Source: Streptomyces sp. CC0208
GTDB taxonomy: Bacteria > Actinomycetota > Actinomycetes > Streptomycetales > Streptomycetaceae
Length of the DNA stretch: 64,000 bases
Reading direction: 5' to 3'
Assembly (NCBI RefSeq): GCF_003443735.1
Contig: NZ_CP031969.1
Location: 5,394,001 to 5,458,000, forward strand
The position numbers and the translations under genes were made by a program. Position 1 is the stretch's first letter, and every line of letters begins with the position of its first letter. The notes beneath the pieces were generated by a model. It did not search any database, was not told the origin of the DNA, and was given only the letters and a program-made list of their open reading frames with translations. Below, piece by piece: positions 1 through 64,000 of this stretch.

Positions 1-1097
1 AGATGGCGCAGAACCTTCAGCTGAAGATCCAGCAGCTGGAGGACCTGTCGCGGATGCAGCGGCGGTTCGTGTCGGACGTGTCGCACGAGCTTCGGACACC
101 GCTGACGACCGTGCGGATGGCCGCCGACGTCATCCATGACGCGCGTGAGGACTTCGATCCGATGACCGCGCGGTCGGCCGAGTTGCTCGCCGACCAGCTG
201 GACCGGTTCGAGACGCTGCTCGCGGACCTGCTGGAGATCAGCCGGTTCGACGCGGGCGCGGCCGCGCTGGAGGCCGAGCCGATAGACCTCAGGGACGTCG
301 TACGGCGCGTGGTCGGCGGGGCCGCGCCGCTTGCCGAGCGCAAGGGCTCGACGGTCCGGATCGTGGGCGACCAGCAGCCTGTCATCGCCGAGGCCGACGC
401 CCGGCGGGTGGAGCGGGTGCTGCGCAATCTCGTCGTCAACGCCGTGGAGCACGGCGAGGGCAAGGATGTCGTCGTCAAGCTGGCTTCGGCGGGCGGGGCG
501 GTCGCGATCGCGGTGCGCGACTACGGTGTCGGGCTCAAGCCCGGCGAGGCCACGCGCGTGTTCAGCCGCTTCTGGCGGGCCGACCCGGCACGCGCGCGTA
601 CCACCGGCGGTACCGGGCTGGGGCTGTCCATCGCCCTGGAGGACGCGCGGCTGCACGGCGGCTGGCTGCAGGCATGGGGTGAGCCGGGTGGCGGTTCGCA
701 GTTCCGGCTGACGTTGCCGAGGACGGCCGACGAGCCGCTGCGGGGCTCGCCGATACCGCTGGAGCCCAAGGACTCGCGCCGCCATCGCGGACTCGACGAC
801 GCCGGTCTGCCGCGTGGGGGCGGCGACAAGGCGGCCACCGTGCCGGCTCAGCCGACGGGCGACCAGGTGACCTCGCGGGACCCGATAGCGCCCAGGTCGG
901 CCGCCGTGGCACCCACGGCAGATCCGACGGCGCTGCCGGGCAACGGCGCGCGCGTGGTGCCCCGGCCGTCGTCGAGTGCGCCACGGCCGGACAGCTCTTC
1001 GGGCGGGCGCACGCCCGGCGATGGGACCGCCGGCCGTCCGGACACCGGGGCGCAGGAGTCATACGAACAGCAGGGGGAGGCCTTCCGTGGACGCTGA
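1..1097 (+). CDS. mtrB: MtrB-type sensor histidine kinase, C-terminal part (5' end outside window)
   Basis: Only the last ~365 residues are in the window; the sensor region, membrane segments and most of HAMP lie upstream. Visible in order are a short coiled linker, the HisKA box SHELRTPLTT with the phosphorylated His, an N box (NLVVNAVEHGEG), the G1 motif DYGVGL and the G2 motif GGTGLGLSIA of the HATPase domain, then a ~120-residue Pro/Ala/Arg-rich disordered tail. MtrB pairs with response regulator MtrA in actinobacteria to control cell-wall metabolism and division. The identity rests on the immediate lpqB downstream, the hallmark mtrA-mtrB-lpqB order. Its last codons overlap the lpqB start by 11 nt, implying co-transcription and translational coupling. 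Confidence 0.9.
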   Translation, partial: MAQNLQLKIQQLEDLSRMQRRFVSDVSHELRTPLTTVRMAADVIHDAREDFDPMTARSAELLADQLDRFETLLADLLEISRFDAGAAALEAEPIDLRDVVRRVVGGAAPLAERKGSTVRIVGDQQPVIAEADARRVERVLRNLVVNAVEHGEGKDVVVKLASAGGAVAIAVRDYGVGLKPGEATRVFSRFWRADPARARTTGGTGLGLSIALEDARLHGGWLQAWGEPGGGSQFRLTLPRTADEPLRGSPIPLEPKDSRRHRGLDDAGLPRGGGDKAATVPAQPTGDQVTSRDPIAPRSAAVAPTADPTALPGNGARVVPRPSSSAPRPDSSSGGRTPGDGTAGRPDTGAQESYEQQGEAFRGR

Positions 1098-2931
1098 CCG
1101 CGAAGGGCGCGGCCGGCGCAGGCCGGTGCGGTCCGTGGCGTACGCCGCCTGTGGCGTCGTACTGCTGGCGGGGTGTGCCTCCATGCCGGACAGCGGGGAT
1201 CTGCGCGGGGTCGACTCCACGGCGCGCCAGGACACGCCGGTGCGGGTCTTCGCGATGCCGCCGCAGGAGGACGCCGAGCCCACGGACATCGTGCAGGGCT
1301 TTCTCGAGGCGTTGACCAGCGACGATCCGAACTACGAGACGGCCCGCAAGTACCTGACCCCGAGTGCGGCGAAGCAGTGGCAGCCGAAGCTGTCCACCAC
1401 GGTCCTCGACGACGGGCCCGGTGCCGACGTCGTGCCGCCGGTGGACCGGGGGCAGAGCGAAGACAAGTCGTTCACGCTGGTCGGCACCAAGGTGGCGGTG
1501 GTGGACGCGCAACAGTCGTACTCGCCGGCATCGGGCGAATACCGGGAGACCGTGCACCTCGTGCACGACAAGAAGACCAAGCAGTGGCGGATCGACAGTC
1601 CCCCGCGCGGTGTCGTCATGGGGAAGTCGGACTTCCAGCGGAACTACGTGTCCGTCAACAAGTACTACTTCGCGTCGAACACCAGGGCGGCGACGGCTCC
1701 GCAGACCGTGGCGGTCGCCGACCCCGTGTATGTGCGCGAGCGCGTGGACCCCATGACGCAGTTGGTGCGCTCCCTGCTCAGCGGGCCGACGACCTGGCTC
1801 GATCCCGTCGTCAGGACGAGTTTTCCCACCGGTACGGCCCTCAGGAGCGGTGTCTCCTCGCTGGCTCCCGACGACCGGAGCACGCTGACGGTGCCGCTCA
1901 ACAACAAGGCCGAGAAAGCCGGTTCGGACCAGTGCAAGGCGATGGCGGCCCAGCTGCTGTTCACCCTGCAGGACCTCACCCCTGCCGTGGACGAGGTCCA
2001 GTTGCAGGCGGGCGGCAGGCAGTTGTGCTCCGCTGCCGAGGGCGACGCCAACGGGGACGCCACGCGCGGCTCCGTCGAGAATCCCGAGTTCCTGTACTTC
2101 GTCAACGGCGAGCACCGGCTGGTACGGGTCGCGGCGGAGCCGGACGGCAGTGGTGCGAAGGCCCAGCCGGTGGCGGTGCCCGGAGCGCTGGGCGAAGGCG
2201 ACAAGGATCTGCGGTCGGTGGCCGTCTCGCGTGACGAGCACATGGCGGCCGGTGTCGGCCTCGACGGCAAGGCGCTGTACGTCGGGTCGCTGGTGTCGGG
2301 CGGGTCGCTCGGGGAGCCGGTCCTGGTGAGCAGCGGCAAGACGACCGAGGACCGGCTGACCACGCCGAGCTGGGACACCGAGGGTGATCTGTGGGTGGCC
2401 GACCGGAACCTCGCCGATCCGAGGCTGCTGCTGTTCAAGGAGGGCGCGGGCAAGCCGCTGGAGGTGGAGACTCCGGGGCTGGACGGTCGTATCAGGGACC
2501 TGCGGGTGGCCGCCGACGGGGTGCGGATCGCGCTCGTCGTGGAGAAGGGCGGCAAGCAGTCGCTGTTCGTCGGGCGGATCGAGCGGGAGGGCAAGACCGG
2601 GGACCCGCAGAGCGTCTCGGTGCGCGAACTGCGCTCCACGACACCGGACCTGGAGGAGGTCACGACCATGTCCTGGGCCGGCGACAGCAGGCTCCTGGTG
2701 GTCGGGCGTGAGCAGGGCGGCGTGCAGCAGACGCGCTACGTCCAGGTCGACGGCTCCACTCCGGAGGGGCCGCCGCCGACCGCGCTCACGGGGGTGAAGG
2801 AGATCGCGGCGTCCGAGGACGCCGACATGCCCCTGGTCGCCTACTCGGAGGACGGGATCGTACGGCTGCCGTCCGGGGCGCAGTGGCAGAAGGTGGACGC
2901 GGACGGGACGGCGCCGGTCTATCCGGGCTGA
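1087..2931 (+). CDS. lpqB: Lipoprotein LpqB (GerMN domain, beta-propeller)
   Basis: This is a 614-residue secreted lipoprotein. After a short basic N-terminus comes a hydrophobic stretch ending in the lipobox LLAGC, so the mature protein should be anchored through Cys on the outer face of the membrane. The middle holds a GerMN-type sporulation/germination domain, and the C-terminal half has repeated strand patterns typical of the LpqB beta-propeller. LpqB is known to interact with MtrB and modulate MtrA signalling. I chose the GTG start because a purine-rich site (AGGGGGAGG) precedes it and it overlaps the mtrB stop; an upstream in-frame ATG would add 37 low-complexity residues inside mtrB. 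Length and neighbours fit the family well. Confidence 0.93.
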   Translation: MDADREGRGRRRPVRSVAYAACGVVLLAGCASMPDSGDLRGVDSTARQDTPVRVFAMPPQEDAEPTDIVQGFLEALTSDDPNYETARKYLTPSAAKQWQPKLSTTVLDDGPGADVVPPVDRGQSEDKSFTLVGTKVAVVDAQQSYSPASGEYRETVHLVHDKKTKQWRIDSPPRGVVMGKSDFQRNYVSVNKYYFASNTRAATAPQTVAVADPVYVRERVDPMTQLVRSLLSGPTTWLDPVVRTSFPTGTALRSGVSSLAPDDRSTLTVPLNNKAEKAGSDQCKAMAAQLLFTLQDLTPAVDEVQLQAGGRQLCSAAEGDANGDATRGSVENPEFLYFVNGEHRLVRVAAEPDGSGAKAQPVAVPGALGEGDKDLRSVAVSRDEHMAAGVGLDGKALYVGSLVSGGSLGEPVLVSSGKTTEDRLTTPSWDTEGDLWVADRNLADPRLLLFKEGAGKPLEVETPGLDGRIRDLRVAADGVRIALVVEKGGKQSLFVGRIEREGKTGDPQSVSVRELRSTTPDLEEVTTMSWAGDSRLLVVGREQGGVQQTRYVQVDGSTPEGPPPTALTGVKEIAASEDADMPLVAYSEDGIVRLPSGAQWQKVDADGTAPVYPG

Positions 2932-2967
2932 GGTGACGGGACCGCCCTGTCGGGAGCGGCCGCTTTT

Positions 2968-2986
2968 GCCGGGGTGAGGCCCCGGC
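2968..2986. terminator. Hairpin after lpqB
   Basis: A perfect 7-bp GCCGGGG/CCCCGGC stem with a 5-nt loop lies 37 nt after the lpqB stop. It sits between two near-copies of the string GGCCGCTTTTG (about 2959 and 2993), which supply short T runs. It may terminate mtrB-lpqB transcription; the rest of the gap before the ComF-like gene shows nothing else I recognise. Confidence 0.45.
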
Positions 2987-3221
2987 GAGGGTGGCCGCTT
3001 TTGTCTTGGACGGGTGTGGATTCGTGGCTGGCGGCGGCTCGGATTCGCCGAGTGGGCCGGGCCGGAATCGTCGTACGGGGTTGATTTGCGGGCTGTGTGC
3101 GCGGTCGGCCGGTTAGCTGTATAGGGCCGGTAATTGTGAGGGGAACTGCTGTTCGTGCGCGGCGGAGTTTTCCACAGGGAGTTATCCACAGGGGTGGTCG
3201 GTCGGCTTCAGCGTTGGCACA

Positions 3222-4829
3222 GTGATGGGCATGCGGGGGTGGTGGCAGGACCTCACCGATCTGGTGCTGTCGGCCGAGTGCGGAGGCTGCGGGAAGCCTC
3301 GCGCGGTGCTCTGTCCGGAGTGCCGTGCCGCCTTGTACGGGGCCGTGCCGAGCCGGGTGCGACCGGTGCCGGAGCCGTCCGGGCTGCCGGTGGTGCACGC
3401 GGCGGCTCGGTATGCGGACTCGGTACGGGCGGTGTTGCTGGCCCACAAGGAGAGGGGGGCGCTGGGCCTGGCGGAGCCGCTCGGCACGGCTCTGGCGGGG
3501 GCTGTGTGGGCGAGCGTGCGGGAGGTGTGTGAGCCGGGGAGTGAGGGATCGGGGTCGGGATGGCCTCGGGGGGCCTGGGAACGGGGGTATGGGGCTTTGG
3601 CCGGGCGTGGTGGGGAGTTGGAGCGGGGTGGGCCTGCTGGGCGGGCTATGGGGGGCCTTGACGGGGTGGGGGCTGGTGAGGGGGGTGCGTGCATGACCTC
3701 TGCCGGCGGGGTTGGGCGGTCGTGGGCGGTAGGCGGGACAGGTGAAGCAGCTGTGGCCGGGGGCCGGGACGTGGCAGGTGCCGGGGCCTTACGCGGGGGC
3801 GGAGATGTGCCGGGTGCGGAGGCGGCCCGGGGCAGAGGGGGTGGTGCCTCAGGAGCGGAGGTCTGGGGCAGGCGCGGCGACGCCTCAGGTGTAGACGCTT
3901 TGGGGAGCGGGAGCGGGAGCGGGGGTGGCAGCGGGAGCGGGGTGCCGGGGGCTGAGGCCCTGGCTGTACCTGGTCCGTCGGGTGGAGGGTGGACGAGGGG
4001 CGGGATCGGTGGGCCCGTGTTGCTCGTTCCCGTGCCGTCCGCGCGGCGGGCGGTTCGGGCCAGGGGTCAGGATCCGGCGCGGCGGATCGCACTTGCTGCG
4101 GCGAGAGAGCTGCGGCGGGCGGGGATGCCGGCGCGGGTGGTGGCGGTCCTGCGGCAGCGGCGGGGGGTGGCCGACCAGTCGGGGCTCAACTCCCGGCAGC
4201 GGCTGGACAATCTCGCGGGGGCGCTGACCGTGGTTCCCGGTGGCGGACGGCTTCTGGCCGAGGGGTTGGTCGTGCTGGTGGACGACCTGATGACGACGGG
4301 CGCGTCCTTGATCGAGGCGGCGCGGGCCGTCCGGGAGGCGCGGGCTCGGGAGGTTCAGGCCGCGCGGGCTCGGGAGGACCGGGCGGTGGGCGCTCGGGAG
4401 GACATCGCTCACCGCGGTGAACGGACGACCGCCGGACACCGTGATCATCGGCAACGGGGACGAGGGGAGCGCGGCGGTCCTCGGTCGTGGGGAACGGAGT
4501 CGTGGCCTGGTGATCGACCGCCCGGGACTGCGGGACAGCGTGTCCGAGGGTGGCCGGGAACGGACGGATGCCATGGCGAACGGCGACAGGACGGGAGCGG
4601 GCGCCGTGGTGGACGGGTGGTGGCCGGATACGGCGATGATCCGACGGACCTCGTGTACACCGCGACAACCCGGGAAGGCATGGGGGAACGGATGGTCGCA
4701 GTGACGGAGGAGGACACGGACCGGGAGCGCTGGATGGCGACAACGGCGGGCGCCGGGGGCGTCCGTGACGTCATCTGTGCGGCCGTGGTCGCGGCGTCGC
4801 CGGTTTCCTTCGAAATAAACCGGAACTGA
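3222..4829 (+). CDS. ComF-family phosphoribosyltransferase-like protein with two large inserts
   Basis: Family features are clear. The N-terminus has two CxxC pairs (CGGC and CPEC, residues ~20-40) forming a zinc ribbon. The central part has LLVPVPSARR and ARGQDPARRIA, the PRPP-loop motif is VVLVDDLMTTGAS (~residues 350-362), and the family's usual C-terminal end SFEINRN is present. Actinomycete ComF homologues are usually ~230-300 residues, whereas this one is 535. The extra length is two Gly/Arg/Ala-rich low-complexity blocks: one between the HKERGALGL segment and the catalytic core (~residues 100-265), the other between the PRPP loop and the C-terminal end (~370-510). A rare TTA codon (3789-3791) lies in the first. 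Starts at GTG 3222, ATG 3225 and ATG 3231 are all possible. ComF proteins are linked to DNA uptake in naturally competent bacteria; the role in Streptomyces is unknown. It may be intact or decaying. Confidence 0.8.
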   Translation: MMGMRGWWQDLTDLVLSAECGGCGKPRAVLCPECRAALYGAVPSRVRPVPEPSGLPVVHAAARYADSVRAVLLAHKERGALGLAEPLGTALAGAVWASVREVCEPGSEGSGSGWPRGAWERGYGALAGRGGELERGGPAGRAMGGLDGVGAGEGGACMTSAGGVGRSWAVGGTGEAAVAGGRDVAGAGALRGGGDVPGAEAARGRGGGASGAEVWGRRGDASGVDALGSGSGSGGGSGSGVPGAEALAVPGPSGGGWTRGGIGGPVLLVPVPSARRAVRARGQDPARRIALAAARELRRAGMPARVVAVLRQRRGVADQSGLNSRQRLDNLAGALTVVPGGGRLLAEGLVVLVDDLMTTGASLIEAARAVREARAREVQAARAREDRAVGAREDIAHRGERTTAGHRDHRQRGRGERGGPRSWGTESWPGDRPPGTAGQRVRGWPGTDGCHGERRQDGSGRRGGRVVAGYGDDPTDLVYTATTREGMGERMVAVTEEDTDRERWMATTAGAGGVRDVICAAVVAASPVSFEINRN

Positions 4830-5141
4830 CTGTGTAGTTGCATCGTTGCAGGTTACGAGAGGATCAATTCACCTGAACGGAGGTACGCAGCAGTAGAGGG
4901 TGACGACATCCGTCCAGGCGAGATATGTTCGGTTGTGAGAGAAAGGCGCAGGCCACACCTCGCAAATCCGAATGCCGTGCCCGCGGGATTTCCACCATCA
5001 CCCGCGACGGTGGAATGGAGATCTTGCCCGCGGGGGAGGAGGTGGACGTCACCGAGTCCGAGGTTCCGGGGCTCACCGGAACCTGGTGCAAAAGGGAGAT
5101 GCTCCGCATCGAGGCGGAGCGATCCGGGAACGGAGTTCTGC
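4830..5141 (+). promoter_or_regulatory. Leader region before hpf, with a hairpin just ahead of the start
   Basis: No gene is supported in this 312-nt gap. The notable element is a perfect 7-bp hairpin, GCTCCGC/GCGGAGC with a 6-nt loop, at 5101-5120. It ends about a dozen bases before the GGAG ribosome-binding site and 22 nt before the GTG start, so it could influence hpf translation. HPF genes are typically stress- or stationary-phase controlled, so the promoter should be here, but I cannot assign -10/-35 elements with confidence. Confidence 0.4.
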
Positions 5142-5834
5142 GTGGACATCGTCGTCAAGGGCCGCAAGACCGAGGTGCCCGAGCGGTTCCGCAAGCACGT
5201 GGCCGAGAAGCTGAAGCTGGAGAAGATCCAGAAGCTCGATGGCAAGGTGATCAGCCTCGACGTCGAGGTGTCCAAGGAGCCGAACCCCCGACAGGCCGAC
5301 CGCTGTGACCGAGTGGAGATCACGCTCCGCTCTCGCGGTCCGGTGATCCGGGCGGAAGCGGCAGCCAGCGACCCGTACGCGGCACTCGACTTGGCGGCGG
5401 AGAAGCTGGACGCCCGGCTTCGCAAGGAGCACGACAAGCGCCACACGCGCAGGGGCGCACGGCGGCTCACGGCTGCTGAGGTCCCCGACCACGTTCCGGA
5501 CGCGGCGACGCTCAACGGCCACGGCGACCCCGTCCACGAGGAAGACTCGGACGGCGTGCCCGTCAAGAAGATCGGCTCGCTGGAGATCAAGGGTGAAGGT
5601 CCCCTCGTAGTCCGTGAGAAGACCCACGTCGCCTCCCCGATGACCCTCGACCAGGCGCTCTACGAGATGGAGCTGGTCGGGCACGACTTCTATCTCTTCG
5701 TCGACTCCGAGACGAAGGAACCGAGTGTCGTCTACCGGCGGCACGCCTATGACTACGGCGTCATCCACCTGAGCACGGACCCGATGGTCGCCCGGGCGCA
5801 CTCTCCCGCGGCCGGCGACACGACGGGCAGCTGA
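5142..5834 (+). CDS. hpf: Ribosome hibernation promoting factor, long form
   Basis: The 230-residue protein starts MDIVVKGRKTEVPERFRKHV, the beginning of the S30AE/RaiA fold that binds the 30S decoding and mRNA channel region. A basic linker follows (HDKRHTRRGARR), then a C-terminal domain (residues ~170-220) with the segment MTLDQALYEMELVGHDFYLF, which is the dimerisation domain of long HPF. Long HPF alone joins two 70S ribosomes into inactive 100S particles during starvation. The GTG start is chosen because the conserved domain begins exactly there and a GGAG site lies 6 nt upstream; an upstream ATG would add an unlikely Pro/Arg-rich 69-residue extension. Length matches the family. Confidence 0.93.
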   Translation: MDIVVKGRKTEVPERFRKHVAEKLKLEKIQKLDGKVISLDVEVSKEPNPRQADRCDRVEITLRSRGPVIRAEAAASDPYAALDLAAEKLDARLRKEHDKRHTRRGARRLTAAEVPDHVPDAATLNGHGDPVHEEDSDGVPVKKIGSLEIKGEGPLVVREKTHVASPMTLDQALYEMELVGHDFYLFVDSETKEPSVVYRRHAYDYGVIHLSTDPMVARAHSPAAGDTTGS

Positions 5835-6036
5835 CCCTCCCGGATGACAGTTGATCGGGTGCCCCTGGAGCGCGTGTGCGCCCCCAGGGGCACCCGCGTG
5901 CGACCACTTCGCGCCCCGCTCTGTCACCTCACTGTCGTCCGGGCATGAAATCATGGGCCCACCGGCCCAACCGGTGGGTCGTTGCCTTGGGTTGGCGATG
6001 GCACAGGATCAGCCACAGCCTTCAGGGGGAGGAACG

Positions 6037-6783
6037 ATGGCGGACAGCTTCGGACCGCTGCACGGCGCGAACGCCGGCGACGGTGTCGTCGGCATGGGCG
6101 CGGACGCGGGCTCTCCACGCAAGGAGCCGATCCGGGTTCTCGTCGTGGACGACCACGCTCTCTTCCGGCGCGGACTGGAGATCGTGCTCGCGGCCGAGGA
6201 GGACATCCAGGTCGTAGGGGAGGCGGGCGACGGCGCCGAGGCCGTCGACAAGGCCGCCGACCTGCTGCCCGACATCGTTCTGATGGACGTCCGGATGCCC
6301 AAGCGGGGCGGGATCGAGGCCTGCACCTCGATCAAGGAAGTGGCACCCAGCGCCAAGATCATCATGTTGACGATCAGCGATGAGGAAGCCGACCTCTACG
6401 ACGCGATCAAGGCGGGCGCGACCGGATATCTCCTCAAGGAGATCTCGACGGACGAGGTGGCCACCGCCATTCGCGCCGTGGCCGACGGCCAGTCGCAGAT
6501 CAGCCCCTCCATGGCGTCGAAACTGCTCACCGAGTTCAAGTCGATGATCCAGCGGACGGACGAGCGCCGTCTCGTGCCGGCCCCGCGGCTGACCGACCGT
6601 GAGCTGGAAGTCCTCAAGCTCGTCGCCACCGGGATGAACAACCGCGACATCGCGAAGGAGTTGTTCATCTCCGAGAACACAGTGAAGAACCATGTGCGCA
6701 ACATCCTGGAGAAGCTGCAGCTGCACTCCAGGATGGAGGCGGTGGTCTACGCGATGCGGGAGAAGATCCTAGAGATCCGCTAG
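6037..6783 (+). CDS. NarL/LuxR-family response regulator
   Basis: The 248-residue protein has an N-terminal receiver domain (from ~residue 30) with VVDDHALF, the phospho-acceptor Asp in IVLMDVRMP and the Lys in GYLLKEIS. A C-terminal LuxR helix-turn-helix follows, starting LTDRELEVLKLVATGM and including ISENTVKNHVRNIL. It should be a phosphorylation-dependent transcription factor. No histidine kinase is adjacent, so it looks like an orphan regulator. A strong GGGGGAGGA site precedes the chosen ATG by 4 nt, and ATG 6001 upstream lacks one. Its last 15 nt overlap the tail of the convergent gene. Target genes cannot be read from the sequence. Confidence 0.9.
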   Translation: MADSFGPLHGANAGDGVVGMGADAGSPRKEPIRVLVVDDHALFRRGLEIVLAAEEDIQVVGEAGDGAEAVDKAADLLPDIVLMDVRMPKRGGIEACTSIKEVAPSAKIIMLTISDEEADLYDAIKAGATGYLLKEISTDEVATAIRAVADGQSQISPSMASKLLTEFKSMIQRTDERRLVPAPRLTDRELEVLKLVATGMNNRDIAKELFISENTVKNHVRNILEKLQLHSRMEAVVYAMREKILEIR

Positions 6784-7962
6784 CGCCTTCACGAGGGGCT
6801 CGCGCAGGTCCGGTGAGTCCACCCGCTCGACCCGGATGTCCGTGCAGTCCACCCAGCTCGCCGCCTCGACCAGGGCCTGGGCGACCGCCGGGACCGCCTT
6901 CGGGCCGTCCACGGTGACCTGCCTGGCGACCAGTGTGCCCCCCTCCCGGGCCGGGTCCACGCGGCCGACGAGACGGCCACCGGCCAGCACCGGCATCGCG
7001 AAATAGCCGTGGACCCGCTTGGGCTTGGGGACGTACGCCTCCAGGCGGTGGGTGAAGCCGAAGATCCGCTCCGTGCGCGCGCGTTCCCAGATCAGGGAGT
7101 CGAACGGGGACAGCAGAGTGGTGCGGTGGCGGCCGCGCGGTGCTGTCTCCAGAGCGGCGGGATCGGCCCAGGCAGGCTTGCCCCAGCCCTCGACCGTCAC
7201 CGGCACCAGACCCGAGTCGGCGATCACCGCGTCGACCTGGTCGCCCTTGAGACGGTGGTAGTCGGCGATGTCCGCGCGGGTGCCGACGCCCAGGGCCTGG
7301 CCGGCGAGACGGACCAGGCGGCGCAGGCACTCGGCGTCGTCCAGCTCGTCGTGAAGCAGGTCGGCGGGCACGGCGCGCTCGGCGAGGTCGTACACGCGCT
7401 TCCAGCCGCGGCGCTCCACGCAGACCACCTCGCCGTACATCAGGGCGCGCTCGACGGCGACCTTGGTGCCCGACCAGTCCCACCACTCGCTGGTCTTCTT
7501 CGCACCGCCCAACTCTGTTGCGGTGAGGGGGCCTTCGGTGCGGAGCTGCTTGATGACCTGGTCGTAGGTGCCGTCCGGGAGCTGGTGGTTCCAGTGCGGG
7601 CGGCTGCGGTAGGCACGGCGGCGGAAGGCGAAGTGGGGCCACTCCTCGATGGGGAGGATGCACGCCGCGTGCGACCAGTACTCGAAAGCGTGGGGTCGGT
7701 CCGGAGACGCGCCGAGGGGAGAGGTCGTCCAGTAGGCGGCCTCCACGCTCTTGCGGCCCACCGCGCCGAGACGGGCGTACGGGATCAGCTCGTGGGAGCG
7801 GGCGAGGACCGAGATGGTGTCGAGCTGGACCGCGCCGAGGTGACGGAGGACGCCGCGGACTCCGGCCCGGCGGTCGGGGGTGCCGAGGAAACCCTGGGCG
7901 CGCAGCACGATGCGGCGGGCCTCGTCGGCCGAGAGGTCGGTGGTGGGAGGCGCAGTCGTCAT
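6769..7962 (-). CDS. YcaQ/HTH_42-family winged-helix DNA glycosylase
   Basis: The 397-residue protein belongs to the HTH_42 (DUF1006) family that includes E. coli YcaQ and the Streptomyces glycosylase AlkZ. These are winged-helix enzymes that unhook DNA interstrand crosslinks or remove bulky alkylated bases. The family's Gln-x-Asp catalytic signature is visible in GAVQLDTISVLARSHEL (residues ~35-50), matching the YcaQ (QxD) rather than the AlkZ (QxQ) subgroup. Other conserved patches are HAFEYWSHAACILP and LLSPFDSLIWERARTERIFGF. The ATG start begins the conserved N-terminus (LSADEARRIVLRAQGF); longer readings are arginine/proline-rich. A housekeeping role in crosslink repair is inferred from the family. 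Confidence 0.85.
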   Translation of the reverse strand: MTTAPPTTDLSADEARRIVLRAQGFLGTPDRRAGVRGVLRHLGAVQLDTISVLARSHELIPYARLGAVGRKSVEAAYWTTSPLGASPDRPHAFEYWSHAACILPIEEWPHFAFRRRAYRSRPHWNHQLPDGTYDQVIKQLRTEGPLTATELGGAKKTSEWWDWSGTKVAVERALMYGEVVCVERRGWKRVYDLAERAVPADLLHDELDDAECLRRLVRLAGQALGVGTRADIADYHRLKGDQVDAVIADSGLVPVTVEGWGKPAWADPAALETAPRGRHRTTLLSPFDSLIWERARTERIFGFTHRLEAYVPKPKRVHGYFAMPVLAGGRLVGRVDPAREGGTLVARQVTVDGPKAVPAVAQALVEAASWVDCTDIRVERVDSPDLREPLVKALADL

Positions 7963-8012
7963 GGGTCCGAACGATAGAGGCCGGCACTGACAATGAGAGG
8001 TGATCTGCGGAT

Positions 8013-8585
8013 CTACGGAGCAGCGGGGAGGTACTGCAAGGTCGACGGCAGGCCCAGGTCCGAGGGCAGCAGCGCACCCACCCAGCAGTCCCGGCGCACG
8101 TCCTGGTGGGCGATGCCGGAGCGCAGGACGCCCTCGACGACGAAACCGGCGCGTTCCGCCACCGCGAGGGAGGGCTGGTTGCCCACTTCCGCCCGCCACT
8201 CCACGCGGTCGATCGACAGCTCCGTGAACGCCCAACGGGAGGCGGCGCGCACCGCTTCGGTGACGTAGCCGTTTCCGCGGTGTTCCTTGGTGGCCCAGTA
8301 GCCGATCTCGGCCGTGCCCGGCGAGCGCATGGTCAGGCCCAGCATGCCGACCAGGTCCTCCCCTTCGGGGAGGAAGAGGCCCCAGGTGAACATCGTGTCG
8401 TTCGCCCAGCCTGCCGGGGCCAGTTGCTCCGTGAAGCTCTGGGCGTGCTCCACCAGGTAGGGCGAGGGGATCGTGGTCCAGCGCAGGATGTCGGGGTCCT
8501 GCACGGCCGCGAGGACGGTCTCGGTGTCCCGTGGGGTGGGCGGGCGCAGCAGGAGACGGTCCGTGGTCAGCGTGACGGGTTCCAT
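8013..8585 (-). CDS. GNAT-family N-acetyltransferase (RimJ/RimL-like)
   Basis: The 190-residue protein starts with the RimJ-type opening LTTDRLLLRPPTPRD. The acetyl-CoA pyrophosphate-binding loop is visible in IGYWATKEHRGNGYVTEAV, followed by IDRVEWRAEVGNQPSLAVAE and the final strand GFVVEGVLRS. Relatives acetylate ribosomal protein N-termini, antibiotics or small amines; the substrate here cannot be inferred. It lies just upstream of and in the same direction as the YcaQ-like gene (50-nt gap), so the two may share a transcript. Confidence 0.86.
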   Translation of the reverse strand: MEPVTLTTDRLLLRPPTPRDTETVLAAVQDPDILRWTTIPSPYLVEHAQSFTEQLAPAGWANDTMFTWGLFLPEGEDLVGMLGLTMRSPGTAEIGYWATKEHRGNGYVTEAVRAASRWAFTELSIDRVEWRAEVGNQPSLAVAERAGFVVEGVLRSGIAHQDVRRDCWVGALLPSDLGLPSTLQYLPAAP

Positions 8586-8855
8586 TGACCGATTCTGCTC
8601 AGGTGTCGGTGAAGGCGCCATCGTTTTTGCTGTGAGTGAGCGCGTGATCACAATTCGCGCAATTCGTGTGCCGGGCGCGGCACCATCGGCGTTCCCCCTC
8701 CGTTGTCCCCTTTGAAGCAGATTTGAAAGAGCTGACAGGCGGCGTACCCGGCAGGCCTCCCGACGTGGCGGGGTCCTCGCATACGATGGCCGTTGCTCAG
8801 TAAGTCAAATGGAAACCGACCGTCCTAGGCCCGACCGGCAAGGAGACCAACCCCC

Positions 8856-11696
8856 GTGTCCGTCCTCTCGAAGATCATGCGTGCAGGCGAAGGCAAGATC
8901 CTGCGCAAGCTGCACCGCATCGCGGACCAGGTCAACTCCATCGAAGAGGACTTCATCGACCTCTCCGACGCCGAGCTGCGGGCCCTGACCGCGGAGTACA
9001 AGCAGCGGTACACCGACGGTGAGAGCCTGGACGACCTGCTCCCCGAGGCGTTCGCCACCGTGCGCGAGGCCGCCAAGCGCGCGCTGGGCCAGCGCCACTA
9101 TGACGTGCAGATCATGGGCGGTGCCGCCCTCCACCTCGGCTACGTGGCCGAGATGAAGACCGGTGAGGGCAAGACGCTCGTCGGCACGCTGCCCGCGTAC
9201 CTGAACGCGCTGTCCGGCAAGGGCGTCCACCTCATCACGGTCAACGACTACCTGGCCGAGCGCGACTCCGAGATGATGGGCCGCGTCCACAAGTTCCTGG
9301 GCCTCGAGGTCGGTTGCATCCTCGCCAACATGACGCCGGCCCAGCGCCGCGCGCAGTACGCGTGCGACATCACGTACGGCACGAACAACGAGTTCGGGTT
9401 CGACTACCTGCGCGACAACATGGCGTGGTCCCAGGACGAACTCGTCCAGCGCGGCCACAACTTCGCCATCGTCGACGAGGTCGACTCCATCCTGGTCGAC
9501 GAGGCCCGTACGCCGCTGATCATCTCCGGCCCGGCCGACCAGGCCACCAAGTGGTACGGCGACTTCGCCAAGCTGGTCACCCGCCTGAAGAAGGGCGAGG
9601 CCGGCAACCCCCTCAAGGGCATCGAGGAGACCGGCGACTACGAGGTCGACGAGAAGAAGCGCACGGTCGCCATCCACGAGTCCGGTGTCAGCAAGGTCGA
9701 GGACTGGCTGGGCATCGACAACCTCTACGAGTCGGTGAACACCCCTCTGGTGGGCTACCTGAACAACGCCATCAAGGCGAAGGAGCTCTTCAAGAAGGAC
9801 AAGGACTACGTCGTCATGGACGGCGAAGTCATGATCGTCGACGAGCACACCGGCCGTATCCTCGCCGGCCGCCGTTACAACGAGGGCATGCACCAGGCGA
9901 TCGAGGCGAAGGAAGGGGTGGACATCAAGGACGAGAACCAGACCCTCGCCACGATCACCCTCCAGAACTTCTTCCGCCTGTACAAGCGCCACGACCACAA
10001 CGGCAAGGAACAGCCGGGCCTGTGCGGCATGACCGGTACGGCGATGACCGAGGCCGCCGAGTTCCACCAGATCTACAAGCTCGGCGTCGTCCCGATCCCG
10101 ACCAACCGGCCCATGGTCCGCAAGGACCAGTCGGACCTGATCTACCGCACCGAGGTCGCGAAGTTCGAGGCGGTCGTCGACGACATCGTCGAGAAGCACG
10201 AGAAGGGTCAGCCGATCCTCGTCGGCACGACGTCGGTCGAGAAGTCCGAGTACCTCTCGCAGCAGCTCAGCAAGCGCGGCGTCCAGCACGAGGTGCTGAA
10301 CGCCAAGCAGCACGACCGTGAGGCGACGATCGTCGCCCAGGCCGGCCGCAAGGGCGCCGTCACCGTCGCCACCAACATGGCCGGCCGTGGTACCGACATC
10401 AAGCTCGGCGGCAACCCCGAGGACCTCGCGGAGGCGGAGCTGCGCCAGCGCGGCCTCGACCCCGAGGAGCACATCGAGGAGTGGGCCGCGGCCCTGCCCG
10501 CCGCCCTGGAGAAGGCCGAGCAGGCGGTCAAGGCGGAGTTCGAGGAGGTCAAGGAGCTCGGCGGGCTCTACGTCCTCGGTACCGAGCGGCACGAGTCGCG
10601 CCGTATCGACAACCAGCTGCGCGGTCGTTCCGGCCGACAGGGCGACCCCGGCGAGTCCCGGTTCTACCTCTCCCTGGGCGACGACCTGATGCGGCTGTTC
10701 AAGGCCCAGATGGTCGAGCGCGTGATGTCGATGGCGAACGTCCCGGACGACGTCCCGATCGAGAACAAGATGGTCACGCGCGCGATCGCGTCCGCGCAGT
10801 CGCAGGTCGAGCAGCAGAACTTCGAGACCCGTAAGAACGTCCTGAAGTACGACGAGGTCCTCAACCGGCAGCGCGAGGTCATCTACGGCGAGCGGCGCCG
10901 CGTCCTGGAGGGCGAGGACCTGCAGGAGCAGGTCGTGCACTTCATGGACGACACGATCGACGCGTACATCGCGGCGGAGACCGCCGAGGGCTTCGCGGAG
11001 GACTGGGACCTCGACCGGCTGTGGGGCGCGTTCAAGCAGCTCTACCCGGTGAAGATCACCGTCGAGGAGCTGGAGGAGGCGGCGGGCGACCGCGCGGGCC
11101 TGACCGCCGAGTACATCTCCGAGTCGATCAAGGACGACATCCACGAGCAGTACGAGGCGCGTGAGGCGCAGCTCGGCTCCGAGATCATGCGTGAGCTGGA
11201 GCGCCGGGTCGTGCTGTCGGTCCTGGACCGCAAGTGGCGCGAGCACCTCTACGAGATGGACTACCTCCAGGAGGGCATCGGCCTGCGGGCGATGGCCCAG
11301 AAGGACCCGCTGGTCGAGTACCAGCGCGAGGGCTTCGACATGTTCACCGCCATGATGGAGGGCATCAAGGAGGAGTCCGTCGGCTACCTGTTCAACCTGG
11401 AGGTCCAGGTCGAGCAGCAGGTCGAGGAGGTTCCGGTCGAGGACGAGAAGCCGTCCCTCGCCAAGCAGGACTCCGTTCCGGCGCAGGCCGGTTCGCGTCC
11501 CGAGATCCGCGCGAAGGGACTCGACGCCCCGCAGCGCCGGGACCTGCACTTCTCCGCGCCGACCGTTGACGGCGAGGGCGGTGTCATCGAGGGCGAGTTC
11601 GCCGACGACGACGAGCCGGTGCGCTCCGAGGCGGACGGCCTCACGCGCGCGGAGCGGCGCAAGCAGTCCCGTGGTCGGGGCCGGCGCAAGAAGTAG
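8856..11696 (+). CDS. secA: Preprotein translocase ATPase SecA
   Basis: The 946-residue essential motor drives Sec-dependent protein export. The sequence shows the Walker A motif [12 protein letters not shown] (near residue 100), the DEAD-like [18 protein letters not shown], motif III region [26 protein letters not shown], and the helical scaffold/C-terminal domain with [23 protein letters not shown]. The C-terminus is a Lys/Arg-rich tail ([12 protein letters not shown]) without the zinc-binding Cys motif of E. coli SecA, which is normal in actinobacteria. It starts with GTG after an AAGGAGA site. No SecA2 paralogue is in the window. A TACGAT hexamer at 8782-8787 could be a -10 element, with no clear -35. 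Confidence 0.97.
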
Positions 11697-11760
11697 TGCC
11701 TACGGCGTGACGAGCGCCGTGGCGGATCGACGTGTCGGTGCCGGTGGCGCCGTGGCGTAA

Positions 11761-11794
11761 GAAGGGCCGGTCACCTCGGGGTGGCCGGCCCTTC
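11761..11794. terminator. Bidirectional terminator between secA and the convergent gene
   Basis: A 14-bp stem (GAAGGGCCGGTCAC pairing with GTGGCCGGCCCTTC, one G-T type mismatch) with a 6-nt loop lies 64 nt after secA and 36 nt after the convergent gene's stop, placed to terminate both. Confidence 0.75.
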
Positions 11795-11830
11795 GGCGTG
11801 GGAGGGGACTCGCGGGCTTCTCCGGGGCTG

Positions 11831-12628
11831 TCAGTCCTCGTCCGGACGGGGAGCCCGGGAGCCGCCCAGTTCGACCGCGGTGCAGCGCCAGCGCAGGTCC
11901 TGGCCCTGTTCCAGCCGGAAGGCCATGGCGCGCAGCTGATCGCCGGCACCGATGCGGGCGAAGGCCTCCACGGCGCCCTGGCGGGGGACGTAGTAGCCGA
12001 TGTCCCGAACGACGGGCCGGGCGCCTCGGGTACGCAGGGGGCCGCGTTCGGCGAGCCGGGCCAGCTCGTCGTAGGCGCGGCCCGCGGTGTGCCGGAGCAT
12101 CGAGTGGACGGGGCGCTGGCCGCTCAGAACGGCCAGGAGAAGGTCGGCGAAGAGGTCGGTGGGGCGGGGCTGGGGGACCACGGGGCGCCGCGGGGTCTGC
12201 GGCGGGACGACCGCCGGGGTGGTTGTGCCGCGGGTCGCGGTGTGCGTTGCGGGGGCGGTACTGCCCGGGCCGGCGGTGGTGCTGACCGCGGCCGGGGTGG
12301 TGCTGCGCGCGCCGGTGGCCGTAGCGCCGGCCGGGGTGGCGCGCGGGGCGGCTTCCGTGCTCGTGGCGCCGGCTGTGGTGCCGCGTCGGGCGGCTCCCGT
12401 GGTCGTGGCGTTCAGCCCCGGGATGTTCTGTGGACGGCTGTCCGTGGGGCCCGTACGGGTGCGGGGGCCGCTGCCGGGGGAGCCCGGTGGGCGGCCGTCG
12501 CCGGGGGCCGTGCGGGGGGTGCTGCCCCCGGGTGTGCGGGGCGGCGTGCCGCCCGGGCGGCGGGAGTCGCGGCGGGCCGGGGGGCGGGTGCCGGAAAGGT
12601 GCTGTGCCCTGGTCATGACCTTGTTCAT
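11831..12628 (-). CDS. Rv3235-family conserved actinobacterial protein
   Basis: The 265-residue protein has two parts. Residues 1-150 are low-complexity, rich in Pro, Arg, Thr, Gly and Ala, and probably disordered. The conserved C-terminal ~110 residues (from DLFADLLLAVLSGQRPVHSM to DLRWRCTAVELGG) match the Rv3235 family, which has no known function and is often found near secA, as here. The last ~40 residues look like a small alpha/beta fold. ATG 12628 was chosen; the reading frame stays open further upstream but through untypical sequence. No signal peptide or membrane segment is visible. Confidence 0.75.
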   Translation of the reverse strand: MNKVMTRAQHLSGTRPPARRDSRRPGGTPPRTPGGSTPRTAPGDGRPPGSPGSGPRTRTGPTDSRPQNIPGLNATTTGAARRGTTAGATSTEAAPRATPAGATATGARSTTPAAVSTTAGPGSTAPATHTATRGTTTPAVVPPQTPRRPVVPQPRPTDLFADLLLAVLSGQRPVHSMLRHTAGRAYDELARLAERGPLRTRGARPVVRDIGYYVPRQGAVEAFARIGAGDQLRAMAFRLEQGQDLRWRCTAVELGGSRAPRPDED

Positions 12629-12936
12629 GGGATCCCCGTTCAGCGGGCCCGGAAAGTACCGGGCGGTAACTTCTGGTTGGGGATCTTGTACGGGGCGGCG
12701 GACCGCGGCGGCAAGCGCGAGGGGGGCCGGGTCGGGCGGCCGGAAATGTTCACCTATCAGGGTGATCGCAGGGCGCGGAAGCCCGTGAATCCGGGGGCGG
12801 GGCGGGTGAATTCCGGGCCCGGGGTGGACGCCTGCCGAGGTCTGGGCAGGGACTCGAAAGGGGACGCCCGCACGTATCCTGAAGGCCTTCGCGGAGCCCC
12901 TCCGAAGATGTTCTCCGACCACGAAAGCGGCCAGTC
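12629..12936. promoter_or_regulatory. Divergent intergenic region
   Basis: This 308-nt gap separates the Rv3235-like gene from the divergent DUF6912-type gene and must hold both promoters. I see no convincing -35/-10 pair, repeat or hairpin. Confidence 0.3.
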
Positions 12937-13452
12937 ATGCGCGTCTACGTCCCCCTGACCCTCTCCGGTCTCGCCGAGGCGTACAAGACGGGTGAGCTGG
13001 GGGCCGGACCGCTCCTCGCCTACGCCGTCACACCCGCCCTGCGCGAGTGGTACCTCTCCGACGACATCGAGGAACTGGAGTACGCGGCGCTGAACCGGGC
13101 CGCGCTCGCCTCGCTGCGGCTGCTCGCCGCGGACGCCGGGGCCGTACGGCGCCGGGTCGTGGTGGCCGTCGACGTGGCCGACGGGGCGGCGGTCGCCGAT
13201 CCCGACCGGGCGCTGGATCCCGCGGCGCTCGGGGAGGTGCGGGTCGCCGGGGCCGTGAAGCTGGCCAAGGCCGCCGCGGTGCACGTCGACTCGGAGGACG
13301 CGGTGGAGGACGTCACCGCTGCCGCGGACGCGCTGGCGGCGGCGGACGCCGGGGACGACGACGCGCAGTTCGTCGTGGACGGAGCCGAGGACCACGAGCT
13401 GCTGTGGTTCGCGACGCAGGAGATCCCGAACCTCGTGGGGCTGGGCGGCTGA
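12937..13452 (+). CDS. DUF6912-type conserved hypothetical protein
   Basis: The 171-residue protein opens MRVYVPLTLSGLAEAYKTGE, a start conserved among short actinobacterial proteins of unknown function. It is acidic and Ala/Val-rich, with a C-terminal block DDDAQFVVDGAEDHELLWFA preceding EIPNLV. It shows no catalytic motif, signal peptide or membrane helix, and is probably a soluble cytoplasmic protein. It stands 88 nt before the HAD-like gene in the same direction, so the two could be co-transcribed. Function unknown. Confidence 0.72.
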   Translation: MRVYVPLTLSGLAEAYKTGELGAGPLLAYAVTPALREWYLSDDIEELEYAALNRAALASLRLLAADAGAVRRRVVVAVDVADGAAVADPDRALDPAALGEVRVAGAVKLAKAAAVHVDSEDAVEDVTAAADALAAADAGDDDAQFVVDGAEDHELLWFATQEIPNLVGLGG

Positions 13453-13540
13453 ACCCGCCTCCCGCCGTGCCGGGTCGCGGCTTTACCCGCCTTGACCTGC
13501 TGGTCTCTTCATTGTCAGTGGGGGCGGGTACGTTTTTGAC

Positions 13541-14206
13541 ATGGGGAAGCTGACAGGGGCGCACATCGTCTGGGACTGGAACGGCACGCTGTTCCACGAC
13601 AACGACGCGATCATCGGGGCGACGAACGCGGCGTTCGGCGAGTTGGGGCTCGCGCCGATCACGATGGAGCAGTACCGGGCGCTGTACTGCGTGCCGGTGC
13701 CGAAGTTCTACGAGCGGTTGCTCGGCCGGCTGCCCACCGACGCGGAGTGGGAGCTCATGGACGAGACCTTCCACCGGTACTACGCCGAGCACCGGGTGGG
13801 GTGCGGGCTCACCGAGGGCGCGGTGGAGCTGCTCATGGGGTGGCGGTCGGCCGGGCGCAGCCAGTCGATCCTCAGCATGTACGTGCACGACGAGCTGGTG
13901 CCGTTGGTGCGCGGGTTCGGGATCGAGGCGCACTTCCTGCGAGTGGACGGGCGGACGGGGCCGTCCGGGGGGAGCAAGGCGGAGCACATGGAGCGGCATC
14001 TCGCCGCGCTGGAGGGTGTGGAGGCGGCCCGGACCGTGGTGATCGGGGACGCGGCGGACGACGCGGTGGCCGCGATGCGGGTGGGGGCGCGGGCCGTGCT
14101 GTACACCGGGGGGTCGCACAGCCGGGCCAGCCTGGAAGGGGTGGGCGTGCCAGTGGTGGACACCTTGGCGGAGGCGGTCGCGGAGGCCGAGCGAATAGCG
14201 GCGTGA
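13541..14206 (+). CDS. HAD-superfamily hydrolase with atypical motif I
   Basis: The 221-residue protein has HAD motif I as VWDWNGTLFHD, motif II Ser in SILSMY, the motif III Lys in GGSKAEHM and motif IV as VVIGDAADDAVAAM. A helical cap lies between motifs I and II, as in phosphoglycolate phosphatase-like enzymes. The second Asp of the usual DxDGT motif, the general acid/base in HAD phosphatases, is Asn here, so phosphatase activity may be reduced or the chemistry different. Substrate unknown. It starts with ATG without a strong ribosome-binding site. Confidence 0.82.
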   Translation: MGKLTGAHIVWDWNGTLFHDNDAIIGATNAAFGELGLAPITMEQYRALYCVPVPKFYERLLGRLPTDAEWELMDETFHRYYAEHRVGCGLTEGAVELLMGWRSAGRSQSILSMYVHDELVPLVRGFGIEAHFLRVDGRTGPSGGSKAEHMERHLAALEGVEAARTVVIGDAADDAVAAMRVGARAVLYTGGSHSRASLEGVGVPVVDTLAEAVAEAERIAA

Positions 14207-14222
14207 CCGGTTCACGTCGGTC

Positions 14223-14253
<31 letters not shown>

Positions 14254-14272
14254 GGCATGCGGCACCCGTCGG

Positions 14273-14301
14273 CTAGGTCACCGGTCACCTAGGTCACCGG
14301 T
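14273..14301 (+). repeat. 13-bp direct repeat CTAGGTCACCGGT
   Basis: Two identical copies (14273-14285 and 14289-14301) are separated by 3 nt. The second supplies the stop codon of the gene on the opposite strand, so slippage here would alter that protein's end. Confidence 0.85.
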
Positions 14302-14573
14302 GCCTTCGCCCTGAGCACCTTCAGGAACTCCCAAATCCAGCCCTCGGCGTCCTGGAAGGCCGCTCCGGCCGGCTGCATGCAGATCCGGGCGACCGGCTTG
14401 TCGGCGTCGAAGAAGGACTTGAGGATCTCGGGGTCGTTGTACTCACCGGCGTCGACCCAGGCGAAGGCCAGGTCGGCGGGCCAGGTACAGCCGGGCTTGC
14501 CGGTGCAGGTATGGCCTGGATGCGAGGCGGACACTGTGCAGAGTGTCAAAGTTCCACCCCCGGTTTTGTACAC
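14289..14573 (-). CDS. Small Cys-containing hypothetical protein
   Basis: The 94-residue protein has a Cys-rich N-terminal half (CTVSASHPGHTCTGKPGC) followed by AFAWVDAGEYNDPEILKSFF and a Trp-containing tail (EGWIWEFLKVLR). I do not recognise a family. The CxGKPGC pattern could bind metal or form a disulphide. It has no signal peptide. Codon use is Streptomyces-like, which supports it being real. The start (ATG 14573) is the longest available, and a shorter product from an internal codon is possible. Confidence 0.55.
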   Translation of the reverse strand: MYKTGGGTLTLCTVSASHPGHTCTGKPGCTWPADLAFAWVDAGEYNDPEILKSFFDADKPVARICMQPAGAAFQDAEGWIWEFLKVLRAKAPVT

Positions 14574-14960
14574 ATACGGCTCATGACGGCCCCCCTGTAA
14601 GGAGCGATAGCCTTGGTGGCGTGATCAGCGCGATAGTTCGCGGGGGCGCTGTGGCCCCCGCCCCGCGCCCGGTGCGCACGGAACACCTCCGTGGCCGGGC
14701 GGCGGCCGCTGGTCCTCGCGGGCGGGACGGGGCCGTAGGGGCCCTCATGACGCCGAATACGCCCTCGTCACCGGCGCGGCAGAGAGCAGCGTCACACCTG
14801 GCGGGCGTGTCGAGAATGGCTGATATACCCCCGCTCATCTCACCTTGCGGCATAGCGTCGGAGCAGACCGGAGACCCCGGGCCGTGGCGTCGAGCCGCAG
14901 GGGAAGAGACCGTACTTCCTTCTACGTCACGCAACGGCGCGCGACAGGAGCCAGAGGACA
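14574..14960 (+). promoter_or_regulatory. Upstream region of the glutamate dehydrogenase gene
   Basis: This 387-nt gap contains a 7-bp hairpin (CGGGGGC/GCCCCCG, 14641-14660) and is otherwise G+C-rich. It should contain the promoter of the dehydrogenase gene and of the divergent small gene. Reading frames through it continue into the dehydrogenase in the wrong phase and have no recognisable domain, so I call no gene. Confidence 0.35.
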
Positions 14961-17900
14961 ATGCAGACCAAGCTGGACGAAGCCAAGGCCGAGCTGCTCG
15001 AGAGGGCTGCACGGGTAGCTGAGAACAGCCCGGTCGGGGGGCACCTACCGACTGGGACGACGGACGACGAGACCCCCCGCACCCCGGACACCCCGGACAA
15101 CGAGACCGTGCTCGCGTTCCTCCAGCGCTACTACCTGCACACGGCACCGGAAGACCTCGCCGACCGCGACCCGGTCGACATCTACGGAGCCGCTCTCTCC
15201 CACTTCCGGCTGGGCGAGACGCGCCCGCAGGGCACGGCCAACGTGCGGGTGCACACGCCCACGGTGGAGGAGAACGGCTGGACCTGCACCCACTCGGTCG
15301 TCGAGGTCGTCACCGACGACATGCCCTTCCTCGTCGACTCCGTCACCAATGAGCTGACCCGGCAGGGGCGCGGCATCCATGTCGTCATCCACCCCCAGGT
15401 CGTCGTCCGCCGCGATGTCACCGGCAGGCTGATCGAGGTCCTCACCGCCCCGCCCTCCGCTGCTGACCTCCCGCACGACGCGCACACCGAGTCCTGGATC
15501 CACGTCGAGATCGACCGCGAGACCGACCGCAGTGACCTGAAGCAGATCACCGCCGACCTGCTGCGCGTCCTGTCCGACGTCCGGGAGACCGTAGAGGACT
15601 GGGAGAAGATGCGGGACGCGGCTCTGCGGATGGCCGACGAACTGCCTGCCGAGCCCGTCGCCCCCGAACTGCGTGACATGGACATCGAGGAGGCCCGCGA
15701 GCTGCTGCGCTGGCTGGCCGCCGACCACTTCACCTTCCTCGGCTACCGGGAGTACCAACTCAGGCCGGACGACTCCCTCGCGGCCGTGCCCGGCACCGGC
15801 CTCGGCATACTGCGCTCCGACCCGCACCACGCCGGCGAGGAGGGCCACCCCGTCAGCCCGTCCTTCGAGCGGCTGCCCGCCGACGCCCGCGCGAAGGCGC
15901 GCGAGCACAAGCTCCTCGTGCTGACCAAGGCGAACAGCCGGGCGACAGTGCACAGGCCGTCGTACCTCGACTACATCGGGGTCAAGAAGTTCGACGCGGA
16001 CGGCAATGTCATCGGCGAGCGGCGCTTCCTCGGGCTGTTCTCCTCCGCCGCCTACACCGAGTCGGTGCGCCGCGTCCCGGTCATTCGGCGCAAGGTGGAC
16101 GAGGTGCTCGAAAGGGCCGGTTTCTCGCCCAACAGCCACGACGGCCGCGACCTGCTCCAGATCCTGGAGACCTACCCGCGCGACGAGCTCTTCCAGACCC
16201 CGGCCGACGAGCTGGAGTCCATCGCCACCTCCGTCCTGTACCTCCAGGAGCGGCGGCGGCTGCGCCTCTACCTGCGCCAGGACGAGTACGGCCGCTACTA
16301 CTCGGCCCTCGTCTACCTGCCCCGCGACCGCTACACCACCGGCGTCCGCCTCCGGATCATCGACATCCTGAAGGAGGAACTCGGCGGCATCAGCGTCGAC
16401 TTCACCGCCTGGAACACCGAGTCGATCCTGTCCCGGCTGCACTTCGTGATCCGCGTCCCCCAGGGCACCGAACTGCCGCAGCTCAGCGACAGCGACAAGG
16501 AGCGCATCGAGGCCCGCCTGGTCGAGGCCGCCCGCTCCTGGGCCGACGGTTTCGCCGAGGCGCTCAACGCCGAGCTCGGCGAGGAGCGCGCCGCCGAACT
16601 GACCCGCCGCTACGGCAACGCCTTCCCCGAGGGCTACAAGGCCGACCACACCCCGCGCTCCGCGGTCGCCGACCTCGTCCACCTGGAGCGGCTCGGCGAG
16701 GAGAACGACTTCGCGCTCAGCCTGTACGAGCCGGTGGGTGCCGCCCCCGAGGAGCGCCGCTTCAAGATCTACCGCAAGGGTGACGCCATCTCCCTGTCCG
16801 CCGTGCTGCCGGTCCTCAGCCGGCTCGGCGTCGAGGTGACGGACGAGCGGCCCTACGAACTGCGCTGCTCCGACCGCAGCGTCGCCTGGATCTACGACTT
16901 CGGCCTGCGCATGCCCAAGTCGCAGAACGGCGGCGGTGACTACCTCGGCGACGACGGCCGCGGGCGTTTCCAGGAGGCCTTCGCCGCCACCTGGACCGGC
17001 AAGGCGGAGAACGACGGCTTCAACGCCCTGGTGCTGAGCGCCGGACTGGGCTGGCGCCAGGCGATGGTGCTGCGGGCGTACGCCAAGTACCTGCGCCAGG
17101 CGGGCTCGACGTTCAGCCAGGACTACATGGAGGACACCCTCCGCCACAACGTCCACACCACCCGGCTGCTCGTCTCCCTGTTCGAGGCGCGGATGTCGCC
17201 GGACCGCCAGCGCGCAGGCCACGAACTCGTGGACGCCCTCCTGGAGGAGCTCGACGCGGCGCTCGACCAGGTGGCCTCGCTGGACGAGGACAGGATCCTG
17301 CGCTCCTTCCTGACCGTCATCAAGGCGACCCTGCGCACCAACTTCTTCCAGGAGGCCGCGGGCGGCAAGCCGCACGACTACGTCTCCATGAAGTTCGACC
17401 CGCAGGCCATCCCCGACCTGCCGGCCCCGCGCCCGGCGTTCGAGATCTGGGTCTACTCGCCGCGCGTCGAAGGCGTGCACCTGCGCTTCGGCAAGGTCGC
17501 GCGTGGCGGTCTGCGCTGGTCCGACCGGCGCGAGGACTTCCGCACCGAGATCCTCGGCCTGGTCAAGGCGCAGATGGTGAAGAACACCGTCATCGTGCCG
17601 GTCGGCGCCAAGGGCGGCTTCGTCGCCAAGCAGCTGCCCGACCCCTCCGTCGACCGGGACGCGTGGCTGGCCGAGGGCATCGCCAGCTACAAGATGTTCA
17701 TCTCGGCCCTGCTCGACATCACCGACAACATGGTCGCCGGTGAAGTCGTCCCGCCCGCCGACGTCGTACGCCACGACGAGGACGACACCTACCTCGTCGT
17801 CGCCGCCGACAAGGGCACCGCGACCTTCTCCGACATCGCCAACGGGGTCGCGGAGTCGTACAACTTCTGGCTCGGCGACGCCTTCGCCTCCGGCGGCTCG

Positions 17901-19913
17901 GCCGGTTACGACCACAAGGGCATGGGCATCACCGCCCGCGGCGCCTGGGAGTCCGTCAAGCGGCACTTCCGCGAACTGGACCTCGACACCCAGTCCGAGG
18001 ACTTCACCGTCGTCGGCATCGGCGACATGTCCGGTGACGTGTTCGGCAACGGCATGCTGCTCAGTGAGCACATCCGCCTGGTCGCCGCCTTCGATCACCG
18101 GCACATCTTCATCGACCCGAAGCCCGACGCGGCCACCTCCTACGCCGAGCGCCGCCGCATCTTCGACCTCCCGCGCTCCAGCTGGGCCGACTACGACACC
18201 GAGCTGATCTCCGCGGGCGGCGGCGTCTTCCCCCGTACCGCCAAGTCCATCCCGGTCAACGCCCATGTCCGCGAGGCCCTCGGCATCGAGGACAAGGTCA
18301 CCAAGATGACCCCGGCCGACCTGATGAAGGCGATCCTCAAGGCGCCGGTGGACCTGCTGTGGAACGGCGGCATCGGCACCTACGTGAAGGCGTCCACGGA
18401 GACCCACGCGGACGTCGGCGACAAGGCCAACGACCCGATCCGCGTCGACGGCGCCGACCTGCGCGTGCGGGTCGTCGGCGAGGGCGGCAACCTGGGCCTG
18501 ACGCAGCTCGGCCGGATCGAGTTCGCGTTGCACGGCGGCAAGATCAACACCGATGCCATCGACAACAGCGCGGGCGTGGACACCTCCGACCACGAGGTGA
18601 ACATCAAGATCCTGCTCAACGGCCTGGTCACCGAGGGCGACATGACGGTCAAGCAGCGCAACAAGCTGCTCGCCGAGATGACCGACGAGGTCGGCCGCCT
18701 GGTCCTGCGCAACAACTACGCGCAGAACACCGCCATCGCCAACGCGCTCGCCCAGTCCAAGGACATGCTCCACGCCCAGCAGCGCTTCATGCGCCACCTG
18801 GTGCGCGAGGGCCACCTCGACCGGGCCCTGGAGTTCCTGCCCACCGACCGCCAGATCCGTGAACGCCTCGGCGCCGCACAGGGCCTGACCAGCCCGGAGA
18901 CGGCCGTTCTGCTGGCGTACACGAAGATCACGGTCGCCGAGGAGCTGCTGCACACCTCGCTCCCGGACGACCCGTATCTGCACGGTCTGCTGCACACGTA
19001 CTTCCCGAAGGCCCTGCGGGAGCAGTTCCCGGAGCACATCGACAACCACCCGCTGCACCGCGAGATCACCACGACCGTCCTGGTCAATGACACGGTCAAC
19101 ACGGGCGGTACGACCTATCTGCATCGTCTGCGCGAGGAGACCGGCGCGTCGCTGGAGGAGATCGTCCGGGCGCAGACCGCGGCCCGCGCGATCTTCCGCT
19201 CCGGTGTGGTGTGGGACGGGGTCGAGGCGCTCGACAACCAGGTCGAGGCCGCCGTACAGACCCGCATCCGCCTGCACTCGCGCCGGCTCGTCGAGCGCGG
19301 TACGCGCTGGCTGCTCAACAACCGGCCGCAGCCGCTCCAGCTCGCCGAGACCGTCGATTTCTTCGGCGAGCGCGTCGAACAGGTGTGGTCGCAGCTGCCC
19401 AAGCTGCTGCGGGGCGCCGACCTGGAGTGGTACCAGAAGATCTACGACGAGCTGAGCGGCGCCGGAGTCCCCGACGAACTCGCCACGCGGGTGGCCGGGT
19501 TCTCCTCGGCCTTCCCGACGCTGGACATCGTCTCGGTGGCCGACCGCATGGGCCGCGACCCGATGGACGTCGCCGAGGTGTACTACGACCTCGCCGACCG
19601 TCTCCACATCACCCAGCTCATGGACCGCATCATCGAGCTGCCCCGCGCCGACCGCTGGCAGTCCATGGCCCGCGCCTCCATCCGCGAGGACCTGTACGCG
19701 GCCCACTCGGCGCTCACCGCCGACGTACTGGCGGTGGGCAACGGCACGTCCACTCCCGAGCAGCGCTTCAAGGCCTGGGAGGAGAAGAACGCCCCGATCC
19801 TCAGCCGGGCGCGCACCACCCTGGAGGAGATCCAGGGCTCGGACGCGTTCGACCTGGCCAACCTGTCGGTGGCGATGCGCACCATGAGGACGCTGCTGCG
19901 GCAGCATTCGTAA
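14961..19913 (+). CDS. NAD-dependent glutamate dehydrogenase, large (180-kDa type)
   Basis: The 1650-residue enzyme belongs to the giant NAD-GDH class first described in Streptomyces clavuligerus and Pseudomonas. It oxidatively deaminates glutamate to 2-oxoglutarate and ammonium in catabolism. The long N-terminal ~700 residues contain ACT-like regulatory segments (TDDMPFLVDSVTNELTRQG). The catalytic core near residues 830-1100 includes GGLRWSDRREDFRTEILG, the substrate-binding Lys region VPVGAKGGFVAK, the nucleotide-binding GIGDMSGDVFGNGML, and EGGNLGLTQLGRIEFA. A helical C-terminal part completes the usual length of ~1600-1650. The ATG has AGAGGAC upstream. It is a monocistronic unit ended by a strong hairpin. 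Allosteric control by amino acids is known for the family. Confidence 0.95.
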   Translation: MQTKLDEAKAELLERAARVAENSPVGGHLPTGTTDDETPRTPDTPDNETVLAFLQRYYLHTAPEDLADRDPVDIYGAALSHFRLGETRPQGTANVRVHTPTVEENGWTCTHSVVEVVTDDMPFLVDSVTNELTRQGRGIHVVIHPQVVVRRDVTGRLIEVLTAPPSAADLPHDAHTESWIHVEIDRETDRSDLKQITADLLRVLSDVRETVEDWEKMRDAALRMADELPAEPVAPELRDMDIEEARELLRWLAADHFTFLGYREYQLRPDDSLAAVPGTGLGILRSDPHHAGEEGHPVSPSFERLPADARAKAREHKLLVLTKANSRATVHRPSYLDYIGVKKFDADGNVIGERRFLGLFSSAAYTESVRRVPVIRRKVDEVLERAGFSPNSHDGRDLLQILETYPRDELFQTPADELESIATSVLYLQERRRLRLYLRQDEYGRYYSALVYLPRDRYTTGVRLRIIDILKEELGGISVDFTAWNTESILSRLHFVIRVPQGTELPQLSDSDKERIEARLVEAARSWADGFAEALNAELGEERAAELTRRYGNAFPEGYKADHTPRSAVADLVHLERLGEENDFALSLYEPVGAAPEERRFKIYRKGDAISLSAVLPVLSRLGVEVTDERPYELRCSDRSVAWIYDFGLRMPKSQNGGGDYLGDDGRGRFQEAFAATWTGKAENDGFNALVLSAGLGWRQAMVLRAYAKYLRQAGSTFSQDYMEDTLRHNVHTTRLLVSLFEARMSPDRQRAGHELVDALLEELDAALDQVASLDEDRILRSFLTVIKATLRTNFFQEAAGGKPHDYVSMKFDPQAIPDLPAPRPAFEIWVYSPRVEGVHLRFGKVARGGLRWSDRREDFRTEILGLVKAQMVKNTVIVPVGAKGGFVAKQLPDPSVDRDAWLAEGIASYKMFISALLDITDNMVAGEVVPPADVVRHDEDDTYLVVAADKGTATFSDIANGVAESYNFWLGDAFASGGSAGYDHKGMGITARGAWESVKRHFRELDLDTQSEDFTVVGIGDMSGDVFGNGMLLSEHIRLVAAFDHRHIFIDPKPDAATSYAERRRIFDLPRSSWADYDTELISAGGGVFPRTAKSIPVNAHVREALGIEDKVTKMTPADLMKAILKAPVDLLWNGGIGTYVKASTETHADVGDKANDPIRVDGADLRVRVVGEGGNLGLTQLGRIEFALHGGKINTDAIDNSAGVDTSDHEVNIKILLNGLVTEGDMTVKQRNKLLAEMTDEVGRLVLRNNYAQNTAIANALAQSKDMLHAQQRFMRHLVREGHLDRALEFLPTDRQIRERLGAAQGLTSPETAVLLAYTKITVAEELLHTSLPDDPYLHGLLHTYFPKALREQFPEHIDNHPLHREITTTVLVNDTVNTGGTTYLHRLREETGASLEEIVRAQTAARAIFRSGVVWDGVEALDNQVEAAVQTRIRLHSRRLVERGTRWLLNNRPQPLQLAETVDFFGERVEQVWSQLPKLLRGADLEWYQKIYDELSGAGVPDELATRVAGFSSAFPTLDIVSVADRMGRDPMDVAEVYYDLADRLHITQLMDRIIELPRADRWQSMARASIREDLYAAHSALTADVLAVGNGTSTPEQRFKAWEEKNAPILSRARTTLEEIQGSDAFDLANLSVAMRTMRTLLRQHS

Positions 19914-19935
19914 GCGTTCGTGAGCGATACGACGA

Positions 19936-19973
19936 CGAGGGCGCCCCGGGCCATGTGGCTCGGGGCGCCCTCG
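19936..19973. terminator. Strong bidirectional terminator
   Basis: A ~17-bp G+C-rich stem (GAGGGCGCCCCGGGCC against GGCTCGGGGCGCCCTC, one mismatch, plus a flanking C-G pair) with a 4-nt loop lies between the convergent glutamate dehydrogenase and ABC exporter genes. Confidence 0.82.
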
Positions 19974-20011
19974 CTCATCCGGTCGTCCGGTCGTCCGTCC
20001 TGTGCGGACTC

Positions 20012-20833
20012 TCAGGCGGCGGCCTTCGGCTGCGGCTTCGCCTTGTCCGGGCCGCCCGTGAAGTCCTCGTAGGCTGCCAGGACCTCGTCGGTGGGGCCGT
20101 CCATGCGCAGTTCGCCGCGCTCCAGCCACAGCACCCGGTCACAGGTGTCGCGGATCGACTTGTTGCTGTGGCTCACCAGGAACACCGTGCCCGCGTGCTT
20201 GCGGAGCTCGCGGATGCGCTGCTCGGAGCGCTTCTGGAAGGAGCGGTCGCCGGTGGCGAGGGCCTCGTCGATGAGGAGGACGTCGTGGTCCTTGGCGGCG
20301 GCGATGGAGAAGCGCAGGCGGGCCGCCATGCCGGAGGAGTAGGTGCGCATCGGGAGGGTGATGAAGTCGCCCTTCTCGTTGATGCCGGAGAAGTCGACGA
20401 TCTCCTGATAGCGGTCCCTGACCTGCTCGCGGGACATGCCCATGGCGAGGCCGCCGAGGTGGACGTTGCGCTCGCCGGTGAGGTCGTTCATCAGGGCCGC
20501 GTTGACGCCGAGGAGGGAGGGCTGGCCGTCGGTGTAGATCCGGCCGTTCTCCACCGGGAGCAGACCGGCGACCGCCTTGAGCAGGGTCGACTTGCCGGAG
20601 CCGTTGGTGCCGATGAGGCCGATCGCCTCGCCCTTGTAGGCGACGAACGACACGTTCTTGACGGCGTGCACCTTGCGTACGCCCGCCGCCTTCTCGACCT
20701 GCCCCCGGCGCAGCATGCGGTTGAGGGCGGCGGTGGCGGAGCCCTTGCCGGCGCCGGTGCCGTTGACGCGGTAGACGATGTCGACGCCGTCCACGACGAC
20801 GGTGGGGATCTGGTCGTTCTCGATGTCAGCCAC
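20012..20833 (-). CDS. Polysaccharide/teichoic-acid-type ABC exporter, ATPase subunit
   Basis: The 273-residue protein has Walker A IGTNGSGKSTLLK, signature YSSGMAARLRFS, Walker B VLLIDEALATGD and the H-loop in LVSHSNKS. The N-terminal region (VNGTGAGKGSATAALNRMLRRG before AVKNVSF) is the variable loop seen in TagH/Wzt-like exporter ATPases, so it probably energises export of an undecaprenyl-linked cell-wall polymer. It starts with GTG, and its first 8 nt overlap the permease gene, showing tight coupling. It lacks the long C-terminal substrate-binding domain of Wzt. The nearby galE and CDP-glycerol-type transferase make a teichoic-acid-like polymer the likely cargo. Confidence 0.9.
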   Translation of the reverse strand: MADIENDQIPTVVVDGVDIVYRVNGTGAGKGSATAALNRMLRRGQVEKAAGVRKVHAVKNVSFVAYKGEAIGLIGTNGSGKSTLLKAVAGLLPVENGRIYTDGQPSLLGVNAALMNDLTGERNVHLGGLAMGMSREQVRDRYQEIVDFSGINEKGDFITLPMRTYSSGMAARLRFSIAAAKDHDVLLIDEALATGDRSFQKRSEQRIRELRKHAGTVFLVSHSNKSIRDTCDRVLWLERGELRMDGPTDEVLAAYEDFTGGPDKAKPQPKAAA

Positions 20834-21743
20834 GGCCGTACGTCTCCTCAGCCTTCCAGAAGTAGATGAAGCCGCCGACGCCGGCGACCAGCGCCCAGCC
20901 CACCGCGATCGCCCACACGTGGTGCGGCAGCTGACTGGCGTGGAAGCTGTCGATCAGGGAGTAGCGCATCAGGTCGATGTAGATGGCGGCCGGGTTGGCC
21001 TGGAGGACGGGCACCACCCAGGACGGCCAGTCGTGGTGGCCCTTGGCCAGCTTGTCGATGCTCCACATCACGCCGGAGACGTACATCCAGGTGCGCAGGA
21101 CGAACGGCATCAGCTGCGCGATGTCCGGCGTCTTGGCACCCATCCGCGCCATGATCATCGAGACGCCCGCGTTGAAGACCGACTGCAGGACCAGTGCCGG
21201 GACCGCCAGCAGCCAGGAACTGGCGATCGGGACACCGAAGCAGAGCAGGATGACGACCAGGGCGGCCATCGAGAACAGCAGCTGCTGGAGCTGCTGGAGG
21301 GCGAACGAGATCGGCAGCGCGGCCCGCGGGAAGTGCAGGGCGCGCACGAGGCCCAGGTTGCCGGAGATCGCCCGGGTGCCCGCCATGATCGAGCTCTGCG
21401 TGAACGTCCAGATGAACACGCCCGTGACCAGGAACGGGACGTAGTCCGGCACATTCCTCTTCGTGCCCAGCAGGACGCCGAAGATGAAGTAGTAGACCGC
21501 CGCGTTCAGCAACGGGGTCATCACCTGCCAGACCTGACCCAGCTTCGCCTGGCTGTACTGCGCGGTGAGCTTGGCGGTCGAGAACGCGGTGATGAAGTGG
21601 CGCCGTGCCCACAGCTGACGGACGTAGTCGGGCAGGGAGGGGCGGGCGCCGCTGACCGTCAGGCCGTGCCGGGCGGCCAGGGCCGAGAGGTCGTCGTCGG
21701 CCGGGGACGCTGTCGGGGGCGGTGTGTCGAGGACCTGGCTCAC
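20826..21743 (-). CDS. ABC-2-type polymer exporter permease (TagG/Wzm-like)
   Basis: This 305-residue membrane protein has about six hydrophobic segments, starting near residue 65 (LLNAAVYYFIFGVLLG) and ending with AIAVGWALVAGVGGFIYFWKAEE, in the TagG/Wzm arrangement. The cytoplasmic N-terminal helix includes RHFITAFSTAKLTAQYSQAKLGQVWQVM, typical of O-antigen/teichoic acid exporters that have a coupling helix there. GTG 21743 is chosen because the sequence further upstream lies in the regulatory region and antisense to the TetR gene. No strong ribosome-binding site is visible. It forms an operon with the ATPase and is divergent from the TetR gene across a repeat-rich region. Confidence 0.88.
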   Translation of the reverse strand: MSQVLDTPPPTASPADDDLSALAARHGLTVSGARPSLPDYVRQLWARRHFITAFSTAKLTAQYSQAKLGQVWQVMTPLLNAAVYYFIFGVLLGTKRNVPDYVPFLVTGVFIWTFTQSSIMAGTRAISGNLGLVRALHFPRAALPISFALQQLQQLLFSMAALVVILLCFGVPIASSWLLAVPALVLQSVFNAGVSMIMARMGAKTPDIAQLMPFVLRTWMYVSGVMWSIDKLAKGHHDWPSWVVPVLQANPAAIYIDLMRYSLIDSFHASQLPHHVWAIAVGWALVAGVGGFIYFWKAEETYGRG

Positions 21744-21813
21744 ATCCGCTGCTTTCGCTCGGGGGGTGGGGGTGGTGCGCGTGCGGCTGGCGCGCCCGTC
21801 GTCCGGCGTTTCC

Positions 21814-21841
21814 TTACGTGACTCTTTACGTTCTCTTACGT
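21814..21841 (+). promoter_or_regulatory. Three phased TTACGT motifs upstream of the exporter genes
   Basis: TTACGT occurs at 21814, 21826 and 21836, spaced 12 and 10 bp, about one helical turn each, ~70-100 nt upstream of the permease GTG. The even phasing suggests a protein-binding or promoter element distinct from the longer repeats next to it. Meaning unknown. Confidence 0.4.
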
Positions 21842-22063
21842 CGGGACGGGACCGTATCGTCGCAACGTGAGAGTAGGACGATTCAGCGTCGGAACGCAAC
21901 CGTTTCGTCGTGACGAGCGACGTTGGAACGTAACCGTTTCGTCGTGACCTGTCACGTTGGAACGTAACCGTAGCGTCGTGGCGTGCCGTCGTGGTGTGCG
22001 CCGTCGCGTCGATACGGCTCCGTCGCGGCCACCCGCGTCGGAACGGGACCGTTTCGTCGCTAC
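21839..22063 (+). promoter_or_regulatory. Array of five operator-like repeats between exporter and TetR gene
   Basis: Five related 24-28-bp units start at about 21839, 21887, 21921, 21955 and 22036. The shared core is GGAACG-N4-CGTTTC, an imperfect inverted repeat, usually followed by GTCGTGAC; the first and fourth copies are degenerate in the right half. The second to fourth copies are exactly 34 bp apart. The last ends 18 nt before the TetR ATG. The palindromic core and the position in a divergent promoter region fit multiple binding sites for the adjacent TetR regulator, controlling both itself and the exporter. That it is bound by this regulator is inference. Confidence 0.65.
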
Positions 22064-22080
22064 GCCCTATGCTGGTCCGC

Positions 22081-22707
22081 ATGACGACCAACGCCGACGC
22101 GCCGCAGACCCCTACGCGCCGCCGTGCCCCGGCAGGAGCCGCCGTACTCCGTGAGGATGTGACGGAAGCCATTCGGGCGGCCGTCTTCGAGGAGCTCGCG
22201 GCCTCCGGATACGCGCGGATGTCGATCGAGGGCATCGCACGTCGGGCGGGCGTGGGCAAGACCGCGGTCTACCGCCGTTGGCGTTCCAAGCTGCATCTGG
22301 TCCTCGACGTCGTGTCGGAGATCGCGGTGATGGGTCTGCCGGTGCCGGAGACGGGCTCGCTGGAGGACGACCTGCGGATGCTGTACGAGGTGACCTCCCG
22401 GGCGCTGCGGCACCCGGTGGCCTCGCAGATCATCCCGGACCTCCAGGCCGAGGCGGCCCGTAACCCCGAGATCGCCGAGGCCCTGCAGAACGCGTTGCAG
22501 AAGGGCCAGGAGGGTGTCGCCAGCAAGATCATCACGGCGGCGGAGCGGCGCGGGGAGCTCCGCACCGGCTTCAACGACGAACTGGCCCTCGACCTGATCT
22601 CCGGCCCCCTGTACTGGCGCTCGGTGGTGATCCGGAGCCCGAAGCTGCCGAAGGGGTATCTCGCGGCGCTGGCCCGGGTGACGACGGAGGCGCTGAAGGC
22701 GCTCTGA
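22081..22707 (+). CDS. TetR-family transcriptional regulator
   Basis: The 208-residue protein has the TetR helix-turn-helix at residues ~40-65 (MSIEGIARRAGVGKTAVYRRWRSK) and an all-alpha ligand domain resembling the TetR_C_11-type group (ISGPLYWRSVVI). It is divergent from the cell-wall polymer exporter across the operator-like array, so autoregulation and control of the exporter are likely. The ATG 22081 start gives a normal-length protein; the preceding in-frame codons lie inside the repeat array. The ligand is unknown, perhaps a polymer intermediate or envelope-active compound (speculative). Confidence 0.88.
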   Translation: MTTNADAPQTPTRRRAPAGAAVLREDVTEAIRAAVFEELAASGYARMSIEGIARRAGVGKTAVYRRWRSKLHLVLDVVSEIAVMGLPVPETGSLEDDLRMLYEVTSRALRHPVASQIIPDLQAEAARNPEIAEALQNALQKGQEGVASKIITAAERRGELRTGFNDELALDLISGPLYWRSVVIRSPKLPKGYLAALARVTTEALKAL

Positions 22708-22716
22708 GCCTCAGTG

Positions 22717-22740
22717 GCCCGGAGGACTGCCACTCCGGGC
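22717..22740. terminator. Terminator between TetR gene and convergent glycohydrolase gene
   Basis: A perfect 8-bp stem (GCCCGGAG/CTCCGGGC) with an 8-nt loop lies 10 nt after the TetR stop; the convergent gene ends 77 nt further on. Confidence 0.6.
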
Positions 22741-22816
22741 AGGCGGGGGCGGCCGGCCTCGCCCGCGAGGGGAGTCGCATGTCGGCAAAGGCCCGCGCCC
22801 CTTCCGGGCGCTGCCG

Positions 22817-23764
22817 TCAGCCGGTGAAGGGACAGCCGGTGAGGAGAAGGGTGAGGGCAGCCAGGTCGGCCGCCCTCAGCACCCGGTCGGCGAAGCCCGG
22901 CAGCGGGACATGCAGGGGTGTCGTCCAGCGCTCCGGGACGGCCGTGACGCCGTACACCGCTCCGGCCAGGCCGCCCGTCACCGCGGCCACTGTGTCCGTG
23001 TCGCCGCCCAGGTCGATCGCAGCGCGTACGGCTGTCTCGTACGAGGTCGTCGTACGCAGCGCCCAGACGGCGGAGCCCAGGCAGGGCCATACGGCACCGT
23101 TGAACTCCGTGGCCTGGTCCGGGTGCCAGTCGGGGGCCAGGACGGTGGCGTAGCGTCCGCGGTGGTCTTCGTGGACCGCGTCCAGGGTGGCTTCCACGGC
23201 GTCCAGCGGGTCGTCGCCGGCCAGGGCCACTCGTACCAGTTCGTGGAAGACGGCCGTGCCCTCCCAGGCCGCCCGGTCGCCGTGGGTGAGGGCGGCCAGG
23301 CGGCGGCCGGCGGACATGGTGGCCTCGCGGCCGTGGGCAGCGAAGTACACGGCGGACGGGACCGCCCGCATCAACGCGCCGTTTCCCGCCGCCCGTTGGC
23401 TCACCTGGAAGTGGAGAGCGGCGGCGCTGTCCCAGGGGTCGCCGCTGCTCAGTACGGCCTCGGTCTGAAGGCCGATGTCCTTCGGCTCCGCCGCCGCCCA
23501 CCGCTGGAACCGCCGGAAGACGTCCGGGAGTTCGAGCCCACCGCACTCCACCAGGGACTCGGCGACCAGGACCGCCATCTGTGTGTCGTCGGTCGCCTCA
23601 CCCGGCTCCCAGCCGCCACCCCCGCACATCTCGCCGCCGTGCCCGGGCTCCGGAAAGCGGTCCGAGAAGGCACCTTCCGGCCCGAACTCGAAGGGGGCAC
23701 CCAGCGCGTCCCCCGCAGCGGAACCGACGACGGCGCCCAGGGCGCGCTCTGCGCGTACGACCAT
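22817..23764 (-). CDS. ADP-ribosylglycohydrolase family protein
   Basis: The 315-residue protein has all three metal-ligand patches of the DraG/ARH fold: GDALGAPFEFG near the N-terminus, GEATDDTQMAVLVAE (~residues 55-70), and DLGGDTDTVAAVTGGLAGAVYG (~255-275). Family enzymes use two Mg ions to remove ADP-ribose from proteins (Arg-linked in DraG) or to hydrolyse ADP-ribose derivatives. Target and regulation cannot be inferred. It starts with ATG and is convergent with the TetR gene. The repeat-rich gap upstream holds its promoter. It appears complete, with normal length. Confidence 0.9.
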   Translation of the reverse strand: MVVRAERALGAVVGSAAGDALGAPFEFGPEGAFSDRFPEPGHGGEMCGGGGWEPGEATDDTQMAVLVAESLVECGGLELPDVFRRFQRWAAAEPKDIGLQTEAVLSSGDPWDSAAALHFQVSQRAAGNGALMRAVPSAVYFAAHGREATMSAGRRLAALTHGDRAAWEGTAVFHELVRVALAGDDPLDAVEATLDAVHEDHRGRYATVLAPDWHPDQATEFNGAVWPCLGSAVWALRTTTSYETAVRAAIDLGGDTDTVAAVTGGLAGAVYGVTAVPERWTTPLHVPLPGFADRVLRAADLAALTLLLTGCPFTG

Positions 23765-24382
23765 CCGTGCAGGCTAGTCGCGAGCAGTTACGGCGACTGC
23801 GCGGGCCGACCGAACCGTCACGGCATCCGCGCGGGCCCGCCCCGAGCTGCTAAGGCTTCGCGCGCGAGCCGGGGCCAAATTGCCGTGCCCGTGCTGGGGC
23901 CGGCCCCGAGCCGCTGCGGCTCTCCGCCTGGTCGAGCCCTGAGTGGCCGGTACGCCGGTACGCCGGTCGCCGCGCGGCCAAGCGCCCTGGCCCAGGGTGC
24001 GACGGCTCGTGCAGGGCGCCCTGAGCAGTCATCGTTCTCTCCCGGAGCCGTTCCCGGATGGCTTCCCGTGCGGGCCGGCGCCAAGACCGCTGTGCCCGTG
24101 CTCGGGGCCGGCCCCTAGCCGCTGCGGCTCTCCGCCCGATTCGGCCCCGAGCCGCTGAGAGCCCGCGCGGACAAGCACGCCGGCTCAGAGTGCGACGGCC
24201 CGCCCAAGGCGCCCCTGGGCAGTCACCCTCGTCCCCCCGAGCCGCCCGTGAACCGAGACGGCCTCGCGCGCGGGCCGGCGCCAACCCCTGCGCCCGTGTG
24301 GGCGGGGTGGGCCCCAAGCCGCCGCGACCCACCGCCCGGTCCGGTCCTGGGTCGTCAGATCCCCAGGGCTACTCGATGACCC
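23765..24382 (+). repeat. Degenerate ~200-bp tandem repeat region without genes
   Basis: A 44-45-bp block beginning GTGCCCGTGCT occurs at 23885-23928 and 24092-24136 with one substitution and one indel, a period of 207. The string GCGGGCCGGCGCCAA is identical at 24070-24084 and 24270-24284, a period of 200. Weaker traces extend to both edges, so three or more decayed units fill the gap. Each well-kept unit includes a small hairpin (GAGCCG-CTG-CGGCTC, or nearly so). Open frames through it are Arg/Ala-rich, have no domain and span the repeats, so I call no gene. The promoter of the glycohydrolase gene must be at the left edge. Confidence 0.65.
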
Positions 24383-24796
24383 CTACTCGATGACGAGGTC
24401 GACCTCGATGTTGCCGCGGGTGGCGTTGGAGTAGGGGCAGACCTGGTGGGCCTGCTCGACGAGCTTGCGGCCGGTCTCCGCGTCCACGGAGTCGGGCAGC
24501 TCGACGCGGAGGGCGACCTTGAGGCCGAAGCCCTCGCCCTGCTTGCCTATGCCGACCTCGGCGGTGACGGCGGCGTCGCTGACGTCCACCTTGGCCTGGC
24601 GGCCGACAAGACCGAGGGCGCTGCCGAAACAGGCGGCGTAGCCGGCGGCGAACAGCTGCTCCGGGTTGGTGCCCTGTCCGTTGCCGCCCAGCTCCACCGG
24701 CGGGGCCAGAGCGACGTCGATCTTGCCGTCGTTCGTGTAGGCGCGGCCGTCGCGGCCGTGGGTGGCGGTGGCGACAGCGGTGTAGAGCGCGTCCAT
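24383..24796 (-). CDS. ohr: Organic hydroperoxide resistance protein Ohr
   Basis: The 137-residue OsmC/Ohr-family thiol peroxidase has the peroxidatic Cys in AGYAACFGSAL (residues ~55-65) and the resolving Cys in HQVCPYSNATRGN near the C-terminus. The typical start ALYTAVATATHGRDGRA is present. It reduces organic hydroperoxides, with lipoylated proteins as reductant in characterised members. ATG 24796 gives the standard length. It is divergent from ohrR across a 120-bp region with a palindromic operator, so peroxide-inducible expression is expected. Confidence 0.95.
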   Translation of the reverse strand: MDALYTAVATATHGRDGRAYTNDGKIDVALAPPVELGGNGQGTNPEQLFAAGYAACFGSALGLVGRQAKVDVSDAAVTAEVGIGKQGEGFGLKVALRVELPDSVDAETGRKLVEQAHQVCPYSNATRGNIEVDLVIE

Positions 24797-24867
24797 GAAA
24801 ACCGTCCCTCTCGAAGTTCGTTCCGGCGGCTCTTCCGCGGCCGCCTCACGGCCGTAAGTAGAGCACA

Positions 24868-24878
24868 CAATTCAATTG
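24868..24878. promoter_or_regulatory. Probable OhrR operator
   Basis: CAATTCAATTG is a perfect 11-bp A/T-rich palindrome in the ohr-ohrR divergent gap, standing out in a G+C-rich genome. OhrR regulators of the MarR family bind A/T-rich inverted repeats of this kind. It lies 39 nt before ohrR and 72 nt before ohr. Confidence 0.7.
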
Positions 24879-24916
24879 CGCACAACTAAATGGCTCGCAA
24901 GGGCTATCCTGGACGC

Positions 24917-25402
24917 ATGGACACGTCCCCGGCCACCACCGACTGGCTCCGCCTCGACCAGCAGATCTGCTTCTCCCTGAACGCGGCCTCCCGCGCCTTC
25001 GGCAGCGTCTACCGCGTGATCCTCAAGGACCTGGGGATCACTTACCCGCAGTACCTGGTGATGCTGGTGCTGTGGGAGCACGGCGATCTGCCGGTCAAGA
25101 AGCTCGGCGAGCACCTGCGGCTCGACTCGGGCACCCTCTCCCCGCTCCTCAAGCGACTGGAGGCGGCCGGCCTCGTCCGGCGCGAGCGCAGCGCCCGCGA
25201 CGAGCGCTCGGTGGAGGTGCGGCTCACCGAGGAGGGCGTCGCCCTGCGCGAGCGCGCGGAGCGGGTGCCCCGCCGGATCGTCTCAGCGACCAGTTTCGAC
25301 GTGGACGAGATCAGCGCCCTGCGGGCCCGCCTCGACCAGCTCACCTCGGCCCTGGACGCGGCGGTGCACGCCGAGCTGCCCGACGAGGACTTCAGCCGGT
25401 GA
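24917..25402 (+). CDS. ohrR: MarR-family peroxide sensor OhrR
   Basis: The 161-residue winged-helix regulator carries the N-terminal reactive Cys in QQICFSLNAASRAF (residue ~16), the peroxide-sensing thiol in one-Cys and two-Cys OhrR proteins. The tyrosine-containing segment YRVILKDLGITYPQYLVML follows, and the wing includes SARDERSVEVRLTEEG. Oxidation of Cys by organic hydroperoxide releases OhrR from DNA and derepresses ohr. ATG 24917 is chosen; ATG 24890 would add nine residues and lies closer to the operator. Divergent pairing with ohr supports the role strongly. Confidence 0.92.
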   Translation: MDTSPATTDWLRLDQQICFSLNAASRAFGSVYRVILKDLGITYPQYLVMLVLWEHGDLPVKKLGEHLRLDSGTLSPLLKRLEAAGLVRRERSARDERSVEVRLTEEGVALRERAERVPRRIVSATSFDVDEISALRARLDQLTSALDAAVHAELPDEDFSR

Positions 25403-25680
25403 GGGCTCGTGGTCACCTGAGTGGCCGTGGCCGTGGCCGCTGTCGTCGTCGCCTTGGCCACGCCAGGGCAAGGCCGACGGGCTCGCGGTGCTGGGGTTGC
25501 CGGCCCCGCAGATGCCGAGTCCCTGCCTCCTCGAGTGCCGCTGGGCCTTCACGAACACGCACTGATTCTGATGAGAGGGCTGAAAGGGCTGCGAGCCAGA
25601 ACCGCGTGGCACCCGCCCGACCCGGCCGCCTGGTTCACTGATACGCGCACACGGGTCAACCGAAGAGGGGACGGCCGTAC

Positions 25681-26661
<981 letters not shown>

Positions 26662-26802
26662 GACCGGTGCCGTTGCCTGAAGCCGGCCTGATCCGCCGGA
26701 CAGGCCCTAGCGGCGGCGCCCGCGCCCCGGCCGTCCCACCGGGCGCCAGGTGGACGGACGGGTCGGTGTGGGATGGGACGGGCTGGACGGCATGGGCCCC
26801 TC

Positions 26803-29061
26803 CTAACGGGTCTCGGTGACGGGCGTGTGCGTCGCGGGGCGGGGGACGGTGGCCAGCGGGGAGCGGTCGAGCGCTGCCGCCGCCGACGGCACCGGGTGGC
26901 GCTCCGCGAGCGGCACCACGGCCGGCGACCCGGACTCGCCCAGGACGACATGGCGTACGACGCGTTCGGCGGCGCGGCCGTCGTCGTAGGGGCAGAAGCG
27001 TTCGCGGAAAGCCGACCGCAGCTGGGTGGAGCGGGAGCCGCGCCAGTGGCCGGTGGCGAAGATGTCGATCAGTTCGTCCTCGTTGCGCGCGACCGCGCCC
27101 GGCGCGAAGGACCGCAGGTCGAAGTAGGTGCCGCGGGCCGCCTCGTACGCCTCACGGTCGTCGGCGTGGATCACGATCGGGCGGTCCAGGTTGGCGTAGT
27201 CGAACATCAAGGACGAGTAGTCGGTGACCAGGGCGTCCGAGGCCAGACACAGGGACTCGACGCTCGGGTGGTCGCTGACGTCGATGACCCGGCCGGTCGC
27301 GGGGGAGACGAGCGGGCCGCCGTGGCGGTGGTGGGCGCGGGCCAGCACGACGAAGCGGGGGCCCAGACGGCGCAGGACGCGGTCCAGGTCGAGGGTGGTG
27401 CGCTGGGTGCGGCGGTAGTCGCGGTGGGTGGGCGCGTACAGGATCGCCACCGAGCCCTCGGGGACGCCCAGGGACTCGCGCAGGCGCCGTACGTCCTCCG
27501 AAGTGGCCCGCTGGAACACGTCGTTGCGGGGATAGCCGTAGGGGAGCGTGGTGTAGCGGCCGGGGTAGACCCGCTCCCAGGTCAGGGTGGTGTGGCGGTT
27601 GGGGGACAGGAGGTAGTCCCACTGGTCGACGCCCCTCAGCATCGCCTCGAAGTCCACGTCCCCTGCCGCCGCCGGGCGTTCCTGGAGGTCCAGGCCCATG
27701 TGCTTGAGGGGCGTGCCGTGTTGGGTCTGGACGAGGACCTGGCCGGGGCGCTTGACCAGGCGGCGGTCGAAGTCGGTGTTGTCGACGAGGTACTTGGAGC
27801 GGGCCAGCGCCGTCCAGTAGGCAGCCGTGCCCGGGCGCAGCCTGAGGGTGGCCGTCGGGATGGTGTGGTGGTGCTCGGGACGGGCGATCCACGCGGTGCG
27901 GATGTGCGGGGCGAAGGTGCGGAACGCCTCCTCCAGCGCGCCCGGGTTGCAACTGTGGCCGCGGCCCCCGTACGCGGCGAAGACGGCACGGTCCTCGCGC
28001 AGCGGGAGGCGGAGCTGGACGCGGTAGTGGAGCCGGAGGGCCACCGCGTGCAGGGACTTGGCGAGGCGTACGACCGGGCGGGCGGTCCGGCGGCCGAGGC
28101 TCAGGGCCAGTTCGGTGAGCCGTTGGGTGCGGTAGAGGCCCAGGCGGATCACGGTGTGGCGCAGCCGGGAGCGCGCCGGGACCGGGTGGCCCGGGACGCG
28201 GTGGGCGCGGTAGTGGTCGCGGGCCCGCCGCAGGAACTCGGCCCGGGTGCCGTGCGGGAGGCGGTGCCGGTCGGTGAACACCGCCGAGAGGTGGTCCACC
28301 ATGAGGCGGAACAACACCGGCCGCCACCGGGCGAGTTCGGGGCGCGCGTCGATGTGTGCGAAGACCCTGTCGTACTGGTCGAAGAGGTCGAAGTGGCCGG
28401 CCGCGTCGGGGAGTTCGCCTCCGCGGTGCCGCCGGTGGTGGACGCAGACGCGGTCCAGGGTGGCGATCGACTCGGCGGCCGTCAGGGCCGGGTAGGTCCA
28501 GGGCAGGTCCGTGTGGTGACCGGGCGGGAAGGTGAGACCCGCACGCTCGACGAACTCCCTGCGGTACGCCTTGTTCCAGGCCACCGAACGCACCCGCAGC
28601 AGCCCCGGACGGTCCTCCAGGCGGAACGGCGCCGGGCCCCGCTCGGTGAGCCGGCCCGCGAAGGCGTCGCGGACGCTCTCGCCCGACCAGTGGACGAGCG
28701 CGTGGTCGTGGACCAGGACGTCCGGCTCGCCGGTCTCCTTCAGCCGGTCGGCGATCGCCCGCAGCGCGTGCGGGGCGAGGGTGTCGTCGCCGTCGAGGAA
28801 CAGCAGGTAGTCGCCGCTCGCCTCGGCCGTCCCGGCGTTGCGGGCGGGACCGAGTCCCGCGTTCTGCGCCAGGTGGACCGCCCGGACCCGTGGATCACGG
28901 GCCGCGAACTCGTCGACGATCTCGCCGCACGCGTCCGGCGAGCGGTCGTCGACCGCGATCAGCTCCAGATCCTCGTACGACTGTGACAGCACCGATTCCA
29001 GGCACGCCGGCAGGTACGCCTGAACCTTGTACGCGGGGACGATGACACTGAACCTGGGCAC
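26803..29061 (-). CDS. GT2 glycosyltransferase / CDP-glycerol glycerophosphotransferase fusion
   Basis: The 752-residue two-domain cytoplasmic enzyme begins with a GT-A (GT2) domain, residues 1-~220: PRFSVIVPAYKVQAYLPACL, VDDRSPD and the metal-binding LFLDGDDT. The C-terminal domain (~380-720) is TagF-like: TQHGTPLKHMGLDLQ, YAPTHRD and the conserved VTDYSSLMFDYA near ~660. TagF-type enzymes polymerise poly(glycerol phosphate) from CDP-glycerol; the fused GT2 domain probably adds sugar or starts the chain. The GTG start begins exactly at the GT2 motif. With galE and the TagGH-like exporter it suggests wall teichoic acid synthesis. Confidence 0.9.
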   Translation of the reverse strand: MPRFSVIVPAYKVQAYLPACLESVLSQSYEDLELIAVDDRSPDACGEIVDEFAARDPRVRAVHLAQNAGLGPARNAGTAEASGDYLLFLDGDDTLAPHALRAIADRLKETGEPDVLVHDHALVHWSGESVRDAFAGRLTERGPAPFRLEDRPGLLRVRSVAWNKAYRREFVERAGLTFPPGHHTDLPWTYPALTAAESIATLDRVCVHHRRHRGGELPDAAGHFDLFDQYDRVFAHIDARPELARWRPVLFRLMVDHLSAVFTDRHRLPHGTRAEFLRRARDHYRAHRVPGHPVPARSRLRHTVIRLGLYRTQRLTELALSLGRRTARPVVRLAKSLHAVALRLHYRVQLRLPLREDRAVFAAYGGRGHSCNPGALEEAFRTFAPHIRTAWIARPEHHHTIPTATLRLRPGTAAYWTALARSKYLVDNTDFDRRLVKRPGQVLVQTQHGTPLKHMGLDLQERPAAAGDVDFEAMLRGVDQWDYLLSPNRHTTLTWERVYPGRYTTLPYGYPRNDVFQRATSEDVRRLRESLGVPEGSVAILYAPTHRDYRRTQRTTLDLDRVLRRLGPRFVVLARAHHRHGGPLVSPATGRVIDVSDHPSVESLCLASDALVTDYSSLMFDYANLDRPIVIHADDREAYEAARGTYFDLRSFAPGAVARNEDELIDIFATGHWRGSRSTQLRSAFRERFCPYDDGRAAERVVRHVVLGESGSPAVVPLAERHPVPSAAAALDRSPLATVPRPATHTPVTETR

Positions 29062-29150
29062 GGCACATCCAAGGGTCGGCGCGGGCGGTCTGCCCGGGAA
29101 CGCCCCACGGCGGCGCGGGGTTACGGTCCGTACGGCATTCGGGCGAACGC

Positions 29151-29182
29151 GAGGGGGCGGGCCGGTGCCGGCCCGCCCCCTC
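29151..29182. terminator. Terminator of the first sugar ABC operon
   Basis: A perfect 15-bp inverted repeat (GAGGGGGCGGGCCGG and its complement around TG) lies 19 nt beyond the last gene of the minus-strand operon. Confidence 0.8.
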
Positions 29183-29201
29183 AATCGGGCTGTCCCACGC
29201 G

Positions 29202-30110
29202 CTACTTGACCGCGCCCGCCATCACGCCGGACACGAACTGCCGCTGGAACGCGAAGAACACGATCAGCGGAATCACCATCGAGATGAACGCGCCCGGTGC
29301 CAGGACGTCGACGTTGTCGGCGAAGGCACGCATCTGGGTCTGCAGGGCGACCGTGATCGGCTGGCTGTCGGCGTCCGTGAACACCAGCGCGATCAGCATG
29401 TCGTTCCACACCCACAGGAACTGGAAGATGCCGAGGCTCGCGATCGCGGGCCCGCCGAGCGGCATCACCACCCTTGCGAACAGGCGCAGTTCACCCGCGC
29501 CGTCGAGCCGTGCCGCCTCCAGGAGTTCGCGGGGGATCTCCGCGAAGAAGTTCCGCAGCAGGAACACCGCGAACGGCAGGCCGAAGCCCACATGGAAGAG
29601 GATCACTCCCAGGATGTTGCCGAACAGGCCGATCTTGCCGAAGAGTTCGGCGATCGGGATCAGCGCCACCTGCACCGGCACCACCAGCAGACCGACCACG
29701 CCCATGAACCACCAGTCGCGGCCCGGGAACTCCATCCACGCGAACGCGTAACCCGCGAGCGCGCCGATGACGATGACCAGGAGCGTCGCCGGGACCGTGA
29801 TCAGGATGGTGTTGACGATGGAGTGCGTGATGTCGCTGTTCTGCAGGAGCTTCTGGTAGCTGTCGAGGGTGAGCTGGGACGGCTCGCTGAAGACCTTCCA
29901 CCAGCCGCTCGCCGTGAGGTCCTCCGGGCTGCGCAGCGAGGAGATCAGCAGCCCGATCGTCGGCACCAGCCAGAACAGGCCGACGACCACGAGGAGGACG
30001 CTGATCAGGCCGCCGCTGACGCGCTCGACGAGCCGTGAGCCGAGCGACTGCTTCGCCTTCGCCCTGTCCGCCGGTGCCGTCTCGGGAAGCCTTTCGGCCT
30101 GAGTGGTCAT
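29202..30110 (-). CDS. Sugar ABC transporter permease, MalG-type
   Basis: This 302-residue permease has six predicted membrane helices. The cytoplasmic EAA loop reads EIPRELLEAARLDGAGELRLFARVVMPLGGP, which docks the ATPase, and the C-terminus QRQFVSGVMAGAVK is typical of carbohydrate (CUT1) permeases. It overlaps the upstream permease by 4 nt (ATGA), showing translational coupling. No ATPase gene is in the operon; in Streptomyces the shared MsiK ATPase encoded elsewhere usually serves such importers (inference). ATG 30110 is chosen from the overlap. Confidence 0.92.
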   Translation of the reverse strand: MTTQAERLPETAPADRAKAKQSLGSRLVERVSGGLISVLLVVVGLFWLVPTIGLLISSLRSPEDLTASGWWKVFSEPSQLTLDSYQKLLQNSDITHSIVNTILITVPATLLVIVIGALAGYAFAWMEFPGRDWWFMGVVGLLVVPVQVALIPIAELFGKIGLFGNILGVILFHVGFGLPFAVFLLRNFFAEIPRELLEAARLDGAGELRLFARVVMPLGGPAIASLGIFQFLWVWNDMLIALVFTDADSQPITVALQTQMRAFADNVDVLAPGAFISMVIPLIVFFAFQRQFVSGVMAGAVK

Positions 30111-31450
30111 CGCCGTACCTCCCGCCTGAGCCGACGAATGTTGAACCACATCACCGGGATCACCAGCAGCAGCAGGAACACCGAGATGGCGCTCGCGATA
30201 CCCGGCTGGTCCTCGGCGAAGCCCTTGCGGTACAGCTCCAGCGCGAGGACGTTCGCGTCGTCCTGCGAGGAGCCCGGGGGGATGATGAAGACCAGGTCGA
30301 AGATCTTCAGGACGTTGATCATCAGGGTCACGGTGACGACCGCGAGGACAGGGGCGAGGAGGGGGATGGTGACCCTGCGGAAGACCTGCCACTCGCTCGC
30401 GCCGTCGACCCGGGCCGCCTCCAGGAGTTCGCGGGGGATGCCCGCGAGCCCGGCCGCGATCAGCACCATCGCGAAACCGGCCCACATCCAGATGTACGAC
30501 CCGATGATCGCCGGCGTCACCAGCGACGGGCCGAGCCAGTCGATCCCGTTGTAGGCCTCCTTGAAGTTGCTCGCCGGAAGCCGCAGTTGGGCCCCGTCGG
30601 CCTTCTCCGAGAAGGAGAACGTGCCGTCGTCCCCGGCCTTCGCCGTCTCGACGACCTTGCCGTCCTTGACCGCCTCGATCTTCATGCCGGGGTAGCCGAG
30701 TTCGGTCGGGTCCACCCCGCCGAGCTTGCCGACGCCCTTGCCGCGTGTGAAGTCCTGCCAGGTCGTCCCGGTGATCCTGCCCGGGTCCGCCTGCGGCGCC
30801 ACGGCCTTCTTCGCGTCGCCGGGCATCTGGTCCGGGGCGACGCCCACCAGGGGCAGGGTGATGGTGCCGCCGGTGTGGACCGTGGTCTTGGTGATGAAAC
30901 CGCCGCCCTGGGCCACCAGTGGCGAGTTCCGGCCCGGGTGGGCCTTCGGGAACGCCGAGGCCTGCGCGAACGTGTCGTGCACGCCCACCCATACCGCGTT
31001 CGCGAACCCCTTGTCCGGGTCCTGGTCGTAGACGAGCCGGAAGATGATGCCCGCCGCCAGCATGGAGATCGCCATCGGCATGAAGACGACCAGCTTGAAC
31101 GCCGTTCCCCAGCGCACCCGTTCGGTCAGCACCGCGAAGATCAGACCGAGCGCGGTGGAGATCGTGGGCGCGAACACCACCCAGATGATGTTGTTCTTCA
31201 GGGCCGTGCGGATGCCGTCGTCGGTGAACAGGGCCTTGTAGTTGTCGATTCCGGCGAATCCGTCGCCGGACTGGTTGTAGAAGCTGCGGACGATCGAGTA
31301 CCCGATCGGGTAGACCACGAGCGCGCCCAGCAGCACGAGGGCGGGCAGCAGGAACATCACTGCCACGGTCCTGCGTGTGCCGGTCACGCTCTTGCGCGAC
31401 TTGGGGGAGGCAGGGGCCGGTGGGACCCCTGCCTCGGTGACCGATGTCAT
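30107..31450 (-). CDS. Sugar ABC transporter permease, MalF-type with extracytoplasmic insert
   Basis: This 447-residue permease is longer than the usual ~300. N-terminal helices (TVAVMFLLPALVLLGALVV) and the core permease domain with EAA loop GIPRELLEAARVDGASEWQVFRRVTIPLLAP are normal. Between helices, residues ~145-300 form a large outside loop. Part of it (PGMKIEAVKDGKVVETAKAG and DGTFSFSEK, residues ~250-285) resembles a carboxypeptidase-regulatory/transthyretin-like beta-sandwich. MalF of E. coli also has a large periplasmic domain contacting the binding protein, so this insert may do the same. It lies 4 nt after the binding-protein stop and overlaps the next permease. Confidence 0.9.
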   Translation of the reverse strand: MTSVTEAGVPPAPASPKSRKSVTGTRRTVAVMFLLPALVLLGALVVYPIGYSIVRSFYNQSGDGFAGIDNYKALFTDDGIRTALKNNIIWVVFAPTISTALGLIFAVLTERVRWGTAFKLVVFMPMAISMLAAGIIFRLVYDQDPDKGFANAVWVGVHDTFAQASAFPKAHPGRNSPLVAQGGGFITKTTVHTGGTITLPLVGVAPDQMPGDAKKAVAPQADPGRITGTTWQDFTRGKGVGKLGGVDPTELGYPGMKIEAVKDGKVVETAKAGDDGTFSFSEKADGAQLRLPASNFKEAYNGIDWLGPSLVTPAIIGSYIWMWAGFAMVLIAAGLAGIPRELLEAARVDGASEWQVFRRVTIPLLAPVLAVVTVTLMINVLKIFDLVFIIPPGSSQDDANVLALELYRKGFAEDQPGIASAISVFLLLLVIPVMWFNIRRLRREVRR

Positions 31451-31454
31451 CGCG

Positions 31455-32846
31455 TCAGTTCCCGTAGGCGGCCGCCGCGTCGGCCTCCAGCTTCGCCTGC
31501 GTGCCCGCGACGTTCTTCGGGTTCGTCAGGAAGTCCTGGAGCGCCTTCCACTCACCCTTGCCGGGGGTGCCGCCGAAGGCCTGCGGGGCCTGGTCGGACA
31601 TGTCGAAGCGGAAGTCGTCGCCCGAGTCGATCAGCGCCTTGGCGATCTTCTGCTGCACCGGGTTCGGGTACGACGAGATGTCCACGTTCTTGTTCGGCGA
31701 GAGATAGCCGCCCAGCTTGGCCTGGATCGTCGCCGCGTCCGGGGAGGCCAGGAACGTGGCCAGTGCCTGCGCCGCCTTGGAGTCCTTGAGGATCACGGCC
31801 GCGTCGCCGCCGGAGACCACGGGGGCGGTGTCACCGACCTTCGGGAACGGGAACACCTTCGCGTCCGTGCCGACCTTCGCCTTGGCGGTCTGGATGTTGA
31901 CCTGCGCGAAGTCACCCTCGTAGACCATCGCCGCCTTGGGCTGGTCGCCGCCGGTGAAGGTCTGGGTCACCGAGGCCGGGAAGTCGGTCTGCAGCGCGCC
32001 CTTGGCGCCGCCCGCGACATAGTCCTTCTTGCCCCACACCTGGGCCAGCGTGGTCAGGGCGTTCTTCACGGACGGGTCCGTCCACTTGATCTCGTGCTTG
32101 GCGAGCTGGTCGTACTTCTCCGGGCCCGCCTGGGAGAGGTAGACGTTCTCGAACCAGTCCGTCAGGGTCCAGCCCTCGGCACCGCCCACGGAGAACGGGG
32201 TCACGCCCGAGTCGTAGACCGTCTGGGCGGTGGTGAGCAGTTCGTCCCACGTCTTCGGCTCGGTGGCGCCCGCGTTCTCGAAGACCTTGGCGTTGTACCA
32301 GATCAGCGACTTGTTGGCGGCCTTGTAGTAGACGCCGTACTGGGTGCCGCCGACCTTGCCGATGTCCTGCCAGCCCTGCGAGTAGTTCTTGGCGAGCTCC
32401 GCCTTGGCCTCCGTGCCGAGGGGCTTGGCCCACTTCTTGTCCACGGCCTGCTTGATCGCGCCGGGCTGCGGGAGCATCGCGATGTCCGGCGGCTGTCCGC
32501 CCGCGACCTTCGAGCCCAGGAAGTTCACGATCGGGTCCTGGGCGGGCACGAAGGTCACCTTGGCGCCGGTGCGCTTCTCGAACTCCGCCAGGACCTTCTT
32601 GAAGTTGGCCTGCTCCTCACCGCTCCAGACGGCGGCGACCTCCAGGCTCTGGCCGTTCAGTTTGGGGAGGGTGACCGTGGTGCCGGTCTCCTTGCCGCCT
32701 GTGGCGCCCGAGTCACTGCTCTTGTCGTCGTCTCCGCCGCATGCGGTGAGCGACAGGGCGAGGGCCGCCGCCAGGGCGGCGGCCGCCGATTTCGCAGCCC
32801 TGTTCGCTGACCTTGGCTTCCGCTGTGTGCTGCTGGTGCTGCGCAT
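31455..32846 (-). CDS. Sugar ABC transporter substrate-binding lipoprotein
   Basis: The 463-residue lipoprotein has a twin-basic N-terminus, a hydrophobic segment and the lipobox LSLTACGG, followed by an acidic Ser-rich linker and a family-1 extracellular binding fold. Typical features are KVLAEFEKRTGAKVTFV, DIAMLPQPGAIKQAV, LIWYNAKVFENAGATEPKTW and a Trp-rich cleft (EGWTLTDWFENVYL). It captures a sugar, probably an oligosaccharide, for the two downstream permeases. The ATG was chosen because the signal peptide starts there. It is the first gene of the operon, with a 12-bp palindrome just upstream. The substrate is not readable from sequence. Confidence 0.91.
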   Translation of the reverse strand: MRSTSSTQRKPRSANRAAKSAAAALAAALALSLTACGGDDDKSSDSGATGGKETGTTVTLPKLNGQSLEVAAVWSGEEQANFKKVLAEFEKRTGAKVTFVPAQDPIVNFLGSKVAGGQPPDIAMLPQPGAIKQAVDKKWAKPLGTEAKAELAKNYSQGWQDIGKVGGTQYGVYYKAANKSLIWYNAKVFENAGATEPKTWDELLTTAQTVYDSGVTPFSVGGAEGWTLTDWFENVYLSQAGPEKYDQLAKHEIKWTDPSVKNALTTLAQVWGKKDYVAGGAKGALQTDFPASVTQTFTGGDQPKAAMVYEGDFAQVNIQTAKAKVGTDAKVFPFPKVGDTAPVVSGGDAAVILKDSKAAQALATFLASPDAATIQAKLGGYLSPNKNVDISSYPNPVQQKIAKALIDSGDDFRFDMSDQAPQAFGGTPGKGEWKALQDFLTNPKNVAGTQAKLEADAAAAYGN

Positions 32847-32870
32847 CACGACCCCGTTCTTCGTTCCTCG

Positions 32871-32882
32871 TCGAACGTTCGA
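32871..32882. promoter_or_regulatory. Perfect 12-bp palindrome before the binding-protein gene
   Basis: TCGAACGTTCGA is centred 31 nt upstream of the ATG. LacI-family operators commonly have an AACGTT-like core, so this is a plausible repressor site for the sugar operon, although no regulator gene is adjacent. Confidence 0.5.
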
Positions 32883-33002
32883 GGGCTGTCCCGTGCGATC
32901 TGGTCTACGCCGGGGGAACGAGGTCGGCAAGTGGGCGTCCACTGTCAAGCGGGTGATCGTAATGGCGTCGTGACCAGTGCCGGTGCGTCGTGGCATGCGT
33001 CG

Positions 33003-33023
33003 CCCGGGGGCGGTGCCCCCGGG
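33003..33023. terminator. Hairpin downstream of the FHA-FtsK gene
   Basis: A perfect 9-bp stem (CCCGGGGGC/GCCCCCGGG) with a 3-nt loop lies 13 nt beyond the minus-strand stop of the FHA protein gene. It probably prevents read-through into the sugar operon. Confidence 0.7.
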
Positions 33024-33035
33024 ATCCCTCGACGT

Positions 33036-36000
33036 CTAGAGCAGTGACGGGACCTCTGCTGCTGCCACTTCCCGCGCTGCCCGTTCCAATGCACTCGCCA
33101 GCAGGGCAAGATCCGTCGGGCCGTTGCCCAGTTCCCGGACCGGGCGGCGGGCCGGGGGGTCGCCCATGCGGTCCCATTCCAGCGGGACGACCGTGGGCCG
33201 CAGGGTCGCGGTACGGGGGATGCGGCCGGTGACCCGGCCGGCCTGGAACGCCGTGATCCGGCCGTCCGGCCAGGTCAGCCGGCCGCGGCCGGGTGCCGGT
33301 TCGTCCGGTCCGGTGGCCGGGGGGTCCAGGCTGACGCGGAGAGTGGCCCGGCGGGCCGCTTCCGACTCGGCCGTACGGCCGCCCGGGCCGGTCGCGACCA
33401 CCAGGTGGACGCCCAGGCGCTCGCCCTCACGGGACACCGCCTCCAGCGCGCGTATGACCGAGCCGGCGGCCGGCCTGCCCGGGGAGCCGAGGGGCGGGGA
33501 GACCAGGGCGTCCAGGTCGTCCACGATCACGACCAGACGGTGGAGCGGGGGTGCCGTGTCGGTGCGACGGCGGGCCGCACCGGGGCGCAGGCGGATCGTG
33601 GAGCTGGGCGGCGAGTCGAGGTCGCCGCCGGCCTCGTCGCCGGAAGGACCCGCGGTGCCGGTCGGGTTGCGGGGGGACGCCGTGCGCTGGGCGACCATGC
33701 GGCCCGACAGCTCCCGGCCGGTGTGCCACTCCGCGAAGTCGCAGCGGCCCAGCAACTCCGCGCGCCGCTTCAGCTCGGCGCTCAGGGACTGGGCGAACTC
33801 CCGCATGCGGACCGGGTCGTTGGCGGTGAGGTGGGTGGTCACATGCGGCACGTCCGTGCACACGCGCAGGCCCTCGCCCTGGCCGCCGCTCACACTGTCC
33901 CGTCCGTCCATCAGGACGACGCTGAGACGGTCGGGGCGCTCGGCCGCGGCCAGCGAGGCGACGACCGCCCGCAGCAGTTCCGTACGGCCGCTGCCCGCGG
34001 GGCCCTCGATCAGCAGATGCGGGCCCTCGGCCACGAGGTCGGCGCAGACCGGGCCGCGCGGTCCGGCCCCCAGCACCGCCCACGCCCGGCCGCCGAGCGA
34101 CTCCGGGTCGTCGGCCGCGTCCGCCCAGCGGGTCATCAGCGACGGCGGGGTGGCCCGGGCCAGCCCCAACTCGTCCAGCAGGCGCGCCGACTGGGGCAAC
34201 GGCGAGGACACGCGCGCGTGCCCCGCACCGGCGGTGCCGTCCGTCCGCAGCGGCGCCAGCGCCCGTGCGAACCGCTCGGCCCAGGCCGCGGAGACGGCGT
34301 CCACGGCGGCGACCGTGCCGTGGCCCACAGGGGTGGGGGCCGCGGTGAGGTGCAGGGTGTCGGCGTCGGTGCGCGGGCCCGGGCCGGTGGGACGGGCCTT
34401 GGCGCCGCTGCGGGACGCGTCCGCGTGACGGGTCTCCGCCGGGCCGGGGCGGTCGGGCCCGGGGTGGTTGCGGGAGGCGCCGGTCACGTCGGTCTCGGCG
34501 CCCGCCCCCGCGGGAACCCCGGTCCGGGCCACCCGCATCAGCCGCAATGCCGTCGCCACGTCCCCGCTGAGCAGGCCGACCGCCCCGCACTCGCGGAAGG
34601 TCGGGGCCGCCGCGCACGCCGCCTCGTACGTGTCCGTCACCGGAGAGGCGGGCGAGGCCGGGGCCGTCTCCGCCAGGCACACGATGTGGATGCCGGCCCG
34701 GGGGCCCTCTGCCGCCAGCCGCGCCACGGCCCTGCGCAGACCCGCGCCGCCGGGGTCGCCGTCCACGACGACCACGGTGTACGGCCCCGGGAAACCACCG
34801 CTCGTCTCGTCCTCGGCGTCCTCCCGGGCCCAGGAGGGCCGCCGGGCGGTGTCCCGGGGGCGGTCCTGCGGGGCGGCGGAGCGGGCGGCCGGAACGGTCC
34901 TGCGCCCGGGAGCGGGCTCGGCGTCGGCCAGGTGGTCGTCCAGGCGCCGCAGAAGTTCGTCGGTGCGGGCCGCCGCCTGTTCGCGGTCGTGGGCGAGGAG
35001 GAGGCGGCAGTCCTGGCCGTGGCCCGGACGGACATGGGGGAGCCAGCCCAGCCAGGACCACTCGGCGGTGCGCTCCTGCGCGGACCGGGAGCGGTCCGTG
35101 CTGATCAGGACGATCTCCAGGGTCTCGGGCGCGTGCAGGGCGGCCAGCTGGGCCACCACCGCGCGGGCCAGCCCGGACAGGCGGGCGCGGGGACCGGCCA
35201 GGCCCAGGGCGCCGGCCTCGCGCAGATCCGCGGTGACCGGGACGGCCGGCAGCAGCCCCGAGCCGTCCGGGGCCGCCCGGTCGGCGGTGCCGAGCCGCAC
35301 GGTGAGCGCCTCCGGATGCCCGGGCCCGCGCTCCCACAGACGCGCGCCGGGACCCAGCGCCGTCAGCAGCAGGGCGGCCGGGTCGGGCCAGACCTCGGGC
35401 ACCTGGGGCGCGTCGGCCGACGGCACCGCGGTGACCGGCGCTGCCGTGCCGTCGTACGCCTCGTCCCGCTCGGACGGCTCCTGTTCGCTCCGCGCCCCGG
35501 CCAGCCGCCGGGCCCACGCGGACAGCCCCCCGCGCCGCCGCACGCCCTGCGGTACGTCGGTCCCGCGCAGGGGGGTGCCCTTGCGACGGCCGGCAGCGGG
35601 GGCGTCCGGGGCGTCGGAGGCGGGGGTGGAGGACGGGCGGGCGGAGGAAGGGGAGGGCTGGTCCTGGTCGGCAGGCGGAGGTGGGGGGAGGGCGGTCGTG
35701 CGCGTGACTTCGAAGGAGCCGAGCCCGGACCGGCTGCCGTGGGTGTCGCCGCCGGAATCCCTGCCACGTCCGTCGGCGGGAGCGTCGGAGACGGCTCCGG
35801 CCCGGGGCTTGCCGTCGGTGTCCGGACGGCCGCCGCCGACGTCGTCCCGGCGCTCGATCCGGGGCGCACCGCCCTGGCCGGGCACGACGACCGGTGACTC
35901 GGTGGGGCGGTGGCCCTGCGCTCCCGTGGATTCGGGGCCGCCGCCCGAGGAGCCCCAGCTCCCGGAGCCGTAGGCGTGATGGGTCCGGTCGGTGGGCGGC

Positions 36001-37088
36001 TGGGGCGAGCTGTCGCCGCTGTCCCGGGCGCCCCGCGCGCGGGCCGAGCTCTCGGTCGAGGCCGACGCGGTCCTGCCGGACCTGGACTCCGCGGCCGCCG
36101 CCGACACCCTGCTCCGCGCGCGTGGCGAGCGCTCGGCATGTCCGGGGACCGTGCCCGTGACACCTCTGCCGTCCTCGTGGGCTTCCGTGGTCCCGCGCTC
36201 CTGGACGGCGCCCGGCGAGTACCCGGCCGGACCGGATTCCGCGGCGGGCACGCTCGGTCCCTGCCGCCCACCGCCCGGCTCCCCGGCCGGTGCCGAAGCT
36301 CCGTGTGCCCGGCTGCCGCCCGGTGCGGGCCCGACTCGGCCCACGCGCGCGGCCGCATCCGTACCCCCGCGCCCCCGCTCGTCGCCCGGCACGGTCCCGG
36401 CCTCGACGGAGATCACCCGCACATGGCCCTCGCCGTCCGGTTCCGTCCCGAGCCGTCGCCCCCCGCTCGGCGACAGCCGGAGCACCGACTCGCCGATCCT
36501 CAGGAGCGCCCCCGGAGGGAACCGGACCGGACGGGTGCCCACGCGGGTGCCGTCCAGGGTCGTGCCGTTGGTGGAGTCGAGGTCGGCCACGGAGACGCGC
36601 CCGTCGGGGGCGACCGTGACCGCGCAGTGCAGGCGGGAGACGTCGGGGTCGTCCAGCGGGACGTCGGCGTCAGCGGACCGGCCGATGTGGATCTGGCCGC
36701 CGTGCAGCAGATGGACGCCGCCGGCGTCGGGGCCGGCGACCACGTGGAGCTGGGTGGGGGCGTCGTCGAGCTCCGGGTGGGGCTCGGGGGCCGCCGGGGC
36801 GCCCAGGGACAGCACGGCACCGTCGATCAGCGGGGGCTCGCCCAGGGTGGCGCGCTGGGCGTCCAGCCGCTCACCGTCCGCGTACAGCACGACCGGACCG
36901 CCGCCGCGCTCCGTCTCGCCCGCGCGCGAGGTCCCCCCGTCCCCCGGGACCGCCGAGGCGAGGGCCGTGGCCACCGCGGCCAGTGCGGTGCCGACGGGAG
37001 CGGTGACCAGCACGTCGCAGCTCGCGGCGCGGCCCCGGGCCCGGTCGGGCGGGCCCAGCGGGTCTACGACGGTCAGCCGGATCTGCAT
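33036..37088 (-). CDS. FHA-domain protein with FtsK/EccC-like ATPase domains
   Basis: The 1350-residue protein has a ubiquitin/YukD-like N-terminus (residues 1-~100), then an FHA domain (~105-205) with intact phosphothreonine-binding motifs (IGRSADADV, DVSRLHC, STNGTTLDG). A ~330-residue disordered Gly/Arg/Ser linker follows. The C-terminal ~750 residues hold two FtsK/EccC-like modules: the first degenerate (LGLAGPRARLSG), the second with Walker A IEGPAGSGRTELL and Walker B LVVIVDDLDALV. The build resembles actinobacterial type VII secretion ATPases fused to FHA, but no ESX substrate genes are here. It is divergent from two Ser/Thr kinases, so phosphorylation-controlled recruitment is likely. 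ATG 37088 starts the conserved region; two upstream in-frame starts exist. Confidence 0.82.
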   Translation of the reverse strand: MQIRLTVVDPLGPPDRARGRAASCDVLVTAPVGTALAAVATALASAVPGDGGTSRAGETERGGGPVVLYADGERLDAQRATLGEPPLIDGAVLSLGAPAAPEPHPELDDAPTQLHVVAGPDAGGVHLLHGGQIHIGRSADADVPLDDPDVSRLHCAVTVAPDGRVSVADLDSTNGTTLDGTRVGTRPVRFPPGALLRIGESVLRLSPSGGRRLGTEPDGEGHVRVISVEAGTVPGDERGRGGTDAAARVGRVGPAPGGSRAHGASAPAGEPGGGRQGPSVPAAESGPAGYSPGAVQERGTTEAHEDGRGVTGTVPGHAERSPRARSRVSAAAAESRSGRTASASTESSARARGARDSGDSSPQPPTDRTHHAYGSGSWGSSGGGPESTGAQGHRPTESPVVVPGQGGAPRIERRDDVGGGRPDTDGKPRAGAVSDAPADGRGRDSGGDTHGSRSGLGSFEVTRTTALPPPPPADQDQPSPSSARPSSTPASDAPDAPAAGRRKGTPLRGTDVPQGVRRRGGLSAWARRLAGARSEQEPSERDEAYDGTAAPVTAVPSADAPQVPEVWPDPAALLLTALGPGARLWERGPGHPEALTVRLGTADRAAPDGSGLLPAVPVTADLREAGALGLAGPRARLSGLARAVVAQLAALHAPETLEIVLISTDRSRSAQERTAEWSWLGWLPHVRPGHGQDCRLLLAHDREQAAARTDELLRRLDDHLADAEPAPGRRTVPAARSAAPQDRPRDTARRPSWAREDAEDETSGGFPGPYTVVVVDGDPGGAGLRRAVARLAAEGPRAGIHIVCLAETAPASPASPVTDTYEAACAAAPTFRECGAVGLLSGDVATALRLMRVARTGVPAGAGAETDVTGASRNHPGPDRPGPAETRHADASRSGAKARPTGPGPRTDADTLHLTAAPTPVGHGTVAAVDAVSAAWAERFARALAPLRTDGTAGAGHARVSSPLPQSARLLDELGLARATPPSLMTRWADAADDPESLGGRAWAVLGAGPRGPVCADLVAEGPHLLIEGPAGSGRTELLRAVVASLAAAERPDRLSVVLMDGRDSVSGGQGEGLRVCTDVPHVTTHLTANDPVRMREFAQSLSAELKRRAELLGRCDFAEWHTGRELSGRMVAQRTASPRNPTGTAGPSGDEAGGDLDSPPSSTIRLRPGAARRRTDTAPPLHRLVVIVDDLDALVSPPLGSPGRPAAGSVIRALEAVSREGERLGVHLVVATGPGGRTAESEAARRATLRVSLDPPATGPDEPAPGRGRLTWPDGRITAFQAGRVTGRIPRTATLRPTVVPLEWDRMGDPPARRPVRELGNGPTDLALLASALERAAREVAAAEVPSLL

Positions 37089-37416
37089 CGCCGTCAGCGG
37101 TCCCTTCTGCTCGGACGCGGACATCCCCACCCCCGCACGAGCACCATCGGCCAGTACTGCAGGCATCCTCGCACCTGCCACTGACAACGCGCCCGTCGCC
37201 CGAGGGCAAGTGATCTTGATTGGTCAGCTCTGCCCCCAAAAGTGCCTGACCAGTGCAGCGCCGGCGATCACTTGAGATCGGTCACGTCAACGTCCGGCAA
37301 CCAGGAGCCCGGGCGGAGCGTCTTTCCTGCGAACGTGCTCGGGAACGCTTACGCGGTGCCAGGAGGAGCGGCACTACAGTGGGTCGGAACGACAGCAAGC
37401 AGCAGGGAGTGCAGAC
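37089..37416. promoter_or_regulatory. Divergent promoter region between FHA-FtsK and pkaA
   Basis: The 328-nt gap holds both promoters. It contains a 7-bp inverted repeat TGGTCAG/CTGACCA with an 18-nt spacer (37221-37252) in a less G+C-rich stretch. An AGGGAG ribosome-binding site precedes pkaA by 7 nt. No gene is supported. Confidence 0.4.
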
Positions 37417-39123
<1,707 letters not shown>

Positions 39124-39228
39124 CTCTGGGGATTTGTCGACTCTCGGCGGGTGATTTCCGTCTCCGCGGTGAAGGTTGGCTCTTCCGGCGCGTAGTTTTA
39201 GCGACAACACGCGTCTGTAGGAGCAGCC

Positions 39229-40482
39229 TTGGCACGGAAGATCGGCAGCCGGTACACCGCCAACCAGATCCTGGGGCGGGGCAGCGCCGGCACGGTGTGG
39301 CTGGGCGAGGGACCCGAGGGGCCCGTCGCCGTGAAGCTGCTGCGCGAGGACCTCGCGTCCGACCAGGAGCTCGTCGGACGCTTCGTCCAGGAGCGCACGG
39401 CCCTGCTCGGCCTGGAGCACCCCCATGTGGTCTCCGTACGCGACCTCGTCGTCGACGGCAACGACCTCGCGCTCGTCATGGACCTGGTCCGGGGGACCGA
39501 TCTGCGCACCCGGCTCGACCGGGAGAAGCGGCTCGCCCCCGAGGCGGCGGCGGCGATCGTCGCGGACGTCGCGGACGGGCTGGCCGCGGCACACGCGAAG
39601 GGGGTCGTGCACCGGGACGTGAAGCCGGAGAACATCCTGCTGGACATGCAGGGCCCGCTGGGGCCCGGGGGCGCGCATCCGGCGCTGCTGACCGACTTCG
39701 GTGTGGCGAAGCTCATCGACTCGCCGCGGCGGACCCGGGCCACGAAGATCATCGGGACGCCCGACTACCTCGCACCGGAGATCGTCGAGGGACTGCCGCC
39801 GCGGGCGTCCGTGGACATCTACGCCCTCGCGACCGTCCTGTACGAGCTGCTGGCCGGGTTCACGCCGTTCGGGGGCGGCCATCCCGGGGCGGTGCTGCGA
39901 CGGCATGTGACGGAGACGGTGGTTCCGCTTCCGGGCATCCCCGACGAGCTGTGGCAGCTGATCGTGCAGTGCCTGGCGAAGGCGCCGGCCTCCCGGTTGC
40001 GGGCGTCCGAGCTGGGGGCGCGACTGCGGGAACTGCTGCCCATGCTGGCCGGGATGCCCCCGCTGGACGTGGACGAGCCGGACGCCGAGGAGATGGAACA
40101 GGGAGCGGAGGACGCGGCCGCGGACTCCTCCGGGGAGCCGGCGCCGTCCGCGCGACCGGTGCGGCGGGGCGCGGTGCCGTTGGTGCCGGGGGCGAAACCC
40201 GCGGACTCCAATCGGGACACGCACACGTCCATGAGGGTGCCCGGTCCCGACGAGCTGGCCGGAGGCGCGCGCGGGACGGCCCGGGTGCCGAGGCCCGCCG
40301 GGGCGCCGCGGCCGGGATCCGCGCGGCACCGGGCGACCACGCGGCGGCGGAGGCTGGTCGTGGGGGTCGCGGGGCTGGTGCTGGTCGCTGCGGCGGGCGT
40401 CGGGATCTGGGCGGCCGCCTCGGGCGACGACGCGGGAGCGGCGCCGCAGGACACGAAGAACTCGGCGCCCGCCTCTCCCTGA
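39229..40482 (+). CDS. pkaB: Membrane-anchored Ser/Thr protein kinase PkaB
   Basis: This 417-residue kinase has LGRGSAGTVW, the catalytic Lys in VAVKLLRED, HRDVKPENILL, DFGVAKL and GTPDYLAPE. An acidic then Pro/Arg-rich linker follows, and a single membrane helix near the C-terminus (VVGVAGLVLVAAAGVGIWAA) with a short outside tail. The length agrees with the S. coelicolor PkaB I recall. It uses a TTG start 5 nt after an AGGAG site, so initiation may be weaker than for pkaA. The 105-nt gap after pkaA has no clear terminator, so both may be co-expressed. Confidence 0.9.
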   Translation: MARKIGSRYTANQILGRGSAGTVWLGEGPEGPVAVKLLREDLASDQELVGRFVQERTALLGLEHPHVVSVRDLVVDGNDLALVMDLVRGTDLRTRLDREKRLAPEAAAAIVADVADGLAAAHAKGVVHRDVKPENILLDMQGPLGPGGAHPALLTDFGVAKLIDSPRRTRATKIIGTPDYLAPEIVEGLPPRASVDIYALATVLYELLAGFTPFGGGHPGAVLRRHVTETVVPLPGIPDELWQLIVQCLAKAPASRLRASELGARLRELLPMLAGMPPLDVDEPDAEEMEQGAEDAAADSSGEPAPSARPVRRGAVPLVPGAKPADSNRDTHTSMRVPGPDELAGGARGTARVPRPAGAPRPGSARHRATTRRRRLVVGVAGLVLVAAAGVGIWAAASGDDAGAAPQDTKNSAPASP

Positions 40483-40542
40483 GGGGGCGGGCGGTCCGGG
40501 GGACGACCGACGTCGGTTGCCACAGCCGTTAGGCTGGAGGGC

Positions 40543-41649
40543 GTGGCAGTCGTCGATGTATCCGAAGAGCTCAAGTCCCTCTCCTCGACCATGGAGTCGA
40601 TCGAGGCCGTTCTGGACCTCGACAAGCTGAGGGCAGACATCGCCGTGCTCGAGGAGCAGGCGGCCGCGCCGTCCCTGTGGGACAACCCGGACGAGGCGCA
40701 GAAGATCACCAGCAAGCTGTCCCACCTCCAGGCCGAGGTCAGGAAGGCCGACGCACTGCGCAGCCGGATCGACGATCTCGCCGTGCTGTTCGAGATGGCC
40801 GAGGAGGAGGACGACTCGGACACCCTCGCCGAGGCCGAGTCCGAGCTCACCTCCGTCAAGAAGGCGCTCGACGAGATGGAGGTGCGCACCCTCCTCTCCG
40901 GCGAGTACGACTCCCGCGAGGCGCTCGTCAACATCCGCGCCGAGGCCGGTGGTGTCGACGCCGCCGACTTCGCCGAGAAGCTGCAGCGGATGTACCTGCG
41001 CTGGGCGGAGCAGAAGGGCTACAAGACCGAGATCTACGAGACGTCGTACGCCGAAGAGGCCGGCATCAAGTCGACCACCTTCGCCGTGCAGGTGCCGTAC
41101 GCCTATGGCACCCTGTCCGTCGAGCAGGGCACCCACCGGCTCGTGCGCATCTCGCCCTTCGACAACCAGGGACGCCGGCAGACCTCCTTCGCGGGGGTGG
41201 AGATCCTGCCCGTGGTCGAGCAGACCGACCACATCGAGATCGACGAGTCCGAGCTGCGTGTGGACGTGTACCGGTCGTCCGGTCCCGGCGGTCAGGGCGT
41301 CAACACCACCGACTCCGCGGTGCGGTTGACCCACCTGCCCACGGGCATCGTCGTCTCCTGCCAGAACGAACGCTCGCAGATCCAGAACAAGGCGAGCGCG
41401 ATGAACGTCCTCCAGGCCAAGCTGCTGGAGCGGCGCCGTCAGGAGGAGCAGGCCGCGATGGACGCCCTCAAGGGCGACGGCGGCAACTCCTGGGGCAACC
41501 AGATGCGTTCGTACGTCCTGCACCCGTACCAGATGGTCAAGGACCTGCGCACCGACTTCGAGGTCGGCAACCCCGAGGCGGTGTTCAACGGCGAGATCGA
41601 CGGCTTCCTGGAAGCCGGAATTCGCTGGCGCAAGCAGCAGGAGAAGTAA
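40543..41649 (+). CDS. prfB: Peptide chain release factor 2
   Basis: The 368-residue class I release factor recognises UGA/UAA through the SPF motif ([11 protein letters not shown]) and triggers peptide release through GGQ ([18 protein letters not shown]). Domains 1-4 are complete. The frame is uninterrupted from the GTG, with GGAGG just upstream, so the autoregulatory +1 frameshift of many bacterial prfB genes is absent. It lies 60 nt after pkaB, upstream of a strong terminator. Confidence 0.96.
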
Positions 41650-41675
41650 CTTTGTCGACTTGACAACCGTTCTGC

Positions 41676-41700
41676 AACTGCCGCCCGTCGGGCGGCAGTT
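41676..41700. terminator. Rho-independent-like terminator of prfB
   Basis: A perfect 11-bp stem (AACTGCCGCCC/GGGCGGCAGTT) with a 3-nt loop is followed by TGCTTTAT, 26 nt after the prfB stop. The remaining ~240 nt to the next gene are unusually A+T-rich for the window and hold its promoter; no gene is seen there. Confidence 0.85.
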
Positions 41701-41942
41701 TGCTTTATGTCTGGGTTTTACATCACACTCACAGACCGCTTTCCCCGGCAAAGAGCTCTTACCAGGACATCGCGCCCGCAACGGCCTTGACGTTGCTTTG
41801 AAAAATGGGAAAGGTGAAGCGTGGCATGCGTATCTCTGGGGCGCATGTGAACCGGGGGACTTGAAGCACAGCTACCTTCTCCCGTCGATCACGGCCCCGA
41901 GCGCCGCCTCATTGACGATGAGCTACTGGGGGTAGCAACCAC

Positions 41943-42605
41943 ATGACGAAGAAGACGCGGATCCGGATCGCGCGTATAGCCGCCGGTGCCGTGATCGCGG
42001 CCGGTGCCTCGCTGACCGCTGCCGGCGCTGCTTCCGCGCTGGAGATCAACGTGGGCGTGGGCGACAGCGGTGTCGGCGTGAACGTCGACACCGGCCTCGG
42101 CGACGACCCGACCGACCCGGGTACGGAGATTCCGACCGACCCGGGCACCGAACTCCCCACCGACCCGGCGACCGAGCTTCCGACGGACCCGGTCACGCCG
42201 CCGGTCACCGAGGACCCGACCGACGACCCGACGGAGCCCACCGAGGACCCGACCGAGCCGACTGAGGACCCGACCGACCCGGGCACCGGGAACGGCAACG
42301 GAAACGGCAACGGCAACGGGAACGGCAACGGGAACGGCAACGCCGGGGGCGGCGGCAACAGCAACACCAGCCCCGACGGCGGTTCCAACACCTCCGTCCA
42401 GGAAGAGGGCTCCTCGGCCCTCACCGAGACCGGCACGGACACCACGTCCAACACGTCGGCCCAGGGCAACGGTCAGGAGCTCGCCGAGACCGGTGCCGGC
42501 CAGACCGCGTTCCTGGTCATCGGTGCCGCCACGATGATCGCCGGCGGCGTCGGCTTCCGGCTGCTGCCGCGTCTGGCGGGCGGCCGCGGTGGCGCTGCCG
42601 CCTGA
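41943..42605 (+). CDS. Secreted LAETG-type sortase substrate, DPT- and GN-repeat protein
   Basis: The 220-residue protein has a basic N-terminus, a hydrophobic signal segment and a likely cleavage site after AASA. The mature part contains Asp/Glu-Pro-Thr repeats, a run of about ten Gly-Asn pairs (DNA ~42287-42345) and a Ser/Thr-rich stretch. At the C-terminus is a sorting signal: LAETG, a hydrophobic helix (TAFLVIGAATMIAGGVGF) and Arg/Lys. Streptomyces SrtE sortases recognise LAxTG, so it should be covalently attached to peptidoglycan. A second motif, LTETG, occurs ~40 residues earlier without a following helix. Low-complexity content suggests a surface stalk. The start has GGGGGTAG upstream. 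Confidence 0.82.
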   Translation: MTKKTRIRIARIAAGAVIAAGASLTAAGAASALEINVGVGDSGVGVNVDTGLGDDPTDPGTEIPTDPGTELPTDPATELPTDPVTPPVTEDPTDDPTEPTEDPTEPTEDPTDPGTGNGNGNGNGNGNGNGNGNAGGGGNSNTSPDGGSNTSVQEEGSSALTETGTDTTSNTSAQGNGQELAETGAGQTAFLVIGAATMIAGGVGFRLLPRLAGGRGGAAA

Positions 42606-42654
42606 CGGTGACGTCCGGTAGTCGCGCGCCCGCTTAGCGTGCGCACGCTGTACG

Positions 42655-42692
42655 ACGAAGGGCCCGGAGCGGACACGCTCCGGGCCCTTCGT
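42655..42692. terminator. Bidirectional terminator
   Basis: A perfect 16-bp stem (ACGAAGGGCCCGGAGC and complement) with a 6-nt loop lies between the convergent LAETG-protein and zinc-ribbon genes. Confidence 0.88.
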
Positions 42693-42709
42693 ATGTTCTC
42701 GACCGCCGC

Positions 42710-42901
42710 CTACGCGGTCTGGTGCGCCAGCAGAGCCACCGCTGCGATCAGCACCGCGAGCAGCGCGATCAGGGTCGTCGGGTTCAGGCCCGCGAAGGGG
42801 TTGTCCTGCTGCAGCCGCTCGCGGTTCGCGCGGCACACATGGCACCGGCCCTCGCTCACGGGTGCCGCGCAGTTTGCGCACACCAGGCGGTCGTACGTCA
42901 T
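42710..42901 (-). CDS. Small zinc-ribbon membrane protein
   Basis: The 63-residue protein has CANC and CHVC pairs (residues ~8-25), which look like a zinc ribbon, then a basic linker and one C-terminal membrane helix ([18 protein letters not shown]). Function unknown; this small protein seems conserved at this place in Streptomyces. ATG 42901 has AGGAAGG 9 nt upstream; an in-frame GTG at 42910 overlaps that site. It is divergent from ftsE, with a 237-nt gap. Confidence 0.75.
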
Positions 42902-43138
42902 GCGCGTCACCCTTCCTGCGAACTACGTTCTACGGGAACAACGCCTCCGGGTCGGAGAACGTTCCCCTCTCTACTGTGCCAGGTTCCACCGGGCGTCGCC
43001 TGTGCGCTGCCGGAGACGGGGTTCACAGGTGGGCACAAAACCGCCCAACCGATACGCAACCCGAACCGGCGCCTGCGCTCGCGCACCCGGTTCGCGTATG
43101 GTCACGCTCATCTACCCCCGGCCTACCGTGGTGCATCC

Positions 43139-43828
43139 GTGATCCGATTCGACAACGTATCCAAGGTCTACCCCAAGCAGACCCGCCCCGCACTCAGGGA
43201 TGTCTCCCTGGAAGTGGAGAAGGGCGAGTTCGTGTTCCTCGTCGGGTCCTCCGGCTCCGGAAAGTCCACCTTCCTGCGGCTCGTGCTCCGTGAGGAGCGG
43301 ACCAGCCAGGGCCAGGTGCACGTCCTCGGCAAGGACCTCGCGCGTCTCTCCAACTGGAAGGTGCCGCAGATGCGCCGCCAGCTGGGGACGGTGTTCCAGG
43401 ACTTCCGGCTCCTGCCGAACAAGACCGTCGCCGAGAACGTGGCCTTCGCGCAGGAGGTCATCGGCAAGTCGCGCGGCGAGATCCGCAAGTCCGTGCCGCA
43501 GGTGCTCGACCTCGTCGGGCTCGGCGGCAAGGAGGACCGGATGCCCGGCGAGCTGTCCGGCGGTGAACAGCAGCGCGTGGCGATCGCGCGGGCCTTCGTC
43601 AACCGGCCCAAGCTGCTGATCGCCGACGAGCCCACCGGCAACCTCGACCCGCAGACCTCCGTCGGCATCATGAAGCTGCTCGACCGGATCAACCGGACGG
43701 GCACGACGGTGCTGATGGCGACCCACGACCAGAACATCGTGGACCAGATGCGCAAGCGCGTCATCGAGCTGGAGAAGGGCCGCCTCGTCCGCGACCAGGC
43801 ACGCGGCGTCTACGGCTACCAGCACTGA
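43139..43828 (+). CDS. ftsE: Cell division ATP-binding protein FtsE
   Basis: The 229-residue ABC ATPase has Walker [16 protein letters not shown]-loop VFQDFRLLP, signature [15 protein letters not shown], Walker [13 protein letters not shown] and H-loop MATHD. With FtsX it forms the division complex that activates peptidoglycan hydrolases. The GTG start gives the exact family N-terminus ([12 protein letters not shown]); the frame is open upstream but unconserved. It lies 42 nt before ftsX. Confidence 0.96.
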
Positions 43829-43870
43829 CCGCCGTTCGTAGAGTCCCCGGAAAGGCCTGAAGAAGACGCC

Positions 43871-44788
43871 ATGCGCGCCCAGTTCGTACTCTCCGAGATC
43901 GGTGTCGGTCTCCGTCGCAACCTGACGATGACGTTCGCGGTCATCGTCTCCGTCGCCCTGTCGCTCGCCCTGTTCGGCGGTTCGCTCCTGATGAGCGACC
44001 AGGTCGGCGCCATGAAGGGCTACTGGTACGACAAGGTCAACGTCTCGATCTTCCTCTGCAACAAGAGCGACGCCGAGTCGGACCCCAACTGCGCCAAGGG
44101 CGCGGTGACCGAGGACCAGAAGAAGGACATCCTCTCCGACCTGAAGAAGATGTCGGTCGTCGAGACGGTCATCCACGAGTCGCAGGACGAGGCGTACAAG
44201 CACTACAAGGAGCAGTTCGGCGACTCCCCGCTCGCCGCGTCCCTCACGCCGGACCAGATGCAGGAGTCGTACCGGATCAAGCTGAAGGACCCGGAGAAGT
44301 ACCAGGTCATCGCGACCGCGTTCAACGGCCGCGACGGCGTGCAGTCCGTGCAGGACCAGAAGGGCATCCTGGACAACCTCTTCACGATGCTGAACCTGAT
44401 GAACAGGGCCGCGCTCGGCGTCATGGCGCTCATGCTGATCGTCGCCCTGCTGCTGATCGTCAACACGGTGCGGGTCTCGGCGTTCAGCCGTCGGCGGGAG
44501 ACCGGGATCATGCGGCTCGTGGGCGCGTCCGGGTTCTACATCCAGGCGCCGTTCATCATGGAGGCCGCGGTCGCCGGTGCGATCGGCGGCGGGCTCGCCT
44601 GTGTCTTCCTGGTCGTCGGCCGGTACTTCACCGTCGACCACGGCATGGCCCTGGCCACGAAGCTCAACCTGATCAACTTCGTGGGCTGGGACGCCGTCCT
44701 CACGAAGCTGCCGCTCATCCTCGCCGCGAGCGTGCTGATGCCCGCGCTGGCCGCGTTCTTCGCGCTGCGCAAGTACCTGAAGGTGTGA
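43871..44788 (+). CDS. ftsX: Cell division membrane protein FtsX
   Basis: The 305-residue protein has four membrane helices: one near the N-terminus (TFAVIVSVALSLALFGGSLL) and three in the C-terminal half. A ~130-residue extracytoplasmic domain lies between the first and second helices and carries two Cys (FLCNKSDAESDPNCAKG), possibly disulphide-linked. In characterised systems this domain binds peptidoglycan hydrolases. The first residues (MRAQFVLSEIGVGLRRN) are typical of actinobacterial FtsX. Confidence 0.95.
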   Translation: MRAQFVLSEIGVGLRRNLTMTFAVIVSVALSLALFGGSLLMSDQVGAMKGYWYDKVNVSIFLCNKSDAESDPNCAKGAVTEDQKKDILSDLKKMSVVETVIHESQDEAYKHYKEQFGDSPLAASLTPDQMQESYRIKLKDPEKYQVIATAFNGRDGVQSVQDQKGILDNLFTMLNLMNRAALGVMALMLIVALLLIVNTVRVSAFSRRRETGIMRLVGASGFYIQAPFIMEAAVAGAIGGGLACVFLVVGRYFTVDHGMALATKLNLINFVGWDAVLTKLPLILAASVLMPALAAFFALRKYLKV

Positions 44789-44797
44789 CGCATGCCA

Positions 44798-44834
44798 AGA
44801 GGGCCGTACGGTCAACCGGCCGTGCGGCCCTCTT
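44798..44834. terminator. Terminator of ftsEX
   Basis: AAGAGGGCCGTACGG pairs with CCGTGCGGCCCTCTT (one mismatch) around a 7-nt loop, 9 nt after the ftsX stop and just before the protease gene. Confidence 0.78.
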
Positions 44835-44856
44835 GCGTTGTCCTAGACTCACCGGC

Positions 44857-46029
44857 ATGTCGGGCCGAGATCTGTTCTGTCAGCCCCGCCGCATCCGCCG
44901 GGGGGCGGCCCTGACATTGGTGTTCGCGAGCGTGCTGGTGGCCGGCGCGGCGACCGGTTCCTTCTCCGAGGCCGACGGCAATGACCGGAAGTCCCCGTCG
45001 GACGCGGCCCGTTCGGCCGCCCCCGCGGGTCATCACGAGGACGTGGCCGCGGCGGCCGAGAAGGCCATGGCCGACGGCGCGTCTCCCGTGGAGGCCGCCG
45101 AGCGCGCCGTCAGCCGCAGCGGGGACCGCTGGGGTGCCGTCTACTCCCGTGGCGAGTACGAGGAGTTCGAGGAGGCCCTCGACGGCCGGTACACCGGCGT
45201 CGGTCTGTGGGCCCGGCGCGAGCGGGACGGCCGTATCGAGGTGACCCGGGTGAGCTCGGACTCGCCCGCGGCCGCCGCCGGGATCCGCGAGGGCGACCGG
45301 CTGCGCAGCGTCGACGGGGAGCGGGTGGACGGGCATCCGGTCACCGAGGTGGTCTCCTTACTGCGCGGCGACGCCAAGGACGCGGCCGCCGGTACGGCCG
45401 TGCGGCTCGGCCTGGAACGCGGCACACACGCGTGGACCGAGACCGTCCGGCGCGCCCGTCTGTCCACGGACTCGCTCGCCGTCCGCGAACTCGCCGGCGG
45501 GATCACCGTCATCAGGATCGACTCGTTCACCAAGGGCGTCGGGGACGAGGTCCGTGACGCGGTCCGGGACGCTCCGGCCGGCGGCGGGATCATTCTCGAC
45601 CTGCGCGGGAACTCCGGCGGGCTGGTCACCGAGGCGGTCACCACGGCGTCCGCCTTCCTCGACGGGGGACTGGTGGCGACCTACGACGTCGACGGGTCGC
45701 AGCAGGCGCTGCACGCCGAGCCCGGTGGGGACACGAGCAGGGCGCTGGTCGCGCTGGTCGACGGCGGCACGATGAGCGCGGCGGAGCTGCTCACCGGGGC
45801 GCTGCAGGACCGGGGACGGGCCGTGGTCGTCGGTTCCCGTACGTTCGGCAAGGGGTCGGTGCAGATGCCCAGCCGGCTGCCGGACGGGGCCGTGGCCGAG
45901 CTGACCGTAGGGCACTACCGGACTCCGTCGGGGCGAGGGGTGGACGGGCGGGGGATCACGCCTGACCTCGAGGTCGATGAGGGGGCTCTTCGGCAGGCCG
46001 AGACGGTGCTTGGGGGACTGGGCGAGTAG
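44857..46029 (+). CDS. S41-family C-terminal processing protease (CtpA-like), TTA-containing
   Basis: The 390-residue exported protease has an N-terminal membrane anchor (GAALTLVFASVLVAGAATG) and a PDZ domain (~residues 120-200, GVGLWARRERDGRIEV). The S41 catalytic domain has the Ser in DGGTMSAAELL and the Lys in SRTFGKGSVQ, the Ser-Lys dyad, plus LDLRGNSGGLV. CtpA-type proteases trim envelope proteins or hydrolase regulators; next to ftsEX a role in peptidoglycan remodelling is plausible but inferred. Codon 168 (45358-45360) is TTA, the rare bldA-dependent leucine codon. ATG 44857 is chosen at the end of the terminator region. Confidence 0.9.
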   Translation: MSGRDLFCQPRRIRRGAALTLVFASVLVAGAATGSFSEADGNDRKSPSDAARSAAPAGHHEDVAAAAEKAMADGASPVEAAERAVSRSGDRWGAVYSRGEYEEFEEALDGRYTGVGLWARRERDGRIEVTRVSSDSPAAAAGIREGDRLRSVDGERVDGHPVTEVVSLLRGDAKDAAAGTAVRLGLERGTHAWTETVRRARLSTDSLAVRELAGGITVIRIDSFTKGVGDEVRDAVRDAPAGGGIILDLRGNSGGLVTEAVTTASAFLDGGLVATYDVDGSQQALHAEPGGDTSRALVALVDGGTMSAAELLTGALQDRGRAVVVGSRTFGKGSVQMPSRLPDGAVAELTVGHYRTPSGRGVDGRGITPDLEVDEGALRQAETVLGGLGE

Positions 46030-46039
46030 AGGTCGTCCG

Positions 46040-46110
46040 TCGGCTGCGGGCCGGTGGGGGCTGGTCGCGCCCACGCGGCGGAGCCGCACATCGACACAGC
46101 CCCGTCGATA
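46040..46110. repeat. Probable interspersed extragenic palindrome of Streptomyces type
   Basis: The gap before smpB contains GGGGCTG (46057) and CAGCCCC (46097) enclosing the hairpin GCGGC-GGA-GCCGC (46075-46087). From memory, sequences of the form GGGGCTGGTCGCGCCCACGC recur between genes in many Streptomyces genomes. It may also act as a terminator for the protease gene. Confidence 0.5.
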
Positions 46111-46156
46111 AGGACTGGTCCTGGCACCCCCACCTAGTGCGAAAATGGGCAGCACT

Positions 46157-46711
46157 ATGAGCAAGGGAATGTACGTACCGAAGGAGTCCCAGCCGAAGCA
46201 GGGTGGCGGGGGCGGCAAGGCCCGGGACGGGGAGAAGGGCGGCAAGCGCAAGCTGGTCGCCCAGAACAAGAAGGCCCGGCACGACTACGCGATCATCGAC
46301 ACCTACGAGGCCGGGATCGTGCTCACGGGTACCGAGGTGAAGTCGCTGCGCCAGGGGCGGACCTCGCTGGCCGACGGGTTCGTCCAGATCGACGGCGGTG
46401 AGGCGTGGCTGCACAACGCCCACATCCCCGAGTACAGCCAGGGCAGCTGGACCAACCACTCCGCGCGCCGCAAGCGCAAGCTGCTGCTGCACCGCGAGGA
46501 GATCGACAAGCTGGAGACGAAGGCCCAGGAGACGGGTCACACGATCGTGCCCCTCGCCCTGTACTTCACCAACGGCCGGGCCAAGGCCGAGATCGCCCTC
46601 GCGCGAGGCAAGAAGGAGTACGACAAGCGGCAGACCCTGCGCGAGAAGCAGGACCGGCGGGAGTCGGACCGCGCGATCGCGGCGGTGAAGCGCAAGGAGC
46701 GGGGCCAGTAG
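46157..46711 (+). CDS. smpB: SsrA-binding protein SmpB
   Basis: SmpB delivers tmRNA to stalled ribosomes. Core motifs include [41 protein letters not shown], the basic [13 protein letters not shown] and a C-terminal helix ([17 protein letters not shown]) that occupies the decoding site. Here it is 184 residues, with a Gly/Lys-rich N-terminal extension of ~30 residues beyond the usual ~155-160. ATG codons at 46145, 46157 and 46169 are all possible; none has a good ribosome-binding site. The tmRNA gene follows 99 nt downstream, the usual arrangement. Confidence 0.93.
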
Positions 46712-46810
46712 GGCGCGGCCGCCGGGAATACAGTGGCATCGGCGTGCGTTGGTCACGTACGATGGAGTCAACACCGGCCGCGGTCGGTGGGTTGATTGAA
46801 AACAAAACAT

Positions 46811-47194
46811 GGGGATGATCGGTTTCGACAGCGGCTGTTGAGGCAGGGGAAGCGTGTCGAGGAAGCGGCAATGATCTCGTAAACCATATGTCGCAACCAA
46901 TAATCGCCAATTCCAAGAGCGATTCCCGCGTCTTCGCCCTCGCTGCCTAATAAGCAGTGAGCGAAGGCCCTAACGGGTGTCAGCCCGGGAGTGTTCCCGA
47001 CCCGGATCCTGGCATAATCTAGGGGACTAAACCATTGCGCCCGGTCACGGGGCGCAATGGGAAATCAAACAGTGACTGGGCCCGTCGGCGACTTGTTCGC
47101 GTGATCGCCGGGGCCGAGAAAATCGCAGCGAACTGCACACGGAGAAGCCCTGGTTCTGCACCGTTGGACGCGGGTTCGATTCCCGCCATCTCCA
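46811..47194 (+). ncRNA. ssrA: Transfer-messenger RNA (tmRNA)
   Basis: The 5' end GGGGATG pairs with CATCTCC near the 3' end to form the tRNA-like acceptor; the T arm GGTTCGATTCC and the 5' GGTTTCGACAGC region are present, and CCA is not encoded. The tag frame starts at GCC 46906 and reads ANSKSDSRVFALAA before two TAA stops (46948-46953). The ALAA end is the canonical protease-recognition signal. Pseudoknot-forming G+C-rich segments follow the tag. With SmpB it rescues stalled ribosomes and marks products for degradation. Confidence 0.96.
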
Positions 47195-47224
47195 CTCGTC
47201 CCTCCGGGGACAACCCCATGTGGG

Positions 47225-47260
47225 CGAAGGCCCCGTTGCTTCACGGCAGCGGGGCCTTCG
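47225..47260. terminator. Terminator of ssrA
   Basis: A 15-bp stem (CGAAGGCCCCGTTGC against GCAGCGGGGCCTTCG, one G-T pair) lies 30 nt after the mature tmRNA end and just before the convergent lacI gene. Confidence 0.85.
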
Positions 47261-47283
47261 TCATGTCTGTCAAGGACGGTCAC

Positions 47284-48294
47284 CTATGGAGAAGAAACCG
47301 TCCGCCGCCCCGTGCTCGCCCGCTCCGTCATCCTCGGCGGCAGCAGGGTCGCCTCCGGTACGGCCGTCCCGGCCAGCTTCTTCATCAGGAGCTCCACGGC
47401 CCGCTCACCCACCTCCGCCGACGGCAGCGCGACCGAGGTGATCGGGACGCGAACCGACTCGGCCAGCTCGTCGGGGCAGATCGCGGTGAGGGACAGGTCG
47501 GCCGGGACGCGGAGGCCGAGGTGTTCGAAGGCGTCGAGCAGCGGCCCCAGCAGGGCCTCGTTGTGGACGACCACTCCCGTCAACGCGGGCTGTTCCCGCA
47601 GGAGTCGCTCGGCGACCTCGCGGGCCGCGCCCGGCTCGCAGGGGTGCACGGACGACGCCATCCCGCTGCGGTCGGCGGCGTCCGTGAAGCCCTGGACCAC
47701 CCGTTGGGCGAAGGCCGTGCGGCGCACGTACACCTCCGGCGGGGAACCGACCAGAGCCACCGACCGGTGACCCAGCCGCGCCAGATGCTCCACGCACGCC
47801 TCGGCCGCGGCCCTGAAGTCGAGGTCGACGCAGGTCAGACCCTCCGAGGAGGCAGGCAGACCGATCAGCACGGACGGCAGCTCCAGATTCCGCAGCAACG
47901 GCAGCCGGGGATCGTCCAGCTGGACGTCCATCACGATCAGCGCGTCGACCAGCGCCGTGTCCGCGACCCGGGTCAGCCCGTCCGTACCCTCCTCCTGGGT
48001 CAGCAGCAGCACGTCGTGGTCGTGGCGGCGGGCGGTGGTCACCACGGACACCGCGAACCGCATCACGGTCGGGACGTGGATCCCCGCCCGTAAGGGCACG
48101 ACCAGGGCCAGCACGTTCGACCGCCGGCCGGCCAGGGCGCGGGCGCCCGCGTGCGGGCGGTAACCCAGCTCGCGGACGGCGTCCTCGACCCGCCGCCGGG
48201 TCTCCTCGGAGATCGGGCGCTTGCCGCTGAGGGCGTAGGAGACGGTGCTGGGGGAGACCCCGGCCCGCCGCGCGACATCCGTGATCTTCACCAT
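47284..48294 (-). CDS. LacI-family transcriptional regulator, TTA-containing
   Basis: The 336-residue protein starts with the LacI headpiece (VKITDVARRAGVSPSTVSYAL, residues 2-22) and hinge helix region (AGARALAGRRSNVLALVV), followed by a sugar-binding periplasmic-like core (LALVVPLRAG, ALIVMDVQLDDPR, LARLGHRSVALVG, TSVALPSAEVGERAVELL). It is the last gene of a sugar operon, its ATG sharing one base with the glycosidase stop (TGATG). It probably represses the operon by binding the palindromes upstream of the binding-protein gene. Codon 68 (48091-48093) is TTA, so full translation may need the bldA tRNA. Confidence 0.92.
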   Translation of the reverse strand: MVKITDVARRAGVSPSTVSYALSGKRPISEETRRRVEDAVRELGYRPHAGARALAGRRSNVLALVVPLRAGIHVPTVMRFAVSVVTTARRHDHDVLLLTQEEGTDGLTRVADTALVDALIVMDVQLDDPRLPLLRNLELPSVLIGLPASSEGLTCVDLDFRAAAEACVEHLARLGHRSVALVGSPPEVYVRRTAFAQRVVQGFTDAADRSGMASSVHPCEPGAAREVAERLLREQPALTGVVVHNEALLGPLLDAFEHLGLRVPADLSLTAICPDELAESVRVPITSVALPSAEVGERAVELLMKKLAGTAVPEATLLPPRMTERASTGRRTVSSP

Positions 48295-50543
48295 CAGCCC
48301 AGCTCCAGGGAGAGAAAGCCGGTTCCGGCCCGCGCCCGCGTCTCCCGGGCACCCGCGGCCAGCGCCCAGGGCGCCGAGGGGTCGGAGCAGGACGCCCGCA
48401 GCGTGTCCCCTTCGCGTACGACGGTGAAGGCGACCTCGCCCACCCGTACCGTGACCTGCTCGCCCCGCCCGAGGCCGTACGCCCGCAGGGTCACCCCGTC
48501 GGCGTGGTCGTAGTCGGGCCGGTCGTCCACCGCGCCGACCGGGAGCACCGCGCCCGGCCTGACCAGCAGCGGCACGCTCAGGAAGTCGTGCTTCTCGCGC
48601 ACCCAGCGCGGTCCGGTGACCGTCTCGCCGGTCACGAAGTGGGTCCAGGTGCCCTCGGGGACGTAGTAGGAGACCTCGCCCTCGTCGTCGAACACCGGCG
48701 CCACCAGCAGGTCGGGGCCGAACATGTACTGCCGCTCCAGGTGTGCGCACCCGGGATCGTCCGGGAACTCCAGGACCATCGCCCGCATCACCGGCACGCC
48801 CTCGGCGTGGGCGGCGCGCGCGGCCTCGTAGAGATACGGCATGAGCTTCAGCTTGAGGCGGGTGAAGTGCCGCAGTACGTCGACGGACTCCTCGTCGAAC
48901 AGCCACGGCACCCGGTAGGAGGAACTGCCGTGCAGGCGGCTGTGGGAGGAGAGGAGTCCGAAGGCCAGCCACCTTTTGAACAGGGAAGGTGTCGGGGTGC
49001 CCTCGAAGCCGCCGATGTCGTGGCTCCAGAAGCCGAAGCCGGACAGGCCCAGGGACAGGCCTCCGCGCAGGGACTCGGCCATCGACTCGTAGGTCGCCTC
49101 GCAGTCGCCGCCCCAGTGCACCGGGAACTGCTGGCTGCCCGCGGTCGCCGAGCGGGCGAAGACGACCGCCTCCTGTTCGCCGCGGTGCTTGCGCAGCACG
49201 TCGAAGACGGTCTTGTTGTAGAGGTAGGAGTAGTAGTTGTGCATCCGCTCCGGGTCGGAGCCGTCGGACCACTCCACGTCCAGCGGTACCCGCTCGCCGA
49301 AGTCGGTCTTGAAGCAGTCCACGCCCTGCGCGAGCAGCGCCTCCAGCTTGGACGCGTACCAGTCGCGGGCGGCCGGGCTGGTGAAGTCGACCAGAGCCAT
49401 GCCGGGCTGCCACAGGTCCCACTGCCAGACGCTGCCGTCGGGACGCCGGAGGAGATGGCCGAGCGCCTTGCCCTCCGCGAACAGGGGGGACCGCTGGGCG
49501 ATGTACGGGTTGATCCACGCGGAGACCCTCAGGCCCCGCGCGTGCAGCCGGGCGAGCATGCCTTCCGGGTCGGGGAAGACCCGTGGGTCCCACTGGAAGT
49601 CGCACCAGTTGAACTCGCGCATCCAGAAGCAGTCGAAGTGGAAGACGGAGAGGGGCAGTTCGCGGTCCTTCATGCCGTCGATGAACGACGTCACCGTCTC
49701 CTCGTCGTACGACGTCGTGAAGGACGTCGACAGCCACAGGCCGAAGGACCAGGCGGGCGGGAGGGCCGGGCGGCCGGTGAGGGCCGTGTACTTGCGGATG
49801 ATCTCCTTCGGACTCGGGCCGTAGATGACGTAGTACGTCAACTCCTGAGTCTCGGCGCTGAACTGGACCCGTGACACCGCTTCCGAGCCGACCTCGAAGG
49901 AGACCTTGCCGGGGTGGTCGACGAAGACGCCGTAGCCCGCGTCGGTGAGGTAGAACGGGACGTTCTTGTAGGCCTGTTCGGTGGCCGTGCCGCCGTCGGC
50001 GTTCCAGATGTCGACGACCTGGCCGTTCTTGACCAGCGGCCCGAAGCGCTCGCCGAGGCCGTAGACAGAGGTGCCCACGCCGAGGCCGAGCTGCTCGCGC
50101 AGGTAGTGGGCGCCCGACGCGTCCCGCATGATGCCCATGCCCTTGGGGCCGCTGCCGGTCAGCAGCCGGCCGTCCGCGAGGAAGTCGACCCGCCAGGTGT
50201 CCGTGCGGGCCACCCGGACCGACAGCGCGCCGGAGGTGAGGGTGGCGTGCTCCTCGTCGTACTCCGTGTGCGCGGTGAAGTCCTCCGTGCGGACCTCGAA
50301 CGCGGGGCCCTGCGGCTGCTCGCCCTCGAAGTGGGTGAAGGTGACTCCGATGACGTCGGGTATCGGGGCGTGGGCGCTGATCGTCACGACCGGTCCCTTC
50401 AACAGGTCGCCGCGGCGGCGGATGGGCTGGGTCGGCGCGAGGATGTCCAGCCGGCCGTCCGACGCGCTGACCTCGTGAACCTGGGCCGGATGGGCCGCGG
50501 TCACGCCCTCTCGCAACAGCCAGTAGCCGTCGGTGAACTTCAT
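48294..50543 (-). CDS. GH31 glycosidase, alpha-xylosidase/alpha-glucosidase (YicI-like)
   Basis: The 749-residue cytoplasmic retaining enzyme has the nucleophile Asp in CFKTDFGERVP (~residue 413) and the acid/base Asp in HWGGDCEATYESM (~478). An N-terminal beta-sandwich (GLGERFGPLVKNGQ) and C-terminal beta domains are as in GH31. KTDFGERVP rather than the alpha-glucosidase WIDMNE-type motif favours YicI-type alpha-xylosidase activity on xylosyl-glucose (xyloglucan) fragments, though alpha-glucosidase remains possible. No signal peptide is present, so it acts on imported oligosaccharide. It lies 13 nt after the second permease and is coupled to lacI. Confidence 0.9.
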   Translation of the reverse strand: MKFTDGYWLLREGVTAAHPAQVHEVSASDGRLDILAPTQPIRRRGDLLKGPVVTISAHAPIPDVIGVTFTHFEGEQPQGPAFEVRTEDFTAHTEYDEEHATLTSGALSVRVARTDTWRVDFLADGRLLTGSGPKGMGIMRDASGAHYLREQLGLGVGTSVYGLGERFGPLVKNGQVVDIWNADGGTATEQAYKNVPFYLTDAGYGVFVDHPGKVSFEVGSEAVSRVQFSAETQELTYYVIYGPSPKEIIRKYTALTGRPALPPAWSFGLWLSTSFTTSYDEETVTSFIDGMKDRELPLSVFHFDCFWMREFNWCDFQWDPRVFPDPEGMLARLHARGLRVSAWINPYIAQRSPLFAEGKALGHLLRRPDGSVWQWDLWQPGMALVDFTSPAARDWYASKLEALLAQGVDCFKTDFGERVPLDVEWSDGSDPERMHNYYSYLYNKTVFDVLRKHRGEQEAVVFARSATAGSQQFPVHWGGDCEATYESMAESLRGGLSLGLSGFGFWSHDIGGFEGTPTPSLFKRWLAFGLLSSHSRLHGSSSYRVPWLFDEESVDVLRHFTRLKLKLMPYLYEAARAAHAEGVPVMRAMVLEFPDDPGCAHLERQYMFGPDLLVAPVFDDEGEVSYYVPEGTWTHFVTGETVTGPRWVREKHDFLSVPLLVRPGAVLPVGAVDDRPDYDHADGVTLRAYGLGRGEQVTVRVGEVAFTVVREGDTLRASCSDPSAPWALAAGARETRARAGTGFLSLELG

Positions 50544-50556
50544 CTGTGGGGGGTCC

Positions 50557-51381
50557 TTACTTCACGGCACCCACGGCGATACCGCGGGTGAGGGTTCGCT
50601 GGAAGACGAGGAAGAACACGATCGCGGGGAGCACGCCGAGCAGGGCCGCCGCGTTGGTCATCGTGGCGTCCATCAGGCGCTGGCCCTGGAGGACGCCGAG
50701 GGCCACCGACACCGTTTGGTTGTCGTTGGAGATCAGCATGACCAGGGGGAGCAGGAACTCGTTCCAGGTCCAGATGAAGAAGAAGACCAGCAGCACACCG
50801 AGGGTGGGGCGGCTGACGGGGACGACGATCCGCCAAAGGACCTGCCACTTGTTGGCGCCGTCGATCCGGGCCGCCTCCAGGATCTCGCGGGGGAACTGGC
50901 CGAGCACCGAGGAGAGCAGATACGTGCCGAACGCAGCCTGGATCACCGTGAACACGATGATCACGCTCAACCTGGTGTCGTAGAGGCCGACTTGCTTGCT
51001 CAGGTAGTAGACGGGGTAGACCAGCGCCTCCTGCGGCAGCATGTTCGCGAGGACGAAGAAGGCGAGGACCCAGGTGCGGGCCCTGATACGGCCGATGCCG
51101 ATCGCGTAGGCGTTCAGGACGGACAGCACCACGGCCAGGACCGCCACCGAACCGCTGATCAGCACCGAGTTGACGAGCTTCCGGCCGAAGTCCACCCGCT
51201 CCCAGAAGTCCTTGATGCCGTCCGTGTAGAAGCCGTCGGGCAGACTGAGGGGGCCGTTCTGGGCGTACTCCGTGGGGGACTTGAAGGCGTTGACCGTGAC
51301 GATGAGGAACGGCACGACCATGAACAGGGCCGCGATGCACAGGGCGATCAGCACCGGGTAGCGGCGCAGGGCGGTGGTCAC
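50557..51381 (-). CDS. Carbohydrate ABC transporter permease, MalG-type
   Basis: The 274-residue permease has six predicted helices (ALCIAALFMVVPFLIVTVNAF first), EAA loop QFPREILEAARIDGANKWQVLWRIVVPVSRP, and the typical C-terminus QRTLTRGIAVGAVK. The GTG start overlaps the previous permease by 4 nt. It partners the upstream permease and binding protein; an ATPase must come from elsewhere. Confidence 0.92.
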   Translation of the reverse strand: MTTALRRYPVLIALCIAALFMVVPFLIVTVNAFKSPTEYAQNGPLSLPDGFYTDGIKDFWERVDFGRKLVNSVLISGSVAVLAVVLSVLNAYAIGIGRIRARTWVLAFFVLANMLPQEALVYPVYYLSKQVGLYDTRLSVIIVFTVIQAAFGTYLLSSVLGQFPREILEAARIDGANKWQVLWRIVVPVSRPTLGVLLVFFFIWTWNEFLLPLVMLISNDNQTVSVALGVLQGQRLMDATMTNAAALLGVLPAIVFFLVFQRTLTRGIAVGAVK

Positions 51382-52322
51382 GGGTCGCTCCTCTCCTGGA
51401 GCCTCAGACCGATCAGGGAGAGCGCCAGGATGATCACCGTCAGCACGGTGGAGATCGCGGCGCCGTAGCCGACCTGCGTCTTCTCGAAGAACGTGGTGAA
51501 GGAGAAGTAGGAGGGCACGTCCGTGGCGCCGCCCGGCCCGCCCTTGGTCAGGACGTACACCGCGCCGAACACCTTGAGCGCGGCGATCGAGCACCAGGTC
51601 AGCACGACGTAGATCTCCGGCCGGATCTGCGGCAGCGTGATGTGCCAGAAACGGCGCCACCAGCCGGCGCCGTCCAGCTCGGCCGCCTCGTACAGCTGCG
51701 GGTCGACGCGTTGCAGGCCGGCCATGAAGACGACCAGCGGGAAGCCGAGTTGGACCCAGATCATGACGCCCATGACGCTGTAGAGCGCGAGGTCAGGGTC
51801 GCCCAGCCAGTCCTGCTGCCAGGAGCCGAGGCCGATCGCCTTCAGGAGCGCGTTGAGCGAGCCGTTGTCCGGGGCGAGGATCCAGCTCCAGACGATGCCG
51901 GCGACCGCGATCGGCAGGACCTGGGGGAGGTAGAAGCAGGCGCGGAGAACGGCGGCTGTTCTGGACCCGAAGTGCTTGCCGACGTGGTCGAACAGGGCGG
52001 CGGCGAGGACCAGGCCGAGGGCCGTGGGGATCGCCGCCATCGCCACGACCATGAACAGGCTGTGCCGGAACGACGCCCAGAACTCGGAATCGTCCAGCAG
52101 CTCGCGGTAGTTGGCGAGCCCGGACCACTCGGGCGAACCCACGCCCTGCCAGTCCGTGAAGCTCACATACGTGTTCATCACGAACGGCAGGACGACGATC
52201 GCGAGGAAGGCGAGGGCGCCGGGGAGAAGGAAGAGGGCGTAGGAGTCGCGGGGACCGCGCGGGGGTTTGCCGGCGGTGCCCTTGCCGACCGCCCGCGCGT
52301 TCCGTTCGACGGTCACCGTCAT
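51378..52322 (-). CDS. Carbohydrate ABC transporter permease, MalF-type
   Basis: The 314-residue permease has a basic N-terminus, then helices starting YALFLLPGALAFLAIVVLPFV. Its EAA loop is YEAAELDGAGWWRRFWHITLPQIRP and its final helix VLTVIILALSLIGLRLQ. It has normal length, without the large loop seen in the other MalF-type permease of this window. It overlaps both neighbours by 4 nt (ATGA/GTGA), so the operon is tightly coupled. Confidence 0.92.
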   Translation of the reverse strand: MTVTVERNARAVGKGTAGKPPRGPRDSYALFLLPGALAFLAIVVLPFVMNTYVSFTDWQGVGSPEWSGLANYRELLDDSEFWASFRHSLFMVVAMAAIPTALGLVLAAALFDHVGKHFGSRTAAVLRACFYLPQVLPIAVAGIVWSWILAPDNGSLNALLKAIGLGSWQQDWLGDPDLALYSVMGVMIWVQLGFPLVVFMAGLQRVDPQLYEAAELDGAGWWRRFWHITLPQIRPEIYVVLTWCSIAALKVFGAVYVLTKGGPGGATDVPSYFSFTTFFEKTQVGYGAAISTVLTVIILALSLIGLRLQERSDP

Positions 52323-53611
52323 TGCTTCGGCGCGCCCTTGTCGTAGGCCTCCTGGAGATCGCTGAGGTAACCGTCGGGCTTCTCGCTGCCCGTGATCAGC
52401 TTCTGGGTCCCGGAGACGAGGACGTCGTAGAAGCCGGGGACCGGCCAGTCGGGGTAGAAGGCCAGGCCGTCGTTCTTCGAGAGGGTGTTGAAGTCGTCGA
52501 TCAGGGTCTTCGACTGGGGGTCGGTGATGGCGGAGGCGTCGGCCGCGACCGGGACACCGCCGGAGTTGCCCAGCAGGTTCTGGATCTTCTTCGACATGGT
52601 GATGTCGATGAAGTCGTAGGCGAGGTTCTTGTTCTTCGAACCCTGCGGTACGACCCAGAGGTTGCCACCGGAGCCGAGGGTGAGCTGCGAGTCGGGCCAG
52701 CGGAAGGTGCCCCAGTCGAACTTGTTGTCCGTCTTGAAGCGGCCGTACCACCAGCTGCCGGAGAACAGGATCGGCGCCTTGCCGGAGGTGAAGGAGACAC
52801 CGGCGGCCTCCTCGTTCTGGCCGCTGGAACTCTTGCTGAAGTAACCCTTCTTGACCCAGTCGGCGAAGGTCTCGGCGCCGTAGGTCCAGGCCGCGTCGTG
52901 GAAGTCGGTCTTGCCCTTGTAGAGCTGGTAGGCGTCCACCCACGCGCGATCGGCCTTCGAGAGCGCGAGCTGGTAGAGGTACTGCTGGGCGGGGTAGGCG
53001 GCGCCGCCGTTGGCGAGCGGGGTGACCTTGTCGGCGACGAACTTGTCCATCGCGGCGGTCAGTTCGCCGAGGGTCTTCGGCACGGCGATGCCGTACTTCT
53101 TGAAGAGGTCCTTGTTGTAGTAGACCAGCGTGTACTCGGCGTAGTTGGGGACGCCGTACCACTTGCCGGAGCCCATCACGCCGTTGGCGTCGTAGAGGCT
53201 GGTGGTGCGCACGCTCGGGCTGAGCTTCTTGTCCCAGCCGCGCTTGGTGGCCTCTGCCGTGAGGTCGGTGAGCAGTCCCTGCTTGGAGAGCAGGCCCGCG
53301 GTCGCGTTGCCCTTGTTGTACTCCATGAGGTCGGGCGCGTCCGAGGAGTTGAGGACCATCGGGGCGGTCTTCTGGATCTGGTCGAAGCTCTTCTCCTCGA
53401 ACTTCACCTTCACGCCGGGGTGCGTGGCCTCGAACTCCTTGATCGCCTCCTTCCAGGCGATGCCCATCGCGCTGTCCGGGCCCTCGTAGTGCCACAGCCG
53501 CAGCGTCTTCCCGTCGGAGGACCCGCTGTCGGAGTTCCCGCAGGAGGTCATCAGCAGCGATCCGGTCAGGACCACCGCCGCCGCCACCGCGCGCCTTCGT
53601 GCCGTCAACAT
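52319..53611 (-). CDS. Sugar ABC transporter substrate-binding lipoprotein
   Basis: The 430-residue lipoprotein has a signal peptide (RRRAVAAAVVLTGSL), a lipobox ending LLMTSCGN and a family-1 binding fold (RLWHYEGPDSAMGIAWKEAI, YTLVYYNKDLFKKYGI, APILFSGSWWYGRF, GGNLWVVPQGSKN). It is first in an operon with two permeases, a GH31 enzyme and LacI; the enzyme suggests an alpha-linked oligosaccharide such as a xyloglucan fragment (inference). The ATG has GGAGG upstream. Large palindromes lie 48-166 nt upstream. Confidence 0.92.
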   Translation of the reverse strand: MLTARRRAVAAAVVLTGSLLMTSCGNSDSGSSDGKTLRLWHYEGPDSAMGIAWKEAIKEFEATHPGVKVKFEEKSFDQIQKTAPMVLNSSDAPDLMEYNKGNATAGLLSKQGLLTDLTAEATKRGWDKKLSPSVRTTSLYDANGVMGSGKWYGVPNYAEYTLVYYNKDLFKKYGIAVPKTLGELTAAMDKFVADKVTPLANGGAAYPAQQYLYQLALSKADRAWVDAYQLYKGKTDFHDAAWTYGAETFADWVKKGYFSKSSSGQNEEAAGVSFTSGKAPILFSGSWWYGRFKTDNKFDWGTFRWPDSQLTLGSGGNLWVVPQGSKNKNLAYDFIDITMSKKIQNLLGNSGGVPVAADASAITDPQSKTLIDDFNTLSKNDGLAFYPDWPVPGFYDVLVSGTQKLITGSEKPDGYLSDLQEAYDKGAPKQ

Positions 53612-53658
53612 CCCGTACCTCCGGGGAGTCGGATGGTTGCTCCGGGCCGGGCGCCGCG

Positions 53659-53695
53659 CAGGGGTCGTCGAATCGACTCGATTCGACGACCCCTG
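53659..53695. promoter_or_regulatory. 37-bp perfect palindrome in the leader of the GH31 operon
   Basis: Eighteen-base arms (CAGGGGTCGTCGAATCGA and its exact complement) flank a single central C at 53677. In DNA it offers symmetric binding sites; in RNA it would form a very stable hairpin, depending on the transcription start. Its inner part resembles the neighbouring operator half-sites (TCGAA/TTCGA). Confidence 0.85.
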
Positions 53696-53777
53696 TCGAA
53701 GCGCTTCGACGAAGGAACGTATGTGTCGGCTTTGAAGGTCGTCAATGGGTTGTGCGGGATCAGGTGAAGCGATTCGA
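53695..53777. promoter_or_regulatory. LacI-type operators upstream of the GH31 operon
   Basis: GTCGAAGCGCTTCGAC (53695-53710) is a perfect 16-bp palindrome with the central CG typical of LacI-family sites. TGAAGCGATTCGA (53765-53777) is a weaker second copy 68 bp further upstream. The operon encodes its own LacI regulator, the likely ligand of these sites. The pair spacing would permit looping. Binding is inferred. Confidence 0.72.
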
Positions 53778-53868
53778 TGATGGGGGGTGGGGAGGGGCAT
53801 GTCGTCGTTGGGCTCCCGCCACGAGGGGGCGGTTCAGTTGCCGGTCGTGCCGGTGTCGGTGAGGAGGG

Positions 53869-55212
53869 TCATGTCCTCGTTGGTCTTGTCCAGGTGAGGG
53901 CGATCATCAGTGCTGCCGCGGCGGCGGTGACCGGGACGCCGTAGCCCGCCGCCGGCGACACGTGCTCCGCCGTCCAGCCGCCGGCCGCGCTGCCGCAGGC
54001 GATTCCGCCGAGCAGGCCGGTCACGGCGAGGGTCATGCCCTCGTTGAGGCGGCCGGGCGGGGTGCGTCGCTGGACCAGGGTCATTTGGGTGACCATCGTC
54101 GGGGCGGTCGCCATCCCGGCGATCAACAGCGCGGCCGCCAGGACGGGCAGGGAGCCGGTGAGGGAGGCGGCCAGCAGGGGGAGCGTCAGCAGTGTCGTCA
54201 TGGCGGCCACGCACCACACGTACCGGTCCTCGACCGACCCCGACCCCGCCCGCCGGGTCGCGCCGTACACCAGCCCCGCCGCGCAGGAACCGGCCGCCTG
54301 GAGCGCGAGCACGATCCCGGCCACCGAGCGGTGTCCCTGCGCGTCGGCGAACGCGATGGTGACCACCTCCATGGAGCCGAACACGGCACCCGTCGCGAGG
54401 CAGACGGCGAGGAGTGGAGGGATGCCGGGGGAGCGGAGGGGCGCCTTCGAGGGGCCGTACCCCCGCACCGGCGGCTCCGTCGAGCGCTGTGCCGTGAACA
54501 CCAGCATGCCCGTCACCAGCAGCACCACCCCGGTCAGCGTGCCCGCCTCCGGGAAGAACGCCGTGCACAGGAAGGCCGCGAGGACCGGCCCCAGCATGTA
54601 GCACGCCTCGTCCACGGCCTGCTCGAAGGAGTTCGCGACATGCAGCGAGCTCTCGTCGCCGCGGAGGAGGTGGGCCCAGCGGGCACGGGACATGCCGCCG
54701 AGGTTGGGGGTCGTGGCGGTGGCGGCGTACGAGACGAAGAGTGTCCACGCCGGGGCGCCGAGCCGGACGCACAGCAGCAGCGCCAGCGAACCCAGCGCGG
54801 CGAGTGCCGTGGCCGGTACGGCGATCTTGGCCTGTCCGTGTCGGTCGACGAGCCGCGCGGTCCACGGGGCGACCACCGCGGTGGCCCCGAGACCGGCCGC
54901 GGTGACGGCGCCGGCGAGGGCGTACGACCCACGCGTCCCCGCGATCATGACGACCGCGCTGACGCTGAACATGCCCATCGGAAGCCGGGCGAGAAGATTC
55001 CCGATGGTGAAAGCGCGGGCTCCGGGGGTGGCGAGAAGGCGGCGGTAGGGGCCGGGGGCGCGGCGACGACGGGGGGAGCGCGAGGTGCGCGTGTCTCGCG
55101 GACCACGCGAGCGTCCTGGCCCACGCGAGCCTCCTGGGCCTCGTGGACTGAAGTCGACGATGACGAGCGCGTCCGCGGTCGTGGTGAACATCGGTCGGTT
55201 CGGTTGCGGCAT
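53869..55212 (-). CDS. MFS transporter (probable efflux)
   Basis: The 447-residue membrane protein has about twelve helices, starting with AFTIGNLLARLPMGMFSVSAVVMI. The loop 2-3 motif is present in modified form (APWTARLVDRHGQAKI). Hydrophobicity and loop lengths match the DHA1-type exporters. The first ~60 residues are a long Arg/Pro/Ser-rich cytoplasmic segment, and the exact start is uncertain (a codon nearer RRLLATPGARAF is possible). It is divergent from a LysR regulator with an 83-bp gap, suggesting ligand-dependent control. Substrate unknown. Confidence 0.85.
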   Translation of the reverse strand: MPQPNRPMFTTTADALVIVDFSPRGPGGSRGPGRSRGPRDTRTSRSPRRRRAPGPYRRLLATPGARAFTIGNLLARLPMGMFSVSAVVMIAGTRGSYALAGAVTAAGLGATAVVAPWTARLVDRHGQAKIAVPATALAALGSLALLLCVRLGAPAWTLFVSYAATATTPNLGGMSRARWAHLLRGDESSLHVANSFEQAVDEACYMLGPVLAAFLCTAFFPEAGTLTGVVLLVTGMLVFTAQRSTEPPVRGYGPSKAPLRSPGIPPLLAVCLATGAVFGSMEVVTIAFADAQGHRSVAGIVLALQAAGSCAAGLVYGATRRAGSGSVEDRYVWCVAAMTTLLTLPLLAASLTGSLPVLAAALLIAGMATAPTMVTQMTLVQRRTPPGRLNEGMTLAVTGLLGGIACGSAAGGWTAEHVSPAAGYGVPVTAAAAALMIALTWTRPTRT

Positions 55213-55295
55213 GCGCCCACCGTCGCGTGAGGGCGATCAAGGGGTCCAACACCTGCTCCGCGCCGATTCACGCACCTGTGTTGTAAGTTCGCCCG

Positions 55296-56291
55296 ATGTC
55301 CGTGCCCAGCCCGAGTCCCGGCCCCCACCCTCACCACCTCGACCCCCGTCTCCTGCGCGCCTTCCTCGTCGTCGCCGACGAGCTCCACTTCACGCGCGCG
55401 GCGGCCCGGCTCTACGTCGCCCAGCAGGCGCTCAGTCGCGATGTGCGGCGACTGGAGCGGGAGTTGGGCGCGGAGCTGTTCGTGCGCACCACCCGGCAGG
55501 TGACACTGACCGCCGACGGCGAGCGGCTGGTGCCGTACGCCCGCCGGGCCCTGGACGCCCAGGAAGAACTGCTCGCCGCCTTCGCGCAGGCCCGCCCCCT
55601 GCTCGTGGACCTGAACTTCCCCGACCAGGCCACCGCCCGCGCCGTGCTGCTGCGCGCCCGGGAACTCGCCCCTGACCATGAGCTGATGGCCCGCTACGAG
55701 AGCGGGCTGACGGGCGCGGCGGCGCAGTTGCTGACCGGTCGCCTCGACGCGTCCTTCGGCCGGTTCGCCGGTCTGGACCCGGCGCTGCGGTCGGGCCTCG
55801 ACCACCAGCCCGTGCGCTACGAGCCCATGGCCGTCGTCCTCCCCGAGGACCACCGGCTGGCGGCCCTGGAGCGGGTGCCGCTCGCCGCCCTCAAGGGCGA
55901 AACCGTGTACGCGGGGGCCGGAAATCCGCGCACCCCGGAATGGACCGATCTCGCTCGTCGGCTGTTCGAAGGACGGGACATCCGGATGGCCCCGCCGGCC
56001 CCGCTCGCGGTCGGCGACGAGGAGTTCCAGCGGATCATGGCGAAGACCCGGAACCCGATTCTCGCGGTCGTGGATTTTCCGGCTATGCCTGCCACGGTGC
56101 TGCGTCCGCTGGTCGACCCGGTACCGCTGTCACCCGTGTCCCTCGTGTGGCGCAAGGGTCTGGTGCACCCCGCCTTCGATGCCCTCCGGCGTGCCGCAAT
56201 CGAACTGTCCGTAGAACACGACTGGCTTCATCGGCCCTCCGATGGATGGATTCCAGCCACCGATGAGGCCGTTATGAACATCCACAAATGA
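55296..56291 (+). CDS. LysR-family transcriptional regulator
   Basis: The 331-residue protein has an N-terminal winged helix-turn-helix (LRAFLVVADELHFTRAAARLYVAQQALSRDVRRLE, residues ~15-50) with the typical LysR sequence order, then a linker helix and a periplasmic-binding-like effector domain. It is divergent from the MFS gene across a short gap and so probably regulates it together with itself. Ligand unknown. Confidence 0.9.
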   Translation: MSVPSPSPGPHPHHLDPRLLRAFLVVADELHFTRAAARLYVAQQALSRDVRRLERELGAELFVRTTRQVTLTADGERLVPYARRALDAQEELLAAFAQARPLLVDLNFPDQATARAVLLRARELAPDHELMARYESGLTGAAAQLLTGRLDASFGRFAGLDPALRSGLDHQPVRYEPMAVVLPEDHRLAALERVPLAALKGETVYAGAGNPRTPEWTDLARRLFEGRDIRMAPPAPLAVGDEEFQRIMAKTRNPILAVVDFPAMPATVLRPLVDPVPLSPVSLVWRKGLVHPAFDALRRAAIELSVEHDWLHRPSDGWIPATDEAVMNIHK

Positions 56292-56442
56292 CACGTGGCA
56301 AACACGCACCCTTCGCCTGCGCTACATTCATGGCCTGAGCACGGTGTGGTAAAAGGGGCGCTCGGACCGGGTGGGGGCCCGGTTCAGCCGACGTGTGCTC
56401 AAGGTCGAAAGCGCGCCCAGATCAGCCCGTGGGGGGATGTGC

Positions 56443-57708
56443 GTGCGCGTGAAAAAGTGGCGAGAAGACGCCCAACCGGAATGGCCCGAGGTTGCATCGG
56501 GCACCCAGGACATACCGATGACAGGGGGCGCCACCCAGACGTTCCCGGAGACCGGAGCAAACGGAGCGACGGGAGCGTTCGGAGTAACCGGAGCGTTCGG
56601 ACCAACCGGACCAGCCGGACCAGCCGGAGTATTCGGATCTGCTGGATCCGTCGGATCGGCCGACGGCCCGCCAGCGGGACTCTCCCGCTCGGTCGGCACC
56701 GAAGGCCCCGAGCCGACGGCCGACCGCACCGAGATGCCGGCGGGAAAGACCGGAAAGCCGGGAGGGACAGGAAGGCCGGGAAGCACGGGAAAGAGCGGCG
56801 ACCGGGACTTCCCGGGAGCCCCGAGAGCGGACCGCGACGCGGACCTCCCGGAGCCGCCCGGCCGCAGAACCGTCGTACGCGACCCCTGGGACGAGTCCGG
56901 CATCGGTGACGAGGGCGACCACGACCCGCACGAGGTGACCGTCCAGCTCGACGCGATCAGCCTGAGCGGCGACGACCGCATCGAGGGCCGCCCCGGCCGC
57001 CCCGGCGGCGACGGCGCAGCCGAGGCTTCCGACGGCCCGGTCTTCGTCGACGAGTCCGGCCGGCGCAGCCGACGCTTCCGCAGGATCGGCATCGCCGTCG
57101 GTCTGGCCTGCGCGGTCTACGCCGTCGTCATCGTCGTCACCCTGCTGTCCGGCAACTCCAACGCGCCCTGGCTCCCCATGACCGGCCCGAAGGACGACGC
57201 CCCGGCCGGCAAGGTCGACACCAGCCCGATGCCGGCCGAGTCCACCGTGCCCTCCGCCGACGCGGGGGTGATCCCGGGGACCACCCCGACGGTCACCGGC
57301 GGGGCGACACCGGTTCCGGGCGTCAGCGGCACCGCGCCCGGCGCCACCGTCAGCCCCGGCAAGGCGGGGACCTCCGCCGATCCGTCGGCCACCGCCACCC
57401 AGCCGGGCGGCAACCCGTCGGTCAGCGCCGATCCGTCGACGCAGCCGACGCAGTCGGTCACCCCGCCGCCCAGCCCGTCGGTCACCCCGCCCGTCACCAC
57501 GAGCCCCGACCCCTCGGTCGCCCCGACCCAGACCACGGGCGGTGACAGTGCCGGACCCGGCACGGTCGCCGACGGACCGGCCTCCCCCTCGCCCATCGCG
57601 TCGGAGACCGCCGGTACCTCGCCCGTCACGTCGGAGCCGTCCGCCAGCTCCGCTCCCGTGCTCGCCGGCGCCCCGCTCTCCTCCCCGTCCCCGGAGCACA
57701 TCCTCTGA
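56443..57708 (+). CDS. matA: MatA: single-pass membrane protein with collagen-like triplets
   Basis: Position directly before matB matches matA of Streptomyces, needed with MatB for extracellular poly-N-acetylglucosamine-type polymer and mycelial aggregation. The ~421-residue protein has collagen-like Gly-x-y triplets near the N-terminus (GANGATGAFGVTGAFGPTG and onward) and again around GKTGKPGGTGRPG. A charged stretch ends in RRSRRFRR. One membrane helix (IAVGLACAVYAVVIVVTLLSG, ~residue 220) and a ~180-residue Pro/Ser/Thr-rich outside tail follow. The positive-inside rule puts the triplets in the cytoplasm. GTG 56443 fits the GGGGGGA site; ATG 56437 and GTG 56449 are alternatives. No catalytic motif is visible. 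It overlaps matB by one base. Confidence 0.78.
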   Translation: MRVKKWREDAQPEWPEVASGTQDIPMTGGATQTFPETGANGATGAFGVTGAFGPTGPAGPAGVFGSAGSVGSADGPPAGLSRSVGTEGPEPTADRTEMPAGKTGKPGGTGRPGSTGKSGDRDFPGAPRADRDADLPEPPGRRTVVRDPWDESGIGDEGDHDPHEVTVQLDAISLSGDDRIEGRPGRPGGDGAAEASDGPVFVDESGRRSRRFRRIGIAVGLACAVYAVVIVVTLLSGNSNAPWLPMTGPKDDAPAGKVDTSPMPAESTVPSADAGVIPGTTPTVTGGATPVPGVSGTAPGATVSPGKAGTSADPSATATQPGGNPSVSADPSTQPTQSVTPPPSPSVTPPVTTSPDPSVAPTQTTGGDSAGPGTVADGPASPSPIASETAGTSPVTSEPSASSAPVLAGAPLSSPSPEHIL

Positions 57709-59930
57709 TGGCATCCCGCACTCGCCGCCCAGGGGCCGCCGCACCAGGAGCCCCCGACGGCTCCAGGCGCCGTCGCCTGCCCATGCGCCGTCGCCTGCCG
57801 ATGCGCCTGCTGCTGCCCGTGCTCGTCCTCGTCGCCCTCATGGCGATGCTGATGCTGCGCGGCTACGTACACAGCGAGATCCTCGCCGACCACCGCATCC
57901 AGGCCGAGGCCGCCACCGACAAGGTGCCGGAGAAGATCCTCGACGGCGGCCCGGTGATCGACACCCGCGGCGGACGCGCCACCAGCCTGAAGGTGCCCGA
58001 CCACCGGCTCGTCCTCACCTTCGACGACGGCCCCGACCCGACCTGGACCCCCAAGGTCCTGGACGTCCTGAAGAAGCACCACGCGCACGCGGTCTTCTTC
58101 GTCACCGGCACCATGGCCTCCCGCTACCCGGACCTGGTCAAGCGCATGGTCGACGAGGGCCACGAGATCGGCCTGCACACCTTCAACCACCCCGACCTGT
58201 CCTTCCAGTCGAAGAAGCGCATCGACTGGGAGCTCTCCCAGAACCAGCTCGCGCTCGCCGGCGCGGCCGGTATCCGCACCTCGCTCTTCCGCCCGCCGTA
58301 CTCCTCCTTCGCCGACGCCATGGACGACAGGTCCTGGCCGGTCACCGAGTACATCGGCACCCGCGGGTACATCACGGTCGTCAACAACACCGACAGCGAG
58401 GACTGGCAGAAGCCCGGCGTCCGCCAGATCATCCGCAACGCCACGCCGAAGAGCGGCAAGGGCGCGGTCGTGCTGATGCACGACTCCGGCGGCGACCGCC
58501 ACCAGACGGTCCAGGCGCTCGACCGGTTCCTGCCGCAGATGAAGGACAAGGGCTACGCGTTCGACAACCTCACCGAGGCCCTCGACGCGCCCACCGCGCA
58601 CACCGCCGTCGCCGGGCCCGAGCTGTGGAAGGGCAAGGCGTGGATCTTCCTGGTCCAGGCCTCCGAGCGCATCACCGACGTCCTCGTCGTCGGGCTCTCG
58701 ATCATCGGCTCCCTGGTCATCGGCCGCTTCGCCCTCATGCTGCTGCTCTCGGGCATCCACGCCCGCCGGGTGCGCCGCAAGGGCTTCCGCTGGGGAGCGC
58801 CGGTCACCCAGCCGGTGTCGGTGCTGGTCCCGGCGTACAACGAGGCCAAGTGCATCGAGAACACCGTGCGTTCACTGATGGCGAGCGAGCATCCGATCGA
58901 GGTGCTCGTCATCGACGACGGTTCGAGCGACGGCACCGCCCGGATCGTCGAGGCGATGGGCCTGCCGAACGTCCGTGTCGTACGCCAGCTCAACGCGGGC
59001 AAGCCGGCCGCGCTGAACCGCGGTCTGGCGAACGCCCGTCACGACATCATCGTGATGATGGACGGCGACACGGTCTTCGAGCCGTCCACGGTACGGGAGT
59101 TGGTCCAGCCTTTCGGCGACCCGCGCGTGGGAGCCGTGGCCGGCAACGCGAAGGTCGGCAACCGGGACTCGCTGATCGGCGCCTGGCAGCACATCGAGTA
59201 CGTGATGGGCTTCAACCTCGACCGCCGGATGTACGACGTCCTGCGCTGCATGCCGACGATCCCGGGCGCGGTGGGTGCCTTCCGCCGGTCCGCCCTGGAA
59301 CGCGTCGGCGGCATGAGCGACGACACGCTCGCCGAGGACACCGACATCACCATGGCCATGCACCGGGACGGCTGGCGCGTGGTCTACGCGGAGAAGGCGC
59401 GCGCCTGGACGGAGGCACCGGAGTCCGTCCAGCAGCTCTGGTCCCAGCGCTACCGGTGGTCGTACGGCACCATGCAGGCGATCTGGAAGCACCGGCGTGC
59501 GCTGGTCGAACGGGGCCCCTCGGGCCGCTTCGGCCGCGTCGGCCTCCCCTTGGTCTCCCTGTTCATGGTGGTGGCCCCGCTGCTGGCCCCCCTGATCGAC
59601 GTGTTCCTTCTCTACGGCGTCGTGTTCGGCCCGACGCAGAAGACGATCGTGGCCTGGCTGGGCGTCCTCGCGATCCAAGTGGTCTGCGCCGCCTACGCCT
59701 TCCGTCTCGACCGGGAACGCATGACCCACCTGATCTCGCTGCCGTTGCAGCAGATCCTCTACCGCCAGCTCATGTACGTCGTACTGCTCCAGTCCTGGAT
59801 CACGGCCCTCACCGGAGGCCGCCTGCGCTGGCAGAAGCTGCGCCGCACGGGAGTCGTCGAGGCACCGGGCGGACCGGTACCGCGGCAACGGGCACGCAGT
59901 GAGAGCGACGAGCGGAGGCCGGTCGGATGA
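57708..59930 (+). CDS. matB: MatB: polysaccharide deacetylase-glycosyltransferase fusion
   Basis: The 740-residue membrane protein has a helix near residues 33-50 followed by an extracytoplasmic NodB-type deacetylase (~95-290) with LTFDDGPD, HTFNHPD, FRPPYSS and VVLMHDSGG. A second helix precedes a cytoplasmic GT2 synthase domain (~365-600) with VPAYNEA, DDGSSDGT, MDGDT, EDTDI and the QRYRW signature of processive beta-glycan synthases. C-terminal helices complete it. This build corresponds to PgaB-like plus PgaC/IcaA-like activities in one chain, making and partly deacetylating poly-beta-1,6-GlcNAc. It overlaps matA and the following acyltransferase gene, so it is an operon. Confidence 0.92.
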   Translation: MASRTRRPGAAAPGAPDGSRRRRLPMRRRLPMRLLLPVLVLVALMAMLMLRGYVHSEILADHRIQAEAATDKVPEKILDGGPVIDTRGGRATSLKVPDHRLVLTFDDGPDPTWTPKVLDVLKKHHAHAVFFVTGTMASRYPDLVKRMVDEGHEIGLHTFNHPDLSFQSKKRIDWELSQNQLALAGAAGIRTSLFRPPYSSFADAMDDRSWPVTEYIGTRGYITVVNNTDSEDWQKPGVRQIIRNATPKSGKGAVVLMHDSGGDRHQTVQALDRFLPQMKDKGYAFDNLTEALDAPTAHTAVAGPELWKGKAWIFLVQASERITDVLVVGLSIIGSLVIGRFALMLLLSGIHARRVRRKGFRWGAPVTQPVSVLVPAYNEAKCIENTVRSLMASEHPIEVLVIDDGSSDGTARIVEAMGLPNVRVVRQLNAGKPAALNRGLANARHDIIVMMDGDTVFEPSTVRELVQPFGDPRVGAVAGNAKVGNRDSLIGAWQHIEYVMGFNLDRRMYDVLRCMPTIPGAVGAFRRSALERVGGMSDDTLAEDTDITMAMHRDGWRVVYAEKARAWTEAPESVQQLWSQRYRWSYGTMQAIWKHRRALVERGPSGRFGRVGLPLVSLFMVVAPLLAPLIDVFLLYGVVFGPTQKTIVAWLGVLAIQVVCAAYAFRLDRERMTHLISLPLQQILYRQLMYVVLLQSWITALTGGRLRWQKLRRTGVVEAPGGPVPRQRARSESDERRPVG

Positions 59931-61138
59931 CGCAGGAGTACACGGCGGGCAGGCATGGGGTGGTCACTGCCTCCAAGGCCCCCGGCCGGGACCGCTACCT
60001 GGACCTTCTCCGTTCCCTCGCCCTGGTCCGCGTCGTCCTCTACCACCTGTTCGGCTGGGCGTGGCTGACCGTGCTGTTCCCGTCGATGGGCGTGATGTTC
60101 GCGCTGGCGGGCTCACTGATGGCCCGCTCGCTGAAGAGGCCGGCGCTGAGCGTCATCAGGGGCCGGATCCGCCGACTCCTGCCTCCCCTCTGGGCGTTCA
60201 GCGCGGTGGTGCTGCCGCTGATGTTCCTGGGCGGCTGGAAACTGTCCGAGGACCCGGACCACAGCGGCACCTGGGGCCTGCTGGAGCTGGTGAACTACGT
60301 CATCCCGATCGGGGCGCCGCCGTACCCCTGGGAGGTCGGCTTCCCGAACGACCTCCTGGAAAGCACCTGGGCGGACCAGGCGGTGGGCCCGTTGTGGTAC
60401 CTCCGCGCGTATCTGTGGTTCGTACTGGCCTCCCCGCTGCTGCTGTGGGCGTTCCGCAGGGTGCCCTGGGCGACCCTGCTGGCACCGCTGGCCCTGGCGG
60501 CCGTGGTGGGCACGGGTCTGGTGACGATCCCCGGCGAACTCGGCAACGCGGTCACCGACTTCGCGATCTACGGCAGCTGCTGGGTCCTCGGTTTCGCGCA
60601 CCACGAGGGAGTGCTGGCGAAGGTCCCGCGCTATCTCGCCGTCTCCGGGTCGGTCCTGGTGATGTCCTTCGCCCTGTGGTGGGCCTCCGCCCATCTGGGC
60701 CCCGACGGCTGGGACCTGAACGACATCCCGCTCGCCCAGGCGACCTGGTCGTTCGGTTTCGTGGTGATCCTGCTCCAGTACTCGCCGTCCTGGCAGGAGC
60801 TCCCGGGCCGCCTCGCCCGCTGGGACAAGCTGGTCACCCTCTCCAACAACCGCGCCGTCACGATCTACCTCTGGCACAACCTGCTGATCATGGCCACGGT
60901 CCCGATCATCGACCAGGCCTACAACCTCCCCTTCATGCAGAGCGACCGCGCGGTCGCTGCGCTCGACGCGACGGACATGTTGTGGATGTTCGTCCTGGTC
61001 TGGCCGCTGATCGGGCTCTCGATCCTGGCGTTCGGGTGGATCGAGGACTTGGCGGCGAAGCGGAGGCCGAGGCTGTGGCCGAACGGTTCACGACGGGGTC
61101 GTGTGGGGGCCGTGGCGACCGGGGGACAGGGGTCCTGA
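59927..61138 (+). CDS. Membrane acyltransferase (acyltransferase 3 family)
   Basis: This 403-residue polytopic protein has about ten helices. The N-terminal block RYLDLLRSLALVRVVLYHLFGWAW carries the conserved Arg and His of the OafA/acyltransferase-3 family, and the later motif WYLRAYLWFVLASPL is also typical. It overlaps matB by 4 nt (ATGA), so it very likely acts on the same polymer or its export, similar in principle to IcaC, for example by O- or N-acylating it. The reaction is inferred, not visible. Confidence 0.85.
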   Translation: MTQEYTAGRHGVVTASKAPGRDRYLDLLRSLALVRVVLYHLFGWAWLTVLFPSMGVMFALAGSLMARSLKRPALSVIRGRIRRLLPPLWAFSAVVLPLMFLGGWKLSEDPDHSGTWGLLELVNYVIPIGAPPYPWEVGFPNDLLESTWADQAVGPLWYLRAYLWFVLASPLLLWAFRRVPWATLLAPLALAAVVGTGLVTIPGELGNAVTDFAIYGSCWVLGFAHHEGVLAKVPRYLAVSGSVLVMSFALWWASAHLGPDGWDLNDIPLAQATWSFGFVVILLQYSPSWQELPGRLARWDKLVTLSNNRAVTIYLWHNLLIMATVPIIDQAYNLPFMQSDRAVAALDATDMLWMFVLVWPLIGLSILAFGWIEDLAAKRRPRLWPNGSRRGRVGAVATGGQGS

Positions 61139-61145
61139 CGGACTT

Positions 61146-61182
61146 TGGGCTCCGCCTCCGTGCGCGCGGGAGGCGGAGCCCA
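61146..61182. terminator. Bidirectional terminator of the mat operon
   Basis: A perfect 14-bp stem (TGGGCTCCGCCTCC and complement) with a 9-nt loop lies 7 nt after the acyltransferase stop. It also lies directly beyond the end of the decayed gene on the other strand. Confidence 0.9.
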
Positions 61183-61188
61183 GCCGTG

Positions 61189-61545
61189 TCATCCGATGGA
61201 GAGCCGTTTCGGCCAGTAGGTGTTCGCCTCACGGCACCGTTGGCTGCGACGGCCCAGATGTCCGGGATACCGTCGCTGTTGCCGTCAGGTGTCCCCATCA
61301 GCAGCGGAACGTCGGTGGTGTACCAGCCGGAGGCACCGTACTCGGGTCGGCCTTGCCCGAGGAGTTCGCGGCGGACGCCAGGGAGTTGAGGTCGGTCCCT
61401 CCTCCGCTCGCGGCGATTCCCTTGCGGAGCAGAAGTCGCCCGGACGAGTCGGTGCGGTAGACCATGTCGGCGGCGCCGTCTCCGCTGACGTCCATGACGG
61501 TCACCAGATCACGGTTGGTCCACCCGCCGGACAGAAGGACTGCCG
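61189..61545 (-). pseudogene. FG-GAP/VCBS-repeat protein remnant with two frameshifts
   Basis: Minus-strand reading gives SGGWTNRDLVTVMDVSGDG and ADMVYRTDSSGRLLL, an FG-GAP repeat. After a shift near 61340 it continues YGASGWYTTDVPLL and NSDGIPDIWAVAANGAV, and after a second shift near 61230 it ends ANTYWPKRLSIG and a stop at 61189-61191. The three pieces join naturally as the C-terminal part of a Streptomyces secreted FG-GAP protein. The N-terminal part and signal peptide are missing upstream. The remainder of the gap to 61713 has only a 12-bp inverted repeat, GTGCACC-rich (61616-61627 and 61649-61660, one mismatch). Confidence 0.75.
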
Positions 61546-61713
61546 GCGGTGGCGAAGAAGTCGGGAAGCTGTTGTGGTTCGAGGTGGGTGGGGGCGCCGG
61601 TGTTCGATCGCGGGTGTGCACCGCCGCCGTAACACCATCAGGCGTACAGCGGTGGTGCACAGAGAAGGCGGTCAAGAACGCGCCGTGCCTGCAAGGGCAC
61701 GCGGGAGGCGAGC

Positions 61714-62073
61714 TTGAGGGATCCAAGGCAGGCGACGGATGCCGCCCCACTCCCTACGGACGGGAGCGGGAGCACGGTATCCCTGGCCATGCGCGCCCTC
61801 GTCGACCGCGGCCTGCCCCAGGATGTGATCGACGTCCACGCGGCCTGTCCGTACTACTCCGTGATCGAGCTCGAGCAGCTGGGTGCATTCGACCTCGTCG
61901 AGCTGCGCGACCGGCTGGAGAGTGTCGTATGGGTGAGTGACGAGGAGTTCGCGGCGTACGGGCTCAGCCCCGACGACATCGCCGAGCTGCGGCGATGGGC
62001 CCTGGAGTGGGAGTCCGACCTAGGGCTGCGGCTGGCCGAGGACTACGACGACCCCGAGGACGCCGGCGACTGA
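61714..62073 (+). CDS. Acidic hypothetical protein
   Basis: The 119-residue protein has core MRALVDRGLPQDVIDVHAAC followed by VIELEQLGAFDLVELRDRLE and a strongly acidic tail (ESDLGLRLAEDYDDPEDAGD). It is probably helical and soluble. I do not recognise a family. The TTG start has GGGAGG upstream; ATG at about residue 26 is an alternative. Streptomyces codon bias supports it. It lies between the decayed gene and narK. Confidence 0.6.
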   Translation: MRDPRQATDAAPLPTDGSGSTVSLAMRALVDRGLPQDVIDVHAACPYYSVIELEQLGAFDLVELRDRLESVVWVSDEEFAAYGLSPDDIAELRRWALEWESDLGLRLAEDYDDPEDAGD

Positions 62074-62143
62074 GGCGGTCGGCCGGCTCTCACGCCCCGG
62101 TCCCCCCGAAGCGGAGCTTTTCGTAACACAAGGACTCCACGAC

Positions 62144-62173
62144 CTCTCACCCCGGTCTCCCCGAGGGTGAGAG
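62144..62173. terminator. Hairpin between the acidic protein gene and narK
   Basis: A 9-bp stem (CTCTCACCC/GGGTGAGAG) with a 12-nt loop is followed by CAAAGTT. It may end the upstream gene, or lie in the narK leader 111 nt before its ATG. Confidence 0.5.
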
Positions 62174-62283
62174 CAAAGTTCCTTTCCGGTCACCCGGTGC
62201 CACAGGCAGGAAACGCGTCCTCCCTACCTTCGGGGTCAGCCACTCGTAGCAGGACCTGAGCCCCGTCGCACCGTGGAGGCGTC

Positions 62284-63666
62284 ATGACAGCCCCTAGTAC
62301 AGCCCCCGCACCCCCGAGCAGGGGCGGTCGCTGGATCCAGCAGTGGGATCCCGAGGACGAGACCTTCTGGAAGGAGACCGGCGAGAAGGTCGCCAAGCGG
62401 AACCTGCTCTTCTCCGTTCTCTCCGAGCACATCGGGTTCTCGGTCTGGACCATGTGGTCCGTGCTGGTGCTCTTCATGGGCCCGGAGTACGGGCTCACCC
62501 CGGCCGACAAGTTCCTGCTCACGTCGATGGTCACGCTCGTGGGCGCCGTCGTCCGCGTCCCCTACACCTTCGCCGTCGCGATCTTCGGCGGGCGGAACTG
62601 GACGATCATCTCGGCCAGCCTGCTCCTCGTCCCCACCGTCGCCGCGTTCGCCGTGATGAAGCCGGGGACCTCGTTCAACACCTTCCTGCTGGTCGGTCTG
62701 CTGGCCGGTATCGGCGGTGGCAACTTCGCCTCCTCCATGACGAACATCAACGCGTTCTTCCCCCTCCGTAAGAAGGGGTGGGCCCTCGGGCTCAACGCCG
62801 GCGGCGGCAACATCGGCGTCCCGGTCATCCAGCTGATCGCCCTCGCGATCATCGGCGCCAGCGGCGGACCCCGGGTGCTGCTCGGGATCTACATCCCGCT
62901 GATCCTCGTCGCCGCCGTTCTCTCCGCGCTCTTCATGGACAACATCGAGAACGTGAAGAACGACACCGGCGCCGCCAAGGACGCCGCGAAGGACGGCCAC
63001 ACCTGGATCATGTCCTTCCTCTACATCGGAACCTTCGGCTCGTTCATCGGCTACAGCTTCGCCTTCGGCCAGGTGCTGACCAACCAGTTCGGCCGGACCC
63101 CGCTGGAGGCCGCGTACGTCACCTTCATCGGCCCGCTGCTCGGCTCGCTGATCCGCCCGGTGGGCGGCGCGCTGGCCGACAAGTACGGCGGCGCGAAGAT
63201 CACGCTGTGGAACTACGTCGGGATGGGCGCCGCGACAGCCGTACTCATCGCCGCGAGCATGCAGAAGTCGCTCGGACTGTTCACCGTGGCCTTCGTGGTC
63301 CTGTTCGTCCTCAGCGGCCTCGGCAACGGCTCGACCTTCAAGATGATCCCGGGCATCTTCCACACGAAGGCCCTGGGTAAGGGACTCGAAGGCGAAGAGG
63401 CCGCCGCCTACGGCCGCCGGCTCTCCGGTGCCTCCATGGGGCTCATCGGCGCGGTGGGCGCACTGGGCGGCGTCGGCATCAACCTCGCCTTCCGCCAGTC
63501 CTTCCTCTCCTACGGCTCCGGCACCGGCGCGTTCGTCGCCTTCCTCGCCTTCTACGCGGCCTGCTTCGCGGTCACCTGGGCCGTATACCTTCGGCGTACG
63601 GCCGCCCAGGGTCAGGCCTCGACCGCCGCAGAGGCGAAGCCGCAGCTCAGCTACGCCGAGGTGTGA
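62284..63666 (+). CDS. narK: Nitrate/nitrite transporter NarK
   Basis: This 460-residue MFS transporter has about twelve helices. The nitrate signature GLLAGIGGGNFASSMTNINAFFP lies in helix 5 and the matching Gly-rich LSGLGNGSTFKMIPGIF in helix 11. The cytoplasmic N-terminus GRWIQQWDPEDETFWKETGE is typical of actinobacterial NarK. It moves nitrate in and/or nitrite out. In S. coelicolor narK is controlled by GlnR with NnaR, whose gene starts ~100 nt downstream, as here. Confidence 0.93.
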   Translation: MTAPSTAPAPPSRGGRWIQQWDPEDETFWKETGEKVAKRNLLFSVLSEHIGFSVWTMWSVLVLFMGPEYGLTPADKFLLTSMVTLVGAVVRVPYTFAVAIFGGRNWTIISASLLLVPTVAAFAVMKPGTSFNTFLLVGLLAGIGGGNFASSMTNINAFFPLRKKGWALGLNAGGGNIGVPVIQLIALAIIGASGGPRVLLGIYIPLILVAAVLSALFMDNIENVKNDTGAAKDAAKDGHTWIMSFLYIGTFGSFIGYSFAFGQVLTNQFGRTPLEAAYVTFIGPLLGSLIRPVGGALADKYGGAKITLWNYVGMGAATAVLIAASMQKSLGLFTVAFVVLFVLSGLGNGSTFKMIPGIFHTKALGKGLEGEEAAAYGRRLSGASMGLIGAVGALGGVGINLAFRQSFLSYGSGTGAFVAFLAFYAACFAVTWAVYLRRTAAQGQASTAAEAKPQLSYAEV

Positions 63667-63691
63667 CGTAACACTGGCGACATGAAGCGGA

Positions 63692-63725
63692 ACCGAGCCT
63701 GTCACGAGCCGTTGACAGGCTCGGT
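63692..63725. terminator. Terminator of narK
   Basis: A perfect 13-bp stem (ACCGAGCCTGTCA and complement) with an 8-nt loop lies 25 nt after the narK stop, ahead of nnaR. Confidence 0.85.
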
Positions 63726-63764
63726 CGGCATGTAGGTCAGACGACAGACTGCGGGACGAGAGCC

Positions 63765-64000
63765 ATGTACGAGGAACAGCAGGCAGCAGAGCAACACGGC
63801 CCCCTTGCGGGGTTCACCGTGGGAGTCACGGCCGCGCGCCGGGCAGACGAACTCGGTGCGCTGCTCCAGCGTCGCGGGGCCGCGGTCCTGCACGCGCCCG
63901 CCCTGCGGATCGTGCCCCTCTCCGACGACAGCGAGCTGCTGGCGGCGACGAAGGACCTGATCGACCAGGCGCCGGACGTCGTGGTGGCCACCACGGCCAT
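63765..64000 (+). CDS. nnaR: NnaR-type uroporphyrinogen-III synthase-like regulator, N-terminal part
   Basis: The frame starts at ATG 63765 and runs off the end of the window (78 codons seen). The translation begins MYEEQQAAEQHGPLAGFTVG, then VTAARRADELGALLQRRGAA and VLHAPALRIVPLSDD, the opening of the HemD (uroporphyrinogen-III synthase) fold. Directly downstream of narK this is the position of NnaR, a HemD-like protein fused to a DNA-binding domain that co-activates nitrate assimilation genes with GlnR. The C-terminal domain is outside the window, so a plain HemD cannot be excluded. Confidence 0.8.
   Translation, partial: MYEEQQAAEQHGPLAGFTVGVTAARRADELGALLQRRGAAVLHAPALRIVPLSDDSELLAATKDLIDQAPDVVVATTA

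Follow-up and report, generated by a model that had tools for sequence, protein, structure and literature searches.

Judged from their sequence, the five repeats in the intergenic region between tagR and tagG are most plausibly operators for the TetR-family repressor encoded divergently at 22081, and the locus is very probably where TagR, as a dedicated repressor, controls the teichoic-acid exporter genes tagGH. The repeats are real, and they are mostly part of a control system that has already been described; what is new is the definition of the TagR operator, the geometry of the promoters and an array that varies between lineages, multi-operator TetR regulators and cooperative binding to long sites being already known. 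The window, by which we mean the whole 64-kb stretch analysed (C1:5394001–5458000), belongs to a single-contig genome of 9.32 Mb, for which the closest named relative found is S. canus 299MFChir4.1 (99% TagR identity). In it, tagG and tagH are divergent from tagR across an intergenic region of 337 bp, and the gene downstream of tagR is convergent with it. The features of the locus are given below in their order along the window, with the conservation of promoter elements counted over the 109 loci that have two or more sites.

20012–20833, minus strand: tagH, ATP-binding subunit of the exporter, TagH/TarH-like
20826–21743, minus strand: tagG, ABC-2 exporter permease (ABC2_membrane; Wzm/RfbD-like), with a predicted GTG start at 21743
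21839–21867, plus strand: operator A, 16/16 key positions, conserved in relatives, covering the predicted tagG transcription start
21870–21875, minus strand: predicted tagG −10, TACTCT, in the A–B spacer; TACGCT or TACTCT in 101/109 relatives, the offset being almost constant
21887–21915, plus strand: operator B, 16/16 key positions, containing the predicted tagG −35
21894–21899, minus strand: predicted tagG −35, TTGCGT, within B, with an 18-bp spacer to the −10; in the same place in 104/109 relatives
21921–21949, plus strand: operator copy C, 15/16 key positions, 34 bp after B
21955–21983, plus strand: operator copy D, 15/16 key positions, 34 bp after C, the lowest profile score of the five
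22002–22030, plus strand: degenerate sixth copy, a probable relic, matching 12/16 key positions and lying 34 bp ahead of E, in register with it
22036–22064, plus strand: operator E, 16/16 key positions, tagR-proximal, adjoining the tagR −10 on its upstream side
22068–22073, plus strand: predicted tagR −10, TATGCT; after the proximal operator in 104/109 relatives
22081–22707, plus strand: tagR, TetR-family repressor gene, 208 aa

The original prediction had assigned the gene at 22081 to the TetR family by inference, with an exporter of a cell-wall polymer opposite it. The family assignment is borne out by the Pfam domains TetR_N and TetR_C_11, and the exporter is of the teichoic-acid type, with a TagH relative as its ATP-binding subunit and the repeats lying over the shared promoter region. 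The top PDB match of the tagH product is B. subtilis TagH (7dd0, E = 1e-54), TarH (6jbh) also being matched; against the NCBIfam TagH model the product gives E = 1.6e-52, yet it stays under the cut-off of that model. The surroundings fit teichoic-acid biology, since a CDP-glycerol glycerophosphotransferase gene lies nearby (at about 26803–29415, minus strand), and a second tagG copy, 71% identical to that of the window, is present at C1:1164470.

In S. roseosporus, according to the portion of PMC10269677 available to us, TagR binds the shared promoter, giving multiple EMSA bands and at least two footprints with a 182-bp probe, and represses tagGH, which is up by 4.5–6.2 log2 on tagR deletion; the deletion also raises osmotic tolerance and daptomycin yield, and reporter work found tagR autoregulation to be positive, not negative. 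Set beside that portion of the report, the window likewise has a TetR-family gene divergent from tagG–tagH with a convergent next gene, several sites in the shared promoter (here five putative ones, defined by sequence) and a second tagGH pair elsewhere, whereas it differs in having five operators and a relic in 337 bp. By gene order and product we take the window system to be the TagR–tagGH system published for S. roseosporus, and the two TagR proteins are proposed to be orthologues on the strength of gene order, product, size (206 versus 208 aa) and family. The slot of the 'hypothetical protein' in the S. roseosporus report is held here by an ADP-ribosylglycohydrolase gene (22817–23764), which is convergent with tagR.

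All five copies, each a 24-bp unit, lie where they had been predicted, with their first bases at 21839, 21887, 21921, 21955 and 22036 (successive steps of 48, 34, 34 and 81 bp), and the proposed 34-bp period holds for those at 21887, 21921 and 21955. The core said to be shared by all of them, GGAACG-N4-CGTTTC, is exact in three copies (at 21891, 21925 and 22040), but those at 21839 and 21955 each depart from it twice. As a descriptor this 16-bp core is weak, since with up to three mismatches it is no commoner in the 64-kb window than expected by chance (68 observed, 71 expected). In pattern searches of the whole genome, the exact core occurs five times, three of them in the tagR–tagG intergenic region, and the 24-bp unit, at three mismatches or fewer, six times, five of them in that region and the sole match outside it, with three mismatches, at C1:1941821. 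The longer unit stands well clear of chance: profile scores were 30–43 for the five copies, compared with 9.6 for the next best elsewhere in the window and 1.4 for the top-scoring of 300 shuffled versions of the intergenic sequence, although they are partly circular because the profile, drawn from relatives, also contains the five copies.

The original prediction would have failed had the core been abundant across the genome, unrelated to this regulator; the 24-bp site is instead nearly confined to the locus and tracks the TagR gene. A TagR orthologue is present in 47 of the 61 Streptomyces genomes compared (E ≤ 6e-62, a cut-off fixed only once the best E-values had shown a gap from 6e-62 to 5e-43), and the operator in its 24-bp form, searched for with a pattern derived from the TagR orthologue loci, was present in 47/47 genomes with the orthologue and in 0/14 without it (Fisher p = 4e-14, a nominal value because the genomes are related). 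Nearly all operator matches across the genomes sit directly upstream of tagR, and the data indicate that TagR is dedicated to one locus. For control of the second tagGH pair, the search of the genome gave no match beyond that with three mismatches at C1:1941821. A near-match in three relatives (e.g. G049:C1:1200072 and G007:C1:4092620), considered as a second regulon target, was rejected as incidental because it falls within a sensor-kinase coding frame. One exact short core, GGAACGTCACCGTTTC, precedes a GTG-start reading frame at C1:6218871 (about position 1501 of L005), there without the 24-bp flanks.

From 281 sites at 108 loci, the conserved element is 29 bp long, CGTN4ACGN2AC-N-GTN2CGTN4ACG, and has two overlapping dyads with centres at base 15 and base 12.5, the latter being the palindrome of the original prediction. 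Its length and two dyads recall, as a resemblance only, the dimer-of-dimers operators of CprB and QacR (22–32 bp, partly palindromic; PMC4150764), and it has the length that marks this operator class (sites of about 22 bp or longer, often imperfect palindromes). The conserved layout comprises two operators, A and B, 48 bp apart, and the A–B spacer is 24 bp (the 48-bp step) in 95/109 loci. Promoter elements and starts of both tagG and tagR are predictions from conservation, among them a tagG start near 21862 on the minus strand and a leaderless tagR transcript from about 22081, predicted because the ATG lies only 7 bp past the putative −10. S. roseosporus has a published m4C 9 bp before its tagR gene; should the two sequences agree at that point, the modified base would be the C of the tagR −10 TATGCT, and could then tie methylation to tagR expression.

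We propose that TagR would bind the partly symmetric 29-bp site, that A and B, when occupied, would stop RNA polymerase from using the tagG promoter, with its −35 inside B and its start under A, and that a further site, adjoining the tagR −10 on its upstream side, would let the protein act on the promoter of its own gene. The tagR −10 directly follows B in most relatives, so that B would there serve both promoters. In the lineage of the window, repeat units would have been inserted between B and the tagR promoter, and therefore the two promoters would no longer share one operator, C, D and the relic lying between. We infer which promoter each site controls, and extra copies would chiefly alter the amount of TagR bound by the region, not the basic switch. 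The published positive autoregulation counts against the model, for it is not what an operator next to the tagR −10 would readily lead one to expect.

The number of sites varies widely among relatives: across 110 loci there are two in 60, three in 16, four in 18, five in eight, six in five, seven in two and one in a single, truncated locus. Loci with three to seven sites make up 49 of the 110, a sample that is enriched for close relatives and has a few genomes doubled (L035/L116, L033/L123); in a genus-wide draw of 30 loci, themselves the best-scoring, six have three or more, and the 34-bp tandem pair was found in 11/393 genomes. In loci of typical layout the extra copies occupy the stretch from B to the tagR-proximal site; L054 and L055 are arranged differently. 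Upstream of tagR, L055 has related sites at −265, −218, −171 and −124 (a 47-bp step) and then at −72, an array probably separate in origin from the 34-bp arrays. A quick tree of TagR DNA, with many weakly supported branches and with the direction of change not readable from it, has at least 13 switches from a two-site array to a larger one or back; the breadth of the two-site form suggests that two sites are the ancestral state.

What the extra copies do is a sub-question of the TagR reading. That C and D are functional, providing the stronger, cooperative or graded repression originally proposed, we rate at somewhat less than an even chance. Extra sites recur across many lineages, the first extra unit is kept in 7/7 members of the window's clade, and cooperative binding by TetR-family proteins is known for CprB and QacR (PMC4150764). 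The middle copies are, however, weaker and more variable, with a median profile score of 29.9 compared to 39.7 for A, 42.6 for B and 38.5 for the proximal site, and with mismatches at 7.0% of key positions compared to 1.9%, 0.8% and 0.5% respectively (and at 16.3% of other positions in the middle copies). Because choosing middle copies by a score threshold favours intact key positions, we also compared units by position, those 34 (or 35) and 68 (or 69) bp after B in the window's clade. Changes avoid key positions in both the first extra unit (7/112 key versus 14/91 other positions, p = 0.04) and the second (11/96 versus 20/78, p = 0.02), p values that are nominal for such related sequences, and the counts may be taken as weak signs of constraint. 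Also unfavourable to function are the several middle copies that are relics, the presence of only two sites in 60/110 loci and a spacing out of helical phase: 34 and 48 bp correspond to about 3.2 and 4.6 turns (10.5 bp per turn), so that neighbouring sites would not lie on one face of the DNA.

Tandem duplication could instead have produced the extra copies, which would then be nearly neutral and drift within a spacer where insertions are tolerated; on this we find the evidence evenly balanced. Copy numbers of two to seven with the repeated changes on the TagR tree, relics such as that at 22002–22030 here, units 3–4 in L061 and late units in L085 and L096, and long site-free insertions in the same spacer (e.g. 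270 bp in L038) all point to drift, whereas first extra units change less at key than at other positions and the proximal site remains intact. Compared with S. canus, the window has near-identical sites, while its linkers differ at 14/115 positions; copy D has one base difference, gapped in the alignment. Our own reading is that A, B and E would be the switch, with C and D bindable but less essential. More speculatively, and in our view rather unlikely, operator copy number at tagR–tagG could be a fast-evolving dial that sets, species by species, the amount of TagR that repression of the exporter requires, gain or loss of repeats parting two promoters that ancestrally shared one operator.

That a factor other than TagR binds the repeats, be it another TetR protein or a sigma factor, and that tagR just happens to lie next to them, is highly improbable. 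A similar core, AACGNNACCGTT, does occur before another TetR-like gene of the genome (C1:5163091), and related regulators may therefore have similar sites; yet the perfect co-occurrence with TagR, the near-confinement to the tagR intergenic region and the direct TagR binding at the equivalent promoter, as given in the available part of PMC10269677, all argue for TagR itself. As to sigmaE control, the few gene names tried (SCO2996–2998 and tagF) gave no match in the sigmaE regulon paper. Two inverted CGAACGAnACCGTTTCG copies lie just before another TetR-like gene (C1:5163091 and 5163142; about 1500–1570 of L028). The core is again similar, and related TetR regulators may thus share recognition and could cross-talk.

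Arrays of several operators are on record among divergent TetR-family genes. One or two sites per TetR gene had been presumed the norm; in the portion of PMC3511530 consulted, S. coelicolor SCO7222 and ActR have three operators each and give three EMSA shifts, so that more than two sites are not exceptional per se. Like the window, both are divergent TetR-family regulators with multiple operators between genes; they differ in their operators (TGGAACGNCGTTCCA; ACCGTT-type) and targets, and that portion contains no mention of variation in operator copy number between species. Tn10 tetA–tetR, as described there, similarly has two operators, O1 and O2, for two divergent promoters, but these are 15 bp long and form no array. 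A literature search with limited terms returned nothing on the evolution of operator copy number in TetR regulators. Likewise, the TagR operator definition, the promoter geometry and the variable copy number were not found in the literature searched, which took in part of the text of PMC10269677.

A precise operator is now given for a regulator with an osmotic-tolerance and daptomycin-yield phenotype in S. roseosporus. Moreover, the natural series from two to seven operators, with a closely similar protein and the same promoter core, is suited to measuring the effect of operator number on repression. Elsewhere in the window, at 24383–25402, an Ohr-type peroxiredoxin gene is divergent from a MarR-family gene, an arrangement that resembles an ordinary OhrR–ohr pair.
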